A stretch of 64,000 nt of DNA, from the NCBI RefSeq assembly GCF_002160815.1, contig NZ_NFLH01000009.1, forward strand, positions 1-64,000. Direction: 5' to 3'. The stretch's first letter is position 1. Every line of letters starts with the position of its first letter. Source of the stretch: Massilimicrobiota sp. An134 (lineage in GTDB: Bacteria; Bacillota_I; Bacilli_A; Erysipelotrichales; Coprobacillaceae). A model generated the notes under the pieces. It saw only the letters and a program-made list of their open reading frames with translations. It did not search any database and was not told the origin of the DNA. The position numbers and the translations under genes were made by a program. This document shows positions 1 through 64,000 of this stretch, piece after piece.

Positions 1-311
<311 letters not shown>

Positions 312-423
312 CCTTTTCTATCTTCAGACAATTTCATGTCTTCTTGACTCTTTCTTTTTTCCTATCTTTATTGACGTGTTTACTGTTCAGTTTTCAATGT
401 CCCTGTGCTCTCTCGTCGAGTGC

Positions 424-458
424 TCATCTATAATACCATCTATCCTTTACCTTTGCAA
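424..458 (-). promoter_or_regulatory. rRNA operon promoter
   Basis: On the minus strand a -35 TTGCAA (453-458) is followed after exactly 17 bases by a -10 TATTAT (430-435). Transcription would start near 423 and give a leader of about 110 nt before the mature 16S. Spacing and position are as expected for a vegetative sigma-factor rrn promoter; the call is by eye. Confidence 0.7.
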
Positions 459-599
459 GTCTTTTTTTTACTTTTTTTCATTTTTTTTATTCATAGTTAG
501 ACAAAGGAAACACTATAAATTCAATTTTCCTTTTTATAATCAACAAAAAATGATATTTTATAGTTTAAAATTTTTTTATAATCACTATTAAAATATAAA

Positions 600-920
600 A
601 TATTTCATTTTGTTTAACTTTATTAATACAATTTTAAATAACTTTATTCTTCTTTTTATACATATAGTATAAAATTATATCTCAAATAATCTTATCAACT
701 TTCAATAAATTACTATATTATTTATACGAATAATATATTTCTTACATGATATCAAATACTATACTAGAATTTTCATTGCCTACATACACACATTTAATCT
801 AAAATTATTAACATGAATATTGATATCATTTCTCAATATTATATTTTGATATCTTTTACTTTTTTTACTATCAAAAAATGGCTAACTGTGGCTATTTGAT
901 ATAATTTTCAATAAAACAAT
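600..920. other. AT-rich intergenic region with no recognisable gene
   Basis: This stretch between the rRNA promoter region and the ssrA terminator is extremely AT-rich and has stops in all frames. I see no gene, tRNA or clear repeat. It may hold further upstream AT elements of the rRNA promoter, but nothing specific can be pointed to. Confidence 0.6.
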
Positions 921-957
921 ATAAAAAAACCGCTTAAAATCAATGTTTTTAGCGGTT
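921..957 (-). terminator. Terminator of ssrA
   Basis: The arms AACCGCT (928-934) and AGCGGTT (951-957) form a hairpin, extended by an A/T stem with one mismatch. On the minus strand it is followed by a run of T. It sits just beyond the 3' CCA end of tmRNA. Confidence 0.75.
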
Positions 958-968
958 ATTGTTTTCTT

Positions 969-1323
969 TGGTGGAGGCGAGGGGAATCGAACCCCTGTCC
1001 AAAAGCCGTCCCATATGAAACTTCTACAGCTTATCTTGTCGAATGAATTTAACTAAGCTACGATCCACAAGCAGTCTTTCACTTAGCGATTCTGTACATT
1101 TTCGTGGTATAAATCCAGAATCTTTATACCCTTAACCTATTAGATATGTTACCAGTTCTATAGCCATAGGTATGCTATAGGCTGATATTCGCTAAAGTCT
1201 AACGTCGACTAGCAAGCGAAAGATAATTGTTGTCTGTTTCCAGATATTTTTTGTTTGCAATTAACGTATGCCCACGGCTGCCATTCCATTCAAACTGACC
1301 CCTGTCGAATCCAAGACGCCCCC
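969..1323 (-). ncRNA. ssrA: Transfer-messenger RNA (tmRNA)
   Basis: tmRNA rescues ribosomes stalled on broken mRNAs and adds a degradation tag, working with SmpB encoded immediately upstream. The 5' end GGGGGCG (1317-1323) pairs with CGCCTCC near the 3' end to form the tRNA-like acceptor stem, and the 3' end carries the T-arm text GGGGTTCGATTCCCCT and an encoded CCA. The tag region starts at a GCA codon near 1258 and reads ANKKYLETDNNYLSLASRR in the most likely frame, without the usual -LAA ending, so the tag frame is uncertain. Only one base separates the tmRNA 5' end from the smpB stop codon, which implies either processing from a common transcript or a promoter inside smpB. Confidence 0.96.
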
Positions 1324-1324
1324 A

Positions 1325-1771
1325 TTAGTAAGCATTTTTTAATGCTCTTTCCATATCTCTTTTTGCATCTTTAGCTTTCAGATCCTGACGTTTGTCATAT
1401 AATTTCTTACCTCTTGCTAAAGCAATCTCTACTTTTAACTTAGACGTATTAAAATATAATTTTGTAGGAACTACTGTTAAACCATTTTCTTTCACTTCTC
1501 TTTGTAGCTTTTTAATTTGCTTTTTATGAAGCAATAGCTTTCTATTACGAAGTGGTTCATGATTAAAAATATTTCCTTGTTCATAAGGAGCGATATGCAT
1601 GTTTTCAATAAAAGCTTCATCGTTCTTAAAACGAATAAAAGCATCTTTTAAATTGACATGTCCAAGACGTACTGATTTAATTTCTGTCCCTTTTAACTCA
1701 ATTCCAGCTTCATAAGTATCTAAAATAAAGTAATCATGAAATGCTTTTTTATTCTGAGTGACAACTTTCAT
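1325..1771 (-). CDS. smpB: SsrA-binding protein SmpB
   Basis: SmpB binds the tRNA-like part of tmRNA and places it in the A site of stalled ribosomes. The protein (148 aa) shows the family's opening ([20 protein letters not shown]), the GTEIKS core and the basic tail with [16 protein letters not shown] start it at ATG 1771, because the ribosome-binding site AAAGGA lies 10 bases upstream; an earlier in-frame GTG at 1780 overlaps that site. It lies between rnr and ssrA, the usual order in Firmicutes, and all three serve ribosome rescue and decay of faulty mRNA. Confidence 0.97.
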
Positions 1772-1787
1772 GCATATCACATCCTTT

Positions 1788-3992
1788 CTATCTATGTTTT
1801 CTTGTCTTTCTATGTGACCTATTTATTTTACCCTTTTTTGTACGTTTTGTCTTTACTTTTCTATCATTTATTTTCACAATTTTTGATTTCTTTTTTCTTG
1901 ATTCCATTCCCACAACTTCAAAATCAATTGTTCTTTCTTTTTTATCGCAAGCGACAACTCTAACTTTCACTTTATCAGATAATTTAAAGATTCTTCCTGT
2001 TCTTTCACCAACGAGAACCATTTGTTTTTCATCATAGTGATAATAATCATCTGTTAAATCTGTGATATGTACCAAACCATCAATAGTATTTGGCAGTTCA
2101 ACAAAGAAGCCAAAAGAAGTAATAGAAGAAATCATACCTTCAAATTCTTCCCCAATATGTTCAGACATATACTCAGCCATCTTCATATCTGTTACTTCTC
2201 TTTCAATATCAACAGCTTCTTTTTCACGATATGAAGATTGTTCTGCTAATTCTGGAATCACTTCTTCAAAATGGGCTGTCTGTTTATAATCCTGTTTAAA
2301 TAAGAATGTTCTAATTAAACGATGTCCCAATAAATCAGGGTAACGACGTATTGGTGAAGTAAAGTGTGTATAATATTCATCCGCTAAACCAAAATGCCCT
2401 AAACATTGAGCGTCATATCTTGCTTTTTGCATACATCTTAACAATAATGTTGACACAATCACATGTTCATCAGTTCCTTTAGATGCATGAATAATCGCAT
2501 TTAATTCATTTGGATAAACATGTTCTAAAGATCCTTTAATCGTATATCCTAATGGTTTTACAATATTCACAAATTGTTGTAATTTCTTAACCTTTGGCTG
2601 TTCATGAACACGATAAATAAATGGTAAATCCATCCATTTAAAATGTTGCGCTACTGTTTCATTGGCTTTCAACATAAACTCTTCAATAATTTTATCAGAA
2701 GCGCCACGTTTTCTTAAAACAACATCAGTTGGCTTTCCTTTTTGATCAACAAGCACCTTAGCTTCATCAACATCAAAATCAATAGCACCACGTTCATCTC
2801 TGACTTTTCTTAATAATGTCGCTAATTCCTGCATTAAAAAGAATAATGGCACAGCTGGTGCATATTCCTGCTGTAATTTTTGATCACCATCTAAAATCTT
2901 ATTCACATTATTATATGTCATACGATAAGAAGAATGAATCACCGTTGGTAAAATATCATGATTAACAACTTCACCATGTTTATCAATTTCCATAATACAA
3001 CTGATTGTATAACGATCTGTATTTGGATTTAATGAACATATTCCATTTGATAATTTATGTGGTAGCATTGGAATCACACGGTCAACCAAATAAATAGATG
3101 TTCCTCTTTTAATGGCTTCCTTATCTAAAGGTGAACCTTCTGTGACATAATAAGAGACATCTGCAATATGAACTCCTAAGTGATAATGTCCATTATCCAA
3201 TTTCTTTAAAGAAATGGCATCATCTAAGTCCTTAGCATCATCACCATCAATTGTCACAATCAACTCATTTCTTAAATCCACACGATTTTCAATATCACTT
3301 GGATCAATTTCATCTGAGATACCTTCAATTTGTTCGTAGACTTCCTTAGGAAATTCAATATCTACATCATGCGCATGGACAATAGATAAAATATCTATTC
3401 CAGGATCATTACGATGTCCAATAATTTTAATAATATCGCCCTTAATTTGTGGTTTAAAAGTCTTAATTTCTACCACAACCTTATGCCCTGGCATAGCGCC
3501 ATGCATATGTGCTGCATCAACAATAATAGGCTTATCAAATTTCTGATCATCTGTTTTGACAATATAGTCTTTTCTTCCACGCTTCACTTCCCCAACATAA
3601 CGAAGTTTTCCACGCTTTAAAACACGTACAACACGTCCTTCTTCACGTTGTCCATGAGATTTAATCTTTTCGATTAAAACAGTATCATTATGAAGTGCAT
3701 CCTTCATATTGGAATCATGTATATAAAATTCTCTATCTTCATCAACTTTTACAAAACCAAATCCACGTTTATTTAATTCTAAGACACCTTTATAATATTG
3801 AAGCTGATTAATCAAATAATAATCATTAATACGACTTCTTATAATAAGCCCTTCATCTTCCATTTCATTAATAAGTTTGATAAACGCAACATAATCCTGT
3901 GTTTCTGTCATATGAAAGTGTTCTGCTAATTCTTGAATTTTTCTTCTTGTATAAGTTTGATCAGATAATAACTCTAATATTTCTTCTTTCAA
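1788..3992 (-). CDS. rnr: Ribonuclease R
   Basis: RNase R is a processive 3'-5' exoribonuclease that degrades structured RNA and, with tmRNA/SmpB, the faulty messages of stalled ribosomes. The protein (about 734 aa) has an N-terminal winged-helix region (1-60), cold-shock domains (about 65-215), the RNB catalytic domain from about residue 240 with the acidic cluster [12 protein letters not shown], an S1 RNA-binding domain near 620-700 and a very basic lysine/arginine tail. I place the start at TTG 3992, eight bases after GAGG; an in-frame GTG at 4001 overlaps the Shine-Dalgarno. It lies between secG and smpB, as in Bacillus. Confidence 0.96.
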
Positions 3993-4057
3993 TTTTCTCA
4001 CCTCACTTTTAGTTTATCCAATTAATAAAAAGAGGACACATCAAAGTGCCCTAATGA

Positions 4058-4279
4058 TTAACCCATTCTAATTAAGATTGCAAGAACAAAAAATGCAATT
4101 GCAAGTCCAACAGTAATACGTGTTAAAACCAAATCTGCTCCTCTTTCTTTTTGATGAGCAAATAGGTTAGAACTTTGACCAGTCAAAGCATTCACCACAC
4201 CATCAGATTTTCCACTTTGTAATAGGCATACAACAATAAGAGCAATTGAAACTATAATCAATAAAATATTTAAAATCAT
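4058..4279 (-). CDS. secG: Preprotein translocase subunit SecG
   Basis: SecG is the small, non-essential subunit of the SecYEG protein-export channel. The 73-aa product has the expected two membrane helices (about 3-20 and 50-71) joined by a loop with the family pattern LLQSGKSDG...ALTG. The start is supported by AAAGGAGG seven bases upstream. It heads the secG-rnr-smpB-ssrA cluster, an order conserved in many Firmicutes. Confidence 0.95.
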   Translation of the reverse strand: MILNILLIIVSIALIVVCLLQSGKSDGVVNALTGQSSNLFAHQKERGADLVLTRITVGLAIAFFVLAILIRMG

Positions 4280-4336
4280 TGTCGTACCTCCTTTTCTTTT
4301 TTATACATTCGCATAGACATCATAGCATATCATCAT

Positions 4337-4855
4337 TTAAATTACAATACTTTTATTTTTAACGAAGATTTTCATCAACAATGGTGCCCCAATTAAATAG
4401 AAAAAGAAGTTTCCAACTGCATGAAAAGTATCAAATAATAATCCCGATATATAATAAACAATAAATAGTGATGGTCCACCCACAACAAATTTATCTAATG
4501 ATACAATAAAACCAAAAACATATCCCATCAAAAAAGCAAATATAGCCATAACTAAAATATGTGGTTGTTTATGTATTTTCTTAAAAAAATCCATTAAACA
4601 TTGCGTCAATAAACAAATCACAATCCATGCTAAAATCTGAAAAATTGTCCAAATTCCCATACCTAAATAGATATTAGAAACAAGTGTTGTCACAATCGTT
4701 AATTTAATACCAAATGCCAAACCAAAAATCATCACTGAAATAATGATAATGGATGTTACGGGCTTAATATTAGGTAATGCCTGTAAAGCTATACGTGATG
4801 CTATATTGACAGCCGCTAATATTCCAATCAAACTGATTTCTTTAACTTTATCCAT
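4337..4855 (-). CDS. ECF transporter S component, probably for cobalamin
   Basis: This is a substrate-binding membrane subunit of an energy-coupling-factor (ECF) importer. The protein (172 aa) is almost entirely hydrophobic with about five or six helices, and its opening KEISLIGILAAVNIASRIAL has the alanine-rich first-helix look of S components. It lacks an ATPase and a T subunit nearby, so it would use the shared ECF module. I start it at ATG 4855, whose ATGGATAA overlaps the stop of the upstream gene by 8 bases, implying coupled translation; a longer in-frame start at 4888 lies inside that gene. Substrate assignment to vitamin B12 is inferred from the cobalamin riboswitch heading the operon and from the two partner proteins. 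Confidence 0.82.
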   Translation of the reverse strand: MDKVKEISLIGILAAVNIASRIALQALPNIKPVTSIIIISVMIFGLAFGIKLTIVTTLVSNIYLGMGIWTIFQILAWIVICLLTQCLMDFFKKIHKQPHILVMAIFAFLMGYVFGFIVSLDKFVVGGPSLFIVYYISGLLFDTFHAVGNFFFYLIGAPLLMKIFVKNKSIVI

Positions 4856-5573
4856 TTGTTGAATAGACCCATTCAACCTGATCACCATCTTTTAAAGTGC
4901 AAGCACCTGCACTCGTTTGAGGATATGTTCCATTAACCTTATATTTCCATCCTGACATGCCACCATAATCAAATTCCATAAGTCCGTTGATCCCTTTCAC
5001 ATAAATGGCTTGCCCAATTCCTGATGTACTCACAGGCATTTCATAATTATCTGCTAATATTTTTAAAGCATCATAAGCACTTATACCTTCTTCATATTCT
5101 ATATAATCTTGTGCCATAACACCATCAACACCAGTGATTGTCACATAAACAGATGCAATTTCTTCTTCAATATAAACTTCTTCCTCTTTTTCAGGTACAT
5201 CCTCTACTTGTGTTTGGTGAGATGTAGATGTTTCCTGATTGGAAGTTGTTGTTTGTTTCTGTTGTGTTGATTGAGATTCAGGCTTTTGTTTTGATGACTG
5301 TTTTTTTTCTTGCTGAGAAACTTGATTCACTTGTTCTTCTTTTTTTTCTTGTTGAGAAGTTTGATTCTCTTGTTCCTCTTTTTTCTCTTGGGAAACTTCC
5401 TCTTTTTGTTTCGAATCTGTCATTTCTTGTTGAACTTGATTTTCTGTATTTTCAGTCACTTGTTTTGCTGACTGACTTGGTGAAGCAAAGTAGGCATGAT
5501 AAATGCCTACTCCACCTATTAATAAAAAACATACAACAACAAAAATGAGCGTATATTTCTTTGTTTTATTCAA
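4848..5573 (-). CDS. Membrane-anchored DUF4430 (transcobalamin beta-domain-like) protein
   Basis: This 241-aa surface protein has one N-terminal membrane helix (about 8-30), a long low-complexity linker rich in Gln, Lys, Glu and Ser (about 31-140, repeating QQEKKEEQ-type units), and a C-terminal DUF4430 domain (about 145-241). Visible domain marks are YITGVDG-type strands, SAYDALKILADNY, YVKGINGL, GMSGWKYKVNG and LKDGDQVEWVYS. DUF4430 is related to the C-terminal beta domain of animal intrinsic factor/transcobalamin. It starts at TTG 5573, overlapping the upstream stop (TTGAATAA), with AAAGGAAG upstream. The linker would hold the domain away from the membrane, through the wall, near the S component. 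A role in catching cobalamin is inferred. Confidence 0.8.
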   Translation of the reverse strand: MNKTKKYTLIFVVVCFLLIGGVGIYHAYFASPSQSAKQVTENTENQVQQEMTDSKQKEEVSQEKKEEQENQTSQQEKKEEQVNQVSQQEKKQSSKQKPESQSTQQKQTTTSNQETSTSHQTQVEDVPEKEEEVYIEEEIASVYVTITGVDGVMAQDYIEYEEGISAYDALKILADNYEMPVSTSGIGQAIYVKGINGLMEFDYGGMSGWKYKVNGTYPQTSAGACTLKDGDQVEWVYSTNG

Positions 5574-6705
5574 GATACTGTCTTCCTTTCAATAGAAGTA
5601 TACCACTTCCAATAAATAATAAACTATATCCTATCAACCATGATGAATCATCTGTTTGAACCACATCAGCTTTTTGTGATGATGATTCTTCTTTTGTCTG
5701 ATTATCATTTTGCATTTCTGTCGAAGATGTTTCTTTATCTTCTTTAACTGAATCTTCTTCAACAGGTATTTCTGGTTCTTTTTCTATTTCGGTAACTTCA
5801 CCTAAAGCTAAGTATGCTTGATGGGCCTTTTGATAAACTGAACCATTATAATAGTATCCTATTGTTTGTACACCTTGTACAGTTGCAAGCAAATTATATT
5901 GCCCTTCTCCTGTAAATGATGACCAAAAACTTCCATCAGAGTTTTGGAAAGATAATAAGACATCATATGGATTATGTTCATTTTGATTATATGTTCCGGC
6001 TTTCACACCAGCACTATCATATGTTAATAATCCCGCCAGTACACATGCCTGCGTATTAGCATCTGCACCATATCCATACATATCAAATCCAGCATCCTCT
6101 TTTTGATATGATAAAATATATGTCATAGCCTGTTGAATAGTTGGCTGATATTTCTCTTGATTAACTAAACTCAAAGCTTCTATTGCCCATCCTGTGACAG
6201 CAAGATCTTCATAACCTCCAGCATATGTAAATGCTCCATTATCTTGAATCATAGAAGCTAGATAATCTGCGGCTAATTCTTGTTTATCTGAGCCTACAAT
6301 ATATAAAGCATCTACACAAAAAATCTGATTATTTGAACCAAAACCATTCTCATTTTCAAAATGAACAGCTCCATCACTTTGAATTGCTGATTCTAATAAT
6401 TCAACATAGTTGACCCCGTTATAATTTCTAGGATCATTTCCATGTAAAGTTAAAACTATAATTGTTTTCGCAACATTTGATGCTGTATCTGTTGCAAGAA
6501 GTTCTTCAGGTATAACCTTCTGATCCGTTTCTACTCCAACTGATTCACTCGCAATGATTTCATCAACTGATTGAAACGCGCTTAAATTTTGAAAATAATT
6601 TTTTGCTAATGTATAGCTTTCATCATAAGTAAGTGCAGCTATTGGAAAAATATTTCCCATCACCAACATTAGCATAACCAATAAACATGTAAAAATTTTC
6701 TTCAT
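5566..6705 (-). CDS. Secreted, C-anchored alpha/alpha-toroid protein (intrinsic-factor alpha-domain-like)
   Basis: The 379-aa product has a signal peptide (about 1-24), a helical repeat region (about 30-305) resembling prenyltransferase/terpene-cyclase toroids, an acidic Glu/Ser/Thr/Lys linker (about 305-350), and a C-terminal membrane helix ending in KGRQYLE with no LPXTG motif. Repeat units show lines such as NGFGSNNQIFCVDALYIVG, GAFTYAGGYEDLAVTGWAIEAL and AGFDMYGYGADANTQACVLAGL. This alpha6/alpha6-type fold is also the N-terminal half of intrinsic factor and transcobalamin. I use ATG 6705 because GAGGAGG lies five bases upstream; an earlier ATG at 6741 falls in the riboswitch region. First gene of the B12-riboswitch operon. 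Confidence 0.82.
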   Translation of the reverse strand: MKKIFTCLLVMLMLVMGNIFPIAALTYDESYTLAKNYFQNLSAFQSVDEIIASESVGVETDQKVIPEELLATDTASNVAKTIIVLTLHGNDPRNYNGVNYVELLESAIQSDGAVHFENENGFGSNNQIFCVDALYIVGSDKQELAADYLASMIQDNGAFTYAGGYEDLAVTGWAIEALSLVNQEKYQPTIQQAMTYILSYQKEDAGFDMYGYGADANTQACVLAGLLTYDSAGVKAGTYNQNEHNPYDVLLSFQNSDGSFWSSFTGEGQYNLLATVQGVQTIGYYYNGSVYQKAHQAYLALGEVTEIEKEPEIPVEEDSVKEDKETSSTEMQNDNQTKEESSSQKADVVQTDDSSWLIGYSLLFIGSGILLLKGRQYLE

Positions 6706-6734
6706 TTTGTCCTCCTCTTTTTCTAGACAAAAAC

Positions 6735-6752
6735 AGGACATCTCTGCCCTAG
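6735..6752 (-). terminator. Possible riboswitch terminator hairpin
   Basis: On the minus strand AGGGCA and TGTCCT pair around a GAGA loop and are followed by GTTTTTG. It lies between the cobalamin aptamer and the first gene's ribosome-binding site, so it could be the expression platform that stops transcription when B12 is plentiful. The stem is short (six pairs, one wobble). Confidence 0.45.
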
Positions 6753-6754
6753 AA

Positions 6755-6922
6755 TTGAAACTAGAACGACTTTATACTCCGTAAAGTGTATTCCAAGATG
6801 TTGGCATGTATTCCGGCTCAAGTTCTTTGTCTTTGCACCTTCCCAGTTGCCCAGTGGTTATATTACATTGACTCCCTTTCACGGCTGCGGGACAGCTCAG
6901 GATTCACACCTGCTTCCATTTT
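6755..6922 (-). promoter_or_regulatory. Cobalamin riboswitch
   Basis: The leader of the three-gene operon contains cobalamin-aptamer landmarks in order on the minus strand: GAAGCAGGTGTGAATCCTG, GCTGTCCCGCAGCCGTGA, GGGAGTCAATGT, CCACTGGGCAACTGGGAAGG, and a B12-box-like GAGCCGGAATACATGCC (6803-6819). Adenosyl- or related cobalamins bind this RNA and switch off the genes that follow. It ties the downstream toroid protein, DUF4430 protein and ECF S component to B12 supply. Confidence 0.93.
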
Positions 6923-7027
6923 CATGAAATATCTCTATTTCCAACCAACAAATTCATAAACTTTTACACCATCATTATATACTATTACGAAAAGATAATA
7001 AAGAAAAAGAAGCATCATGATATGCTT

Positions 7028-7384
7028 CTATTGAACAATTATTCTTCCTAAATAAACACCAATAATACATCCTATCACACTTATCATAGCATATACTACA
7101 GCAAGTGCATAAAATCCATCTTCTAAAAGCGTCAAAGTTTCTAGAGAAAATGTAGAAAAAGTCGTAAATCCTCCACAAACTCCAGTTTTTAAAAATAAAT
7201 TTATAGATGGTGAAATACGTTCTTTGGTAAACAAGCCTACAACCATTCCAATAATGAAAGCTCCTAGAATATTTGTTATAAGTGTGAGTATAGGAAAATG
7301 ATTTTTTAATGGTATAAGACTTATGCCATATCTGAATATAGCTCCAAGTGCTCCGCCAAGTCCTACCCATAAAAATTTATCCAT
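7028..7384 (-). CDS. crcB: Fluoride channel CrcB/Fluc
   Basis: CrcB forms a dual-topology dimeric channel that lets fluoride out of the cell. The 118-aa product has four membrane helices and the family signatures GGALGAIFRYG near the start, TNILGAFIIG, and the CGGFTTFSTFSLE loop that contains the pore phenylalanines. Its ATGGATAA start overlaps the stop of the upstream transferase gene by 8 bases, so the two are co-translated. No fluoride riboswitch is visible. A single copy implies a homodimer, unless a partner lies elsewhere. Confidence 0.93.
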   Translation of the reverse strand: MDKFLWVGLGGALGAIFRYGISLIPLKNHFPILTLITNILGAFIIGMVVGLFTKERISPSINLFLKTGVCGGFTTFSTFSLETLTLLEDGFYALAVVYAMISVIGCIIGVYLGRIIVQ

Positions 7385-9071
7385 TATCGTTCTCCATCGC
7401 AACAACACTAAACTTCTGATCTTTTTCAATTAAAGTCACCGTTGTTGTATATTGTAATGTATCTAAAATAGGATTTATTTCTTTAAAAGTCATTTGAACT
7501 TTGACATCGTAATAACTATAATCTTCCAATCCTGACAAAGCTTTATAAGAAACCACATTAGATAAAATATCATAACGGATAACTTCAGGTGGATTTATAT
7601 CTGTCTGTATTTCTTTATAATATTCATTTCGAGCATAAGCTGTAAAATCATCTTTTTTCTCAGCATAGAAATAATCAATACCACCTATTTCTCCATTCTC
7701 TTTATTCGATAAAGTATAGTAATCACTCACAAAATAAGCAGCCACTAATTGCCTTTCTGCTGTTTTATCACCACGATTAATAGCTGTGACTAATTGATTA
7801 TATATATCACTCATTAAACTTGTTTCATTTTGCGACTCTATATACTCAGTAGTCACTGGTGTCTGAGGTTCTACTTTTTCCTCATTATTCAAAACAAAAA
7901 CCATTGAGAATACAATACCTATAACAAGAACCAAAATAACAGCATATTTTTTCTTGGCTTTTTGAATAATTCTTTGGTATGGTTTTGTATCTTTGATGGA
8001 AGGCAAATATTCACTTTTAATGAAAATATTTAAAATCGTTAAAAGTGGTTTATATTTACGATCAATCATATTTGTTGCTTCTACAAAAAGTTCAAATAAA
8101 ACCATCAAAGCAATAAATAAAATAGTTGCTGCAACCTTATCAAATAAATAAAGATAAGAACATAAAGAGAATAATACTGTAACAGCATATAAGATTAAAA
8201 CACTCTTGGTTTGTCCAAGTTCTAAAGAAAACATCAATTTATGATGAAGATGATTACGATCAGCTTCACTAAAACTTTTATGATGAACTTTACGACGAAT
8301 AATCGCAATAAACGTATCCATAATTGGAACCATCAAAACAACAATCGGTGCCCCTAATGTAAAAAAAGATGAGCTTTTATAACCAAATCCAAGTAATGAA
8401 ATGACTGCAATCATAAAACCAATAAACAATGCCCCACAATCACCCAAAAAGATAGATGCAGGATGAAAGTTATACACTAAAAAGCCACCTATTGCGCCAG
8501 CTAAAAGCAATGATAAAGAAGAAATATCTGTACGTCCATAAGTTAATGAAGTCAATGAAATAGTCACCAGAACAATAATAGATATACCTGCACACAATCC
8601 ATCTAATCCATCAATTAAATTAATAGCATTACTAATACCTACGATCCATAAAATAGTAATAATAATAGCTAGTATATAAGACACTGATTCAGGTAAGAAT
8701 GGAAGCGTGAATCCCTTTAAAACAATATCACCATAAATAATAACGACTAACGCGGCAATGACTTGACCAAGCATTTTTAATTTCGGAGATAAATCATGAA
8801 TATCATCATAAAATCCTGTTAAGAAAATGATAAAGCCACCTATTAAAATAGCATTAATCTGTGTGTCTGTTTTTAAGAAGATCATCGTTCCAATTAAAAA
8901 ACTCATATAAATCGCATAACCACCAGTTCTTGCGATAATGCCTTTATGTATTGTTCGTTTATTTGTATGGGCAATAATACCAAGTTTTTTTGAAACCTTT
9001 CCTACTATTGGAACAAGAATTAAGCTTAATACGAATGTCACAACAAACGATAAACATATTTCTAAACTCAT
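7377..9071 (-). CDS. TagO/WecA-type undecaprenyl-phosphate sugar-1-phosphate transferase with extra C-terminal outer domain
   Basis: This membrane enzyme moves an N-acetylhexosamine-1-phosphate from UDP onto undecaprenyl phosphate, the first step of wall teichoic acid or similar glycopolymer synthesis. The core (about 1-330) has about ten helices and the family motifs YDDIHDLSPKLK, NLIDGLDGL, FLGDCGALFIGF and HHKL. The protein is 564 aa, whereas TagO-type enzymes are usually near 350. The excess is a linker, another helix (about 375-393) and an outer, acidic domain of about 170 residues with the look of a small alpha/beta fold and no family I recognise. It is followed by overlapping crcB. Confidence 0.88.
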   Translation of the reverse strand: MSLEICLSFVVTFVLSLILVPIVGKVSKKLGIIAHTNKRTIHKGIIARTGGYAIYMSFLIGTMIFLKTDTQINAILIGGFIIFLTGFYDDIHDLSPKLKMLGQVIAALVVIIYGDIVLKGFTLPFLPESVSYILAIIITILWIVGISNAINLIDGLDGLCAGISIIVLVTISLTSLTYGRTDISSLSLLLAGAIGGFLVYNFHPASIFLGDCGALFIGFMIAVISLLGFGYKSSSFFTLGAPIVVLMVPIMDTFIAIIRRKVHHKSFSEADRNHLHHKLMFSLELGQTKSVLILYAVTVLFSLCSYLYLFDKVAATILFIALMVLFELFVEATNMIDRKYKPLLTILNIFIKSEYLPSIKDTKPYQRIIQKAKKKYAVILVLVIGIVFSMVFVLNNEEKVEPQTPVTTEYIESQNETSLMSDIYNQLVTAINRGDKTAERQLVAAYFVSDYYTLSNKENGEIGGIDYFYAEKKDDFTAYARNEYYKEIQTDINPPEVIRYDILSNVVSYKALSGLEDYSYYDVKVQMTFKEINPILDTLQYTTTVTLIEKDQKFSVVAMENDNG

Positions 9072-9327
9072 GATTCTTAGCTCCTTTCTTCAATTCTATA
9101 TCTTTTGTTATATCATAAATATGCGATTTTGCGAAGTCCTGACTGCATTTATTTCATTTATTTATTCTTATTAATGAAAAAAATTTTCCATTTATATACT
9201 CATCATATAGACTTATCTTTTCTTTTGAAGTTATTTAATTATCTCTTTAAAAATATCATAATATAATATATTTTAAATGACAAAATCTATTCTAAGCTCT
9301 TTTTTGCTTAAAGTCTATTCACAAAGG

Positions 9328-9336
9328 TGTTATAAT
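9328..9336 (+). promoter_or_regulatory. Extended -10 promoter for the MupG-like gene
   Basis: TGTTATAAT is an extended -10 element about 26 bases ahead of the start codon; the -35 is weak. The 280 bases upstream, back to the transferase gene, show no other gene. Confidence 0.55.
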
Positions 9337-9361
9337 GTAAAATATAAGGAGGAAAATGAAT

Positions 9362-10513
9362 ATGCACAAATTAGGTATTTCTGTATACCCTGACAAAACA
9401 CCAATGGAAGAGGTATACGCATACATGGAAAAAGCTGCAAAATTAGGTTTTAGCAGAATTTTTACATGTTTCTTATCTATTCCAGATGATGAAAGAGAAA
9501 GTTATTTAGTTCAATTTAAAGATTTCATGAAAAAAGCTCATGAATTAGGATTTGAAGTTGCTGCTGATACAAATCCACAAGTTTTTGACTTAATTGGAGC
9601 AACACCTAGCAATTTAAAACCATTCGCTGATTTGGGATTAGATATTATTAGAATGGATGGTAACTTTGGAACTCAAGGTGATATTCAATTAACACGTAAT
9701 CCATACAATATTAAAATTGAATTTAACGCTAGTATGGATATGGGTGTAGAACTTTTAATCAATAATGGTGGTAATAAAGATCAAATCACTATGTGTCATA
9801 ACTTCTTCCCAGAACGTTATACTGGGTTAGATTTTGATTTATTTATGGATTTTAACCGTTATTGGAAAGAATTAAATTTACACACTGCTGCTTTTGTTTC
9901 TAGTAACAATGAACATACAATTGGTCCATGGCAAGTTTTCTGTGGTTTACCAACTGTTGAAATTATGCGTGGTTTACCAATTGATTTACAAGCTCGTTAT
10001 ATGCTTGCGACTGGAGATGTTGATGATATCTTAATTGGAAACTATCCTGCAACTGATGAAGAATTAGAAGCATTATCTAAAGTGAATATGCAAGCTATTG
10101 AAATTAGAGTTGATGAAGCTGAAGGTATTAGTCAAAACGAAAAAGAAATCATGTATGATTTCGCTCCTCATTGGGATCGTTATGATCATTCATCATTCAT
10201 GTTACGTTCTTCATCACCACGTGTATGGTTTAAAGAAAAGAAAAGTGTTCAAGATGGAGATATGGGAAAAGATTCTCAAATGAATGTAGAATCACAGTCT
10301 ATTCCATATAGAGATCCAGGTAAAAAAGTTTTCACTCGTGGAGATGTATTGATTGTTAATGATAATTTAGCACACTATCGTGGTGAACTTGAAATTGTTT
10401 TAACTGAAATTCCTAATGATGGTGAACGTAACTTAGTCGCTACTGTAAAACCTGAAGAATTAATGTTGTTAGATTTCATTAAACCAGGACATCACTTCAA
10501 AATCTTAAAATAA
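9362..10513 (+). CDS. MupG-like 6-phospho-N-acetylmuramidase (DUF871)
   Basis: MupG-type enzymes split N-acetylmuramyl-6-phosphate disaccharides inside the cell during recycling of wall peptidoglycan. The 383-aa product has the family opening LGISVYPDKTPMEEVYAYME, an N-terminal TIM-barrel (about 1-235; features FTCFLSIPDD, AADTNPQVF, MCHNFFPERYTGL) and a C-terminal beta domain (about 250-383; GDVLIVNDNLAHYRGELEIV). I use ATG 9362, nine bases from the GGAGG; the earlier ATG at 9356 is too close. It stands alone between its own promoter and terminator, with no PTS or MurQ gene beside it, so the transported substrate is not shown here. Confidence 0.88.
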   Translation: MHKLGISVYPDKTPMEEVYAYMEKAAKLGFSRIFTCFLSIPDDERESYLVQFKDFMKKAHELGFEVAADTNPQVFDLIGATPSNLKPFADLGLDIIRMDGNFGTQGDIQLTRNPYNIKIEFNASMDMGVELLINNGGNKDQITMCHNFFPERYTGLDFDLFMDFNRYWKELNLHTAAFVSSNNEHTIGPWQVFCGLPTVEIMRGLPIDLQARYMLATGDVDDILIGNYPATDEELEALSKVNMQAIEIRVDEAEGISQNEKEIMYDFAPHWDRYDHSSFMLRSSSPRVWFKEKKSVQDGDMGKDSQMNVESQSIPYRDPGKKVFTRGDVLIVNDNLAHYRGELEIVLTEIPNDGERNLVATVKPEELMLLDFIKPGHHFKILK

Positions 10514-10518
10514 AAAAC

Positions 10519-10553
10519 AAAGGATTGAAAGTTTCGTTTTCAATCCTTTTTTA
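10519..10553 (+). terminator. Terminator after the MupG-like gene
   Basis: AAAGGATTGAAA (10519-10530) pairs with TTTCAATCCTTT (10538-10549), followed by T's. The convergent aim24-like gene ends only a few bases away at 10557, and A's on the other side let it work in both directions. Confidence 0.85.
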
Positions 10554-10556
10554 TAC

Positions 10557-11324
10557 CTATTTTCTTGATTCAACTGGTGCAATCAAAACCTTTCCTGTGC
10601 CACGATAGACATTCACAAGGCCTTCACCAGATGCTGCTGATCCTGCTAATGTTTTTCCAGAACGTTCTACTTTGAACTCAAGAGTTCCACTCCATGCAAT
10701 AGCCATGTTACCATCAATCTTTAAAACATCATCTTCTAAAGTTATTTCAATCAACTCTTCCTTTGGACAATCAGACTCTAAACAGACAACACCAGATCCT
10801 TCAATTCCCAAGTTAAATAGTCCTTCATTTCCCGCAGCAGCAGAAGACAAATTAGAACGCATGACAGCTTTATGTTTTAAATTGGCATCACATGCTAAAA
10901 ACAATCCATCATCTAATACAACTGAATGATTCCATTCATCAAGATCAAGCAATAAAATATGCTTATATGTTGGCTCTAAAACCAAAATTCCTTCTCCTGT
11001 ATATTCTGGTTTAATTGCTGTTTCCCCTGTAACTTTTCCACGAACTGCTTTAGATAATAAATCTCCTACACCTTTTAATCCTGTTGTGGCATAAACATTT
11101 CCAACCATCCATTGCATTGCCCCTGCCTGAACAACAATATTTGCTTTATTAATATCACAAATAACTTGTCTTTTTCGAATATTCATTTCATTACAAAAAT
11201 ATGCCGTTTGAGCATGATGTGGCATAACACTTAAATCACGTTGATATTCAATAACCTGAAATGGTCCACATTCTTGAATAATTTGAACATCATTATTGTT
11301 CGTAAAATTTGAAATCTTAAACAT
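10557..11324 (-). CDS. AIM24 family protein (DUF124)
   Basis: This 255-aa soluble protein belongs to the AIM24/DUF124 group of jelly-roll-like proteins of unsettled function. Visible family features are the opening around MPHHAQTAYFCNEM, VQAGAMQWMVGNV, GVGDLLSKAVRGKVTGE, the glycine-rich GEGILVLEPTYKHILLLDL and the ending GEGLVNVYRGTGKVLIAP. There is no signal peptide or membrane helix. The start ATG follows GGAGGAAAA. It is a single gene with nothing nearby that suggests a job. Confidence 0.85.
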   Translation of the reverse strand: MFKISNFTNNNDVQIIQECGPFQVIEYQRDLSVMPHHAQTAYFCNEMNIRKRQVICDINKANIVVQAGAMQWMVGNVYATTGLKGVGDLLSKAVRGKVTGETAIKPEYTGEGILVLEPTYKHILLLDLDEWNHSVVLDDGLFLACDANLKHKAVMRSNLSSAAAGNEGLFNLGIEGSGVVCLESDCPKEELIEITLEDDVLKIDGNMAIAWSGTLEFKVERSGKTLAGSAASGEGLVNVYRGTGKVLIAPVESRK

Positions 11325-11436
11325 GTTTTTTTCCTCCTTTTCTTTTATTATATCTAACGGAATAACAACTGTTTTAGCTGGTATTGTTTTATTCTATAAA
11401 TATAAAGAAACATTTTTAAATAAAGATAAATAATTT

Positions 11437-12129
11437 TTACTCAAGTTGACTATTTCCTGTCGCATAATCAATTTTTACACCAGGTTGTACATTATAAACA
11501 AATACATTAAATTCAATATCTAATCCTTGATCTTCTACTGACATAGCTTCCATTAAAACACCATCAGCAACCAAATGATTTCCTTCAAAAACGGGCGTCA
11601 CGCGATAAAGAACATGATTACCTGTTTCTTGTACATAATCAGCCACTTGATTTTCAAAAGGCAGCATTCCTTCTGTATTCATGTATCTTGTACCTGTAAT
11701 TAGATTTTTCTCATTTGCATTTTCACCACTCAACTGATATCCAATCAAATGACAACGATTATATAAATATTTCCCATCTATAAAATCATATTTTTTAATT
11801 TGCCATCCAGAGGGTTTAATCATTCCAATATTCCCTCTTTTTTCTGTTGGCATAGTTTCTTCACCAATATTTGCATAAGCTACACCACATCTTCCTAATG
11901 AATCTAAAGAACTATATTTTTCAAATGCTTGTGTTGTTAAATCATCCTTATCAAAGTAAGGTTCATTATCATTAATAATCACATAAGGTTGCCCACTATA
12001 TTCTGGGACATCTTCAATACTGATAGCACTATATGTCTGCTGATGAAATTCAACACCAAGATATCCACCCAGTGCAACAACACCAGCAACAATAATTTTT
12101 ATAAGTTTCTTTTTATATCTTTTTCTCAT
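11437..12129 (-). CDS. Secreted or membrane-anchored DNA/RNA non-specific endonuclease
   Basis: The 230-aa product begins with a basic stretch and one membrane helix (about 7-23), then a nuclease domain of the EndA/streptodornase (beta-beta-alpha metal) type. The catalytic block reads YNRCHLIGYQLSGENANEKN, with the motif histidine and the metal-binding asparagine, followed by LITGTRYMNTEGMLPFENQV. It would cut DNA outside the cell, for nutrient use or uptake. Its ATG overlaps the TGA that ends the interrupted flavodoxin reading frame (ATGA), with AAGGAG upstream. Confidence 0.88.
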   Translation of the reverse strand: MRKRYKKKLIKIIVAGVVALGGYLGVEFHQQTYSAISIEDVPEYSGQPYVIINDNEPYFDKDDLTTQAFEKYSSLDSLGRCGVAYANIGEETMPTEKRGNIGMIKPSGWQIKKYDFIDGKYLYNRCHLIGYQLSGENANEKNLITGTRYMNTEGMLPFENQVADYVQETGNHVLYRVTPVFEGNHLVADGVLMEAMSVEDQGLDIEFNVFVYNVQPGVKIDYATGNSQLE

Positions 12130-12671
12130 TTCGATTCTCCTTGCATGATAAAGTTAATTTCTTCAACAATTGGCTTTAATGCTTGAAAATCAACAAAATC
12201 AACTTTTTTATTATACGAATCCACCATAGCTTGATCTTCTGCAGTCATATTTTCTCATGGTTTATTTTTAGTAACCTTATATAAAAGAGTCATCATAGTC
12301 TTGTGTTTAAAGCTTAACTTTGAATAATCAATACCTCCACGTAAATGAAAAAACTTTGAGCCATGAAAAAGTTCTGGTGATAATTGTTGTTGGAGAGCAT
12401 GTCTTATATTTTTTATATTTTGTTCATCTTGAACATCTGCTAAACCTACTGTCACGACAATCATTTGTGTCTGTGATGGTATCATTTTAACTATATGTTT
12501 TAATCCCTTAACTCCTCCAGCATATAATCCACCTAAATAAACAATGAAATCATCTTGTATATTTTTTACATCTTCTTCGTTTTCTAATGGTAAATGTGTT
12601 AATCTTGATAATTCTTCAGCATATTGTTTTGTTGTTCCATAGTGAGAACCATATATAATAATTCCTTTCAT
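12126..12671 (-). pseudogene. Flavodoxin-domain protein interrupted by an in-frame TGA
   Basis: The main open part (12255-12671, 138 aa) is a flavodoxin-like fold of the kind related to protoporphyrinogen oxidase HemG: the FMN loop YGSHYGTTKQYAEEL is at the N-terminus, then YLGGLYAGGVKG and VTVGLAD. It stops at a TGA (12255-12257). The same frame stays open for 42 more codons, with MTAEDQAMVDSYNKKVDFVD, to a TGA that overlaps the nuclease start. In many Firmicute flavodoxin-domain proteins a tail with a VDF(V/T)D pattern is normal, so this looks like one gene split by a single nonsense codon. Alternatives are stop-codon readthrough, or a separate 40-aa protein from ATG 12248, which has only a weak ribosome-binding site. 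Confidence 0.7.
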
Positions 12672-12755
12672 TTTTATGCCTTCCTTCCATGATATTCATT
12701 CCTTTTTCTTGCTCTATACATACAATAAAATAGAAACCTTACTATTTCTAAAAAA

Positions 12756-13322
12756 TCATTTTCTATCACATGACTCATTTATATCCGTTTCTTTTCTTCG
12801 TATATAAATTGTGTCCAATATTCCATTATTCTCATGAGATTCTACTAATTGTAATGGAATTGTTGAAAATCCTGTATGAAACAATGAAATGCCTGATCCT
12901 AAAAGAATTGGAATAATAGAAATATGATATTCATCAATCATTTGATTTTGCATAAGCGATTGAATGATTTGTACTCCACCACAAATCCATATATCTTTTC
13001 CTTCTTTTTGTTTTAACTCCCTAATCAAATCGCTTGGATCCTGTAAAACAAATTGAATATTTTCTGTTGATTCTTTTTGATTATGTGTTATGACATAGCT
13101 TTGAAGTGAAGAATAAATCCACTGATCTGGTGATAGTTCTGTTACAATCTGATGATATGTATTCCATCCCATAATAACTGTATCTATATTTTGAATAAAT
13201 TCTGTATAAATATCTTTTGTTTCCTGATTGGAGTCCTGTCCTTGTAACCAGTCTACTCCACCATTTTGATCAGCAATATATCCATCTAGACTCATCGCAA
13301 TAAATAAAATAACTTTTCTCAT
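12756..13322 (-). CDS. Dihydrofolate-reductase-family protein (RibD C-terminal type)
   Basis: This 188-aa NADPH-dependent reductase-like protein opens with KVILFIAMSLDGYIADQNGG, the standard start of the RibD-C/YwjB-type group, and has IDTVIMGWNTYHQI and DIWICGGVQIIQSLM for the nucleotide-binding parts. The in vivo substrate is unknown; it is not a true folA by these motifs. It precedes the flavodoxin and nuclease genes on the same strand, with about 85 bases between, so a loose operon is possible. Confidence 0.85.
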   Translation of the reverse strand: MRKVILFIAMSLDGYIADQNGGVDWLQGQDSNQETKDIYTEFIQNIDTVIMGWNTYHQIVTELSPDQWIYSSLQSYVITHNQKESTENIQFVLQDPSDLIRELKQKEGKDIWICGGVQIIQSLMQNQMIDEYHISIIPILLGSGISLFHTGFSTIPLQLVESHENNGILDTIYIRRKETDINESCDRK

Positions 13323-13428
13323 TCATCCACCTCAATGCTTTCAAATTATAACATGTTAAATCTTTGTCGTCATTTCTTTTTATATGCAATTAATACTTAT
13401 ATAAATGTTCATCTTTTTTATTTTTGTG

Positions 13429-13465
13429 AAAAAAAAGAAGATTAATACATAGTATCAATCTTCTC
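13429..13465 (-). terminator. Terminator of the pot operon
   Basis: On the minus strand AGAAGATT (13457-13464) pairs with AATCTTCT (13436-13443), followed by a run of eight T. It lies just after the potD stop. Confidence 0.85.
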
Positions 13466-13472
13466 ATTATTG

Positions 13473-14552
13473 TTATTGAGCATTTGAAGCTGCGATTTTT
13501 ACTTTACTGAAGTAATCTGAAATGATTTTACGAGTTGCTTCATCATATTCAAAAACTTCATCTTTATCATTACCAGTTCTAGGTACGTAAGCATTAATTC
13601 CTTCATAATCTCCACTTGCTAATTCATCCATAACTTCCTGATTAGCAGAAGTATATCCTACAAAGCTTGAATTATCCATAGCAGCTTCATAGCTACAAGC
13701 ATAGTTAATAAATTCATGTGCTAATTCTACATTTTCAGCATTCTTTGGAATCACCATAGCATCACTCCATAAATTTGTTCCTGTTTCAGGCATATAGAAT
13801 CCCATGTTTTCATTTTCACTCATAACATAAGCAGCATCTCCAGAGTAAATCAATCCTAAAGCTTTTCTACCTTGAGCCATGTTATCAATAATTTCATCAG
13901 TTACGATTTCTGGTTCCATTGTTTCTACACATTTCACTAACCAGTTATAAGCTTCTTCTAATTCTTTTTCATCTTTTGTATTCATTGAATATCCTAAAGC
14001 TTTTAATGCCATCATGAATGAATCACGTTCAGAATCATATAGATAAATATCTCCTTTGTATTTAGTATCTAAGAAAATATTGTATCCTTCTTTTTCTAAG
14101 TCAGCTTCACTGACTTTTGTTTTGTCATAAACAATTCCAACTGTTCCCCAGAAATATGGAATAGAATATTCATTGTTTGGATCATAAGGTAATCCTTTGA
14201 CAGCATCAACAAGCTCATCCATACATGTAATCTTATCTTTATCTAATTTTTGAATAAGATCTTCTTGAATTAATCTTTCAATCATATAGTCACTAGGAAC
14301 TAAAATATCATATGGTTCTCCATTTGCGACTTTGATATACATAGCTTCATTTGAATCAAAGTAATCCACAACGACTGTTGCGCCTGTTAAATCTTCAAAA
14401 CCAGAGATAAAATTTTCACCCATGTATTCTCCCCAGTTATAAAGGTGTAATTCTTGTCCAGCATATGGCTTATCTGCATTTGAATCCCCTCCACACGCTG
14501 TTAAAGTAAACATTGTTGCAACCGCTAATAAACTAGTTAATAACTTTTTCAT
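13473..14552 (-). CDS. potD: Spermidine/putrescine-binding lipoprotein PotD
   Basis: PotD is the extracellular substrate-binding lipoprotein of the polyamine ABC importer. The 359-aa product starts with a lipoprotein signal peptide whose lipobox LTAC places the lipidated Cys near residue 20. The mature part shows LHLYNWGEYMGENFISGFED, IPYFWGTVGIVYD, and YSGDAAYVMSENENMGFYMP, typical of PotD/PotF. It overlaps the end of potC by 20 bases and is the last gene of the operon. Confidence 0.95.
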   Translation of the reverse strand: MKKLLTSLLAVATMFTLTACGGDSNADKPYAGQELHLYNWGEYMGENFISGFEDLTGATVVVDYFDSNEAMYIKVANGEPYDILVPSDYMIERLIQEDLIQKLDKDKITCMDELVDAVKGLPYDPNNEYSIPYFWGTVGIVYDKTKVSEADLEKEGYNIFLDTKYKGDIYLYDSERDSFMMALKALGYSMNTKDEKELEEAYNWLVKCVETMEPEIVTDEIIDNMAQGRKALGLIYSGDAAYVMSENENMGFYMPETGTNLWSDAMVIPKNAENVELAHEFINYACSYEAAMDNSSFVGYTSANQEVMDELASGDYEGINAYVPRTGNDKDEVFEYDEATRKIISDYFSKVKIAASNAQ

Positions 14553-15339
14553 CTTTTTTCTCCCTTCTTGCTTTAATTAGTGGTACTACATTGATAATCA
14601 CTAAGACTACCGTTATCAATACTACGACAAGCGTAGATATTGCATTGATTGTTGGGTTAACTCTTTTACTCATTGTATAAACCATGATACTTAAGTTTTT
14701 AACCCCTCCTCCTGTTACAAAGTATGAAATGATAAAATCATCAAATGACATTGTAAAGGCAATTAAGGCTCCTGATACGATACCAGGCATAATTTGTGGT
14801 ACTAAAACTTTTGTTAAAGCTTGCCATGGTGTTGCTCCTAAATCCATTGCTGCATCAGATAGATTTGGATCTAGTGAACGAATTTTAGGCATCACACTTA
14901 AAATGACATAAGGTATACAGAATGTAATATGAGCAAGTAACATTGTCATAAAACCACGTTCTATATGAAATGTAATAAATAGTAACATCAACCCAATAGC
15001 TGTCACAATTTCTGGATTCATAATTGGAAAATCATTTAACTGCATCATGACTTTTTTAACAATCTTGCTTGATTTTGATAAACCAATGGCACTAATTGTT
15101 CCTACTATTGTCGATACAATTGTAGCAATCACAGCAACTGTAATTGTGACATATAATGATTCCATCATATCTCTATTTTGGAAGAGTTTTTCATACCAGT
15201 TTAAACTAAAACCAGTAAAATGTGTTAATGATTTACTTTCATTAAAAGAGAAGATAACCATAAATACAATTGGTAAATAGAAGAATAAAATCATCAGAAC
15301 CATTAAAATTTTACCAATAATTCTCTTATCTTTTTTCAT
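14533..15339 (-). CDS. potC: Spermidine/putrescine ABC permease PotC
   Basis: PotC is one of two permease subunits of the polyamine importer. The 268-aa protein has about six membrane helices and the ATPase-contact loop DAAMDLGATPWQALTKVLVPQIMPGI (EAA-type motif). Its start overlaps the potB stop (ATGA), and its end overlaps potD, so the permease and binding protein are made together. Confidence 0.95.
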   Translation of the reverse strand: MKKDKRIIGKILMVLMILFFYLPIVFMVIFSFNESKSLTHFTGFSLNWYEKLFQNRDMMESLYVTITVAVIATIVSTIVGTISAIGLSKSSKIVKKVMMQLNDFPIMNPEIVTAIGLMLLFITFHIERGFMTMLLAHITFCIPYVILSVMPKIRSLDPNLSDAAMDLGATPWQALTKVLVPQIMPGIVSGALIAFTMSFDDFIISYFVTGGGVKNLSIMVYTMSKRVNPTINAISTLVVVLITVVLVIINVVPLIKARREKKDEKVIN

Positions 15340-16178
15340 GATTCCTGATTCCCTCCTCCACTATTACGTTCATCAATTTTTCTAATTGCATACATACAAA
15401 TCATCATAATGACTGCCATAATCATAGAGATTGCACTACCAAAGTTCCATTCTCCAACTGTAATAAATTGATTTTCAATCACGTTACCAATTAAGAAGAA
15501 CTGTCCTCCACCAAGAAGTTTAGGAATAAAGAATGAACTCACTGCTGGTAAAAAGACAAGTGTTATTCCACTGACAACTCCTGATAAAGATAATGGCAAA
15601 GTGACACGTAAGAATGTCTGAACTCTGTTCGCCCCTAAATCAGCACTGGCTTCTAATAATGATTTATCCATCTTACATAGAGATGTATTGATTTGTAGAA
15701 TCATAAATGGAATAAAGTTATAAACCATTCCAAGCAATACAGAACCTTCTGTATATAACAACTCCATATCTTTAAATCCAAAGAAACCTAAAATTGTTTG
15801 AGCTATACCCCCATCAGAAAGAATTCCTATCCAGGCATATGTTCTGACTAACATATTAATCCACATTGGTAAAGTAATAGCTAAAACAAGAATATTACGA
15901 ACACGATCACTGCTTCTTGCAATAAAATAAGCAACTGGATAACCTAAAACAACACAGATAATTGTTGTCTTCACAGCAATCGTCAATGAACGCCATAAGA
16001 CAAGTAAAAAGTCTGGGTCGGTAAAAAACTTTTTAAAATGATCCAAAGTAAATGTAAAGTTAATGATGTCATTTCCACTTGTTGTTAATGAATAGAAAAG
16101 AATTAATAACATTGGTAATAAAATCATTAAGATCACCCATATCATATAGGGCCATGCTAATTGTGAAAAACGTTTCAT
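15336..16178 (-). CDS. potB: Spermidine/putrescine ABC permease PotB
   Basis: PotB pairs with PotC to form the membrane channel. The product is 280 aa with about six helices and an EAA loop LEASADLGANRVQTFLRVTLP. I use ATG 16178 directly after the potA TAG stop; the longer version from 16205 would start inside potA. AAAAGATGGGG upstream can serve as the ribosome-binding site. Confidence 0.94.
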   Translation of the reverse strand: MKRFSQLAWPYMIWVILMILLPMLLILFYSLTTSGNDIINFTFTLDHFKKFFTDPDFLLVLWRSLTIAVKTTIICVVLGYPVAYFIARSSDRVRNILVLAITLPMWINMLVRTYAWIGILSDGGIAQTILGFFGFKDMELLYTEGSVLLGMVYNFIPFMILQINTSLCKMDKSLLEASADLGANRVQTFLRVTLPLSLSGVVSGITLVFLPAVSSFFIPKLLGGGQFFLIGNVIENQFITVGEWNFGSAISMIMAVIMMICMYAIRKIDERNSGGGNQES

Positions 16179-16179
16179 T

Positions 16180-17757
16180 CTAGAACCCCATCTTTTCCAT
16201 GACATGAATATCTTCAGGGAAGAATGTTAAACCGACCTCTTTACCTTCTTCCACATAATCTGTTGTATGAATCTTTAATTCTCTACCTTCTGTTGAGAAA
16301 GTGACTTTATATGTTCCTTCTTCAATATGTTCAGGATCAAAATCATAATCTACATAAATATCTACAGATTCATCTTCATCATTCAATTTCCATCCTTGAG
16401 CATTTGCCCATGTTTTTAAATCTGTATCTAATGCTACGGATTCATCAAGTTCATCAACTGTTTTAAAGAAATTGAATGCCATAACCCCCTCATTCGCTCT
16501 TTCATTCTTCACAACAGGTTGATTCACAACAATGATCTTACGTTCTACTGATGTTCCACTTGAAGTCGAGAATGTCACTGCATATTCACCAATTTCTTCT
16601 TTTAAATCATAATCAATCTTACTGATAGAAATATAATCATCTGTTTCAGGATTCCATGCCTGTGCATCAGCACGCGCAATAATTTCAGCATCATCTAATG
16701 ATTTGACATCTTCAATATCGACATAGAAATCATTGGCACTGATTTTTTCTTTTCCGTTTTCAGATGTCACATCACGATTTCTGATGACATGCATGTTCAC
16801 AGTTACACTTGTTCCTGGAACAGTTTCAACCATAACTTCATAATGTACACCTTTAAAAAGAACACTTAAGACTTCACCTGTCATTTTTCCATCTTTGACA
16901 TCGACAATATCAATATCCTCTGGACGAATCACAACATCAACAGGTTGTTTATCTTTAAATCCAAAATCCACACAGTCAAAAACAATATCATCAAATTTCA
17001 CTTTATAATCTTCTAACATGACAGCTGGAATAATATTACTTTCCCCAATGAAGTTTGCTACATATCTATTTTCTGGTTCATTATAGATTTCCTGAGGTGT
17101 TCCAACTTGTTGAATTTCCCCATCCTTCATAACAACAATCTTATCTGACATAGTTAGGGCTTCTTCCTGGTCATGTGTAACAAAGATAAAGGTAATTCCA
17201 ACTTCCTGTTGAATTCTTTTTAATTCATATTGCATTTCTTTTCTTAATTTTAAATCCAATGCTCCAAGCGGTTCATCTAATAATAAAACCTTAGGTTCAT
17301 TAACAAGTGCTCTGGCAATCGCTACACGTTGCTGTTGTCCCCCTGAAAGAAGTGTAACGTTTTTATTTTCAAAACCTTCTAAACCAATGAGCTTTAACAT
17401 TTTCATAACTTTTTGTTCAATAACGTCTTTACTTATTTTCTTAATTTTTAATCCAAAGGCAATATTTTGATAAACACTCATATGTGGGAAAAGAGCATAT
17501 TTTTGAAAGACAGTATTTAACTCTCTTTTATGTGCAGGAACTTGACTAATGTCTTCCCCATCAAAAATAACTTCTCCCTCAGTTGCATCTAGAAAACCAC
17601 CTAAAATTCTTAGTAATGTTGTCTTTCCACAACCACTAGGTCCCAGTAAAGTCACAAACTCATTTTCATAAATATCAAGATTGACACCTTTTAAAACAAT
17701 TTGTCCATCAAATTCTTTCACTATATTACGAAATTGTATTAACTTCTTCTTATCCAT
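16180..17757 (-). CDS. potA: Polyamine importer ATPase PotA with an inserted two-repeat domain
   Basis: PotA powers polyamine import. The 525-aa protein has an ordinary ABC ATPase part: Walker [10 protein letters not shown] (about 39-47), Q-loop, signature LLSGGQQQR and Walker [13 protein letters not shown]. The C-terminal TOBE part begins with [11 protein letters not shown] and [17 protein letters not shown] and ends with [18 protein letters not shown]. Between these halves lie about 170 extra residues forming two related Ig-like repeats, marked by AQAW...[16 protein letters not shown] and AQGW...[19 protein letters not shown]. PotA proteins are usually 350-380 aa. Start ATG 17757 follows AAGGGAG; the longer ORF overlaps the regulator. 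Confidence 0.94.
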
Positions 17758-17774
17758 AATCATACTCCCTTCTT

Positions 17775-18308
17775 TTAAAACATTGGTGGTGTTGTGACCC
17801 ACAATATTTTGGCATCACTTGAACCATTATTGATAAAATAATGACTTTCTTTACCATCCATATAGAATGTTTCTTTTGCTTTTAATCTATATTTTTTATT
17901 CCCACGAACTAAAGTGACATTTCCTTTTAAAATATAACCGAATTCTTCTCCATTATGACATTCCATTTCTTTACTTCTTTCATGTCCATGAATAGTTAAA
18001 AGAATTGGTTCCATTTCATTTTTCTGAGCATTAGGAATAACCCACTCAATCGTATATTCGTCTTTTTCATCCACAAAGAAATCCTGTGTATGAAAGACAA
18101 TCTTTTCTTCCTGATCAGATTGAAAGAACTCAGAAAGATTGGTGCCTAGTGCCTCTAACAAATCTTCAAGTGTAGAGATACTTGGACTGGTTAAATTTCT
18201 TTCGACTTGAGAAAGAAATCCTTTTGTGAGTTCACTTCTTGAAGCCAACTCTTCCAAGGTCAAATCATTTTTAATACGCAAATCCTTCAATTTCTTTCCA
18301 ATGTCCAT
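17775..18308 (-). CDS. XRE-cupin transcriptional regulator of the pot operon (PuuR-like)
   Basis: The 177-aa protein has an N-terminal helix-turn-helix of the XRE family (about 1-60: [34 protein letters not shown]) and a C-terminal cupin (about 105-177: [34 protein letters not shown]). This layout is that of PuuR-like regulators, which sense polyamines. It is the first gene of a five-gene run, only 17 bases ahead of potA. ATG 18308 follows GGAGG; an earlier ATG at 18320 lacks that support. Control of polyamine uptake is inferred from position. Confidence 0.9.
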
Positions 18309-18509
18309 ATAAACCTCCATGTCACTATACTAAACTTTAAATTCAAAAAATCAAACAACTTTATTATACATATTTCTACCCCTAATGCAACAATAAATTT
18401 CATATTTTTAAAATAAAGTTCATAAATATTAAACTTTTTTATCAAAATCAATTTGAATATATATAATAAATTCATTATAATAAAAAAGTAAAGGAGTATA
18501 GATTAGATT

Positions 18510-18935
18510 ATGCACACATATACACATCAAGTTCAATATTATGAAACCGATAAAATACAAATTACACATCATTCTAATTACATTCGTTTTATGGAAGAAG
18601 CGCGTATTGATTTTTTAAATCATATTGGTTTTGGTTATGATAAGATGGAAGAATTAGGTATTAGTTCTCCTGTTATAGGCATTCAATGTGATTATAAAAA
18701 AAGTACGACTTTCCCTGATCTTATTAACATTGAAACAAATGTTTCTGCATATAAGGGAACACGTCTAGAAATAGAATATACGATGAAAGTCAATGATGAC
18801 ATTGTAGCTATTGGGAAAAGTTTACATTGTTTTCTGAATCAAAATGGTAGACCTATTATTTTAAAAAGATCTCTACCTGAATTAGATCAAATTTTTGTTC
18901 AACTTCTTAACGAGGATACAAACAATGTTGAATGA
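18510..18935 (+). CDS. YbgC-like acyl-CoA thioesterase
   Basis: This 141-aa hotdog-fold protein resembles YbgC/4-hydroxybenzoyl-CoA thioesterases, which release acids from CoA or acyl carrier protein. The opening VQYYETDKIQITHHSNYIRFMEEAR matches the active-site helix region (the Asp after the Tyr-Tyr-Glu-Thr and the H-x-N-Y). The ribosome-binding site AAGGAG is rather far (14 bases) from ATG 18510. The next gene overlaps its end. Confidence 0.88.
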   Translation: MHTYTHQVQYYETDKIQITHHSNYIRFMEEARIDFLNHIGFGYDKMEELGISSPVIGIQCDYKKSTTFPDLINIETNVSAYKGTRLEIEYTMKVNDDIVAIGKSLHCFLNQNGRPIILKRSLPELDQIFVQLLNEDTNNVE

Positions 18936-19122
18936 ACTCTTTCAAACTGATGGCTTTCATACATTGATATATCTTATCTGGTTTATTTTGCCTTTTCTCT
19001 TTGTGTTTTCATTAGCTTTTGGCATTAAAAATGAAGTACACGAAAAAACTGGCTTTAACTTTGCACTATTAGTTGCCAGTATATCCTTACTTTTTATGTT
19101 TGCAATGATATTATTTATGTAG
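18925..19122 (+). CDS. Small two-helix membrane protein
   Basis: The 65-aa product has two hydrophobic helices (about 12-34 and 44-64) around a short polar loop (KNEVHEKTG). I start it at ATG 18925, which overlaps the thioesterase end by 11 bases and has GAGGA upstream. I do not recognise the family. It shares transcript and terminator with the thioesterase gene. Confidence 0.65.
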   Translation: MLNELFQTDGFHTLIYLIWFILPFLFVFSLAFGIKNEVHEKTGFNFALLVASISLLFMFAMILFM

Positions 19123-19131
19123 ATTTTATAT

Positions 19132-19156
19132 GAGCAGAATGTTTCTGCTCTTTTTA
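19132..19156 (+). terminator. Terminator after the thioesterase operon
   Basis: GAGCAGAA and TTCTGCTC form an 8-bp stem with a 3-base loop, followed by TTTTTATA. Confidence 0.88.
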
Positions 19157-19195
19157 TATTATCAATAATACGAAAAAACTAGCTTTGATAGCTAG

Positions 19196-19984
19196 TTATT
19201 CATTAAACATCTTTTCTAATTGTATAGCCACTCCATTTTCCTGAACACTTGGACATATGATTTCTGCTCTTTTTTTAATATCTTCAATAGCATTTCCCAT
19301 CGCAATAGGATGTCCAACTGTTTCAAACATTTCTACATCATTAGGACCATCCCCAAAACAGTAACTATCTTTAATATCAATATTTAATTCATGTAAGACA
19401 TCTAATATACCTGTTGCCTTAGATACTTCATTAGAATAAATTTCTAAGCTATGATGATCTGGATGCAATTCGTAAGAAAAAGATTGAAAACATGAAATCG
19501 CATAATCTAACTCTTCCTGATTTTTTGTCCATGCTTCCATTTTAACTGTTCTTTTTATAATATCTTCTTCATCATATTGATAACATAAATTATGAAAATC
19601 TATATTACAATGAGAATAGAAATCTAATAAACATTGGTTTGACTGATTCAAATAACAAAGTGTTGGTGTCTGCAAAATATATTCAATATTTTTAGACTTT
19701 AAACACTCAGTCAATTCTTTAACCTTTTCTGGATTTAAATATCTTGCTGTTAAATCTTTATTATGATATTTCACATTAGCCCCATTTGCCAGTACATATC
19801 CATCAAACCCTATTTCTTTTACATTTTCAGCAATGAATCCATAAGGTCTACCACTTGCAACAAAACATAAATGTCCTTGCTTTTGAACTGATTTAATTGC
19901 ATTTTTCACTTCATCAGTAATACGTCCTAACTCTGGACAAAACAATGTTCCATCAATATCAAAAAATATAATTTTCCTACTCAT
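19196..19984 (-). CDS. Cof-type HAD-IIB phosphatase
   Basis: This 262-aa member of the HAD phosphatase family has the catalytic FFDIDGTLF near residue 6, motif II VASGRPYGF, and motif III GDGPNDVEMFETVGHPIAMGNA. Such Cof-type enzymes remove phosphate from sugar phosphates and cofactors; the substrate cannot be told. It directly follows the next-described HAD gene (adjacent stop and start), and the two look like a tandem duplication. Confidence 0.9.
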   Translation of the reverse strand: MSRKIIFFDIDGTLFCPELGRITDEVKNAIKSVQKQGHLCFVASGRPYGFIAENVKEIGFDGYVLANGANVKYHNKDLTARYLNPEKVKELTECLKSKNIEYILQTPTLCYLNQSNQCLLDFYSHCNIDFHNLCYQYDEEDIIKRTVKMEAWTKNQEELDYAISCFQSFSYELHPDHHSLEIYSNEVSKATGILDVLHELNIDIKDSYCFGDGPNDVEMFETVGHPIAMGNAIEDIKKRAEIICPSVQENGVAIQLEKMFNE

Positions 19985-20764
19985 TTAATCCACCCATCCA
20001 AAATGCTGACATGCTTTATAAATGCCATCTTTATCAGCATCATCTGTAATATATGTTGCTTTTGCTTTTAATTCATCAATAGCATTTCCCATCGCAATAG
20101 AAGTCCATTCATCACGAAACATACTCAAATCATTCTTCTCATCACCAAAAACAACAACATCCTGATAATCTCCACCAAAATGATCAACAATAGCTTTAAT
20201 TCCTACTGATTTATCTCCTGGTTCAACAAATAAATATTCTTTATGGAAACGACACCAAGGTAATTGCTTTAAAGTTTCTAGTTTTTCTTCTTCTGGAGAA
20301 AAACAAGCCACATAAACTTTATAAATTTGATCATAATTTCTTGGATCCAAGCCTTCTTCAACAACTGTATCCATATAAATATCATGTGTAAAATCATAAA
20401 AGCGATTATCTGGTGCTAAACGTCTTGTTTCATTATCTGGTGATATTGCCCAAATGAATCCTTTTTCTTTACATTCATCAATTAATGCTAGACACTTATC
20501 ATAATCTAAAGGTTTGATTTCAATTAGTTTTTCATTGATAGTGATTCCATTTCCCCCGTCACTCACCATATTTTTAAATCCTAATTCTTTCATATGATTG
20601 ACTGCCATTGCATAACTTCTACCTGTTGCAATAGCAACAAAATGTCCTTTTGCTTCTAATTCTTTAATTGTTTTTTTCGCTGATTCAGGAACATATTGAT
20701 CTCCTGGTGTTCCTACAGCTAAAGTTCCATCAATATCAAAGAAAAAATATTTCTTTTTCCCCAT
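19985..20764 (-). CDS. Cof-type HAD-IIB phosphatase
   Basis: The 259-aa product carries FFFDIDGTLAVG near the start, motif II IATGRSYAMAV and motif III FGDEKNDLSMFRDEWTSIAMGNA. I use ATG 20764 preceded by GAGGTGAT; a longer frame reaches 20782. Together with its downstream neighbour it forms a pair of related phosphatases; the substrates are unknown. Confidence 0.9.
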   Translation of the reverse strand: MGKKKYFFFDIDGTLAVGTPGDQYVPESAKKTIKELEAKGHFVAIATGRSYAMAVNHMKELGFKNMVSDGGNGITINEKLIEIKPLDYDKCLALIDECKEKGFIWAISPDNETRRLAPDNRFYDFTHDIYMDTVVEEGLDPRNYDQIYKVYVACFSPEEEKLETLKQLPWCRFHKEYLFVEPGDKSVGIKAIVDHFGGDYQDVVVFGDEKNDLSMFRDEWTSIAMGNAIDELKAKATYITDDADKDGIYKACQHFGWVD

Positions 20765-20950
20765 CTTTATCACCTCAGTCATCTATTTTAACAAAATCAT
20801 ATAAAAAATCTATTTTTTTACAGATAAAGAAAAAACTATTATTTTCAATATTTTATAGATGATAAAAGATATTTAAACTATTTATAGAATTGGTTTTATA
20901 TTTGAGTCAATATATATATCATAGTATAATTGAAATAGAAAAAGAATAAT

Positions 20951-21421
20951 ATGCCAAGGAAGGATGGTACGAAAAAAGAAGGCAATTCTTTCCATTATAG
21001 ATACAGTAATAAAGGTAAAAATGACATATAAGATTGTATGAAGAAATAATTAAAATTTCTCTATGACTATTGATAATATTATGAATATTCTTATAACAAT
21101 GATCAATGCAGTATATTTCACTCATATTGTAATCATTCAGTTGAAGAATACTTAGAAAAAGATGTATCCATTCATAATATTTAATTATATCATTTCAATG
21201 GAAAACAATTCTATGATTCAAATAAATTGATTGATGATTTTGCTAATACTATGGTGGAAAATAATAATTATTCATATAGAAATAAGTTCTACTATTTTAA
21301 ACTTGATGATTATAACTTATATATAGCTCTTATGAGCTATAGTTCAATGATTAAACTTTCTAAAAAACTTATAAAAAATAGTAGGATAATGGGAATAAAG
21401 CTTGTCGAGGTAAAAATGTAA
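20951..21421 (+). pseudogene. Decayed gene with five in-frame stops
   Basis: From ATG 20951 (MPRKDGTKKEGNSFHYRYSN) one frame runs 157 codons to a TAA at 21419-21421, but is broken by TAA (21029), TAA (21047), TGA-TAA (21071-21076) and one more TAA near 21180. The last part (LIDDFANTMVENNNYSYRNK onward) is open and protein-like. No frameshift is needed, which is unusual for old decay. I do not recognise the family. Base composition is more AT-rich than the flanks, and the next two reading frames appear to belong to the same island. Confidence 0.5.
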
Positions 21422-21422
21422 T

Positions 21423-21980
21423 ATGAAAAAACGTATAATAATAGTTTTAGGTTTTATGAGTCTTTTGATAATTGGATTTTTGTTTTCACAATTATGGGGA
21501 TATAATGACTATAATCCGTATTTCGTGGAGAATTATGATAGCTTTGATTTTATTTATAATAAGGAAAATGAACCTGTTGGTGTTTCATTACAAGATGATA
21601 CAGAGTACATCTATTTTCTAGAGGAAAGAGATTCTAAAGCGTATATAAATGATTATAATAAGAAACAACATGAATATAATTGGAAATATGAAGGATATGA
21701 ATGTGAAGTTGAGCTGATGAGTAGCACTTCATTATGGATATACGGTAAAAAAAGTATATATGTATTTATCAAAACTGATGATTTTTGGATTAGAAGATAT
21801 GTTGACTGTTCAAATATACAGAACAGTTCAGATTTTGAAAATATAAAAAATATTCAAGACATAGTGAATCCGTATATTACAAAAATGATCAACATATATG
21901 AAAAATACCATCAGCAAATTATACAAACTTATCAAAATGGCAGTGAAGAATTAATGCGCAGTAAAGATGAATTAGTCTAA
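21423..21980 (+). CDS. Hypothetical membrane-anchored protein
   Basis: The 185-aa product has one N-terminal membrane helix (about 4-22) and a soluble, tyrosine- and aspartate-rich outer part with no motif I recognise. It starts two bases after the previous decayed frame, and uses TGG for its tryptophans. It is followed by another broken frame. It may be the one intact member of a small, recently acquired or dying island. Confidence 0.55.
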   Translation: MKKRIIIVLGFMSLLIIGFLFSQLWGYNDYNPYFVENYDSFDFIYNKENEPVGVSLQDDTEYIYFLEERDSKAYINDYNKKQHEYNWKYEGYECEVELMSSTSLWIYGKKSIYVFIKTDDFWIRRYVDCSNIQNSSDFENIKNIQDIVNPYITKMINIYEKYHQQIIQTYQNGSEELMRSKDELV

Positions 21981-21998
21981 GATATGGATGGTGGTTTT

Positions 21999-22340
21999 AT
22001 GAAATTTATGAGTCCTAAGATGAATAATTTATGAATTTGTGTTTTAGGTCTTTTAGCACTATTCTAACAAAACGGCGAATATCACTTTTCGTTTATGAAT
22101 GATTCAGTTATGTTGCTAATGATTGTTTTATTTATAGGTTTTGTTTTCTTTCCAAAATCATGATTTCATTGTATTTGGGGATTATTAATGGGATTTGCAG
22201 TCAGTATACCTTTATTATTGGAAGTATTTAATGGAACAAATAATATGATTGCTATTGTGTTTGATTCTATTTTATCATTCTTGATCTTTGGTTATTTTGG
22301 TTTCCTAATTTATAAAAAGTTAAAAATCAAGGTTCAATAA
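21999..22340 (+). pseudogene. Broken small membrane protein gene
   Basis: From ATG 21999 one frame runs 114 codons to TAA 22338 with three internal stops: TGA after MKFMSPKMNNL, TAA after LLALF, and TGA after FVFFPKS. Between them the frame is strongly hydrophobic and protein-like (VMLLMIVLFIGFVFFP, LLMGFAVSIPLLLEVF), with three or four helices. No frameshift is seen. The family is not recognised. Confidence 0.5.
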
Positions 22341-22419
22341 TATTCTATGATTGATTTCATTGATTTTGTCAATGAAGACATTATTAAAAATAACTCAACC
22401 AAATATTTTTAAGTCATAA

Positions 22420-22456
22420 TAAAAATGGGCAATGATCATCATTGTCCATTTTCATA
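22420..22456 (+). terminator. Terminator at the end of the decayed island
   Basis: ATGGGCAATGA pairs with TCATTGTCCAT (one wobble), followed by a T-rich stretch on the plus strand and preceded by A's, so it may serve both strands. Confidence 0.65.
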
Positions 22457-22493
22457 TCATAAGTTTATCATTTTTTATTCTCAAAATTCACAT

Positions 22494-22540
22494 AAAAAAG
22501 CTGTACGCATTCACTTTAAAAAGCTATTTCGTTACAGCCT
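22494..22540 (-). terminator. Terminator after mreB/mbl, copy of a repeated hairpin
   Basis: On the minus strand GGCTGTAACG and the later CGTACAGCT pair at the ends of a ~40-base hairpin, followed by TTTTTT. The text resembles the hairpin at 31980-32036, including the inner CTTTTTAAA, so it may be a repeat family used as a terminator. Confidence 0.7.
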
Positions 22541-22550
22541 CTTTTATTAA

Positions 22551-23540
22551 CTATTGTAAATATTGAGTATTTTCTAACATAACTCCACAACCTTCAGCGA
22601 CACAGTCAAGAGCATTTTCAGCTACAAATACAGGAACTCCTAATCCTTCTTCTAAGAATTTATCTAAGTTATGAAGTAAAGCTCCTCCACCTGTTAAGAA
22701 AATACCTTTATTAACGATATCAGCTGATAATTCTGGTGGTGTTTGTTCAAGAACTTGTTTTGTAGAACGTAAAATTGTCATACAACATTCTTCTAAAGCT
22801 TCTTGAGTTTCTTTAGCATTCAATTGGATTGTATGAGGTAATCCTGTAACTAAATCTCTACCTCTTACATCCATTACTTCTTTTGAATCAGCTTCATAAG
22901 CACTACCAATTGTCATCTTAATTTCTTCTGCTGTACGGTCACCAATTAATAATTTATATTTATCTTTAACATATTTAATTAATTCAGCATCCATTTTATC
23001 TCCAGCAATCTTTAAAGATGTACTTGTAACGATATCACCTAATGAAAGAACTGCAATATCAGTTGTTCCACCACCGATATCTACAACCATGTTTCCTGAT
23101 GGTTTAGAAATATCTAATCCAGCACCAATAGCAGCTACTTTTGGTTCTTCTTCGATATAAACACGTTTAGCTCCACATCTTAATGCAACATCCTGAATAG
23201 CACTCTTTTCAATTGAAGTGATATTTGATGGACAACAAATTAAGATAGTTGGTCTTGAGAAAACTCCTTTTAAGTTAAGTTTATTAATAAAATGAGTTAA
23301 TAATATTTCAGTAATTTGAAAATCTGCGATAACCCCATCTTTTAAAGGACGAATAGCTTGAAATTTACCTGGAGTTTTTCCAAGCATATCTCTGGCTTCT
23401 TCTCCTACTGCGATAGGTTTATTTGTTTCAGTATTGATAGTTACAACAGAAGGCTCATTGACAACAATACCTTCACCTTTGACATAAATAAGAATGTTAG
23501 CTGTTCCTAAGTCAATACCAATTTCCTTTGATAATTTCAT
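22551..23540 (-). CDS. mbl: Actin-like cell-shape protein MreB/Mbl
   Basis: MreB-type proteins form short filaments under the membrane that steer sidewall peptidoglycan synthesis. The 329-aa product has the ATP-binding motifs IGIDLGTANILIYVKGEGIV, VDIGGGTTDIAVLSLG and FLTGGGALLHNLDKFL. It follows spoIID and spoIIQ on the same strand; in Bacillus the gene in that setting is mbl rather than mreB itself, so I lean to mbl. An own promoter in the ~190-base gap after spoIIQ is likely. Confidence 0.92.
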   Translation of the reverse strand: MKLSKEIGIDLGTANILIYVKGEGIVVNEPSVVTINTETNKPIAVGEEARDMLGKTPGKFQAIRPLKDGVIADFQITEILLTHFINKLNLKGVFSRPTILICCPSNITSIEKSAIQDVALRCGAKRVYIEEEPKVAAIGAGLDISKPSGNMVVDIGGGTTDIAVLSLGDIVTSTSLKIAGDKMDAELIKYVKDKYKLLIGDRTAEEIKMTIGSAYEADSKEVMDVRGRDLVTGLPHTIQLNAKETQEALEECCMTILRSTKQVLEQTPPELSADIVNKGIFLTGGGALLHNLDKFLEEGLGVPVFVAENALDCVAEGCGVMLENTQYLQ

Positions 23541-23727
23541 TGAACATTCCTCCTATAAGCATTTCTATTGTATCATTTTTCCTATTAATTACAAGAAAAA
23601 ATTATTTCTATATCAACATAATTTTTATCTTTTTCAAAACACTTTCTTTTCCTCAATGATAATATACCAAATGTATGAAATTTATGTGAATATTTTAAAA
23701 AAATTTAGATTCCTAAGAACCTAAATT

Positions 23728-24363
23728 TTATTTAATCATATCAAGTGTCTGTCCAATAAATTTCTCTGGATTATACAATTGATCTCCTTTTTGAAGAATA
23801 AAATGTAAGTGATTTTTTAAGTCAGCTTCATAAACATTCTCACCACTTTTACCAATCACATCACCTTGTTTGACTTCTTTATTTAATTCTACTGATACTT
23901 CTGATAATGATTCATAAGTTGTAGAAATATTATCACTATTGGTAATAGTGATAACCCAGCCAAGTACAGGATCATTTGTTTTCTTTGTAACAGTACCACT
24001 GATAGCTGCCAACACATCAAATTTTTCATTCTTATTGGCATAGTCAATACCTTGATTAGGACGATAAACATCTTCAAATAATATTAAAGACTGTTCCTGC
24101 TTTGTGGCATCATCATCCTTATCATAATAATATCTCACTATCCCTATACCATCTTTAACCGGTGATTTTAAAGTTTCTACTTTCTTTTCTTCAGTTTTGT
24201 TTTCTTTTGTCTGATTTTCATCCACTTTGACAACAGTTTCATCTTCAAAATTTTGAGTACGTTCATCTAAAATATTTTGAACAATCCCAATTCCACCTAA
24301 AAATAAAGCTAAAGCTAGTGAGATTCCTAATATCTTCTTATAATGAAAAGATCTTTTCTTCAT
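23728..24363 (-). CDS. spoIIQ: SpoIIQ-like M23-family sporulation protein
   Basis: SpoIIQ sits in the forespore membrane and forms a channel with SpoIIIAH during engulfment. The 211-aa product has one N-terminal helix (about 9-27), a charged spacer rich in Lys/Glu and a LytM/M23 domain (about 85-205: QGIDYANKNEKFDVLA, VKQGDVIGKSG, HLHFILQKGD). The second metal motif HLH is kept, but the first (usually HxGxD) reads NQGID, so the catalytic zinc site looks incomplete, as in Bacillus SpoIIQ. It lies 31 bases after spoIID. Confidence 0.85.
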   Translation of the reverse strand: MKKRSFHYKKILGISLALALFLGGIGIVQNILDERTQNFEDETVVKVDENQTKENKTEEKKVETLKSPVKDGIGIVRYYYDKDDDATKQEQSLILFEDVYRPNQGIDYANKNEKFDVLAAISGTVTKKTNDPVLGWVITITNSDNISTTYESLSEVSVELNKEVKQGDVIGKSGENVYEADLKNHLHFILQKGDQLYNPEKFIGQTLDMIK

Positions 24364-24394
24364 GTTTTCACCTCAACTTAAGTATGAACAAAAG

Positions 24395-25297
24395 TTAAGA
24401 GTCTATACTTTCAATTTCAACATTTTGATAATAATGATGTAAAATCTCTTTATAACTTTTCTTTTCTAAAGCCATAGCTTGAGCACCATATTGACTCATA
24501 CCAACACCATGACCATTGCCATGCGTAATAAAAGTATAACCTTTTGATGAAAACTGAATTTGAAAACACGAAGATGGTAGCGATAGTTTTTCTCTGATTT
24601 CTCTACCTGTATATGTTTTTTGATTAATAGTGACTTTGTCAACATAGCCACTTGATGTATGGGATGTGATTTTGATTTGTTCAGGAACAACATTAAATAT
24701 ATTGGCTAATTGCTGTTTGGTAAAAGTCTGACTCCTTGTATTATGAGGATCAATACTTGTATCCCAATGACTATCAACCGATTTAAGATAGGCCACTTCT
24801 CCCGTAAAATAATCTTCACTATTAACAGTTCTGCCATTACTGCTAGAAAAAAACAATGCAGAAATATATTCTCCCTGATATGTCATAACTTCGCCTTTTG
24901 TTTCTTGAATTGCTTCTTCTATTTTCTGTTTATTTTGTGCATATTGTTTTCCCCATTTTTTCTTCATTTCATCATCATCTAAATAAACCTGTGAATTGGT
25001 TGTATTATCAACTTTTAAATTCCTTGATAATACAAAAGTACGACTGGCTACTGCCTGTGCCTTGAGTGCCTCCTTTTCAAAACTGACTGGCATTTCCCCG
25101 GCAATAACTCCTATAAGATATTCTTCTAATGGGATGGATACAACCTGATCAGACATTTGAACTTGTACATTTTTTTCCTTTGTTTTCACTTGATATTTTG
25201 AATGAATCCAAACCATTGCATCCTGATAATGAAAACAACCGATCACTAATAAAATAGAAAATATAAAAAGAAGTTTTACATATATTTTTTTCATCAT
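24395..25297 (-). CDS. spoIID: Stage II sporulation protein D
   Basis: SpoIID is a membrane-bound lytic transglycosylase that helps dissolve septal peptidoglycan during engulfment of the forespore. The 300-aa product has an N-terminal helix (about 7-24), the motif IPLEEYLIGVIAGEMP, ALKAQAVASRTFVL and the catalytic-region ending GHGNGHGVGMSQYGAQAMA. It precedes spoIIQ and follows the DUF1146 gene, the order seen near murA/atpC in bacilli. Confidence 0.93.
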   Translation of the reverse strand: MMKKIYVKLLFIFSILLVIGCFHYQDAMVWIHSKYQVKTKEKNVQVQMSDQVVSIPLEEYLIGVIAGEMPVSFEKEALKAQAVASRTFVLSRNLKVDNTTNSQVYLDDDEMKKKWGKQYAQNKQKIEEAIQETKGEVMTYQGEYISALFFSSSNGRTVNSEDYFTGEVAYLKSVDSHWDTSIDPHNTRSQTFTKQQLANIFNVVPEQIKITSHTSSGYVDKVTINQKTYTGREIREKLSLPSSCFQIQFSSKGYTFITHGNGHGVGMSQYGAQAMALEKKSYKEILHHYYQNVEIESIDS

Positions 25298-25323
25298 TCA
25301 TATATATGTTGAAAACTTCTTAT

Positions 25324-25527
25324 TTAGAATTGAAAACTTAAACTTCCAAAATCCAATATAAAAGATGCAAATAAATAACCTAAAGCTATTGATGTAACAA
25401 TAAAGAAAATATGAAATTCTCTTTCTTTACCTTTTCTGATGTATTGATCAAAGCGAAAACAGCTTAAACCAATCATAGCAAGAGTAATCGAAACAATATA
25501 CACGATAATACTAACAATATGATACAT
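25324..25527 (-). CDS. DUF1146 (YwzB-like) small membrane protein
   Basis: The 67-aa product has two membrane helices (about 5-21 and 43-60) and the conserved middle stretch CFRFDQYIRKGKEREFHIFF typical of DUF1146 proteins of unknown role. In Bacillus the homologue sits by spoIID too, so the position supports the call. A promoter is expected in the short gap shared with the divergent aldo-keto reductase gene. Confidence 0.8.
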   Translation of the reverse strand: MYHIVSIIVYIVSITLAMIGLSCFRFDQYIRKGKEREFHIFFIVTSIALGYLFASFILDFGSLSFQF

Positions 25528-25595
25528 GGAAACACCTCTTTTTCTTTTACATTATAATCATTATTTTATATAATAACAACAGGAGGGACTAATTT

Positions 25596-26516
25596 ATGGA
25601 ATATTTTCAAATATCAAAATCAGATTTAAAGGCTTCTCGTTTAGCTTTAGGTTGTATGCGTATTGCTGATAAAAGCCTAGAACAAGTCGAAGAACTCGTT
25701 CAAACTGCTTTAGATGCAGGTATTAACTTTTTTGATCATGCTGATATTTATGGTGGAGGAAAATCAGAAGAAATTTTTGGTGAAGTTTTAAAAAAGCACC
25801 CTGAATATCGTGAAAAAATGATTATTCAAACAAAATGTGGAATTGTTCCAGGGAAACGCTATGATTTTTCTAAGGAGCATATCTTAACAAGTGTTGAAAA
25901 TTCTTTAAAAAGATTACAAACTGATTATATTGATATTTTATTATTGCATCGTCCTGATGCCTTATGTGATCCAAAAGAAGTTGCTGAAGCTTTTGATGAA
26001 TTATATAAAAGTGGAAAAGTGAAATATTTTGGTGTTTCTAATCATACACCTTTACAAATAGAACTTTTACAAAAATATACTCAACACCCATTAATTATTA
26101 ATCAATTACAGTTATCTATCGTACATTCTGTTATGATTGATTCAGGAATGAATATGAATATGAAAGAATCATGGGCTCAAGATAAAGATGGTGGTGTTTT
26201 AGATTATTGTCGTTTACATGATATCACGATTCAACCTTGGAGTGTTGTACAGGCATCATGGGCAGAAGGATGTTTTATTGATCATCCTAACTATGAAAAA
26301 CTTAATTCTGTCATGGAAAAACTAGCAGATGAATATCATGTGACAAAGAGTGCTATCGCAATTGCATGGTTACTTCGTCATCCAGCTTGTATGCAACCTA
26401 TTATGGGAACAACTTCACCTGTTCATTTAAAAGAAATGGTCCAAGCGTGTGATATTCATTTAACACGTCAACAATGGTACGATCTTTACCTTGCGAGTGA
26501 TAAGCCTCTTCCTTAA
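25596..26516 (+). CDS. Aldo/keto reductase (YdhF-type)
   Basis: This NAD(P)H-dependent oxidoreductase has 306 aa and a TIM-barrel of the aldo/keto reductase family. Signs are GINFFDHADIYGGGKSEEIFG with the catalytic Asp and Tyr, IQTKCGI with Lys, DILLLHRPDAL with His, and the C-terminal cofactor loop PIMGTTSPVHLKEMV. The substrate is unknown. It starts after AGGAGGGACTAATTT and is followed nine bases later by two acetyltransferase genes. Confidence 0.92.
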   Translation: MEYFQISKSDLKASRLALGCMRIADKSLEQVEELVQTALDAGINFFDHADIYGGGKSEEIFGEVLKKHPEYREKMIIQTKCGIVPGKRYDFSKEHILTSVENSLKRLQTDYIDILLLHRPDALCDPKEVAEAFDELYKSGKVKYFGVSNHTPLQIELLQKYTQHPLIINQLQLSIVHSVMIDSGMNMNMKESWAQDKDGGVLDYCRLHDITIQPWSVVQASWAEGCFIDHPNYEKLNSVMEKLADEYHVTKSAIAIAWLLRHPACMQPIMGTTSPVHLKEMVQACDIHLTRQQWYDLYLASDKPLP

Positions 26517-26525
26517 GGAGAGTCT

Positions 26526-27032
26526 ATGATTATTGAATTAAAAACTTTAGATCAAATTGATCCCTGTCAATTAGCATATCATGCTAATGAAAAAAGTATT
26601 GGTACGTATTTAAGAAATACTTTTCCCTATCCATATACATTAGATCATGCTATGTCTTTTATTACTCATTCTTTACAAAATCATGGTCTAGATTTTGGAA
26701 TTGTTGTAGATGGTATTTGTGTAGGTTGTATTGGTGGAACTTTGCATAATGATATTTACGTCCATAATTGTGAATTAGGATATTGGTTAAATCCACTTTA
26801 TGCTCATCGTGGTATCATGCGACAAGCTGTACGTTTATTTTGTCAGCATGTTTTTGAATGTTACCATATTCATAAAATTTATGCTGAAGTCTTTGTAGAA
26901 AATAAAGCATCATGTCGTGTTTTAGAATGGAATCATTTTGAAAAAGAAGGTTACTTATTTGAACATGCCTATAAGAACTTTCAATATCATGATGTCATCA
27001 TTTATAGTTTAAGGAGAACAACATGGAAATAA
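26526..27032 (+). CDS. GNAT acetyltransferase, RimJ/RimL type
   Basis: The 168-aa protein has the layout of RimJ/RimL-like N-acetyltransferases: IGTYLRNTFPYPYTLDHAMSF near the N-terminus, CELGYWLNPLYAHRGIMRQA for the acetyl-CoA loop and VENKASCRVLEWNHFEKEGY near the end. Acceptor unknown. Overlaps the next acetyltransferase gene by ten bases. Confidence 0.88.
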   Translation: MIIELKTLDQIDPCQLAYHANEKSIGTYLRNTFPYPYTLDHAMSFITHSLQNHGLDFGIVVDGICVGCIGGTLHNDIYVHNCELGYWLNPLYAHRGIMRQAVRLFCQHVFECYHIHKIYAEVFVENKASCRVLEWNHFEKEGYLFEHAYKNFQYHDVIIYSLRRTTWK

Positions 27033-27526
27033 GAAAATCTCATCTTGATGATGTACAAAGAATTATGACACTTATTCATCAAGCTCAAAATTATTTTAAA
27101 CAACAAAATATTGATCAATGGCAAGATGGTTACCCTCAATCTTTAGATATTATTGAAGATATTCAAAAGAATAATAGTTATGTTATTGAAGATCATGATA
27201 TTATTGGAACAATGTATTTTGCTATTGAAGACGAGCCAACTTATCAAAAGATTCAGGGACAATGGTTAACTCATCATAAGCCTTATGCTGTTATTCATCG
27301 AATAGTTGTAGATGAAAGTCATAAGGGTCAAAATATAGCTCATCAATTATTAGAATATGCTATTCATGAATGTCAACAAAACCATATTCATAGTATCCGC
27401 ATTGATACCCATGAAGATAATTTATCTATGCAACGTTTTTTACAAAAACATGGTTTTCATCAATGTGGAGAAATTACTCTATTAAGTGGTGACTTGCGTA
27501 TCGGTTTTGAAAAAATATTAGAATAA
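27023..27526 (+). CDS. GNAT acetyltransferase
   Basis: The 167-aa product is a second GNAT enzyme, with the acetyl-CoA-binding stretch IHRIVVDESHKGQNIAHQLL and the final helix-strand region IDTHEDNLSMQRFLQKHGF. The two consecutive enzymes differ in sequence and do not look like a recent duplication. The acceptor is unknown. A hairpin follows its stop. Confidence 0.88.
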   Translation: MEIRKSHLDDVQRIMTLIHQAQNYFKQQNIDQWQDGYPQSLDIIEDIQKNNSYVIEDHDIIGTMYFAIEDEPTYQKIQGQWLTHHKPYAVIHRIVVDESHKGQNIAHQLLEYAIHECQQNHIHSIRIDTHEDNLSMQRFLQKHGFHQCGEITLLSGDLRIGFEKILE

Positions 27527-27532
27527 TTATAG

Positions 27533-27565
27533 ATAACCTTCATACAGTAGAAGTATGGAGGTTAT
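27533..27565 (+). promoter_or_regulatory. Hairpin that encloses the ribosome-binding site of the next gene
   Basis: ATAACCTTCATAC (27533-27545) pairs with GTATGGAGGTTAT (27553-27565) over 13 bases with one wobble and a 7-base loop. The 3' arm holds the GGAGG of the ferritin-like gene, whose ATG starts five bases later. It may be a terminator for the acetyltransferase or a switch that hides the ribosome-binding site. Confidence 0.65.
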
Positions 27566-27568
27566 TTT

Positions 27569-28102
27569 ATGAACTACTTTATCAACAAACCTTATCCAGA
27601 AATGATTGATATAAAGGAAAATCCACAATATGCATCTTTAATGTTATCTAATTTAGCTGGACTCTATTCGGAAATGAATGCTGTTAGTCTTTATTTTTAT
27701 AATCATGTTATTTTAAAAGACGTTTGGCCTGAATTATCTGTAGCAATGGAAAAAATCAGTATTGTTGAAATGCATCATTTAGATATCTTTGCTCATTTAG
27801 CTTATCATTTAGGTGCAGATCCTCGACTTTGGGATTGTCAGCAAGGTTGTCTAGAATACTGGTCACCTGGATATAATGTCTATCCTAGTCATTTAAAATC
27901 TTTATTAGAAAATGCGATTATTCAAGAACAAAATACAATTGCTATATATCAACAACAAATAACCTGTATAAAAGAAAGAACAATCCAAAAGATTTTGCAT
28001 CGTATTATTGAGGATGAAGAATTACACATTCAAATTTTTGAATATTTTTTAAATAAATATTTACAAAATAGTTCCGAAATAGAAAAAGGAAGATTTATAT
28101 AG
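27569..28102 (+). CDS. Ferritin-like diiron protein (rubrerythrin or Mn-catalase related)
   Basis: The 177-aa helical protein has four helices with carboxylate/His metal ligands at ferritin-like spacing: LYSEMNAVSLYFYNH, IVEMHHLDIFAHL, IIQEQNTIAIYQQQ and IIEDEELHIQIFEYF. The two E-x-x-H units are the typical diiron or dimanganese ligand pairs. The group is close to spore-coat CotJC and rubrerythrin domain proteins, so a role in oxidative-stress protection is plausible, but substrate and partner are unclear. The start follows GGAGG inside a hairpin. Confidence 0.78.
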   Translation: MNYFINKPYPEMIDIKENPQYASLMLSNLAGLYSEMNAVSLYFYNHVILKDVWPELSVAMEKISIVEMHHLDIFAHLAYHLGADPRLWDCQQGCLEYWSPGYNVYPSHLKSLLENAIIQEQNTIAIYQQQITCIKERTIQKILHRIIEDEELHIQIFEYFLNKYLQNSSEIEKGRFI

Positions 28103-28134
28103 AAATACGAAATCTATATAAACCTTCCTTTTCT
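28084..28134 (+). terminator. Bidirectional terminator between convergent genes
   Basis: AAGGAAGATTTATATAGA and TCTATATAAACCTTCCTT form a near-perfect 18-bp stem with a short loop, with A's before and T's after. It separates the ferritin-like gene from the convergent yitT-like gene. Confidence 0.85.
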
Positions 28135-29015
28135 TATTCGATAGGTTCTTGATAAAATCTTCCTGTTACACCTTCAGAGTTGATAATATTAATAAAAACA
28201 TGTGGGTCTAATGCTTTAATCAACTGAACAACATCTTTCACTTCATCTGCTCCAACAACAGTATATAACATTGTTTTATTTTCTTTTAAATAACATCCTT
28301 GTCCTTCAAATTGTGTTACACCATGATGTGTATATTCTAATAACTCTTGTCCAATTGTTTCCCCATCTTTTGTAATAATTAATAAAGTCACTTTATGATC
28401 TCTACGATGTAATCTTTCTATGACTTGTGTTGAAACAAACTGGAAAATAATTGAATACATGGCTGCTTCAAATCCAAATAAGAAACCTCCTGTTGTTAAA
28501 ATAACAACATTAATTCCAAATACAAAATTCCATGATGGTTTCTTTAATTTATTTGATAAATAGACAGCAATAAAATCAGTACCTCCACTTGATGCTTTTC
28601 CATATAATGCAATGACAATAGCTATACCATTTAAAATACCCCCAAAAACTGATACAAGTAATGGATCATATGTAATAGGTGTGACTGGTATTAAGTCGAC
28701 TAAAAATGAATTGAGAACAATCATTAGCACTGAATAACTTGTAAATTTCTTTCCTATTATCTTAAATCCAATAAATGCTGGTACAGCATTTAATGAAATA
28801 TTAATAAGAGAATAAGGTAATTCTAATTGAAAAAAAACACTACATGATCTTTGAATCAATAATGATAAACCTGTAAATCCTCCTGGTATCAAATCCCCTG
28901 CTCTAACAAATGATTTTATATTGATAGACATAATAATGGAAGCAACAAGTACACATATAAACGAAGTAATATGTTTTTTCCATTCTTTTTCATTTCTTGT
29001 CTTGGCATAAACCAT
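28134..29015 (-). CDS. YitT family membrane protein (DUF2179)
   Basis: The 293-aa protein has about six membrane helices (about 15-205) and a C-terminal cytosolic DUF2179 domain (about 215-290: VTLLIITKDGETIGQELLEY, TVVGADEVKDVVQLIKALDP). Family signs include AGDLIPGGFTGLSLLIQR and GKASSGGTDFIAVYLSNK. Function is unproven; some members are annotated as amino-acid or small-molecule transporters. Confidence 0.88.
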   Translation of the reverse strand: MVYAKTRNEKEWKKHITSFICVLVASIIMSINIKSFVRAGDLIPGGFTGLSLLIQRSCSVFFQLELPYSLINISLNAVPAFIGFKIIGKKFTSYSVLMIVLNSFLVDLIPVTPITYDPLLVSVFGGILNGIAIVIALYGKASSGGTDFIAVYLSNKLKKPSWNFVFGINVVILTTGGFLFGFEAAMYSIIFQFVSTQVIERLHRRDHKVTLLIITKDGETIGQELLEYTHHGVTQFEGQGCYLKENKTMLYTVVGADEVKDVVQLIKALDPHVFINIINSEGVTGRFYQEPIE

Positions 29016-29077
29016 TATATTTCACTCTCCCCTTTAAAACGCCTCTATTATACTATTGTACAAACATAAATACAATA

Positions 29078-29107
29078 TGAAAAGGTATCGCTTTACAGCA
29101 ATACCTT
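29078..29107 (-). terminator. Terminator of the lysozyme gene
   Basis: AAGGTATTGC and GCGATACCTT pair on the minus strand (one wobble), followed by TTC. It overlaps the end of the GH25 gene. Confidence 0.65.
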
Positions 29108-30140
29108 AACTTTTTAAGCGACCTTCTTGAAGGAGTCTTAATAATTCTAAATTTTGTCTGGCACTACCAGTATAGTTCTCAATTCCATTTTTTTGTGCTA
29201 AATCTTTTCTCGATGCAAAAGATGAATCAACTCCTATCTGACTCAAAGCATCTACCAATGAATCTCCACGATATGTTGGATGAGATAAATATCTGAGAGT
29301 TCCTGTAATACTTTCATTATTCACCCATCCAAGACCATTTCCTATCAAGTATGGATTTCTCACATTAGGAACAACTCTTGTAATAGTACCATGATTCATA
29401 TATGGAACTAAAGGAACACTACTGTCTGAAGAGATAAAAACATGATTAAATGTTACATGATCTCCTACCTGATAGTTTTGTTGTGGTACTTCTGGTTCTG
29501 GTGCAGGTTCTGGGTTTGTTTCAACATTGAAGTTGTTATATCCACCAGCTTTAATTTCTGTTGGAAAATCACGATATGAATGATTTCTATCTACAGGTAC
29601 ACTTATTCCTTCAACAAAACCATGATTCGTATATTGCCACATATCAAATCCTTCTACTCCTAATTCTTCAGCATAGCGAGCAACCCATCTTGTATATCTT
29701 TTAAATGTTGGACCAGTTAGTTTTGTTGTCCACCAATAATATGAAGCATAGAATCCTGGGAAATAATTATGTTTAGCAAGCTCATCAGCCCAGACTCTTG
29801 CATTTTTTTCAATTTGATCATTTGTCAATCTTCCTATACTCGGATCTTCTAAATCCAAATAAATAGGATATTCCATCTTATAATCTTGAATAAGTCTCAT
29901 AACATGTCTAGCTTCTGATAATGCCGCCCTTTCATCAGTGGCATATGAATAAAGATAAACACCAAAAGGAATACCTAATCTTGTACATTCATCAGCATTA
30001 CGTTTAAAAGTAGGATCATCTTGTCCAGGCAAATCCTGCCCAAAGCCACATCTCAAAATTGCAAAATCAATATGATTTTTAACAAGTTCCCAATTGATTT
30101 CACCTTGATATTGTGAAACATCAATACCATCTTTAACCAT
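29106..30140 (-). CDS. GH25 lysozyme with wall-binding C-terminus
   Basis: This muramidase cuts the glycan chain of peptidoglycan. The 344-aa protein has a GH25 catalytic domain (about 1-200: DGIDVSQYQGEINWELVKNH, FAILRCGFGQD, IYLDLEDPSIG with the catalytic Asp/Glu), a Pro/Glu linker near 215, an SH3-like module (about 225-285) and a C-terminal wall-binding motif (about 290-344: LVDALSQIGVDSSFASRKDL, NYTGSARQNLELLRLL) often found in phage-type lysins of this bacterial group. No signal peptide is present, so export must be by lysis, a holin or a non-classical path. GAGGAGGTGAGTTA precedes the ATG. Confidence 0.9.
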   Translation of the reverse strand: MVKDGIDVSQYQGEINWELVKNHIDFAILRCGFGQDLPGQDDPTFKRNADECTRLGIPFGVYLYSYATDERAALSEARHVMRLIQDYKMEYPIYLDLEDPSIGRLTNDQIEKNARVWADELAKHNYFPGFYASYYWWTTKLTGPTFKRYTRWVARYAEELGVEGFDMWQYTNHGFVEGISVPVDRNHSYRDFPTEIKAGGYNNFNVETNPEPAPEPEVPQQNYQVGDHVTFNHVFISSDSSVPLVPYMNHGTITRVVPNVRNPYLIGNGLGWVNNESITGTLRYLSHPTYRGDSLVDALSQIGVDSSFASRKDLAQKNGIENYTGSARQNLELLRLLQEGRLKS

Positions 30141-30335
30141 TAACTCACCTCCTCAAGATACAATATGTTCTTATAAAAAAAATGCCTCCACATTTGCCAT
30201 AGTTATAACGACTTTCTATTATATGCTTTATAATATATAAACATGTATGAATACTGACTTTCATAAATTCTATGAATTGGTATTTTTTTTAGAGTTTTTT
30301 ATGTTATAATGTTTTTTACAGAGGTGATTAATTGA

Positions 30336-31523
30336 ATGAAAAAATTAGGTATAAGTTTTTTAGCTTTTTGTTCAGTATTTGCTATGAGTCTATTTCCAAT
30401 AGATGTTCATGCGACTGATTTTGAAGGACAGGAAGATAAATATATTAAAATTTGTTCTTCAAATCTAACAAATTCTAATAAAAAAGTATGTCAGGAATTT
30501 AACAAATATTTAAAAGAAAAAAATCAAGATTTAAAAGAAGAGATTCAAGATACAAAAGATGATTTAAGTGAAACTAATGATAACATTGAAGAAGTATCTA
30601 AAAAGATCGAAACTTTAAATTCTCAAATAGATGAAAAAAACAAAGAAATTGATTATATGTTAAAATCAATCGAAAAAATAAAGAAAGACATTGCAAAGAA
30701 AGAAGAACAAATGAGAGAACGTTTATATGTTATGCAAACAACATATAACTCTAACTGGGTTTTAGATTTCTTATTTGGTTCTGAAGATTTCTCAACTTTC
30801 TTCTCACGTATAGGAAGTGTTAATGATATTACAGCTTATGAAAAAGAGTTAGTAGAAGAACTCACACAACAAAAGCAAAATCTTGACACACAACAAAAGT
30901 CTCTAGAAACAGCTAAAGAAAACTTAGAATCACAGAAAAAATCACAGGAAGCTTTACAAGAAAAATACATAGAACTGAAAACTGCACAACAAGAAAAAAT
31001 TAAAGATAGTCAACAAGAATCTAAAGAAGTTTCCTCTGCACAAAAGAAAATTGATGCAGCTTTATCTGAATTGATTTCTCGTGCTCCTAGTGGTGGTGGC
31101 GGTGGTGGATCATATGTTCCAGGTGATTCAGCCGTAGGAAATGCCATTGCTCAAAAAGCTCTAACAAGACTGGGTTGTCGTTATTGGTGGGGTGCAAATG
31201 GTCCTAATTATTTCGATTGTTCTGGTTTAGTTTATTGGGCTTATAACCAAGCTGGCGTAAGTCTTGGTCGTACAACTGCTGCAGGATATGCTGGTAGTGG
31301 AAAAGCTATTTCTCGATCAGAATTACAACCTGGTGATGTCATTACATTTAGTTATGGTAGTGGTGTTGCTCATATTGGTATCTATATTGGTGGTGGAAGT
31401 TTTGTTCATGCTTCTGGAGAAGGTTCTGGAACTGTTGGACAATATCCTGATCAATGTGTTAAAACTGCCCCATTATCTGGATACTGGGAAAGATATGTTT
31501 ATAATTATAGAAGATTATATTAA
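30336..31523 (+). CDS. Secreted PcsB-like peptidoglycan hydrolase (NlpC/P60)
   Basis: The 395-aa protein has a signal peptide (about 1-26, cut near VHA), a long coiled coil (about 55-250) and a glycine-rich hinge followed by an NlpC/P60 domain (about 265-395). Catalytic parts are YFDCSGLVYWAY (Cys), VAHIGIYIGGG (His) and VHASG. It would cleave stem peptides, and the coiled coil probably keeps it inactive until it meets FtsEX or a similar activator, as for PcsB. RBS GAGGTGATT lies upstream of ATG 30336. It diverges from the lysozyme gene. Confidence 0.92.
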   Translation: MKKLGISFLAFCSVFAMSLFPIDVHATDFEGQEDKYIKICSSNLTNSNKKVCQEFNKYLKEKNQDLKEEIQDTKDDLSETNDNIEEVSKKIETLNSQIDEKNKEIDYMLKSIEKIKKDIAKKEEQMRERLYVMQTTYNSNWVLDFLFGSEDFSTFFSRIGSVNDITAYEKELVEELTQQKQNLDTQQKSLETAKENLESQKKSQEALQEKYIELKTAQQEKIKDSQQESKEVSSAQKKIDAALSELISRAPSGGGGGGSYVPGDSAVGNAIAQKALTRLGCRYWWGANGPNYFDCSGLVYWAYNQAGVSLGRTTAAGYAGSGKAISRSELQPGDVITFSYGSGVAHIGIYIGGGSFVHASGEGSGTVGQYPDQCVKTAPLSGYWERYVYNYRRLY

Positions 31524-31550
31524 TAGCAAAATAAATATCCAATAGTCTAC

Positions 31551-31596
31551 AAAAAGGGTAATGAAAATCATTTTTTGATCATCATTACCCTTTTTC
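31551..31596 (+). terminator. Terminator of the PcsB-like gene
   Basis: AAAGGGTAATGA pairs with TCATTACCCTTT around a loop of about 17 bases, followed by T's; an A-run precedes it. Confidence 0.85.
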
Positions 31597-31700
31597 ATTT
31601 CATTGATAATACATATATTCTTCATCAATCATAATAAATCTTCTATAATAAGTAAAGAAATGTTAAAATTATATTGTAAAAACAGATATGGGGTGACACT

Positions 31701-31907
31701 ATGAAACATTTATTGAATAATACAGGTGTTAAAATTTTTTTAGGTATAATACTCAGCATCATTTTAGGTAAAGAAATTGTTTATAGTTTTATATCAAACA
31801 TGAATGGTACTGACTATATTCTTAAACAAATTTTAGCTATGCAAATTACAATCATTATCTTAATCATTACTTTTGGTTTTATTATATTAAAGAACATAAA
31901 TAAATAG
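31701..31907 (+). CDS. Small two-helix membrane protein
   Basis: The 68-aa product has two hydrophobic helices (about 8-28 and 43-64). GGGGTGACACT precedes the ATG. It is a single gene and no family is recognised. Confidence 0.55.
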   Translation: MKHLLNNTGVKIFLGIILSIILGKEIVYSFISNMNGTDYILKQILAMQITIIILIITFGFIILKNINK

Positions 31908-31979
31908 AAGTCATTTATAAAAAAACAAAGAGAATCAATTTTGAAGATACTATTATTTTTTTTAAAATTCAAATTAAAG

Positions 31980-32036
31980 AAAAGAAGCTGAACATATCAA
32001 TTTTTAAAAAGATATTTTGTCACAGCTTCTTTTTTA
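31980..32036. terminator. Hairpin terminator, second copy of a repeated element
   Basis: AAGAAGCTG (31982-31990) and CAGCTTCTT (32022-32030) form the base of a long hairpin, with inner ACATATC/GATATTTTGT pairs, followed by T6 on the plus strand. It lies between the small membrane gene and the convergent fruA end. The text read on the minus strand resembles the hairpin at 22494-22540. Confidence 0.7.
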
Positions 32037-32060
32037 TTCCAATAAATTGTATATAGCAAT

Positions 32061-33878
32061 TTATGCTTTTAGTTTTAACTTATTCATTATAACGATTAAT
32101 AGTGTTCCTATGATCAGTGAAATCATTAAACTAGAGATAAAATAAATTGGATTATTAATGAGGAATATTGTCCATATACCACCATGTGGGAAAGCTTGAC
32201 CACATTGAAAATACATTGATAATGCGCCAGCTATGCTTGATGCTATAATACATGGATATTTAACAGCGCTTTTATATTTTTTCATATATGGAATAGCTAC
32301 TTCACTGACAAAACACAATCCATTTAATAAACAAGACCATTTCTTTTGTTTATCTTCTTGATCAAAAACTTTTGTTGTTAACATTGTTAACCATATGATC
32401 AATGGTGGCATCATACCAGCTAACATAACTGCTGACATCATATCATATCTACCTGTAAAGATACCGATAATACCTATTGTATAAGCAATCTTATTAATTG
32501 GACCACCTAAATCAATGGACATCATCATACCTAAGATTGCACCAATAATAACAATTACAATACTATCTAGATTTTGATTCAATAAACTGACATAATCAAT
32601 AAAATATGGGGCTAACATATAAATGAGAAAACTTAATATTGTTGTTCCTATAATAGGTACAAATAAATTTGGAGTTAAACTTTGTAAATCCTTTGGTAAA
32701 TATGAAAACAAATGTGATAAGCCTAATGCTAGATATCCACCTATGAATCCTACTAAAATCCCTTCTATAATATTACCCTGCACATTAATCAAAAAGATGG
32801 ATGAAATCAAAGAAACAACAAATCCCTGTTTTCCTGCTATACTATCACCAATAAAAGCACTGGTTATTGGAATTGCAATATTAATAGCAAGTGATGCAAT
32901 ATAATACATGATAGTTAAATATTCCTGATCAACATCCATATTCTGTAAGTAAGGAATAAGACTCATTAATATACCTGAAATCATTAAGATAGGTATAATC
33001 TGTGATATACCATTCATGAGATGTTGATATATTTTTCTAGTCCCCTTTTCATTACTTTCTTTGTATAATTCTTTGCCATGATAAATTTCTGCTTTTTGCT
33101 GTAATGCGTTTTTTAATAATTCTTCAGTATGATCAATCGCTTTTGTCACAGGAACTTGAATAACATATTTATTTTGAAATCTTTCCATCTCCACTTTCTT
33201 ATCTGCCGCTACAATAACACATTTTGCCTTTTCTATATCTTCTTTTGTTAATTTATGTTGAATACCACTTGCTCCATTTGTTTCAACCTTTATGGATATA
33301 TTCATTTCTTTTGCTTTCTCTATTAATGCTTTTTCTGCCATATAAGTATGTGCTATTCCTGTAGGACAAGCAGTTACAGCTACTAGATCAATATTATTTT
33401 GAACAACATTGTGATCTTTCATTGTATCCATATTTTGAAATAATAAATGAATAAACTCTTGTTCATCTTGACTATTAATCAATTGCTTAACCATATCTTC
33501 TTCCATTAACATTTGACATAGTTGAGCTAATATCTGTAAATGCTGTGATCCACCATCTTTAGGTACTGCAATCATAAAAAAGAGAGAGACTGGCTTTTGA
33601 TCTAATGCATCATAATCTATACCATTTTTGTTAACCATTGCTACTAAAGAAGGATAACAAACTGTTTCACTTTGAGCATGAGGTATTGCTATCAAATTGC
33701 CCACTCCTGTTGATGATATCTTTTCCCTCTCTAAGATAGCTTTTTCAAAAACGAACTTATCTTTGATATGTCCACATTGAAAGTGTTTTTCTACCATTTC
33801 ATGAATCGCTTCATTTTTATCTTTAGCATTTGAATTAAGAATAATACTATCTTCTTTTAATAAATCTTTAATATTCAT
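32061..33878 (-). CDS. fruA: Fructose PTS EIIABC component
   Basis: This membrane enzyme takes up fructose and phosphorylates it to fructose-1-phosphate using phosphate from HPr. The 605-aa protein has EIIA first (about 1-145, phospho-His in LIAIPHAQ), then EIIB (about 160-260, active Cys in TACPTGIAHTYMAE), then an EIIC membrane part (about 280-605). ATG 33878 follows GAGG and overlaps the fruK stop by 11 bases; the longer frame from 33890 starts inside fruK. Fru-type specificity is supported by the partner kinase. Confidence 0.94.
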   Translation of the reverse strand: MNIKDLLKEDSIILNSNAKDKNEAIHEMVEKHFQCGHIKDKFVFEKAILEREKISSTGVGNLIAIPHAQSETVCYPSLVAMVNKNGIDYDALDQKPVSLFFMIAVPKDGGSQHLQILAQLCQMLMEEDMVKQLINSQDEQEFIHLLFQNMDTMKDHNVVQNNIDLVAVTACPTGIAHTYMAEKALIEKAKEMNISIKVETNGASGIQHKLTKEDIEKAKCVIVAADKKVEMERFQNKYVIQVPVTKAIDHTEELLKNALQQKAEIYHGKELYKESNEKGTRKIYQHLMNGISQIIPILMISGILMSLIPYLQNMDVDQEYLTIMYYIASLAINIAIPITSAFIGDSIAGKQGFVVSLISSIFLINVQGNIIEGILVGFIGGYLALGLSHLFSYLPKDLQSLTPNLFVPIIGTTILSFLIYMLAPYFIDYVSLLNQNLDSIVIVIIGAILGMMMSIDLGGPINKIAYTIGIIGIFTGRYDMMSAVMLAGMMPPLIIWLTMLTTKVFDQEDKQKKWSCLLNGLCFVSEVAIPYMKKYKSAVKYPCIIASSIAGALSMYFQCGQAFPHGGIWTIFLINNPIYFISSLMISLIIGTLLIVIMNKLKLKA

Positions 33879-34791
33879 ATTCGACCTCATTAATTGTTTT
33901 TAATAAAAGTTCAACTTCATCAGCAGTCGCTAAGTTTTTTGAAAATGCACTTGCACTTCCTGTTGCTACTCCCATTTTAAAAGCTTGTAGATAATCTTGA
34001 GTTTTGACATATCCTGCAATGAATCCTGCAACCATTGAATCTCCAGCACCTACTGAATTGACAACTTGACCTTTAGGTGCATCACAAAAATAGACTTTTC
34101 CATTTTCACATACAAAGAGTGCTCCATCTCCTGCCATTGAAATCAATACATTTTTTGCACCCATTTCTTGAAGCTTTTTAGCATATTTAACAATGTCTTT
34201 TTGATTAAAAAGTTTCACGTGAAACATTTCTTCTAATTCATGATTATTAGGTTTAATTAAAAATGGTTTATATTCTAATACATTCATTAATAAATTTCCT
34301 GTTGCATCAACAACAACTTTTATTCCTAAATGATTAATCTCTTTCATGATATGAGCATAAATATCATCAGATATACATTTTGGTATGCTTCCTGATAAAA
34401 CAAGTATATCCCCTTTGTTTAATTTTTTTATTTTTTCAATAAGCTTTGTTAAATCAGTTTCATTAATCATTGGTCCATTTCCATTAACCTCTGATTCTTC
34501 ATGACTTTTCATTTTAAAATTAATACGTGAATAACCATTTTGAACATCAATAAAATCTGTATGTATACCTTTTTCTTCTAAATGACTTTGAATATAGGAA
34601 CCTGTAAATCCTGCAATAAAACCTAATGCCTGACTTTCAATTCCTAAATTATTTAAAACGATTGAAACATTAATTCCCTTTCCACCAGTTAAAATATATT
34701 CATTTGCTGTTCTATTGACTTTCCCCAGTTGAAAATCATCTACTTCAACAATATAATCAATTGATGGGTTAAATGTTATTGTATAAATCAT
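33868..34791 (-). CDS. fruK: 1-Phosphofructokinase
   Basis: FruK converts fructose-1-phosphate to fructose-1,6-bisphosphate. The 307-aa product is a PfkB-family sugar kinase with the family lines TFNPSIDYIVEVDDFQLGKV, LTGGKGINVSIVLNNLG and the C-terminal VNSVGAGDSMVAGFIAGYV with its catalytic Asp. AAAGGAGGAATAAAT precedes the ATG. It overlaps the PTS gene fruA, giving a two-gene operon; no FruR-type regulator is next to it. Confidence 0.94.
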   Translation of the reverse strand: MIYTITFNPSIDYIVEVDDFQLGKVNRTANEYILTGGKGINVSIVLNNLGIESQALGFIAGFTGSYIQSHLEEKGIHTDFIDVQNGYSRINFKMKSHEESEVNGNGPMINETDLTKLIEKIKKLNKGDILVLSGSIPKCISDDIYAHIMKEINHLGIKVVVDATGNLLMNVLEYKPFLIKPNNHELEEMFHVKLFNQKDIVKYAKKLQEMGAKNVLISMAGDGALFVCENGKVYFCDAPKGQVVNSVGAGDSMVAGFIAGYVKTQDYLQAFKMGVATGSASAFSKNLATADEVELLLKTINEVEYEY

Positions 34792-34857
34792 ATTTATTCC
34801 TCCTTTTTTATATGTTTATTATACATAAAATATAAAAAAAAGAATATATTTCTATAT

Positions 34858-35712
34858 TCATTTTTTATGATATTCATTATATACAATATTTTTAGATAAA
34901 CCTCTTTCTTTTGCTACTGCTTTAATAGCATCCTTAGTAGTTAAACCATTTTCGATATACTCTTCAACATGTTCTTCAATACTCTGATCAAAAGTTTTTA
35001 TATCTTCTACATTTTCTTCTTGATTACCTTCTACAACAATGACCATTTCACCTTTCATATCATCTATAACAGATAATATGTCATCAATTGTTCCTCGATT
35101 AATTTCTTCATGCTTCTTAGTTAATTCTCTACATAATGCAATTGAACGATTTCCTAAAATCTCTAACATCAATTTTAGTGTCTTTTTAATACGATGTGGT
35201 GCTTCATAAAAAACAATTGTTTCTCTATAGTTTTTAAGTTTTTCTAACTCCTTCTTCTTATTCTTATCATTCCTATCTAAGAAACCATAAAACATAAATG
35301 GCTGAGGAGCAATACCTGAAACAACTAATGCATCTAAACATGCATTAGCACCTGAAACAGGTACAACATTAAATCCTTCACGAATAACCTCTTTAACAAG
35401 TTCATAACCTGGATCGCTAATTGCAGGATATCCAGCATCACTAACCAAAGCAATATTCAAACCACTCTTTAAATCATTAATAATTTTAGGTATTGCAATC
35501 ATTAAATTATGTTCATGATGAGAAACAAGTTTTGTTGAAATGTCAAAGTGGTTTAATAATTTAATGGTATTGCGTGTATCCTCTGCAGCAATATAATCGA
35601 CTTCTTTTAAAGTTTGTATAGCACGATAAGTCATTTCATTCAAATTACCAATAGGTGTCGCTACAATATATAGTGTAGGTAATGAATTTTCAAAACTTTT
35701 TTGTCTATTCAT
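34858..35712 (-). CDS. rsmI: 16S rRNA (cytidine1402-2'-O)-methyltransferase RsmI
   Basis: RsmI methylates C1402 in the decoding centre of 16S rRNA. The 284-aa product has the family opening LYIVATPIGNLNEMTYRAIQ, then AAEDTRNTIKLLNHFDI, ALVSDAGYPAISDPGYELV and VIPVSGANACL-type motif. ATG 35712 has GGAG nine bases upstream and overlaps the trmN6 stop by 8 bases (ATGAATAG). It ends with TGA. Last gene of a long housekeeping block. Confidence 0.95.
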   Translation of the reverse strand: MNRQKSFENSLPTLYIVATPIGNLNEMTYRAIQTLKEVDYIAAEDTRNTIKLLNHFDISTKLVSHHEHNLMIAIPKIINDLKSGLNIALVSDAGYPAISDPGYELVKEVIREGFNVVPVSGANACLDALVVSGIAPQPFMFYGFLDRNDKNKKKELEKLKNYRETIVFYEAPHRIKKTLKLMLEILGNRSIALCRELTKKHEEINRGTIDDILSVIDDMKGEMVIVVEGNQEENVEDIKTFDQSIEEHVEEYIENGLTTKDAIKAVAKERGLSKNIVYNEYHKK

Positions 35713-36439
35713 TGATATCTTCTCCAAACATTTTTCTTATTTCGTTCGTATAACTACCATCATCATTATGAGCATATAATGGTGATTCAATTTTCAGTCC
35801 TTTATTTCCTTTATACATACCTTCAATTAAAAAGATATGAGAATCCTTTCCAATTTTAGGATAAACAAAGCGAATACGTTTTGGTTCAATATCATATTTT
35901 TGCATGATATTAATAATTTCAATCATACGATCAGGACGATGAACCATTGCAAAACGTCCTTTATTATCCAAAATTCTTGCTGCTGATTGAATAATTTCTT
36001 CTAAGTTTATTTTAATTTCATGACGAGCTATTTTAAGGAACTCATTATCATTAAGATTACTTCTTTCATCAACCCTAAAGAATGGCGGATTACATACAAC
36101 CAATTTCACTTTAGAAGCATTCTTTACATAATCTTTAATATCTGAATGTATAATTTTAATCTGATTCTCTAAATGATTTAATTGAACATTCTTCAAAGCC
36201 AAATCTACAGCTTCTTTTTGTATTTCAATCCCCTTTATTTTCTTGTCAGTTCTTAAACTCAACAAAAGAGGAATGGCAGCATTATTCGTTCCAAAATCAA
36301 TAATTTCATCTAAATCTTTATTAATTGTACAAAAGTGAGCTAATAAAACAGTATCCAAAGAAAAGTTAAACATATCTTTTCTTTGGATAATCTGCATATT
36401 TTCATAAGCCAATAAATAATTAACGACTTCTTGGTTCAT
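35705..36439 (-). CDS. tRNA1(Val) (adenine37-N6)-methyltransferase-like protein (YabB/TrmN6)
   Basis: The 244-aa SAM-dependent methyltransferase has a Rossmann-type start with DEIIDFGTNNAAIPLLLSLR and the N6-adenine motif VVCNPPFF. It is the YabB/TrmN6-type protein found next to rsmI in Firmicutes. The start at ATG 36439 overlaps ricT by 20 bases. In the usual Bacillus order yabA lies between ricT and this gene and yazA follows it; both are missing here. Confidence 0.92.
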   Translation of the reverse strand: MNQEVVNYLLAYENMQIIQRKDMFNFSLDTVLLAHFCTINKDLDEIIDFGTNNAAIPLLLSLRTDKKIKGIEIQKEAVDLALKNVQLNHLENQIKIIHSDIKDYVKNASKVKLVVCNPPFFRVDERSNLNDNEFLKIARHEIKINLEEIIQSAARILDNKGRFAMVHRPDRMIEIINIMQKYDIEPKRIRFVYPKIGKDSHIFLIEGMYKGNKGLKIESPLYAHNDDGSYTNEIRKMFGEDINE

Positions 36440-37250
36440 GTTTATGCTCTCTTGGTGGTAATATTTGAATTTCATCTAATGATACAAATGAAATATTACC
36501 ATCATGTTCAATTTTGACTAAATCACTTATTACATTTAAACCAGTCACTTTTACAATTTTATTATCGTATTTTACTTTTGAACCAATTTTAGGAAATCTT
36601 TGTTTTTCCTTTGTGTATGTATCATCTTCATATTTAAGACAACAAAGCAATCTTCCACATGCTCCTGATATCTTATCAATATTGATTGCAAGCATCTGAT
36701 TTTTTGCCATATTAATAGAAACACCATCAAATTCTCCTAAAAATGATGAACAGCAAAGTGGTAAACCACATGATCCAAGTCCACCCACAATCTTAGATTT
36801 ATCACGAGGTCCAATTTGTCTTAATTCAATACGACATTTAAAAACACTTGCCAACTCTTTCAACAATTCTCTAAAATCTACACGTGTTTCAGAAGTGTAC
36901 ATAAATATAACTTTTGAAGCATCAAGTGTATATTCACAACTTACTAAATGCATGTCCAAATCATACTCTTTGACAATCTCTTTACATATTTCTAAAGACT
37001 TTTCAGCCTTTGCTTGATTATAAACAAATAATTCCAAATCCGCACGATTTGCAACTCTTTTAATTTTCTTCAGTTCAGTATCAAGATTAAATTCAGAAAT
37101 ATGTTTTAAATTTGATACCAACTCTCCTAATTCCAACCCTCTTATTGTTTCTACAACGACTTTATCACCTTTATAAAGATCTAAATCAGTTGAAAAATAA
37201 TAAGATTTTCCAACATTATTAAAACGAATAAGAGCTAATCTTTCTTCCAT
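36420..37250 (-). CDS. ricT: PSP1-domain protein RicT (YaaT)
   Basis: RicT is part of a small complex (with RicA and RicF in Bacillus) that promotes mRNA maturation, sporulation and competence. The 276-aa protein has the PSP1 opening IRFNNVGKSYYFSTDLDLYKGD, and the cysteine-rich core GLGSCGLPLCCSSFLGEF and GRLLCCLKYEDDTY that can bind an Fe-S cluster. AAAGGAGAACTT precedes the ATG. It lies between holB and the methyltransferase gene. Confidence 0.94.
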   Translation of the reverse strand: MEERLALIRFNNVGKSYYFSTDLDLYKGDKVVVETIRGLELGELVSNLKHISEFNLDTELKKIKRVANRADLELFVYNQAKAEKSLEICKEIVKEYDLDMHLVSCEYTLDASKVIFMYTSETRVDFRELLKELASVFKCRIELRQIGPRDKSKIVGGLGSCGLPLCCSSFLGEFDGVSINMAKNQMLAINIDKISGACGRLLCCLKYEDDTYTKEKQRFPKIGSKVKYDNKIVKVTGLNVISDLVKIEHDGNISFVSLDEIQILPPREHKHEPRSR

Positions 37251-37262
37251 AAGTTCTCCTTT

Positions 37263-38216
37263 CTATATTCTAAACATCATACTATCCATTAACAACATAA
37301 CATTGGCATTTGTACTCAATAAATATTCTGTATTTAAAATCAAATCAATTTTATTAATAATATTTTCATCACTATCATTTATTCTTTTATATAAACTTAA
37401 AAAAGATGGATAAGTGAGATTCATAGAATGTTTCACGTGAAACAAATCTCTTAATGCTAAAACAAGCATATTCAAAAATAATTGAATGTTCTCTTTTTCT
37501 TTAAAATCTTTTAATAAATGAGTCTGAACATTAATAATTAAATTATCTCTGTGAAAATAAAGATCATCAAGAAAATGATAAACTTCAAGCTTTAGTTTTT
37601 CAAACATATCAGATTCAATATATTTTTGACATTCATCATAGCTTGTAAACAATTCAGATAAAATATTTATATCATCTTCCAAGATGTCATCTCCCTTTAA
37701 CTCTTCTTTCAGTGATTTTTGAGAAACAGGTAATAATTGAATAACTTGACATCTTGATTGAATCGTAGGTAAAACACGATTTAAGTTTTGACAAGTAAAA
37801 ATAGCATAAACACCTGAAGTTGGTTCTTCAAGCATTTTTAATAAACTATTCATTGCTTCAATAGTTGAATTTTCAATATTTTCCATTAAATATATTTTTG
37901 ACTTTCCTTCTAAAGCAGATTTAGAAAATTGTTCTTGAATATATTCAATATGTGGTTTCTTAATTGTTTCTTCAAGTCCATTACAATAAATAAAATCCCC
38001 ATAATTATGTTCATCAATACGTCTACATTCATTGCAATGATCACATGCGAGAACATCATTTTCACAAATCAAACTTTTCGCAATAAAATGAGCTGGTTGT
38101 CGAGCATTCTTCCCTACTAATAAAAAAGCATGTGGAATTTTATTGTTTTTAAAGCTTTTTGAAATAATCTGATATAAAATAGGTTGTTGTTGTTTTAAGA
38201 TTTCTTTATAACTCAT
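37263..38216 (-). CDS. holB: DNA polymerase III delta' subunit
   Basis: The delta' subunit is part of the clamp loader. The 317-aa product has the expected zinc-type cysteines (CENDVLACDHCNECR), the SRC-like motif TIQSRCQVIQL and the helicase-like IYLMENIENSTIEAMNSLLKMLEEP. The P-loop is degenerate, as expected of delta'. Its ATG overlaps the tmk stop (ATGA). Confidence 0.93.
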   Translation of the reverse strand: MSYKEILKQQQPILYQIISKSFKNNKIPHAFLLVGKNARQPAHFIAKSLICENDVLACDHCNECRRIDEHNYGDFIYCNGLEETIKKPHIEYIQEQFSKSALEGKSKIYLMENIENSTIEAMNSLLKMLEEPTSGVYAIFTCQNLNRVLPTIQSRCQVIQLLPVSQKSLKEELKGDDILEDDINILSELFTSYDECQKYIESDMFEKLKLEVYHFLDDLYFHRDNLIINVQTHLLKDFKEKENIQLFLNMLVLALRDLFHVKHSMNLTYPSFLSLYKRINDSDENIINKIDLILNTEYLLSTNANVMLLMDSMMFRI

Positions 38217-38836
38217 AGAATTTCTTGAATTCTTGATAAGACTTGATTAAAAACTTGATTTACATCTAGTGAAGCATCTATTTTTACAATACGTTCAGGA
38301 AATTTATCACATAAAGTTAAATAACCTTGATAAACTTTTCGATGAAAATCAATATTCTCTAAATCCAACCTATTTACTTCTCTATCCTTATTTGCATATA
38401 CACGTTGGAGTCCATCTTCCGGTAAAATATCAAAGAAGATTGTACGCTTTGGTAAAATGTTTTCAGTCGCAAATAAATTCATCTGATAAACTTCGTCAAT
38501 ACCAATCCCTCTGGCAATACCTTGATAAACCATTGAACTATCAACATAGCGATCACAAATCACAATATATCCTTTTTCTAATGCTGGAATAACCTTTTCA
38601 ACTAGATGCTGTCTACGACTTGCTGCATAGAGTAAAGCTTCTGTTTTTCTATCCATATTTGTATATTTTACATCATGTATAATATCACGAATTTTTTCAG
38701 CAATTTCAACACCACCAGGTTCTCTTGTTAAAACAACATGATACCCTTCTTTTGTAAGCGCTTCTTTAATCATTGAGGCAATAGTTGTCTTTCCACTACC
38801 TTCTCCACCTTCAAAAGAAATAAAAACGCCTGACAT
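38213..38836 (-). CDS. tmk: Thymidylate kinase
   Basis: Tmk makes dTDP from dTMP for DNA synthesis. The 207-aa protein has the P-loop FEGGEGSGKTT near residue 8, the TREPGG motif, and the DRYVDSSMVYQG thymidine-site segment. Stop overlaps holB start. The order tmk-holB-ricT is conserved in Firmicutes. Confidence 0.95.
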   Translation of the reverse strand: MSGVFISFEGGEGSGKTTIASMIKEALTKEGYHVVLTREPGGVEIAEKIRDIIHDVKYTNMDRKTEALLYAASRRQHLVEKVIPALEKGYIVICDRYVDSSMVYQGIARGIGIDEVYQMNLFATENILPKRTIFFDILPEDGLQRVYANKDREVNRLDLENIDFHRKVYQGYLTLCDKFPERIVKIDASLDVNQVFNQVLSRIQEIL

Positions 38837-38905
38837 ATTAACACCTCATTTCTTTCTCTATTATATAAAAAATTAATCCAAAGATAAAGTTTTATTTCTT
38901 GACAA

Positions 38906-39085
38906 TTAAAGGACAACTTTTAAAACAATGCAAAGTATAAAGCCAAAAATATCAAATATAGAAATAATAAGAATATTAAATATATTGAGTGATAAAGTTA
39001 AATGAGTTATTGAGGAAAAAGCATTAAATATAAAAATTGAAATAGTTGCCATAAGCAATCTCATAAAAATGCGTGTTACTTTCAA
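38906..39085 (-). CDS. BofA-like sporulation protein
   Basis: This 60-aa hydrophobic protein resembles BofA, which holds back the SpoIVFB protease that activates sigma-K in the mother cell. The helix FNAFSSITHLTLSLNIFNIL matches the family pattern of an Asn followed by a loop and PLN/SLN-like motif, and the end IFDIFGFILCIVLKVVL replaces the usual LGVPGVxLL segment. It is divergent, so confidence is moderate. It lies right after recR, where BofA is found in Bacillus. Start TTG near 39085 after GAGGTGAT. Confidence 0.6.
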   Translation of the reverse strand: MKVTRIFMRLLMATISIFIFNAFSSITHLTLSLNIFNILIISIFDIFGFILCIVLKVVL

Positions 39086-39119
39086 CAAAAAAATCACCTC
39101 ATTTTAATATATGAGATGA

Positions 39120-39713
39120 TTAGATTTTTTTTCTTCCTTCTAATGATTTTAATAAAGTCAATTCGTCAGCATAATCTAAATTACTTCCTATTGGTAATCC
39201 ATTAGCTATTCTAGAAGCTGGAATATTCTCTTTTGAAAGAAGTTTAGCTAAAAATAAAGCTGTTGTTTCACCTTCACGTGTAGGATTTGTAGCAATAATA
39301 ACTTCTTTAATATTGTCATTGAAACGTTCAAACAAAGAATGAATATTTAAATCATCAATTGTTTTACCATCCATAATGGATATAGTTCCATGTAATACAT
39401 GATATAATCCATGATATTCTTTCAATTTTTCCATTGCAAAAACATCTTTAGGTGATTCTACCACACAAATAGTTGTCTGATCCCTTGTTGGATCCTGACA
39501 TATATCACAAATTTCTCCTTCGCAAATATGTCCACACTTCTTACAATAATGAATTCGTTTTTTCAAATTTAATAAGGCATCTGAGAATCTTTCAACTTGT
39601 TGTAAATCCATTGAAAGAACATGATAAACAAGTCGTTCAGCTCCTTTTGTTCCAATACCTGGTAACATTTTAAAACATTCAACCAGTTCTTCAAAACTTT
39701 GTGGATATTCCAT
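39120..39713 (-). CDS. recR: Recombination protein RecR
   Basis: RecR works with RecF and RecO to load RecA at gaps. The 197-aa product has the helix-hairpin-helix LPGIGTKGAERLVYHVL, a four-cysteine zinc motif (CKKCGHICEGEICDIC), and the Toprim region ICVVESPKDVFAMEKLKEYH, EVIIATNPTREGETTALFL. It overlaps ybaB by one base. Confidence 0.96.
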   Translation of the reverse strand: MEYPQSFEELVECFKMLPGIGTKGAERLVYHVLSMDLQQVERFSDALLNLKKRIHYCKKCGHICEGEICDICQDPTRDQTTICVVESPKDVFAMEKLKEYHGLYHVLHGTISIMDGKTIDDLNIHSLFERFNDNIKEVIIATNPTREGETTALFLAKLLSKENIPASRIANGLPIGSNLDYADELTLLKSLEGRKKI

Positions 39714-40018
39714 TATAGAAATGCTGATACATCAACACCATTTGTAACTTGATTTAATGTATCTTCCCTTTCTTTAGAAACTTTAGCTATTGTTTGATTA
39801 ATAGTTGCCATTAATAAAGCTTCCATATTGTCCTGATCTTCTTGCATTAAAGAAGGTGCAATATGTAATTCAATAATAGAAAGATTCCCTTTCATCTTTC
39901 CAACAATCAAATCATCCTGACTATTGAATTCAAATTCTCTTTCATCAAATTCCTTCTTTGCTTTATTGACTTTACGTTGCATTTGTTGCGCTTGTTGTAA
40001 TAAATTTCCAAAATTCAT
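39713..40018 (-). CDS. YbaB/EbfC nucleoid-associated protein
   Basis: This small DNA-binding protein (101 aa) belongs to the YbaB/EbfC family: LLQQAQQMQRKVNKAKKEFD and the conserved V-G-K-M-K-G-like core with DNMEALLMATINQTIAKV. It lies between dnaX and recR, as in Bacillus and E. coli. Its exact job is unclear; family members bind DNA and help form nucleoid structure. Confidence 0.94.
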   Translation of the reverse strand: MNFGNLLQQAQQMQRKVNKAKKEFDEREFEFNSQDDLIVGKMKGNLSIIELHIAPSLMQEDQDNMEALLMATINQTIAKVSKEREDTLNQVTNGVDVSAFL

Positions 40019-40019
40019 A

Positions 40020-41837
40020 TTAATCCTCCTTAAATTCTACAATATCTTCTCCAAATAATTGAATCGCAAATTCTTGTGCTTCAGTCATATCAACATGATC
40101 TAAATCATGACTATCTATATGCTTTAATGTTAATTCATGAGGTTGAGGTAATTGACCTTTTCTCTTTAATTCAATAAAATGGCTACGCATTTTCAACCAC
40201 TCATCCTGCTGAATAGCTATAAAACGATACTCATTTCCTAAAACTTCGCTAAGAAAAGCACTTAACTGTTTATAATTCTTATAATAATTAACAGCATTAA
40301 CAGATGGCTGATATTCAAAAGAAATAATAAGTCCACCTTCACATGCAGCTACTGCTGTTCCATCACATAACATACTTGCACTTTTAGCCATGTTCAGATT
40401 AGCTAAATATCTTTTAATAATTGGCCATCTTTCTTGAATACTTTCCAATATTGTTCTTTTGGCTTGAACAAGGATATTCATAATATCAGCTTCATCTACT
40501 TGAATTTCATCATCAACAGTTGGCTCAATATCCTGCTTCTGTTCAAATTCAAAAGTAGGAATATCATCATTTTCATGACTTTCTAAAGATGAATCATCAA
40601 TGCTTTCATCAATAATCTCTTCTTGAACAGGTTCTTCTTCTATCATATCATGATGATCTTCTTCAACATCATGATGGTCCTCTATAATCACATCACTTTG
40701 TTTAAGTTGTTGAATAGGCTGTTCAGGTACTTTTACAGTTTCCATATGAATAACTTTTTCATCTTTTATTTGATTACACATTTTTAAAATAGCTAATTCA
40801 AAATAAACGGAAGGATTGATTACTTTCGCATATTTTTCACTGGCATCCATTAAAATATCAATAAAATCTAATGCTTCTTCACAACCCATATACGGTACAA
40901 TTAAATCTAAGTAATATTTAGATAAAACAAATAAAATAGATTCATCATGTGTATTACGATAAATAACAACATCTTTTAAAATATCAACTAAATCTAATGT
41001 TAATCTTTTAATATCTGTTCCATTCATTTTCATATCATCTAATAATGATAAAGCTTTTTTCATATCTTTAGAAAGAATTGTTTTTATAAAATCAATCTTA
41101 TTTTCTAAAGAAACAATTCCATATATCTGATTCACATCTTTTACAGTTAAATGTTGATCATTATAAGCAAGACATTGTTCTAAAATAGACAATGCATCAC
41201 GCATTCCACCATCAGCCAGTTTTGCAATCAATTCCAATGCCTCATCATCACATTCATAATGTTCCTCATTAATAATATCTTTCATACGATGAACAATATC
41301 TTGAATGCTTAATTTAGTGAAATCAAATCTTTGGCATCGAGAAATAATTGTCGGTAATATTTTGTGTGGTTCTGTTGTTGCAAAAATAAATATAACATGA
41401 GTTGGAGGTTCTTCTAATGTTTTTAATAAAGCATTTGAAGCACCTGGTGACATCATATGAAATTCATCAATAATATAAACTTTATATTTTCCTTGTGTTG
41501 GTGCGTATTTGACCTTTTCAATAAGATTTCTCACTTCATCAACACCATTATTGCTGGCAGCATCAATTTCAATAACGTCTGGATGCGTACCTAAAGTTAT
41601 CTGTTGACAATTCTCACATTGATCACATGGTTTAGGAGAACCTGTACAATTAACAGCTTTTGCTAATAATTTAGCAATTGTTGTTTTTCCAGTTCCTCGT
41701 GGACCACAGAATAAATAAGCATGAGCAATTTTATTTTCATCAACAGCATGTTTTAAAGTTGTAATAATATGTTCTTGTCCAGCAACATCTTCAAACTTTT
41801 GCGGACGATAAACACGATATAATGTCTTATATGCCAC
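40020..41837 (-). CDS. dnaX: DNA polymerase III gamma/tau subunit
   Basis: DnaX is the motor of the clamp loader and links polymerase to helicase. The 605-aa protein has the N-terminal AAA+ domain with GPRGTGKTTIAKLLAKA, zinc cysteines in CDQCENCQQI, and DEFHMMSPGASNALLKTLEE (Walker B); a long acidic linker (about 380-460) precedes the tau C-terminus. I start it at GTG 41837, where AAGGAG is nine bases upstream; the TTG at 41846 follows that site with no gap. No internal frameshift slippery site was evaluated. Confidence 0.95.
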   Translation of the reverse strand: MAYKTLYRVYRPQKFEDVAGQEHIITTLKHAVDENKIAHAYLFCGPRGTGKTTIAKLLAKAVNCTGSPKPCDQCENCQQITLGTHPDVIEIDAASNNGVDEVRNLIEKVKYAPTQGKYKVYIIDEFHMMSPGASNALLKTLEEPPTHVIFIFATTEPHKILPTIISRCQRFDFTKLSIQDIVHRMKDIINEEHYECDDEALELIAKLADGGMRDALSILEQCLAYNDQHLTVKDVNQIYGIVSLENKIDFIKTILSKDMKKALSLLDDMKMNGTDIKRLTLDLVDILKDVVIYRNTHDESILFVLSKYYLDLIVPYMGCEEALDFIDILMDASEKYAKVINPSVYFELAILKMCNQIKDEKVIHMETVKVPEQPIQQLKQSDVIIEDHHDVEEDHHDMIEEEPVQEEIIDESIDDSSLESHENDDIPTFEFEQKQDIEPTVDDEIQVDEADIMNILVQAKRTILESIQERWPIIKRYLANLNMAKSASMLCDGTAVAACEGGLIISFEYQPSVNAVNYYKNYKQLSAFLSEVLGNEYRFIAIQQDEWLKMRSHFIELKRKGQLPQPHELTLKHIDSHDLDHVDMTEAQEFAIQLFGEDIVEFKED

Positions 41838-41894
41838 CTCTATCAACTCCTTGTCTTGTCACATTATAACATAAAAAAAGATATCTTTCGATAT

Positions 41895-42596
41895 CTAATT
41901 ATTATCCATGATTAACATTAAAATATCAATAAAGATATTAACAAAATCCAAATACAGTTCAAAAGCACAAAACAATATTAATCCTTCTTGGTATTCTTCT
42001 GACGATTGTTCATACATTGTCGAAATCATTTTGAAATCATATAAAGTAATACCTGTAAAAATTAATAAATCTAAAAAAACAATAATATAATAAAGCATTG
42101 GTGCCTGAATAAACAATAAAATGATATAACCAATAATCATGACTGGTAATACTGATATACAAACTTTAGCGATATTTGAAAAACTTGAACTTGTATATTT
42201 TGTTATGGTATATAATAATCCAAAATAAGCACATGTTAAAGCAAATGCTAAAGCTGTTATATAAATAGAAACTGATGCTAATATAAATGAAAAAATAACA
42301 CCATTAACAATTGAATATAAGATAAAAAATCTTTTAACTGATGAAAATGATAATTCATCTATAGGTTTGTCTATCTTTTTATTTAATATCCATACAAATG
42401 CGATTTCAATAATAACTGAAATTATCAAAACTGGAAAATAAAAAGGTATTAAAGCATAGATAATCCCTGAAAAAATCACTAATATGGAAGTTATAGCCGT
42501 TATGCCTACGCCAAAGAAAACCCATTTGATAACTTCAGACAAGAATTTTTCATAATTCATTTGTTTCGTTAACATCTTTTGATCCATATATCTCAC
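41895..42596 (-). CDS. Bax inhibitor-1/YetJ family membrane protein
   Basis: The 233-aa protein has about seven membrane helices, and the C-terminal LDLLIFTGITLYDFKMISTM with its conserved Asp pair is typical of the Bax-inhibitor-1 family, whose bacterial member YetJ conducts calcium. It sits inside the tadA-dnaX block, where it is not part of the standard Bacillus order. Confidence 0.88.
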   Translation of the reverse strand: MRYMDQKMLTKQMNYEKFLSEVIKWVFFGVGITAITSILVIFSGIIYALIPFYFPVLIISVIIEIAFVWILNKKIDKPIDELSFSSVKRFFILYSIVNGVIFSFILASVSIYITALAFALTCAYFGLLYTITKYTSSSFSNIAKVCISVLPVMIIGYIILLFIQAPMLYYIIVFLDLLIFTGITLYDFKMISTMYEQSSEEYQEGLILFCAFELYLDFVNIFIDILMLIMDNN

Positions 42597-42686
42597 CTCT
42601 AAATATAGTATATCATATTGATATGGATAAATGATGAAAGTCTATAAGATAATATCAAAACATATGCTTAAGATAAAAAATCTGCA

Positions 42687-43130
42687 TTAATGATTTCTTT
42701 TTCCTTTAAAATATTGGGACAATAATAAACAGCATTGTTTTTCTAAGATTCCTGAAATCACTTGAGGATGATGATTAAACTCATGATTTGCTAAAAAAGT
42801 TGATAATCCATGCCATCGTTGTCCTTTAGCAGCAAAAACAACTTTTTCTATACGACTTTGAATAATAGCTCCACTGCACATAATACATGGCTCTAATGTT
42901 GAATATAATGTACAGCCATCTAAATGCCAATTGCCTAATTTTTGACAAGCTTCTCTAATTGCAATCATTTCAGCATGTGCCGTTACATCATGGGTAGATT
43001 CTTTTTGATTATAAGCCTTTGCGATAATCTCACCATCTTTGACAATAATAGCTCCAATAGGCACTTCATCAATGCCTCTTGCTAAACAAGCTTGCTGATA
43101 AGCTATTTTCATATATTCTTCATCACTCAT
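42687..43130 (-). CDS. tadA: tRNA(Arg) adenosine-34 deaminase
   Basis: TadA turns the wobble adenosine of tRNA-Arg(ACG) into inosine. The 147-aa product has the deaminase motifs HAEMIAIREACQKLG and LEPCIMCSGAI. I use ATG 43130, preceded by AAGGAGTGAGATT; the longer frame runs into the SRP RNA. It lies immediately downstream of SRP RNA and upstream of dnaX, as in Bacillus. Confidence 0.94.
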   Translation of the reverse strand: MSDEEYMKIAYQQACLARGIDEVPIGAIIVKDGEIIAKAYNQKESTHDVTAHAEMIAIREACQKLGNWHLDGCTLYSTLEPCIMCSGAIIQSRIEKVVFAAKGQRWHGLSTFLANHEFNHHPQVISGILEKQCCLLLSQYFKGKRNH

Positions 43131-43151
43131 AATCTCACTCCTTATAAAAAA

Positions 43152-43230
43152 GCCACTACACATAAACGGACATTCTTAATGCTGCTACCTTCCGGTCCTG
43201 ACATGGTTCGAAGCCGCCTATTGTAATGGC
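43152..43230 (-). ncRNA. ffs: Signal recognition particle RNA (small 4.5S-like type)
   Basis: The conserved SRP apical loop ATGTCAGGACCGGAAGGTAGCA is visible, and the ends GCCATTACA and TGTAGTGGC pair to close a hairpin of about 79 nt, followed by T6. This is the short SRP RNA form rather than the ~270-nt Bacillus form. It works with Ffh to target membrane proteins. A promoter lies right upstream and tadA follows within about 20 bases. Confidence 0.93.
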
Positions 43231-43237
43231 AAAATCT

Positions 43238-43265
43238 ATTATAGCATATTTCTTATACAAATCAA
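43238..43265 (-). promoter_or_regulatory. Promoter of SRP RNA
   Basis: On the minus strand TTGATT (43260-43265) and TATAAT (43238-43243) are 16 bases apart. Transcription would start at about 43231, matching the 5' end of the SRP RNA hairpin. Confidence 0.75.
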
Positions 43266-43581
43266 TAAAAAATTCTATTTCCCAATAAATCCATCTTTTC
43301 CTTTATAAAACTTCAACTTTTGATGATAAGTTAAATAATTCGTGTTCTATTGTTAATGTTTTAAATCACTACGATAGTTTTAAAAAGGATACTGTTAGTT
43401 CATATTCTTCTCAATATTAAATAACCTTCTAAACACCAAAATTATCTAAATGATGTCTTTATGACTGTCTTGAATATAAATTTGATATGTACGAATATTC
43501 AAACAAAATCATTATTTATCTTTATATATAAACTTAAAAATTATACAATAATATATATCACTCAATATAAAGGAGATTTAT

Positions 43582-44357
43582 ATGAAAACAATAAAAATCA
43601 TTTTTTTGATATTGATGGAACACTTATTGATATGAATAAAAAACAAATATCTCAAAAAATGCTTGAAACATTAAAAAGATTAAAAGAAAATCAAATCAGA
43701 ATCTGTTTAGCAACTGGTCGAACACCCATGAGTTTACCACATTTTGATGGGATTGAATTTGATGCTTTCTTAACTTTTAATGGTTCTTATTGTTTTACAA
43801 AGGATCAAGATATTTCAAACTTCCCTATTCCATCTTATGATGTTCAACAAATTATTCAAAATGCCAAAAAACTACATAGACCATTATCCATTGCTACAAA
43901 AAACAGAATTGCCAGCAATGGAAAAGATGATGATTTGGTACAATATTTTGACTTTGCCAAAATGAAAGTAGAAGTTGCTGATGATTTTAATGAAGTCGCT
44001 AAAGATGAAGTTTATCAAATAATGGTTGGTTGTAGAGAAAAAGATTATTCAATTCTTATGGACAATGTAGAAAATGCTAAAATTACAGCATGGTGGGATA
44101 GAGCTGTTGATATTATTCCTGCTCAAAGTGGTAAAGGTATTGGTATTCAAAAAATTCTTGACTATTATCAATTAGATGCATCACAGGCTCTCGCTTTTGG
44201 TGATGGAAATAATGATATAGAAATGTTACAAACAGTAGGGACAGGTGTTGCAATGGGAAATGCTTCATCACAAGTGAAAGAGATTGCTGATGATATATGT
44301 GGTCATGTATGTGATGATGGTATTTATCACTATTGCCTTTTACATCACCTTATATAA
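43582..44357 (+). pseudogene. Cof-type HAD phosphatase with an N-terminal frameshift
   Basis: The body of this enzyme (about 258 aa) is a normal Cof-type HAD phosphatase: FFDIDGTLIDM, CLATGRTPMSLP, SGKGIGIQKILDYYQ and GDGNNDIEMLQTVGTGVAMGNA. The Shine-Dalgarno AAAGGAG and ATG 43582 read MKTIKIIF but then run off frame: the T-run 43601-43607 has seven T, and eight would join the start to FDIDGT. A start in the body frame would need a long, unlikely extension upstream (to 43461). Read as given, the gene is broken; a sequencing error or slippage at the T-run could also explain it. Confidence 0.8.
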
Positions 44358-44362
44358 GATCT

Positions 44363-44389
44363 AAGCTGCATCTTTGCAGCTTTTTTTAT
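44363..44389 (+). terminator. Terminator after the HAD gene
   Basis: AAGCTGC and GCAGCTT pair around a short loop and are followed by T7. Confidence 0.88.
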
Positions 44390-44402
44390 ATCTTTATAAA
44401 AT

Positions 44403-44433
44403 AAAAAAATGCCCCGGATTTTTATCCAGGACA
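44403..44433 (-). terminator. Terminator of serS
   Basis: On the minus strand TGTCCTGGAT pairs with ATCCGGGGCA (two wobble pairs) and is followed by T6. Confidence 0.85.
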
Positions 44434-44451
44434 CCATGTCATTTTTGAATC

Positions 44452-45729
44452 TTAACCAATTCTTTCTTTTCCACCCATATATGGTCTTAAGACTTCAGGA
44501 ATAGAAATACTTCCATCTTCATTATAATTGTTTTCAATAAATGCAATTAATGCACGTGTACTTGCTAGAACAGTATTGTTAAGAGTTGCGACATAATATG
44601 TTCCTCTTTCACCTTTTGTACGAATACCTAAACGTCTAGCTTGCGCATCTCCTAATGTAGAACAAGATCCGACTTCAAAATATTTCTTCTGTCTAGGTGA
44701 CCATGCTTCTACATCACAAGATTTAACTTTTAAATCAGCTAAATCTCCACTACAACATTCTAGTGTTCTTACAGGAATATCTAAACTTCTAAATAATTCA
44801 ACAGTATATGACCACATTTTATCATACCATTCCATAGCTTCTTCTGGTTTACATAAAACAACCATTTCCTGTTTTTCAAATTGATGTACACGATAAATAC
44901 CACGTTCTTCAATACCATGAGCACCAACTTCTTTTCTAAAACATGGTGAATATGAAGTTAATGTAATTGGTAATTCTTCTTCTTTAACAATCTGATCTTT
45001 AAATTTACCAATCATACTATGTTCACTTGTTCCAATTAAATATAAATCTTCACCTTCAATTTTATACATCATAGCATCCATTTCTTCAAATGACATAACA
45101 CCAGTCACAACATCACTTCTAATCATAAATGGAGGAATACAATAAGTAAATCCTTTATCAATCATAAAATCTCTGGCATAAGATAACATGGCTGAAGAAA
45201 GTCTAGCAATATCACCCATCAAATAATAGAAACCATTACCACTTGTTCTTCCACTTGCTTCTTTATCTAAACCATTTAATTTTGTAATAATATCAGCATG
45301 ATATGGAATTTCATAATCAGGAACAACAGGATCTCCATATTTTTGAATTTCAACGTTTTCACTGTCATCTTTTCCAATAGGTACACTATCATCAATAAAG
45401 TTAGGAATTTTCATCATCACTTCTTTTAATTTTGGACCTAATTCAACTTCTTTTGCTTCTAATTCTTTTAAAGTATCAGCCATTTCACTGACTTTTCTTT
45501 TATTTTCTTCAGCTAAATCTTTTTTCCCTTCACGCATAAATTGTCCAATTTCTTTAGATAATGAATTACGCATAGCTCGAAGTTCACTTGCTTTTGTCAG
45601 AGCTTCACGATATTCTTTATCTAATTCATAAGCTTCATCAACTAAATGTAAACGATCATGCTGAAATTTCTTTCGCATATTTTCTTTTACAGCTTCTGGA
45701 TTTTCTCTTAGTATAGCAATATCAATCAT
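44452..45729 (-). CDS. serS: Seryl-tRNA synthetase
   Basis: SerS charges tRNA-Ser and is a class II enzyme. The 425-aa protein has the long N-terminal coiled-coil arm (about 30-105), motif 2 around PCFRKEVGAHGIEERGIYRVHQF and motif 3 near GTYYVATLNNTVLASTRAL. It lies in the housekeeping stretch near tadA and dnaX, and is controlled by the T-box leader just upstream. Confidence 0.97.
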   Translation of the reverse strand: MIDIAILRENPEAVKENMRKKFQHDRLHLVDEAYELDKEYREALTKASELRAMRNSLSKEIGQFMREGKKDLAEENKRKVSEMADTLKELEAKEVELGPKLKEVMMKIPNFIDDSVPIGKDDSENVEIQKYGDPVVPDYEIPYHADIITKLNGLDKEASGRTSGNGFYYLMGDIARLSSAMLSYARDFMIDKGFTYCIPPFMIRSDVVTGVMSFEEMDAMMYKIEGEDLYLIGTSEHSMIGKFKDQIVKEEELPITLTSYSPCFRKEVGAHGIEERGIYRVHQFEKQEMVVLCKPEEAMEWYDKMWSYTVELFRSLDIPVRTLECCSGDLADLKVKSCDVEAWSPRQKKYFEVGSCSTLGDAQARRLGIRTKGERGTYYVATLNNTVLASTRALIAFIENNYNEDGSISIPEVLRPYMGGKERIG

Positions 45730-45756
45730 TTTTCATTTCTCCTTTTTCAATAAAAT

Positions 45757-45960
45757 AAAAAGCACCTTTCACAAGGGACGAATTTATCGTGGTGCCACCC
45801 TATTTCTTATCAAAATGATAACTTTTATGAGATAACGGTTCAACCGGAAGTGATTAGCTTCTCTTATTGGTAGATTTCAATGTTTCCTCATACTGATTTA
45901 CACCAACCATCAGCTCTCTATCATGATTTCACATTTACTTATCCAATGCAACGATTTGAT
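45757..45960 (-). promoter_or_regulatory. T-box leader of serS
   Basis: The leader carries the T-box core AGGGTGGCACCACG (45788-45801), which pairs with the acceptor end of uncharged tRNA and blocks a terminator formed by the adjacent GCACC/GGTGC pairing followed by T's. Stem I lies upstream, with GAGAG and GTTGGTG elements. The specifier should be a serine codon; a TCT at the likely position is tentative. Low serine charging would raise serS transcription. Confidence 0.9.
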
Positions 45961-45966
45961 ATACTG

Positions 45967-45994
45967 ATTATAGCATAAGACTTGATAATTTCAA
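45967..45994 (-). promoter_or_regulatory. Promoter of serS
   Basis: TTGAAA (45989-45994) and TATAAT (45967-45972) on the minus strand are 16 bases apart; the start would be near 45960, at the beginning of the T-box leader. Confidence 0.75.
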
Positions 45995-45997
45995 TAA

Positions 45998-46507
45998 TTA
46001 TTTAATCAAAGAATACATTATCATGTCATGAAACTCACCATTTTTAAAGCCATTCTTACGTAAAATACCTTCTCGTTCAAAACCACATTTTTCTAAGACT
46101 CTTTGTGAGGCTGGGTTATAATCAAAAGGAGCCGCAAAAATTCTCTCTATATCACTATGTTCAAAAACATATTGACATGTCTGTTTCACAGCTTTACTCA
46201 TAATACCTTTTCCCCAATAAGAATATCCTAAATAATATCCTAATTCTGCACTTCTACGATAAATATCATCTTGTCTTAAAACAGAAATACTGCCAACAAC
46301 TTGTCCTTCATACTCAATCGCAAAAGCAAAGATTTCATTTTCATCAGCAGATAACATAGCATCTATATAATCATAGGCATCCTGTAAATGATATGGGTAA
46401 GGTATACGATCTGTTAAATTATTTAAAACTCTTAAATCATTAATAGATTGTTGTAAATCTTGAGCATCTTCTCTTTTCCATTTTCTAATCAAACAAGTCA
46501 TCCTCAT
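45998..46507 (-). CDS. GNAT acetyltransferase, RimJ/RimL type
   Basis: The 169-aa protein has the RimJ/RimL pattern NLTDRIPYPYHLQDAYDYI, AELGYYLGYSYWGKGIMSKA and NPASQRVLEKCGFEREGILR. The acceptor is unknown. It resembles the enzyme at 26526-27032, and the two may be paralogues. It diverges from the toxin-antitoxin locus. Confidence 0.88.
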   Translation of the reverse strand: MRMTCLIRKWKREDAQDLQQSINDLRVLNNLTDRIPYPYHLQDAYDYIDAMLSADENEIFAFAIEYEGQVVGSISVLRQDDIYRRSAELGYYLGYSYWGKGIMSKAVKQTCQYVFEHSDIERIFAAPFDYNPASQRVLEKCGFEREGILRKNGFKNGEFHDMIMYSLIK

Positions 46508-46572
46508 AACACCTCTGTTTCTTATAAAAAATTATATCATTTTTAATAATTACAAACAAATGAATCAGTATA

Positions 46573-46601
46573 TTGACAATTAAAAATGCATAAACTATAA
46601 T
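46573..46601 (+). promoter_or_regulatory. Consensus promoter for the antisense RNA
   Basis: TTGACA (46573-46578), 17 bases, TATAAT (46596-46601): a perfect sigma-A-type promoter pointing right, into the 3' end of the toxin gene. No protein gene follows it. Confidence 0.88.
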
Positions 46602-46607
46602 GAAAAT

Positions 46608-46702
46608 GTAAAAAGAGCAACCGATAAACGGTTATGCCTTGGATTTTGTGAAGTAAGAATAACTACCTCAACTTTTCCAGAGACAGAGGTAGTTATTTTT
46701 TT
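46608..46702 (+). ncRNA. Candidate antitoxin antisense RNA
   Basis: The strong promoter would start a transcript near 46608 that ends at a 12-bp hairpin (AATAACTACCTC, 46658-46669, with GAGGTAGTTATT, 46686-46697) followed by T's. The ~95-nt RNA is complementary to the end of the toxin message. This convergent layout with a shared hairpin is that of Fst/TxpA-like type I toxin-antitoxin loci. No expression data are available. Confidence 0.7.
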
Positions 46703-46809
46703 ATACTCTTATCAATAATAATAAGAAGCATTTTCATAATCAAACTTATTAATGTCACAAGGAATGTCAGCATTCCTAATACTATCGTGATCATTTCATA
46801 AGATGTCAT
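46693..46809 (-). CDS. Small hydrophobic type I toxin (putative holin-like toxin)
   Basis: The 38-aa peptide has one membrane helix (about 7-32) with a short N-terminus beginning MTSYEMITIVLGML and a charged tail DKSIKK, matching the putative holin-like/Fst-type toxin pattern. GGAGGTGATTGAC precedes the ATG, a strong ribosome-binding site. It is overlapped at its 3' end by an antisense RNA and preceded by a leader that can pair with the 3' end of its own message. Such peptides damage the membrane when made in excess. Assignment is from size, pattern and locus layout. Confidence 0.78.
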   Translation of the reverse strand: MTSYEMITIVLGMLTFLVTLISLIMKMLLIIIDKSIKK

Positions 46810-46893
46810 GTCAATCACCTCCGCCATTCATATTTCCATCAAATTGATGGATATCTATGTTAACGAAGGATTACGTACCTTCGATCAAGACGA

Positions 46894-46936
46894 CCAAGGC
46901 ATAACCACCTACCGCTATTGTTGCTCATATGCATTA
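46894..46936 (-). promoter_or_regulatory. Toxin promoter and 5' pairing element
   Basis: On the minus strand an extended -10 (TGATATAAT, about 46931-46939) precedes a message starting near GAGCAAC (46920-46926) and GGTTATGCCTTGG (46894-46906). The same two sequences occur, inverted, at 46615-46621 and 46630-46642, so the toxin mRNA's two ends can pair with each other. Confidence 0.65.
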
Positions 46937-47045
46937 TATCATTCATAAATATCATATTCTATAATGTTTAGAAAGAATGATTTTATTTTCGAAATTTACT
47001 TTTAGCAAATATTAAAACAAAAAATAAGCTCGATTATGAGCTTAC

Positions 47046-48389
47046 TTAACTGTTATAAATATCTTCATCTAACATATTTTCTTTTTTACCAACAATAACA
47101 GAAGTTGCTGAATCTCCAACAACATTTAATGATGTCACAAGCATTTCAATTGGTCTATTGATTGCTAAAATTAATGAATAAGCCAATAATGCCCCATCAT
47201 TTGTATATCCCATACCAGTCAAAATAGTAAATAAGATAACAGCTCCTGCTCCTGGTGCAGCAGGTGTTCCTACTGATGCAATTAAAGCAAGAAATGCAAT
47301 GACTGCCATAGATGTTAAAGATACATCATAACCAGAACTTGCTGCAATAAAGATAGCTGCAATAACTTGCATGATGGCTGTACCATCCATATTGATTGTC
47401 ATTCCTAATGGTAAAACAAATGAAGCTATTTCATCACTTACACCCAATTCATGAACTGTTGTTTCTTTATTTAATGGTAATGTTGCTGCACTTGATGATG
47501 TTGAAAAACCAAATAAAGCAACTTTTGGTATTTTACGCATAAATGGTTTTGGATTGATTTTTCCCATCACCATTAAATAGATAGGATAAGCTATAAACAG
47601 ATAAACAAACAAAGCAAATAGAACTGTTAAGACATAAGCTAAAGCAGGTAATAAATAATCAATTCCATAGATTGCAAATGTTCTTGTTAATAAACAAAAT
47701 ATTGCATATGGTGCACATTTTGTAATTACAAATGATAAACAAACTGAAATAATATCACTACATTCAATTAATAATTTCTTTAATGTTTTTGTTTTATCTT
47801 TTAATTGATTCATCGCAAGTCCAATCGCTACTGCTAAGAAAACAACTGCTAAAACATTACCATTATTTGTAAATGCATTAATTAAATTATTAGGAATCAC
47901 TGATACAATGATATTTAATGGATTAGAACCTACAGCTCCTTGTTGAATCACTAAGTTATCAGCATGTACAGCATTAAATGCTCCTAAATGATAAACAATT
48001 GAACCAATAATACCAGCCCATATTAAAGCACAAACTGTTGTTATAAGGAATGTTCCTATTGTTTTAGAAGAAATTCTTCCTAATTTCTTTGTATCTGTAA
48101 TAACACAAATAGCCAAAATAATAGATACAAATACCATTGGAATAATAATTAATTGTAATGCATTTACAAATAATTGACCTACAATATAAAATAAACCAAT
48201 TGCACTATTAGCGCCTTCAGCAGTAATATCTTGAAATAATACATTATTGATTGTATTCCATAAAGCTTCCTGCCCATTCGTTAATAAATTTTCTCTTAAT
48301 AAAATACATCCAAACCCTGCAATTAAACCACAAATTAAAGCAATAATCATTTTCTTCGCTAATTTCTTACCACTTTGACTTGAATTCAT
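47046..48389 (-). CDS. Dicarboxylate/amino acid:cation symporter
   Basis: This is a membrane transporter of the glutamate/aspartate/serine (DAACS, GltP/SstT-like) family that uses sodium or protons. The 447-aa protein has about eight helices plus the two re-entrant loops: the serine-rich FGFSTSSSAATLPLN, TINMDGTAIMQVIAAIFIA and the C-terminal GTPAAPGAGAVILFTIL. The exact amino-acid substrate is not determined by these motifs. Confidence 0.93.
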   Translation of the reverse strand: MNSSQSGKKLAKKMIIALICGLIAGFGCILLRENLLTNGQEALWNTINNVLFQDITAEGANSAIGLFYIVGQLFVNALQLIIIPMVFVSIILAICVITDTKKLGRISSKTIGTFLITTVCALIWAGIIGSIVYHLGAFNAVHADNLVIQQGAVGSNPLNIIVSVIPNNLINAFTNNGNVLAVVFLAVAIGLAMNQLKDKTKTLKKLLIECSDIISVCLSFVITKCAPYAIFCLLTRTFAIYGIDYLLPALAYVLTVLFALFVYLFIAYPIYLMVMGKINPKPFMRKIPKVALFGFSTSSSAATLPLNKETTVHELGVSDEIASFVLPLGMTINMDGTAIMQVIAAIFIAASSGYDVSLTSMAVIAFLALIASVGTPAAPGAGAVILFTILTGMGYTNDGALLAYSLILAINRPIEMLVTSLNVVGDSATSVIVGKKENMLDEDIYNS

Positions 48390-48469
48390 ATATGACCTCC
48401 CATTTCTATATCCAAACTTCTAACATTATACTATAATATCGTTATATTTCAACAAAAAATGACAGAACT

Positions 48470-49081
48470 TTAAGATTCTGCCACTTTTATTTCAATTTTA
48501 TAATCATCTGAAGATGAATACATTGATTCTACAAATGTTTGTATTGTTTCTTTAGCTTTATTTTGAGCTTCTTCCAATAATGCTTTTTCTTGTGCTTTAC
48601 TTTCCATGCTCTTTTTTTGATCTATCGCAAATTGATTATAATCAGTAATACTAATCTGATTAAATATATTTTTTGTTTCATCAAAAACTTCAATACTTTC
48701 CTGATCAATTTCATGAGATAGGATTTTAGCTTGTGGTATTGTTATATCAATATTTTGACCATGAACATTGACTTCTACTAAACTCATATCAATACCAGCC
48801 TTAATTTGACCATCATATGATAAAATGAAACTCTTTGTTGTAAAAGGGACTTTCCAACCATAAAAAGTCGCCTGATTTTCATATTTTCCCATATTGGTAT
48901 AATTATATTCTACACTTGCTAGTTCGCTAATACCTTGAATTTGTTGTGACAATAAATCACTTGTAATGGTTGTTGGTTCTTCACCACTTGGCCATACTTT
49001 TCCAACAAAAAAGAAAACAACTGCTATCACAACAATAACAATAATATTTTTTAAAGTTTGACTGATTTGTATTTTTTTCAT
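48470..49081 (-). CDS. DUF4230 membrane-anchored protein
   Basis: The 203-aa protein has one N-terminal helix (about 12-28) and an outer DUF4230 domain with LASVEYNYTNMGKYEN near residue 55 and SFILSYDGQIKAGIDMSLVEV, a pattern I recognise for this family of unknown function. The C-terminal half is helical and charged (about 145-190). Confidence 0.8.
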   Translation of the reverse strand: MKKIQISQTLKNIIVIVVIAVVFFFVGKVWPSGEEPTTITSDLLSQQIQGISELASVEYNYTNMGKYENQATFYGWKVPFTTKSFILSYDGQIKAGIDMSLVEVNVHGQNIDITIPQAKILSHEIDQESIEVFDETKNIFNQISITDYNQFAIDQKKSMESKAQEKALLEEAQNKAKETIQTFVESMYSSSDDYKIEIKVAES

Positions 49082-49213
49082 TCATTTCACCTACTTACAA
49101 ACATTGTAGAAAAGATCAAGATATTTGTCAAATATTGTTGAAATGATATGAACATATAAAATACACATGATTTTCAAAACTTCATGATAATCTGTAAATA
49201 AGGAGGTATGATC

Positions 49214-49555
49214 ATGGCTAAATATTCTTGTGAACTTCATGGTTCTTTCAATCATTTCTGTCAGTTTTTAAAAAATGAATTAATAAATTCAAGTTTTTCA
49301 GCTTCAATAGAAGATGAACATTATTATGATATACACGATGTTCATGTTGGTATTTTAATATTAGAGAGATATAGTTATACAGGCGGAAACCGATTAAGCT
49401 TGTCTATTACTATTACAGAATATCAAAATCATATTCAGGTCACTGCTATTAGTTCTGGTGGAAGTCAAGCTATGTTTTTTAAAATCAACACTTTAGGTGA
49501 AGATGCTTTTTTAAATAAATTGAAAGAAGCTATTAAAAATTATAAAAACAAATAA
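49214..49555 (+). CDS. DUF6054-like small soluble protein
   Basis: The 113-aa product starts MAKYSCELHGSFNHFCQFLK and has an alpha/beta pattern with HYYDIHDVHVGILILERYSY and a final helix. It resembles the small DUF6054-type proteins of gut Firmicutes, but this rests on pattern memory only. AAGGAGGT lies six bases upstream of ATG 49214; the ATG at 49208 is too close to it. Confidence 0.65.
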   Translation: MAKYSCELHGSFNHFCQFLKNELINSSFSASIEDEHYYDIHDVHVGILILERYSYTGGNRLSLSITITEYQNHIQVTAISSGGSQAMFFKINTLGEDAFLNKLKEAIKNYKNK

Positions 49556-49585
49556 CTCAATACATTTTATTTGAACATCATTGTA

Positions 49586-49625
49586 AAAAAAGATTTCTAC
49601 ATAATTGAAGTAGAAATCTTTTTTA
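49586..49625. terminator. Bidirectional terminator between convergent genes
   Basis: AGATTTCTAC and GTAGAAATCT form a 10-bp stem flanked by A7 and T6. It serves the DUF6054-like gene on the plus strand and the deacetylase gene on the minus strand. Confidence 0.88.
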
Positions 49626-50822
49626 CATTCCTAATGATGCTATATATGATTGCAATGATGATTCACCAAGTACACGTACTCGTGGTAATTTTGTTGGATC
49701 CTGACCTTTTTTTACTTTTCCATACTCTGTTGTAAAAGCACATAAAATTTCAGCTTCTTGAATAGCTTGTTGTCCTTGTACTGTGACATCTCCATATGGA
49801 TAAGCAAAAGCTTCTGTATTTTCAACAATATTTTGAGCCTTTAATAAATCTTCTTTAATTTGTTCCATATTTAAAGCACTGATAATACCACCATGTCCAA
49901 TATTTCCTCCACCTTTATGCATATCATACGAATGAGATTGAAAAGTAATATACTCACTGGCATATTTTTTTACTTTTTCTTTTCCATTTTGGGATGCAAT
50001 AATAAACGAAGTTGCTGGAATCTGATATTTTTCTAATAATGGAATACCATACTTTAAAAATCCTTTTTGTCCATCATCAAAGGTTAAAATAACACTTTTC
50101 TTTGGCAAATCAATTTCACCTTTTATATAAGCTGATAATTCCTGATATGATGGAAAATAAAAATCTTGTTCTTTTAAGTATTTTAATTGTTCTTCTAATT
50201 TTGAATCAAGAATATAATTTGTATTTATCGTTTTTGGTAAATCATCTGGAGTATAGACATAATGATACATTAAAACAGGTATCCCATGACTATTTTTTTC
50301 AAATTCTTTGACAACATGTACGATTCTTTTCTTAGAACAATAGATACCTTCTTTATTTTGAACAGAATATATAATCTCATAATCGCCAACCTTTTGAGTA
50401 TCAACTTTTCCTGTGATTTTAACTTGATCAGTCAGATTACCTTCATTTTGATCAATAACATGACATCCTGATTCTATATACTTCTGTCCTTTTAAAACAT
50501 AAGTATCCTGAGATCCATTTAAATTCATAACGATTTGTTTATTATTTAAGACTTCAACAAGACGTTTAACAGTCTGATTTTTGTATTGATATTTAATTTC
50601 ATATTGTCCTTCTTGAGATGTATCAATATTCCCAATCATTTCTACATCTTCAAGATTTGTTCCCTTTTCTTCATAAATAGAATTTAGCATGAAAACTTCT
50701 TTTTCATTTCCTATTAATTCTAATGTTTCTGTTTTTCTAAACACAAACCAAAAAATCAAAACAATCATAACAATGATAGGAATGAATGTTATCATAACAT
50801 GTTTTTTATTGAGTTTTCTCAT
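49623..50822 (-). CDS. Polysaccharide deacetylase with two Ig-like (DUF5011) domains
   Basis: The 399-aa membrane-anchored protein has a helix near the start (about 8-27), two Ig-like repeats of the DUF5011 type (about 35-95 and 95-175: GNIDTSQEGQYEIKYQYKNQ and GKVDTQKVGDYEIIYSVQNK) and a deacetylase domain (about 185-399) with VLMYHYV, the metal Asp pair in TFDDG and the His motif FQSHSYDMH. It would deacetylate a wall or capsule sugar. Start ATG 50822 follows GGAAGGAAAAA; the longer frame is less supported. Confidence 0.92.
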   Translation of the reverse strand: MRKLNKKHVMITFIPIIVMIVLIFWFVFRKTETLELIGNEKEVFMLNSIYEEKGTNLEDVEMIGNIDTSQEGQYEIKYQYKNQTVKRLVEVLNNKQIVMNLNGSQDTYVLKGQKYIESGCHVIDQNEGNLTDQVKITGKVDTQKVGDYEIIYSVQNKEGIYCSKKRIVHVVKEFEKNSHGIPVLMYHYVYTPDDLPKTINTNYILDSKLEEQLKYLKEQDFYFPSYQELSAYIKGEIDLPKKSVILTFDDGQKGFLKYGIPLLEKYQIPATSFIIASQNGKEKVKKYASEYITFQSHSYDMHKGGGNIGHGGIISALNMEQIKEDLLKAQNIVENTEAFAYPYGDVTVQGQQAIQEAEILCAFTTEYGKVKKGQDPTKLPRVRVLGESSLQSYIASLGM

Positions 50823-50863
50823 TTTTTCCTTCCCCATAAGAGAATAGTATGTCCTACAACATA

Positions 50864-53323
50864 CTATTCTTCTTCATTATCTTCAGTTTCTTCTTCAGAT
50901 TTATCAACAACTTCTACACTTGAAACAATTGATCCTTCAGCAACTTTAATTAATCTAACACCTTGAGTATTTCTTCCAGCTAATTTTACTTGTTCCATTG
51001 GAAGTCTAATCATAATACCTTCACTTGTCATAATTAATAAATCTTCATCACCATTAACAGCTCTTAAAGCTACCAATTGTCCTGTCTTTTCAGTCGTATT
51101 AATGGTTTTTACACCTTTACCACCACGATGTGATTCACGGTAATCTTCTATTGGAGACATCTTACCATAACCATTTTCACTTATAGCCATAATATATTGT
51201 CCTTCTCCATTTGTTGTCATACCCACAACATGACTACCATCTACATTAATACCTCTGACACCTGATGCTGTTCTACCCATTGGTCTGACATCATTTTCAT
51301 TAAATCTAATTAATTTTCCATTAGATGCTGCAACGAGAATTTCTTCATTTTCTTTTGTTAATTTCACAGCAACCAACTGATCTTCATCTTTTAAATTAAT
51401 CGCAATCTTACCAGACTGTCTAATATTTTTAAATTCTTCAATAGAAGTTTTCTTAACTAAACCATTTAATGTCACAAAGAATAGATATAGATTCTTATCT
51501 TCATCAATATCATCTTTATCAATAGAAATCATAGATTTAACACTTTCATCTTTATCTAGATTTAATAAATTAACAACAGGTAATCCTTTAGCAGTTCTAC
51601 CAAATTCAGGAATATTATATCCTTTTAAACGATAGACTTTACCAAAGTTTGTAAAGAATAATAAATCATCATGAGTACTCATATGAATAAGAGCATCCAC
51701 AATATCATCCTCATTGGTTCCCATACCTTTGATACCTCTACCACCTCTATTTTGTGTTTTATAAGTATCAACAGGCATACGTTTGACATATCCATTAGAA
51801 GTTAAGGAAATAATAACATCTTCGACTGGAATTAAATCTTCATCTTCTAAATCAAATGTTCCTTGAATAATTTCAGTTCTTCTCTTATCAGCAAATTTAG
51901 CTTTAATTTCTAATAATTCTTTTTCAATAATTTCTAATATTCTTTCTCTTTTTGCAAGAATATCTTTTAAATCAGCAATCAATTCTAATAATTGATTTAA
52001 TTCATTTTCAATCTTTTCTCTTTCCAAACCAGCTAATCTTTGAAGCTGCATTTCTCTGATTGCTTTTGCTTGTCGATCAGACATATCAAATTCATCCATC
52101 AATCTCTGTTGAATAATTTCTGTTGTTCGTGATGAACGAATGAGTTCAATAATAGCATCAATCTGATCTAATGCTCTTTTTAAACCATCTAAAATATGAG
52201 CACGATCTTCAGCTTTCTTTAAATCATAAGCTGTTCTTCTTCTAATCACTTCTTCTTGATGATCAAGATAGTAAGTAATCATTTGTTTTAAATTTAAAGT
52301 TTGAGGTTGATTATTTACTAAAGCAATAGAATTGACACCAAATGTTGTCTGTAAAGCTGTTAATTTAAATAACTGATTTAAAATAACTTCTGGTTGAACA
52401 TCTTTACGAAGTTCAATCATAATACGAATACCTTCACGGTTAGATTCATCACGTATTTCTGTAATACCTTCAATACGTTTTTCTTTAACATGTTCAGCCA
52501 TTTTTTCAATTAAACGAGCTTTATTGACCATATATGGTATTTCAGTAACAACAATAGCTTTTTTACCACCATGAATATCAATAATATCCGTTTTCGCTCT
52601 CATGACAATTAAGCCATTACCAGTTTCATAAGCTTTTTTAATCGCTGATTTACCTAAAATATAAGCTCCTGTTGGAAAATCAGGTCCCTGAATATAATTT
52701 TCCATTAATTCTAGAATCGTAATATCAGGATTATGAGAAACAGCCAATATGGCATCAATGACTTCACCTAAATTATGAGGTGGAATATTTGTAGCCATAC
52801 CAACCGCAATTCCTGTTGTCCCATTGACTAATAAGTTAGGGAAACGTGATGGCATAACTTCTGGTTCTGATTCTTCACCATCATAGTTAGGAATAAAATT
52901 AACTGTATCTTTATTAATATCTCTCACCATTTCCATAGAAATCTTAGACATTCTGGCTTCAGTATAACGTTGTGCCGCAGCGCCATCACCATCAATAGAA
53001 CCAAAGTTTCCATGACCGTCTACTAACATATAACGATAACTGAAATCCTGTGCCATACGAACTAAAGCTTCATAGATTGAAGAGTCACCATGAGGATGGT
53101 ATTTCCCCATAACTTCCCCAACAATACGCGCTGATTTCTTATATGGTTTATCACTATAACATCCAAGTTCATTCATTCCATGCACAATTCTTCTTTGAAC
53201 AGGCTTTAATCCATCTCTCACATCTGGTAAAGCTCTTTGAACAATAACTGACATGGCATAATTGATAAAGGATTGTTTCATTTCTTTTGTTAATGATCTT
53301 TTCTTAATTCCACGTTCTTCCAT
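50864..53323 (-). CDS. gyrA: DNA gyrase subunit A
   Basis: GyrA cuts and rejoins DNA to add negative supercoils. The 819-aa protein has the active-site tyrosine in [11 protein letters not shown], the quinolone region [20 protein letters not shown] (Ser and Glu at the usual resistance sites, so not a resistant allele by these residues) and the six-bladed C-terminal domain with the GyrA-box-like [11 protein letters not shown]. It follows gyrB with a 15-base gap, and ends in an acidic tail (EETEDNEEE). Confidence 0.97.
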
Positions 53324-53338
53324 TTTTTCTCTCCTTTA

Positions 53339-56346
<3,008 letters not shown>

Positions 56347-56360
<14 letters not shown>

Positions 56361-56565
56361 TAATGATTAGATATTCTTGTCCATCAAAAGAAACAATATC
56401 CTGATGATAGAGCTTTTTCCCACGTCTTGTTTCTACTTCACCATTGACAAGAACCAGTCCATCACTAATGACTAATTTAGCTTCAGCTCCACTACTTACA
56501 GCATCAGCTAATTTAAGTAATTGTCCTAAAGTAATATACTCACTATGAATTGTAACTTCTTTCAT
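56347..56565 (-). CDS. S4-domain RNA-binding protein YaaA
   Basis: The 72-aa protein is a single S4 RNA-binding domain (YITLGQLLKLADAVSSGAEA, VNGEVETRRGKKLYHQDIV). It sits between dnaN and recF in nearly all Firmicutes and is thought to act on the ribosome. ATG 56565 follows GGGTGAT; an earlier in-frame ATG at 56580 is possible. Confidence 0.93.
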
Positions 56566-56712
56566 ATATTTATCACCCATACTTTCATAACCTGAACTAT
56601 TATATCACAAAAACATCAAAAATGATAGTTTTTATGGCTTATATTCAATATTTATAAAAAAAGTGATAAATCTCATTTTTATATAAAAACCTCTTATAAG
56701 CTAAATATAAGC

Positions 56713-56749
56713 TAAAAAATGATATATAGTCTTTTTGACTACATATCAT
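56713..56749 (-). terminator. Terminator after the remnant next to dnaN
   Basis: ATGATATGTAGTC and GACTATATATCAT pair on the minus strand (with one wobble), followed by T6. It overlaps the last codons of the remnant reading frame. Confidence 0.8.
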
Positions 56750-56918
56750 CTTTTAATGTTTCTATAATATTCTGTTTTCTAAAACGATTTCATCCTAATT
56801 TAAATGTTAAAATCATCACTATCATCATCACAATTAAATGATAACCATTTTCTCTTAAATAAGAATTTAAATGCTTAACGATTTGTAAATCATCTTCAAC
56901 CAGTAAAATTTTTTCCAT
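56739..56918 (-). pseudogene. Fusion scar: response-regulator start joined to ABC-permease end
   Basis: From ATG 56918 the frame gives MEKILLVEDDLQIVKHLNSY, a clear response-regulator N-terminus, but after about 28 residues it turns into hydrophobic and then basic text (LTFKLG, a TGA, NRFRKQNIIETLKDDM) resembling the C-terminal end of an FtsX/BceB-like ABC permease. This looks like the outcome of one large deletion across a BceRSAB-type (peptide-antibiotic sensing and export) locus, leaving its first gene's start and its last gene's end. GGTGGTATT precedes the ATG, and a terminator follows. Family reading of the tail is tentative. Confidence 0.6.
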
Positions 56919-56969
56919 AATACCACCATTCAAATTATAACAAAAAAAGCTAATCGTGAATAGATTAGC

Positions 56970-58073
56970 TTAATAAGTTCTCACAGGTAAAACCAATTGA
57001 ATAATATCTTCTCTTTCAAAGTCTTTAATAATAAATGGTTTCATTTCACCAGTAAATAAGACTCTCACTTTTTGTCCATTAATACTCTTAATAGCATCAG
57101 TTAAATATCTGGCACTAAATGAAATTTTTAAAGGCTCACCTTTATAGAAAGCTCTAGATAAGTTTTCTTCTACTGACCCAATTTCTTGAGAGAATGAAGA
57201 TAAGATCACTGTATCCTGATTCATTGTGAGTTTAACGATATTTGTTTGTTCATTTGTCAGTAATGATGCTCTATCAATAGAATTTAATAAACTTGTGCTA
57301 TCAATACTCATAGAGTAATCAAAACTATCAGGAATTAAACGACTTGTATCAGGGAAAGTTCCATCAATTAATCTTGTTTGAATTAAAACATGATCAAAAA
57401 CAAATAAAACTTTACGATCAGATACATATAAATCAATCAGTTCATCTTTTTCAATAATACGGCTGATTTCAATTAAACTCTTTTTAGGAATAATAATATT
57501 AAATGAAATATCAGAATCAATATTTAAAATACGTTTTGCTAAACGATAACTATCTGTCGCAATACATTCTAAAACATGATCTTTAGCTTTGAAGTTAACT
57601 CCTGTTAAAACAGGTCTTGTTTCTTTTTCACTTGTCGCAAATGAAGTTTGTTCAATGGCTTCTTTTAAATCAATAGATTTCATCTGTAAATTAACACCTG
57701 TTTTATTTAAATCAATACGAGGATAATCAATATAAGATGTTCCATTTAAATCAAAACGAGAGTTAGCTCCTTCAATTCTTGTAAGTGTTCCATCTACAAT
57801 AAAAATATGTACATCTTCAGAATCAATTTTTTTAATAATTTCTAATATATATTTAGATGATAAAACAACACTACCAGGTTCAATAATATCAATATGATCT
57901 TGAATACTTGTTTGAATTGTAATATCACTATCACTACCAGTTAAAATAAGTTCATCTTCTTTTAAATCAAATTTAATACCAGTTAAAACAGGTAATGGAC
58001 TTTTTATAGAAACAGCTCTTGAAACTTTAGTTAGAGCATTCAATAATTCCAATCTTTTAATCTTAAAATTCAT
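56970..58073 (-). CDS. dnaN: DNA polymerase III beta subunit (sliding clamp)
   Basis: DnaN is the ring that holds the replicative polymerase on DNA. The 367-aa protein has three clamp domains and begins MNFKIKRLELLNALTKVSRA; SIKSPLPVLTGIKFDL and the matching RPVLTGVNFKAKDHVLECIA of domain 2 are typical. It lies downstream of dnaA, with DnaA boxes in between. Confidence 0.97.
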   Translation of the reverse strand: MNFKIKRLELLNALTKVSRAVSIKSPLPVLTGIKFDLKEDELILTGSDSDITIQTSIQDHIDIIEPGSVVLSSKYILEIIKKIDSEDVHIFIVDGTLTRIEGANSRFDLNGTSYIDYPRIDLNKTGVNLQMKSIDLKEAIEQTSFATSEKETRPVLTGVNFKAKDHVLECIATDSYRLAKRILNIDSDISFNIIIPKKSLIEISRIIEKDELIDLYVSDRKVLFVFDHVLIQTRLIDGTFPDTSRLIPDSFDYSMSIDSTSLLNSIDRASLLTNEQTNIVKLTMNQDTVILSSFSQEIGSVEENLSRAFYKGEPLKISFSARYLTDAIKSINGQKVRVLFTGEMKPFIIKDFEREDIIQLVLPVRTY

Positions 58074-58187
58074 AAATGATCTCCTTTATATTTTATTATT
58101 TAAATAATAACATAATAATAATATTGTGCACAATATGCATAAGTGAAAAAAAGTGACGTTTTATTCATTGTTTTTTTATTTTTATGA

Positions 58188-58217
58188 TGTGCATAAGTTG
58201 TGGATAAGTGTGCATAA
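58188..58217. promoter_or_regulatory. Three DnaA boxes between dnaA and dnaN
   Basis: TGTGCATAA (58188-58196), TGTGGATAA (58199-58207, the perfect consensus in reverse) and TGTGCATAA (58209-58217) lie in the same direction with 2- and 1-base gaps, just after the dnaA stop. They form part of a two-part origin with the cluster upstream of dnaA. Confidence 0.85.
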
Positions 58218-58220
58218 CTT

Positions 58221-59564
58221 TTACACAAGTTTCTTTTTAATATCTTGAATAGCTTGACGATAATTCATATCTTTTTCTAATTTCTGTTGAACTTTATGAC
58301 AAGCTTTCATGACAGTTGAATGATCTCTTCCACCAAATTCATGACCAATTTGAATGAATGAAATATCTTCAATGAGTTCTCTGACTAAATACATGGCAAT
58401 ATGTCTTGCGACAATAATACTAGATGTTCTTGATTTAGAATTAATTTGAGCAACTGTTAAATTATAATAATCAGCAACACATTTCTTTATATTTGAAACA
58501 GTTAATTCTTTTTTCTGTGTTGGCTGACTATAAGAATCACTAAAGGCTTCTAAGGCAAAATTCAAGTCAATAATATCTAATTTTTTACCACATATGAGCT
58601 TATAAAATAATAATCTTTTTAAACTTCCTTCTAGTTCTCTGACATCAGTATTAAAATGAGTGGCAATAAAGTCTAAAACTTCTTCCGTTATTGGATAATC
58701 AACATTTTCAATTTCTATTTTCTTTCTTAAAATGGCTTTAGCCGTTTCAAATTCAGGTGTATCAATACTTACTGTTAAACCAGATGAAAATCGACTGACT
58801 AATCGACTTTCCATTCCCTTTAGATCACGTGGCGGTTTATCTGAAGTAATGACAATCTGTTTTTTATTACTAATTAAAGTATTAAAAATGTTGAAAAAGA
58901 TCTCACTTGATGATTCTTTTGTAGCCATGAATTGAATATCATCTATTAATAATATATCCATTTGACGATATTTATAGTTAAATTCATCCATTGCATGGTT
59001 AGCTAATGATTGAATATATTCATTCACAAAGTTCTCACTTGTTGTAAATAAAACATTTATAGATGGATCACGTTTTTTAGCATAATTTCCAATAGCATTT
59101 AATAAATGTGTTTTTCCTAATCCTGAATTACTATGAATAAATAATGGACTATAAGAAATACCAGGTTTCATAGCAACCGCTAAAGATGCATTTTGAGCAA
59201 TTCTATTACTGTTTCCAATAACGAAATTATCAAAAGTCAAATCAGGATTTAAGTGATCATCAAAATGTAATAAATGTTCTTGTTTTGCATGACTTTGTTT
59301 AAAATCTTCTTCAGTCATTAAATGTAGCTGATAGTGTCCATTTGTGACAGTATTGTAGATTTCCTGTAAATGCGTTAAATAAGGTTCTACAACATCTAAG
59401 CTCCATTTTGTATCAATGGTGATTGTCACGACACTTCCTACAATGTCTTTGATTTCTAAGGTAGTGAAAAAAGAATCAAAAGTAATTTTATCTAATCCAT
59501 AATCATCAAGTTTTCCTTGGAATAAACTTAAAGTTTTTTGCCAGTTCATATCTAAATTGTTCAT
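58221..59564 (-). CDS. dnaA: Chromosomal replication initiator DnaA
   Basis: DnaA binds the origin boxes and opens the duplex. The 447-aa protein has an N-terminal domain I (about 1-85), a short linker, the AAA+ domain (about 105-320) with HSNSGLGKTHLLNAIGNYA and LLIDDIQFMA, and the C-terminal box-binding helix-turn-helix with GGRDHSTVMKACHKV. I use ATG 59564, with GGAG/GGTG upstream; the longer frame is not supported. Confidence 0.97.
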   Translation of the reverse strand: MNNLDMNWQKTLSLFQGKLDDYGLDKITFDSFFTTLEIKDIVGSVVTITIDTKWSLDVVEPYLTHLQEIYNTVTNGHYQLHLMTEEDFKQSHAKQEHLLHFDDHLNPDLTFDNFVIGNSNRIAQNASLAVAMKPGISYSPLFIHSNSGLGKTHLLNAIGNYAKKRDPSINVLFTTSENFVNEYIQSLANHAMDEFNYKYRQMDILLIDDIQFMATKESSSEIFFNIFNTLISNKKQIVITSDKPPRDLKGMESRLVSRFSSGLTVSIDTPEFETAKAILRKKIEIENVDYPITEEVLDFIATHFNTDVRELEGSLKRLLFYKLICGKKLDIIDLNFALEAFSDSYSQPTQKKELTVSNIKKCVADYYNLTVAQINSKSRTSSIIVARHIAMYLVRELIEDISFIQIGHEFGGRDHSTVMKACHKVQQKLEKDMNYRQAIQDIKKKLV

Positions 59565-59567
59565 TTT

Positions 59568-59965
59568 CACCATCTCCAAGACACATTATAAAGGAAAAAG
59601 TGAATAAATAGAAGATGAAAAAAAATATGCACAAGTTATTCACATAGTTATGCACATCAAATTATATTGAATTGACGGGCTTTTTTTAGTTTTACACAAA
59701 TTTCATGATATCGAAATTGTGAATAAAAAGTTATGCTATGTGCATAATTGTGCACAAAATGATTTTATTTTTTTAATTCACATAAAAAGCAACAAATAAT
59801 GCACAAGAAAAATGACGATATAAGTGAATAAATGTAGAGTTATGCACAATTGTGAATAACTTTTAAGCGTTTGTGCATAAGTTGTGAATAGACGTAAATA
59901 CTCCTGATAAATGATATGCACAAATGAAAGTAAATAGAACTTTATCAGGAAAGAAAATGCTTGAA
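59568..59965. other. oriC: Replication origin (oriC) with DnaA-box cluster
   Basis: Between dnaA and rpmH, boxes of the form TTATNCACA occur on both strands: TTATTCACA (59636-59644), TTATGCACA (59648-59656), TGTGAATAA (59718-59726), TGTGCATAA (59739-59747), TTATGCACA (59840-59848), TGTGAATAA (59851-59859), TGTGCATAA (59872-59880) and a one-off TGTGAATAG (59883-59891). TGTGCACAA (59749-59757) is palindromic. The rest is very AT-rich. With the boxes after dnaA this gives a bipartite origin. The ORF on the minus strand here is spurious. Confidence 0.92.
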
Positions 59966-60074
59966 TAATCAAATAATTTTCTATATTTTCATTGACTTAT
60001 AAAAGCAAAACCCATATAATAATGGGGCATATGTTATTGTGTATAAAAAATTTATTATTTTGGAGGTGTAATCA

Positions 60075-60209
60075 ATGAAAAGAACATATCAACCAAATAA
60101 GAGAAAAAGATCAAAAACTCATGGTTTTAGAGCTAGAATGGCAACAGTAGGCGGAAGAAAAGTACTTGCTCGTCGCCGTAAGAGAGGAAGAAAAGTTTTA
60201 TCTGCCTAA
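60075..60209 (+). CDS. rpmH: Ribosomal protein L34
   Basis: The 44-aa, very basic protein of the large ribosomal subunit begins [20 protein letters not shown] and ends [22 protein letters not shown] precedes the ATG. It is the first gene right of the origin and is followed by rnpA, the nearly universal order. Confidence 0.97.
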
Positions 60210-60212
60210 AAA

Positions 60213-60240
60213 AATTCCACTTTAATGTGGTTTTTTTTCT
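60213..60240 (+). terminator. Weak hairpin between rpmH and rnpA
   Basis: CCAC (60217-60220) and GTGG (60227-60230) with a short loop are followed by T8. The four-pair stem is short; it may partly stop transcription so that L34 is made in excess of RnpA. Confidence 0.4.
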
Positions 60241-60248
60241 AAAAAAAT

Positions 60249-60584
60249 ATGAAAAAAGAGTATCGAATTAAGAAGAATGAAGATTTCCAATCCATCATTA
60301 AAAAGAAAAAATCAATAGCAAACAGACAGTTTGTCATTTATTTTGATCAAAACAAAGATCATTTAAGAGTGGGAATCTCAGTAAGTAAAAAATTAGGTCA
60401 TGCTGTTGTTCGAAATAGAATAAAAAGACAAGTCAGAATGATGGTTCAGCAGGTTTTTGATAACAATCAAAAGATGGATTTTATTATTATAGTGAGATAT
60501 CAGTTTTTAAATCAGAATTATCATGATAATTTAGAAAGCCTTGTATCTCTATATAATAAAATAAATAGAAGGATGGAAAAGTAA
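60249..60584 (+). CDS. rnpA: Ribonuclease P protein component
   Basis: RnpA helps the RNase P RNA cut tRNA 5' leaders. The 111-aa basic protein begins MKKEYRIKKNEDFQSIIKKK and has the family core VGISVSKKLGHAVVRNRIKRQVR. No convincing Shine-Dalgarno is seen before the ATG (the upstream text is T- and A-runs). yidC follows two bases after its stop. Confidence 0.96.
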   Translation: MKKEYRIKKNEDFQSIIKKKKSIANRQFVIYFDQNKDHLRVGISVSKKLGHAVVRNRIKRQVRMMVQQVFDNNQKMDFIIIVRYQFLNQNYHDNLESLVSLYNKINRRMEK

Positions 60585-60586
60585 CA

Positions 60587-61450
60587 ATGTATTTAGATCA
60601 ACGTACAAAGAAATTTTTAAAAGCATTTGCTTTAGTAGCTGTGGTCTTCGTATTAGTTGGATGTACAAGTAATCTTGATCAAAATGGACAACTGATTGCA
60701 TCACGTGCTATTAATGAGTCAACTCCTTGGAGTTTAAAGGATTTAGGTTTTTTTGATTTTATTTTAACTTATCCAATTGCGAGAGGTATTTTATTTATCA
60801 GTAATATGTTAGGTAATGTTGCTTGGGGTGTTGTGGGAATGACAATTTTCATCAATATTCTGATTTTACCTATCATGATTAAATCAACAGAGTCAACACA
60901 AAAAATGCAATTAATTCAACCAGAAATGGAAAGAATTCAAAGAAAATATGCTGGTAGAAAAGATCAGGCATCACAAATGCGTCAAACTGCTGAAATTCAA
61001 GCTTTATATAAAAAGCATAATATCAGCATGTTAAGCAGTTTTTCAACGTTCTTGACATTACCAATCATGCTTGCAGTTTGGCAGGCAGTGCAAAGAGTTG
61101 AAATATTGTATACTTCAACATTATTTGGATTAAATTTAGGAATTACGCCAATATCAGTCATTACAGAAGGAGAATGGGCTTATATCGTTATTGTAGCATT
61201 GGTTGGTTTAACACAATATTTTGCGATTGAAATCAATAATATTATGTTAAAGAGAAATCCAAGATATAAGGTTTCAAAACAACAACAATCAATGAAAACA
61301 ATGAATATTGTCATGACTGTTATGATTGTATGGTTTGCAGTATCAATGCCAACAGCAATGTCATTATACTGGATTACAACAAGTTTAATTACAATTGCAA
61401 GAACAGTTTATATTCAACTATATCACATTGAAAAGAAAAAAGATAAATAA
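60587..61450 (+). CDS. yidC: Membrane protein insertase YidC/OxaA
   Basis: YidC inserts membrane proteins, with or without SecYEG. The 287-aa product has a lipoprotein signal with the cleavage Cys near residue 26 (LVGC) and about five helices with the hydrophilic groove: WGVVGMTIFINILILPIMIK, the arginine-rich coiled helical hairpin (about 110-145) and IVWFAVSMPTAMSLYWITTS. It is translated after rnpA and before jag, the common origin cluster. Confidence 0.95.
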   Translation: MYLDQRTKKFLKAFALVAVVFVLVGCTSNLDQNGQLIASRAINESTPWSLKDLGFFDFILTYPIARGILFISNMLGNVAWGVVGMTIFINILILPIMIKSTESTQKMQLIQPEMERIQRKYAGRKDQASQMRQTAEIQALYKKHNISMLSSFSTFLTLPIMLAVWQAVQRVEILYTSTLFGLNLGITPISVITEGEWAYIVIVALVGLTQYFAIEINNIMLKRNPRYKVSKQQQSMKTMNIVMTVMIVWFAVSMPTAMSLYWITTSLITIARTVYIQLYHIEKKKDK

Positions 61451-61465
61451 GGACTGGGCAAAACT

Positions 61466-62068
61466 ATGAAGACATATGAAGGAAAAACATTAGATGATGT
61501 GATTCAACATGCTTGCCAAGATTTAGGAATTACTCCTGATGAATTGACATATGAAATTATTGAAGAAAAAAAGGGATTATTTTCTAAAAAAGTTGTGATT
61601 GAATGTTATTGTCAGAGTATGGTTCAGGAATATTTAGAAAACTTTGTAAGAAAGACACTTACAAATATGGAATTTCAAGTAGAAACTGTTTCATATACTC
61701 AAGATGGACGTATTTATTGTAATATTAATACAGATAATAATTCTATTTTAATTGGTAAAAATGGGGTTATTCTAAGAGCATTTAATTTTATCGCAAGACA
61801 AGCTGTACAAAATGAATTTAAGAAAAGATTTGAAATTAGCTTAGATATTAATGGATATAAAGAAAATAGATATAGAAAAGTTTCAGCTATGGCAAAAAGA
61901 CTTGGTAAACAAGTCTTACGTACAAAGATAGATGTGAAACTTGATCCTTTACCTGCTGATGAAAGAAAAGTGATTCATCAAACAATTTCTGAAATGGGTC
62001 CACATTTAAAAACTGAAAGTCAGGGAGAAGGAAAAGGAAGATTTACGACAATTTCATATGTAGATTAG
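61466..62068 (+). CDS. jag: RNA-binding protein Jag/KhpB
   Basis: Jag/KhpB is an RNA-binding protein tied to cell division and sporulation control. The 200-aa product has a Jag N-domain (about 1-50, YEGKTLDDVIQHACQDLGIT and KKGLFSKK), a KH-like domain in the middle with IGKNGVILRAFNFIARQA, and a C-terminal R3H domain with PADERKVIHQTISEM. It follows yidC by 15 bases and is ended by a terminator. Confidence 0.95.
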   Translation: MKTYEGKTLDDVIQHACQDLGITPDELTYEIIEEKKGLFSKKVVIECYCQSMVQEYLENFVRKTLTNMEFQVETVSYTQDGRIYCNINTDNNSILIGKNGVILRAFNFIARQAVQNEFKKRFEISLDINGYKENRYRKVSAMAKRLGKQVLRTKIDVKLDPLPADERKVIHQTISEMGPHLKTESQGEGKGRFTTISYVD

Positions 62069-62074
62069 TACGAG

Positions 62075-62108
62075 GCATCAACTATTTTATGATAGTTGAT
62101 GTTTTTTA
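62075..62108 (+). terminator. Terminator after jag
   Basis: CATCAACTAT and ATAGTTGATG form a perfect 10-bp stem with a short loop, followed by T6. Confidence 0.9.
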
Positions 62109-62187
62109 TTCATTTCCTCTTTAAAAGAGGAAAAAATTGGAATGAAATGATTGATTATATTTATAGTATAATGATATTGGTGAGAAT

Positions 62188-64000
62188 ATGGATAATAAAA
62201 GATTAATTAAAATTATTAAAATATTAAGTCAAAGTCAGCATCCAGTCAAAGGACAGGAGTTATGTGAAGAACTTGGTGTTACAGTAAGAACGCTTAGAAA
62301 TGATATTAAAGAATATCGTCAAGAACTAAAAAAGCATGGATTAGAAATTATATCCAAGCATGCAGTAGGATACTCATTAAAAATATATAATGAAGAAGAA
62401 TATTTTCAATATATTGAAGAACTGATGAAAAATGAATCACAAAATCAAATGTTAATACCTATATATCCTGAAGAAAGAATTGATTATCTTATAAAGATGT
62501 TTTTAACACAAGATGATTATATCAAAATAGAGGATATATGTGATATGATTTTTGTCAGTCGTTCTACATTAAGTCATGATTTAAAAGAAGTAAGAGAAAA
62601 ATTAAAATATTTTCATTTAGATTTAGAAACAAAGCCTGCATATGGTTTAAAAATAAAAGGAAGTGAATTTCATAAACGTTCCTGTATTTCACAATATTTT
62701 TTTCATATTCATGGTGGTGATGAAAGTTATCTTCAAAAAGCAAAAGCTTCTAAACAACAAGAAATTATTTCAAATCTTTTATACGATACAATGTTAGAAG
62801 AAAAATTTAAATTAACAGATATGGGATTTCAAAATCTTGTTATTCATATTATGATTGCTTTAATACGTTTACAAGAAGTACAGTCAAATACACCTTATGA
62901 ATACGATGAACATATTATTCAAAGTCGAGAATACAGTATTGCAAAAATCTTATGTCAAAAAATAGAAGATGAGTTTCATATTTGTTTTCCAAAAATTGAG
63001 ATTTATTATATTGCTTTACATTTATCAGGAAAAAAAGCAGTTCAATATAATACAAATCATTTAATTGTTAATCAAGAATATGAAGATTTATTAGAAAGAA
63101 TATTTAAAGAAATTGTTGATAAATATCATATGGATTTTACTATGGATATGGATTTAAAGACATCATTGACATTACATATTTTACCTATGATGAATAGATT
63201 AAAATATCAGATGGTTATTCAAAATCCATTATTAGAACAAATTAAAATAGAAAATTCTTTAGCTTTTGAAATGAGTATTTTAACAGCCAATATTATTCAT
63301 CAGATATATCATGTAGAAATGAATGAAAATGAAATGGGTTATATTGCATTACATTTTCAATTAGCTATAGAAAGATATCAAAAACAAGGTCCAAAGAAAA
63401 ATATTATTATTATATGTGCTAGTGGTATGGGAAGTTCACAGATTTTGTTATATAAAATCAGACAGAAATTTAAAGATTATATTCAAAGTATTTATATAAC
63501 TGAATTATATGAGTTACCTAATATTGATCAAATGGTTTATGACTTTATTTTAACGACTGTACCTATTCCATTTCAAACACAGATACCTAGTATTCATGTA
63601 CAATATTTTTTAGATGATCAAGATATACTTTTATTAAGTGATGCTTTTCAACAACAATGTGAAACCATGTCATTTATAGATCAATATTTTTCAGATGATT
63701 TATTTTTCTTAGATTTGAAAGGAAAGAATAGTAAAGAATTAATTCATGAAATGTGTTTAAGAATTTCTGAAGTTAAAAATGTTCCAGAACAGTTTGAAAA
63801 AGAAGTTATGAAAAGAGAAAAATATTCAGTTACTGAGTTTGGTAATGCTATTGCTTTACCTCATCCTATGAAACCATTGACGGATTCAACTTTTGTTGCT
63901 GTGGGTATATTAAAGAAACCTGTGAAATGGAAAAGACAATATATTAAATATATATTTTTATTGTCAATTCAAAAAGATTCAAAAGAAGCTTTAGGGTTAT
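62188..64000 (+). CDS. PRD-domain PTS regulator (BglG/MtlR/LicR type), partial
   Basis: The gene runs off the right edge after 604 codons without a stop, so only its start is seen. The protein begins MDNKRLIKIIKILSQSQHPV with an HTH-11 (DeoR-like) domain, a second helix-turn-helix (IEDICDMIFVSRSTLSHDLK), then two PRD domains with phosphorylatable histidines (LVIHIMIALIRLQ and YIALHLS; then LKTSLTLHILPMM and GYIALHFQLAIER), an EIIB-like part with IICASGMGSSQILLY and an EIIA-like part ending with GNAIALPHPMKPL. It would activate a PTS operon to the right when its sugar is present. TGGTGAGAAT precedes ATG 62188. Confidence 0.9.
   Translation, partial: MDNKRLIKIIKILSQSQHPVKGQELCEELGVTVRTLRNDIKEYRQELKKHGLEIISKHAVGYSLKIYNEEEYFQYIEELMKNESQNQMLIPIYPEERIDYLIKMFLTQDDYIKIEDICDMIFVSRSTLSHDLKEVREKLKYFHLDLETKPAYGLKIKGSEFHKRSCISQYFFHIHGGDESYLQKAKASKQQEIISNLLYDTMLEEKFKLTDMGFQNLVIHIMIALIRLQEVQSNTPYEYDEHIIQSREYSIAKILCQKIEDEFHICFPKIEIYYIALHLSGKKAVQYNTNHLIVNQEYEDLLERIFKEIVDKYHMDFTMDMDLKTSLTLHILPMMNRLKYQMVIQNPLLEQIKIENSLAFEMSILTANIIHQIYHVEMNENEMGYIALHFQLAIERYQKQGPKKNIIIICASGMGSSQILLYKIRQKFKDYIQSIYITELYELPNIDQMVYDFILTTVPIPFQTQIPSIHVQYFLDDQDILLLSDAFQQQCETMSFIDQYFSDDLFFLDLKGKNSKELIHEMCLRISEVKNVPEQFEKEVMKREKYSVTEFGNAIALPHPMKPLTDSTFVAVGILKKPVKWKRQYIKYIFLLSIQKDSKEALGL

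Follow-up and report, generated by a model that had tools for sequence, protein, structure and literature searches.

The locus described here raises the question of whether a bacterium could catch vitamin B12 with the two halves of an animal B12 carrier, displayed as two separate surface proteins. Animal intrinsic factor, transcobalamin and haptocorrin consist of a toroid and a beta-grasp domain, with B12 sandwiched between them. The initial annotation proposed that a secreted toroid protein and a DUF4430 protein play these two parts and deliver B12 to an ECF importer. We analysed the locus within its window, by which we mean the whole stretch of 64,000 nucleotides from Massilimicrobiota sp. 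An134 (contig NZ_NFLH01000009.1, positions 1 to 64,000), together with 43 genomes of the family and with loci from the wider class.

All parts of the system are carried by the minus strand, in the order cobalamin riboswitch, toroid gene, DUF4430 gene and S-component gene, and neighbouring genes overlap (Table 1). The RF00174 aptamer clearly exceeds its curated threshold, lies upstream of B12-related genes and reaches slightly past position 6922, where the initial annotation had ended the locus. It is the only cobalamin riboswitch in the whole genome. The toroid and DUF4430 genes overlap by 8 nt, and the DUF4430 and S-component genes by either 8 nt (ATG 4855) or 41 nt (ATG 4888), the former start being conserved in the family alignment and the likelier of the two. 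These overlaps indicate one operon and transcript, and the arrangement initially read from the sequence, a single cobalamin riboswitch preceding three overlapping genes, was confirmed. Two hairpins are placed between the aptamer and the toroid gene, the first of the operon: a terminator-like hairpin with a T run and, according to folding, an alternative hairpin that overlaps it and covers the ribosome-binding site. The terminator scan of the region returned three sites, slightly more than the 1.2 +/- 1.1 expected in shuffled sequences, which is suggestive only of the terminator-like hairpin acting as the expression platform of the riboswitch. Elsewhere in the window, gyrA, gyrB, recF, dnaN and dnaA, as read from their translations, follow one another at positions 50864-59579, a row that places the window near the replication origin.

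Table 1. Positions of the riboswitch, the candidate expression platform and the three genes within the window.
Feature	Position	Strand	Evidence
Cobalamin riboswitch aptamer RF00174	6964..6786	minus	cmscan 94.7 bits, E=2.7e-22, cut-off 31.5
Terminator-like hairpin with T run, candidate expression platform	6751-6734	minus	pattern scan
Toroid gene, 379 aa	6705 (ATG)..5566 (stop end)	minus	AF2, Foldseek, family alignment
DUF4430 gene	5573 (TTG start)..4848	minus	PF14478 E=1.1e-15; family alignment
CbrT-family ECF S component, 172 aa	4855..4337 (alternative upstream ATG 4888)	minus	profile A3 vs 6FNP

The third gene identifies the type of importer. Its Pfam ECF_trnsprt match was below the cut-off (E=0.0062), and profile A3, made from the window protein together with 24 relatives, had 6FNP chain A as its sole match in the PDB (E=1.8e-26, 162 positions). 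This structure is ECF-CbrT of Lactobacillus delbrueckii, for which cobalamin binding at ~9 nM and transport of cobalamin and cobinamide were demonstrated (PMC5997447). This match places the third gene product among the cobalamin ECF S components of the CbrT family, in agreement with its original reading as an ECF-type S component. Since the genome of the window encodes a single EcfT (G000:C25) with adjoining EcfA genes, CbrT would share that ECF motor, and a shared ECF module is probably used here as in L. delbrueckii. The cbrT gene of L. delbrueckii, however, lies in a nrdJ-cbrS-cbrT-pduO cluster, and the available part of the transporter's description mentions no toroid or surface capture protein, unlike the operon studied here.

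The first gene encodes a protein with a signal peptide, an alpha/alpha toroid spanning about residues 26-305, a linker and a C-terminal hydrophobic helix preceded by VQTDD. Its Pfam matches to prenyltransferase/squalene-cyclase toroids were weak and under the curated cut-offs. The AlphaFold2 model reached a pLDDT of 83.5 overall and ~95 over the toroid, and Foldseek matched it to farnesyltransferase and squalene-hopene cyclase, with transcobalamin at rank 12 (E=2.1e-4). The sequence profile was also nearest to terpene cyclases. The protein is predicted to have the alpha6/alpha6 fold of the transcobalamin/intrinsic factor family, and its equation with the toroid domain of the animal carriers stood as far as the fold is concerned. 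As modelled, the toroid is not specifically transcobalamin-like, prenyltransferases and terpene cyclases being the nearest solved structures. A role as terpene cyclase or prenyltransferase was rejected, because the DxDD motif of squalene-hopene-type cyclases is absent from the protein sequence and the protein is secreted.

In 22 of the 26 toroid family members, the C-terminal helix follows a [KEQDN]T-x-D motif, in many of them KTGD or ETGD, and the KTGD/ETGD type is common to toroid proteins and other surface proteins of these genomes. This motif and the two sortases found in the genome of the window make sortase anchoring of the toroid C-terminus plausible. VQTDD would then be a degenerate, possible sortase signal, and the C-terminus did not match the curated sortase-B signal srtB_target TIGR03063 (13.8 vs 18.15 bits). 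The initial annotation had described a secreted toroid held by its C-terminal helix; the signal peptide, the modelled toroid and the helix are all present, but the helix may be part of a sortase signal instead of a plain membrane anchor. In the four relatives without the motif, a different domain forms the C-terminus, and these proteins may be released from the cell.

The DUF4430 protein begins with a hydrophobic helix, which is followed by a linker of ~100 charged or polar residues and by a C-terminal DUF4430 (transcobalamin-type SLBB) domain at about residues 138-241, and so corresponds to the N-anchored protein on a long charged linker that had been proposed. Several DUF4430 relatives carry a lipobox at the N-terminus, where the window protein has the hydrophobic helix. 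The two separate proteins are predicted, as at first suggested, to be anchored from opposite ends, the toroid by its C-terminal end and the DUF4430 protein by its N-terminal end. When compared with the PDB by sequence alone, the DUF4430 profile found no transcobalamin, and a structural route via a fused relative was therefore used. Among class relatives, solo DUF4430 lipoproteins were observed at L142, L144, L145 and L147, the fetched stretches holding no toroid or CbrT-like gene.

Fused relatives are provided by many genomes of the class, in which DUF4430 is fused before the toroid in one lipoprotein, followed by a second, membrane-anchored DUF4430 protein and then by a CbrT-like S component. 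A cobalamin riboswitch was located upstream in 19 of the 20 class loci scanned, which are mostly fused, some having separate toroids. Profile comparisons related the toroid family of the window to the fused toroid with 98.7% probability and its DUF4430 to the fused DUF4430 more weakly, with 89%. For one fused relative, modelled with AlphaFold2 (pLDDT 85.9, pTM 0.81), the top two Foldseek matches were the beta domain of human transcobalamin in its apo and B12-bound forms; bacterial 3u7z, for which the fused family gave a sequence match as well, and full transcobalamin chains came next, and intrinsic factor and haptocorrin were lower. The natural fusions and this structural match support the pairing, suggesting that toroid and DUF4430 belong together. 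The DUF4430 protein of the window would accordingly carry a transcobalamin-type beta-grasp domain, the structural match having been obtained for the fused relative only, and the domain tree leaves both options for it, as counterpart of the fused or of the free DUF4430 of the relatives. Animal carriers have the same two folds as the system studied here, and the fused relative finds its best structural match in their beta domain, but they are single soluble chains with the toroid first and enter by receptor uptake, whereas two genes and an ECF importer are found here. The two domains in one chain with the toroid first, as in transcobalamin and intrinsic factor, were not encountered: the genes are separate here and the order is reversed in the fused relatives.

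The toroid gene was detected in 26 of the 43 family genomes, and HMM searches showed DUF4430 and S genes adjoining it in almost all and added two more, divergent toroid loci; conservation in 26 genomes rules out a chance arrangement. In at least 13 family genomes, ~80-100 nt separate the riboswitch from the toroid gene downstream of it. No cobalamin riboswitch was detected in six genomes (G009, G018, G019, G026, G030 and G031), where metH lies directly upstream of the toroid gene. In the five whose context is complete (L063, L067, L070, L071 and L072), a metF-metH-toroid-DUF4430-S run is present, and an Rfam scan upstream of these operons gave no riboswitch above threshold. MetH is the B12-dependent methionine synthase. 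Genes for the CobA corrinoid adenosyltransferase adjoin some loci. The B12-synthesis gene cbiD was absent from all 43 family genomes, and a B12-binding-domain protein, usually MetH, was present in 41 of them, the genome of the window having MetH; judging from this gene content, the bacterium needs B12 and probably cannot make it. MetH and the system tend to occur together (Fisher P=0.0006; P=0.02 when incomplete genomes are left aside; counts compiled by hand). The exceptions are G005 and G023, with MetH but no triad, and G029 (L068), which carries a complete triad with no B12-binding-domain protein detected and in which both halves appear secreted and unanchored.

The initial annotation took cobalamin riboswitches in relatives as a mark of the system and riboswitches of other vitamins as a sign against it. 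Co-occurrence of the three domains behind cobalamin riboswitches was seen across family and class, and scans of loci in the window, the family and the class gave no riboswitch of another vitamin. Another vitamin as ligand was rejected on this ground and because the S profile matches CbrT only. B12 is strongly supported as the ligand by the riboswitch, the CbrT-family S component, the metH operons, the adenosyltransferase neighbours and the lack of cbiD, and we regard it as very likely that the operon serves B12 acquisition.

The explanation that we consider likely as a whole is a B12-repressed scavenging operon whose split surface trap hands B12 to a CbrT-type importer. When B12 is scarce, the riboswitch would permit transcription or translation, as its type suggests. 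After secretion, the toroid protein would stay attached to the wall or membrane through its C-terminal end, and the DUF4430 protein, with its long flexible linker, would be fixed in the membrane through its N-terminal end. Both would most likely close over one B12, like the alpha and beta domains of transcobalamin and intrinsic factor. B12 would then be handed over to the CbrT-type S component and imported with the shared EcfA, EcfA' and EcfT of the cell, encoded elsewhere in the genome, and the imported B12 would go to MetH. Within this scheme, the toroid probably takes part in B12 capture, and the shared B12 clamp, drawn by analogy with the animal carriers, is moderately likely. Against this explanation, the toroid has prenyltransferases and cyclases as its best structural matches, the DUF4430 profile gave no transcobalamin match by sequence, G029 carries the triad with no B12-binding-domain protein detected, and the fused relatives have DUF4430 and then the toroid, the reverse of the animal carriers, plus an unfused second DUF4430 protein.

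The toroid and then the linker-borne DUF4430 carrier beside CbrT could instead each bind cobalamin in turn, with no common clamp. Such a relay fits the opposite anchoring and the long linker, and agrees with the retention, in fused relatives, of a second, membrane-anchored DUF4430 protein beside the S gene and with the binding of B12 by CbrT alone at ~9 nM (PMC5997447); the fused architecture and the transcobalamin precedent nevertheless favour one shared site, and we hold successive binding to be rather unlikely. It is less probable still that the handling of B12 is confined to the DUF4430 protein and the S component and that the toroid has another surface role, for example in binding cell-wall or mucus polymers or as a scaffold. 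The proximity of its profile to terpene cyclases, the beta-propeller that replaces it in some genomes, a fold fit for many roles, and a Lactobacillus DUF4430 protein that adjoins the B12-dependent rtpR gene (PMC9963975) point in that direction, but many relatives carry the toroid fused to DUF4430, and in most loci the toroid gene comes first after the riboswitch. The likelihoods given to the shared clamp, to successive binding and to another toroid role overlap, and mixed schemes are possible. Cobinamide, another corrinoid precursor or a distinct cobamide, instead of complete cobalamin, is an improbable ligand, and would change the ligand but not the type of system. CbrT also takes up cobinamide (PMC5997447), but genomes without cbiD would need salvage enzymes.

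The split surface trap may also have variants with another head. Within one genus, a toroid closes the operon DUF4430-EcfT-EcfAA'-S of five genomes (G034, G036-G038 and G040; L075, L078-L081), and a beta-propeller protein occupies the slot of the toroid in G035 and G041 (L084 4267-5703, L087 1830-3302). Downstream genes of both versions match where contigs permit comparison, the KTGD-type C-terminus is common to both, and the C-terminal linkers of one propeller and one toroid protein can be aligned (38% over 71 residues). The loci of G037, G038 and G040 gave no cobalamin riboswitch, even at a relaxed threshold. Another genus has a DUF4430-Ig-propeller protein in that position, and a single genome (G042) a longer propeller protein. 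At L088 (3973-6339), L089 (8416-10779) and L090 (8289-10646), DUF4430-like, Ig-like and propeller domains are combined in one surface chain, which sits behind a cobalamin-riboswitch ECF operon; the DUF4430-like domain has an HMM match in L088, of which the other two are close homologues. From these comparisons, toroid and propeller are apparent exchangeable heads between congeneric species. We tentatively propose, at somewhat less than even chances, that the toroid is an exchangeable B12-catching head and that toroid or propeller, with the same anchor and in the same slot, would each present B12 to the DUF4430 protein and CbrT. If true, two unrelated folds would be interchangeable surface traps for one vitamin importer. 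The propeller form recalls BtuG of Bacteroides, a B12-binding beta-propeller with demonstrated surface capture (PMC6143338), and the one propeller searched by sequence gave no match linking it to BtuG. BtuG shares the propeller fold with these variants and catches B12 at the surface ahead of an importer, as proposed here, but is an outer-membrane lipoprotein working with BtuB, unlike the system described here.

The concept of such scavengers is not new. Burroughs et al. 2007 (PMC1796856) predicted B12 scavenging by bacterial transcobalamin-like proteins with SLBB and toroid domains, noted that these frequently have CbiO/CbiQ genes as neighbours, as well as second SLBB proteins and fusions with beta-propellers, and suggested that the design came to animals from Gram-positive bacteria. 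The name 'additional lipoprotein component of putative cobalamin ECF transporter' has also been given to a Lactobacillus protein (PMC9963975). Thus, the initial annotation points the right way, and its statement that a split scavenging system is not well described needs correcting as to the general idea. Both the Burroughs proteins and those studied here combine, at the surface, an SLBB (DUF4430-type) domain and an alpha/alpha toroid; here, the two are separate and oppositely anchored and come with a CbrT-type S component and a cobalamin riboswitch, and the available text (PMC1796856) contains no mention of S components or riboswitches. An experimental test of that idea was not found in the searchable literature, in which few subscription journals are covered. 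The present analysis contributes the assignment to CbrT, the form that is split and anchored from opposite ends, the linkage to metH, a riboswitch that is widely conserved, and the exchange of toroid and propeller.

Competition for B12 shapes gut communities, and no experimental counterpart of BtuG surface capture in Gram-positive gut bacteria was found in the literature searched. The operon is a compact, testable candidate for B12 capture in a B12-needing gut lineage. If both proteins share one B12, the trap of the animal carrier would be at work as two bacterial surface proteins, which bears on the proposal of Burroughs et al.
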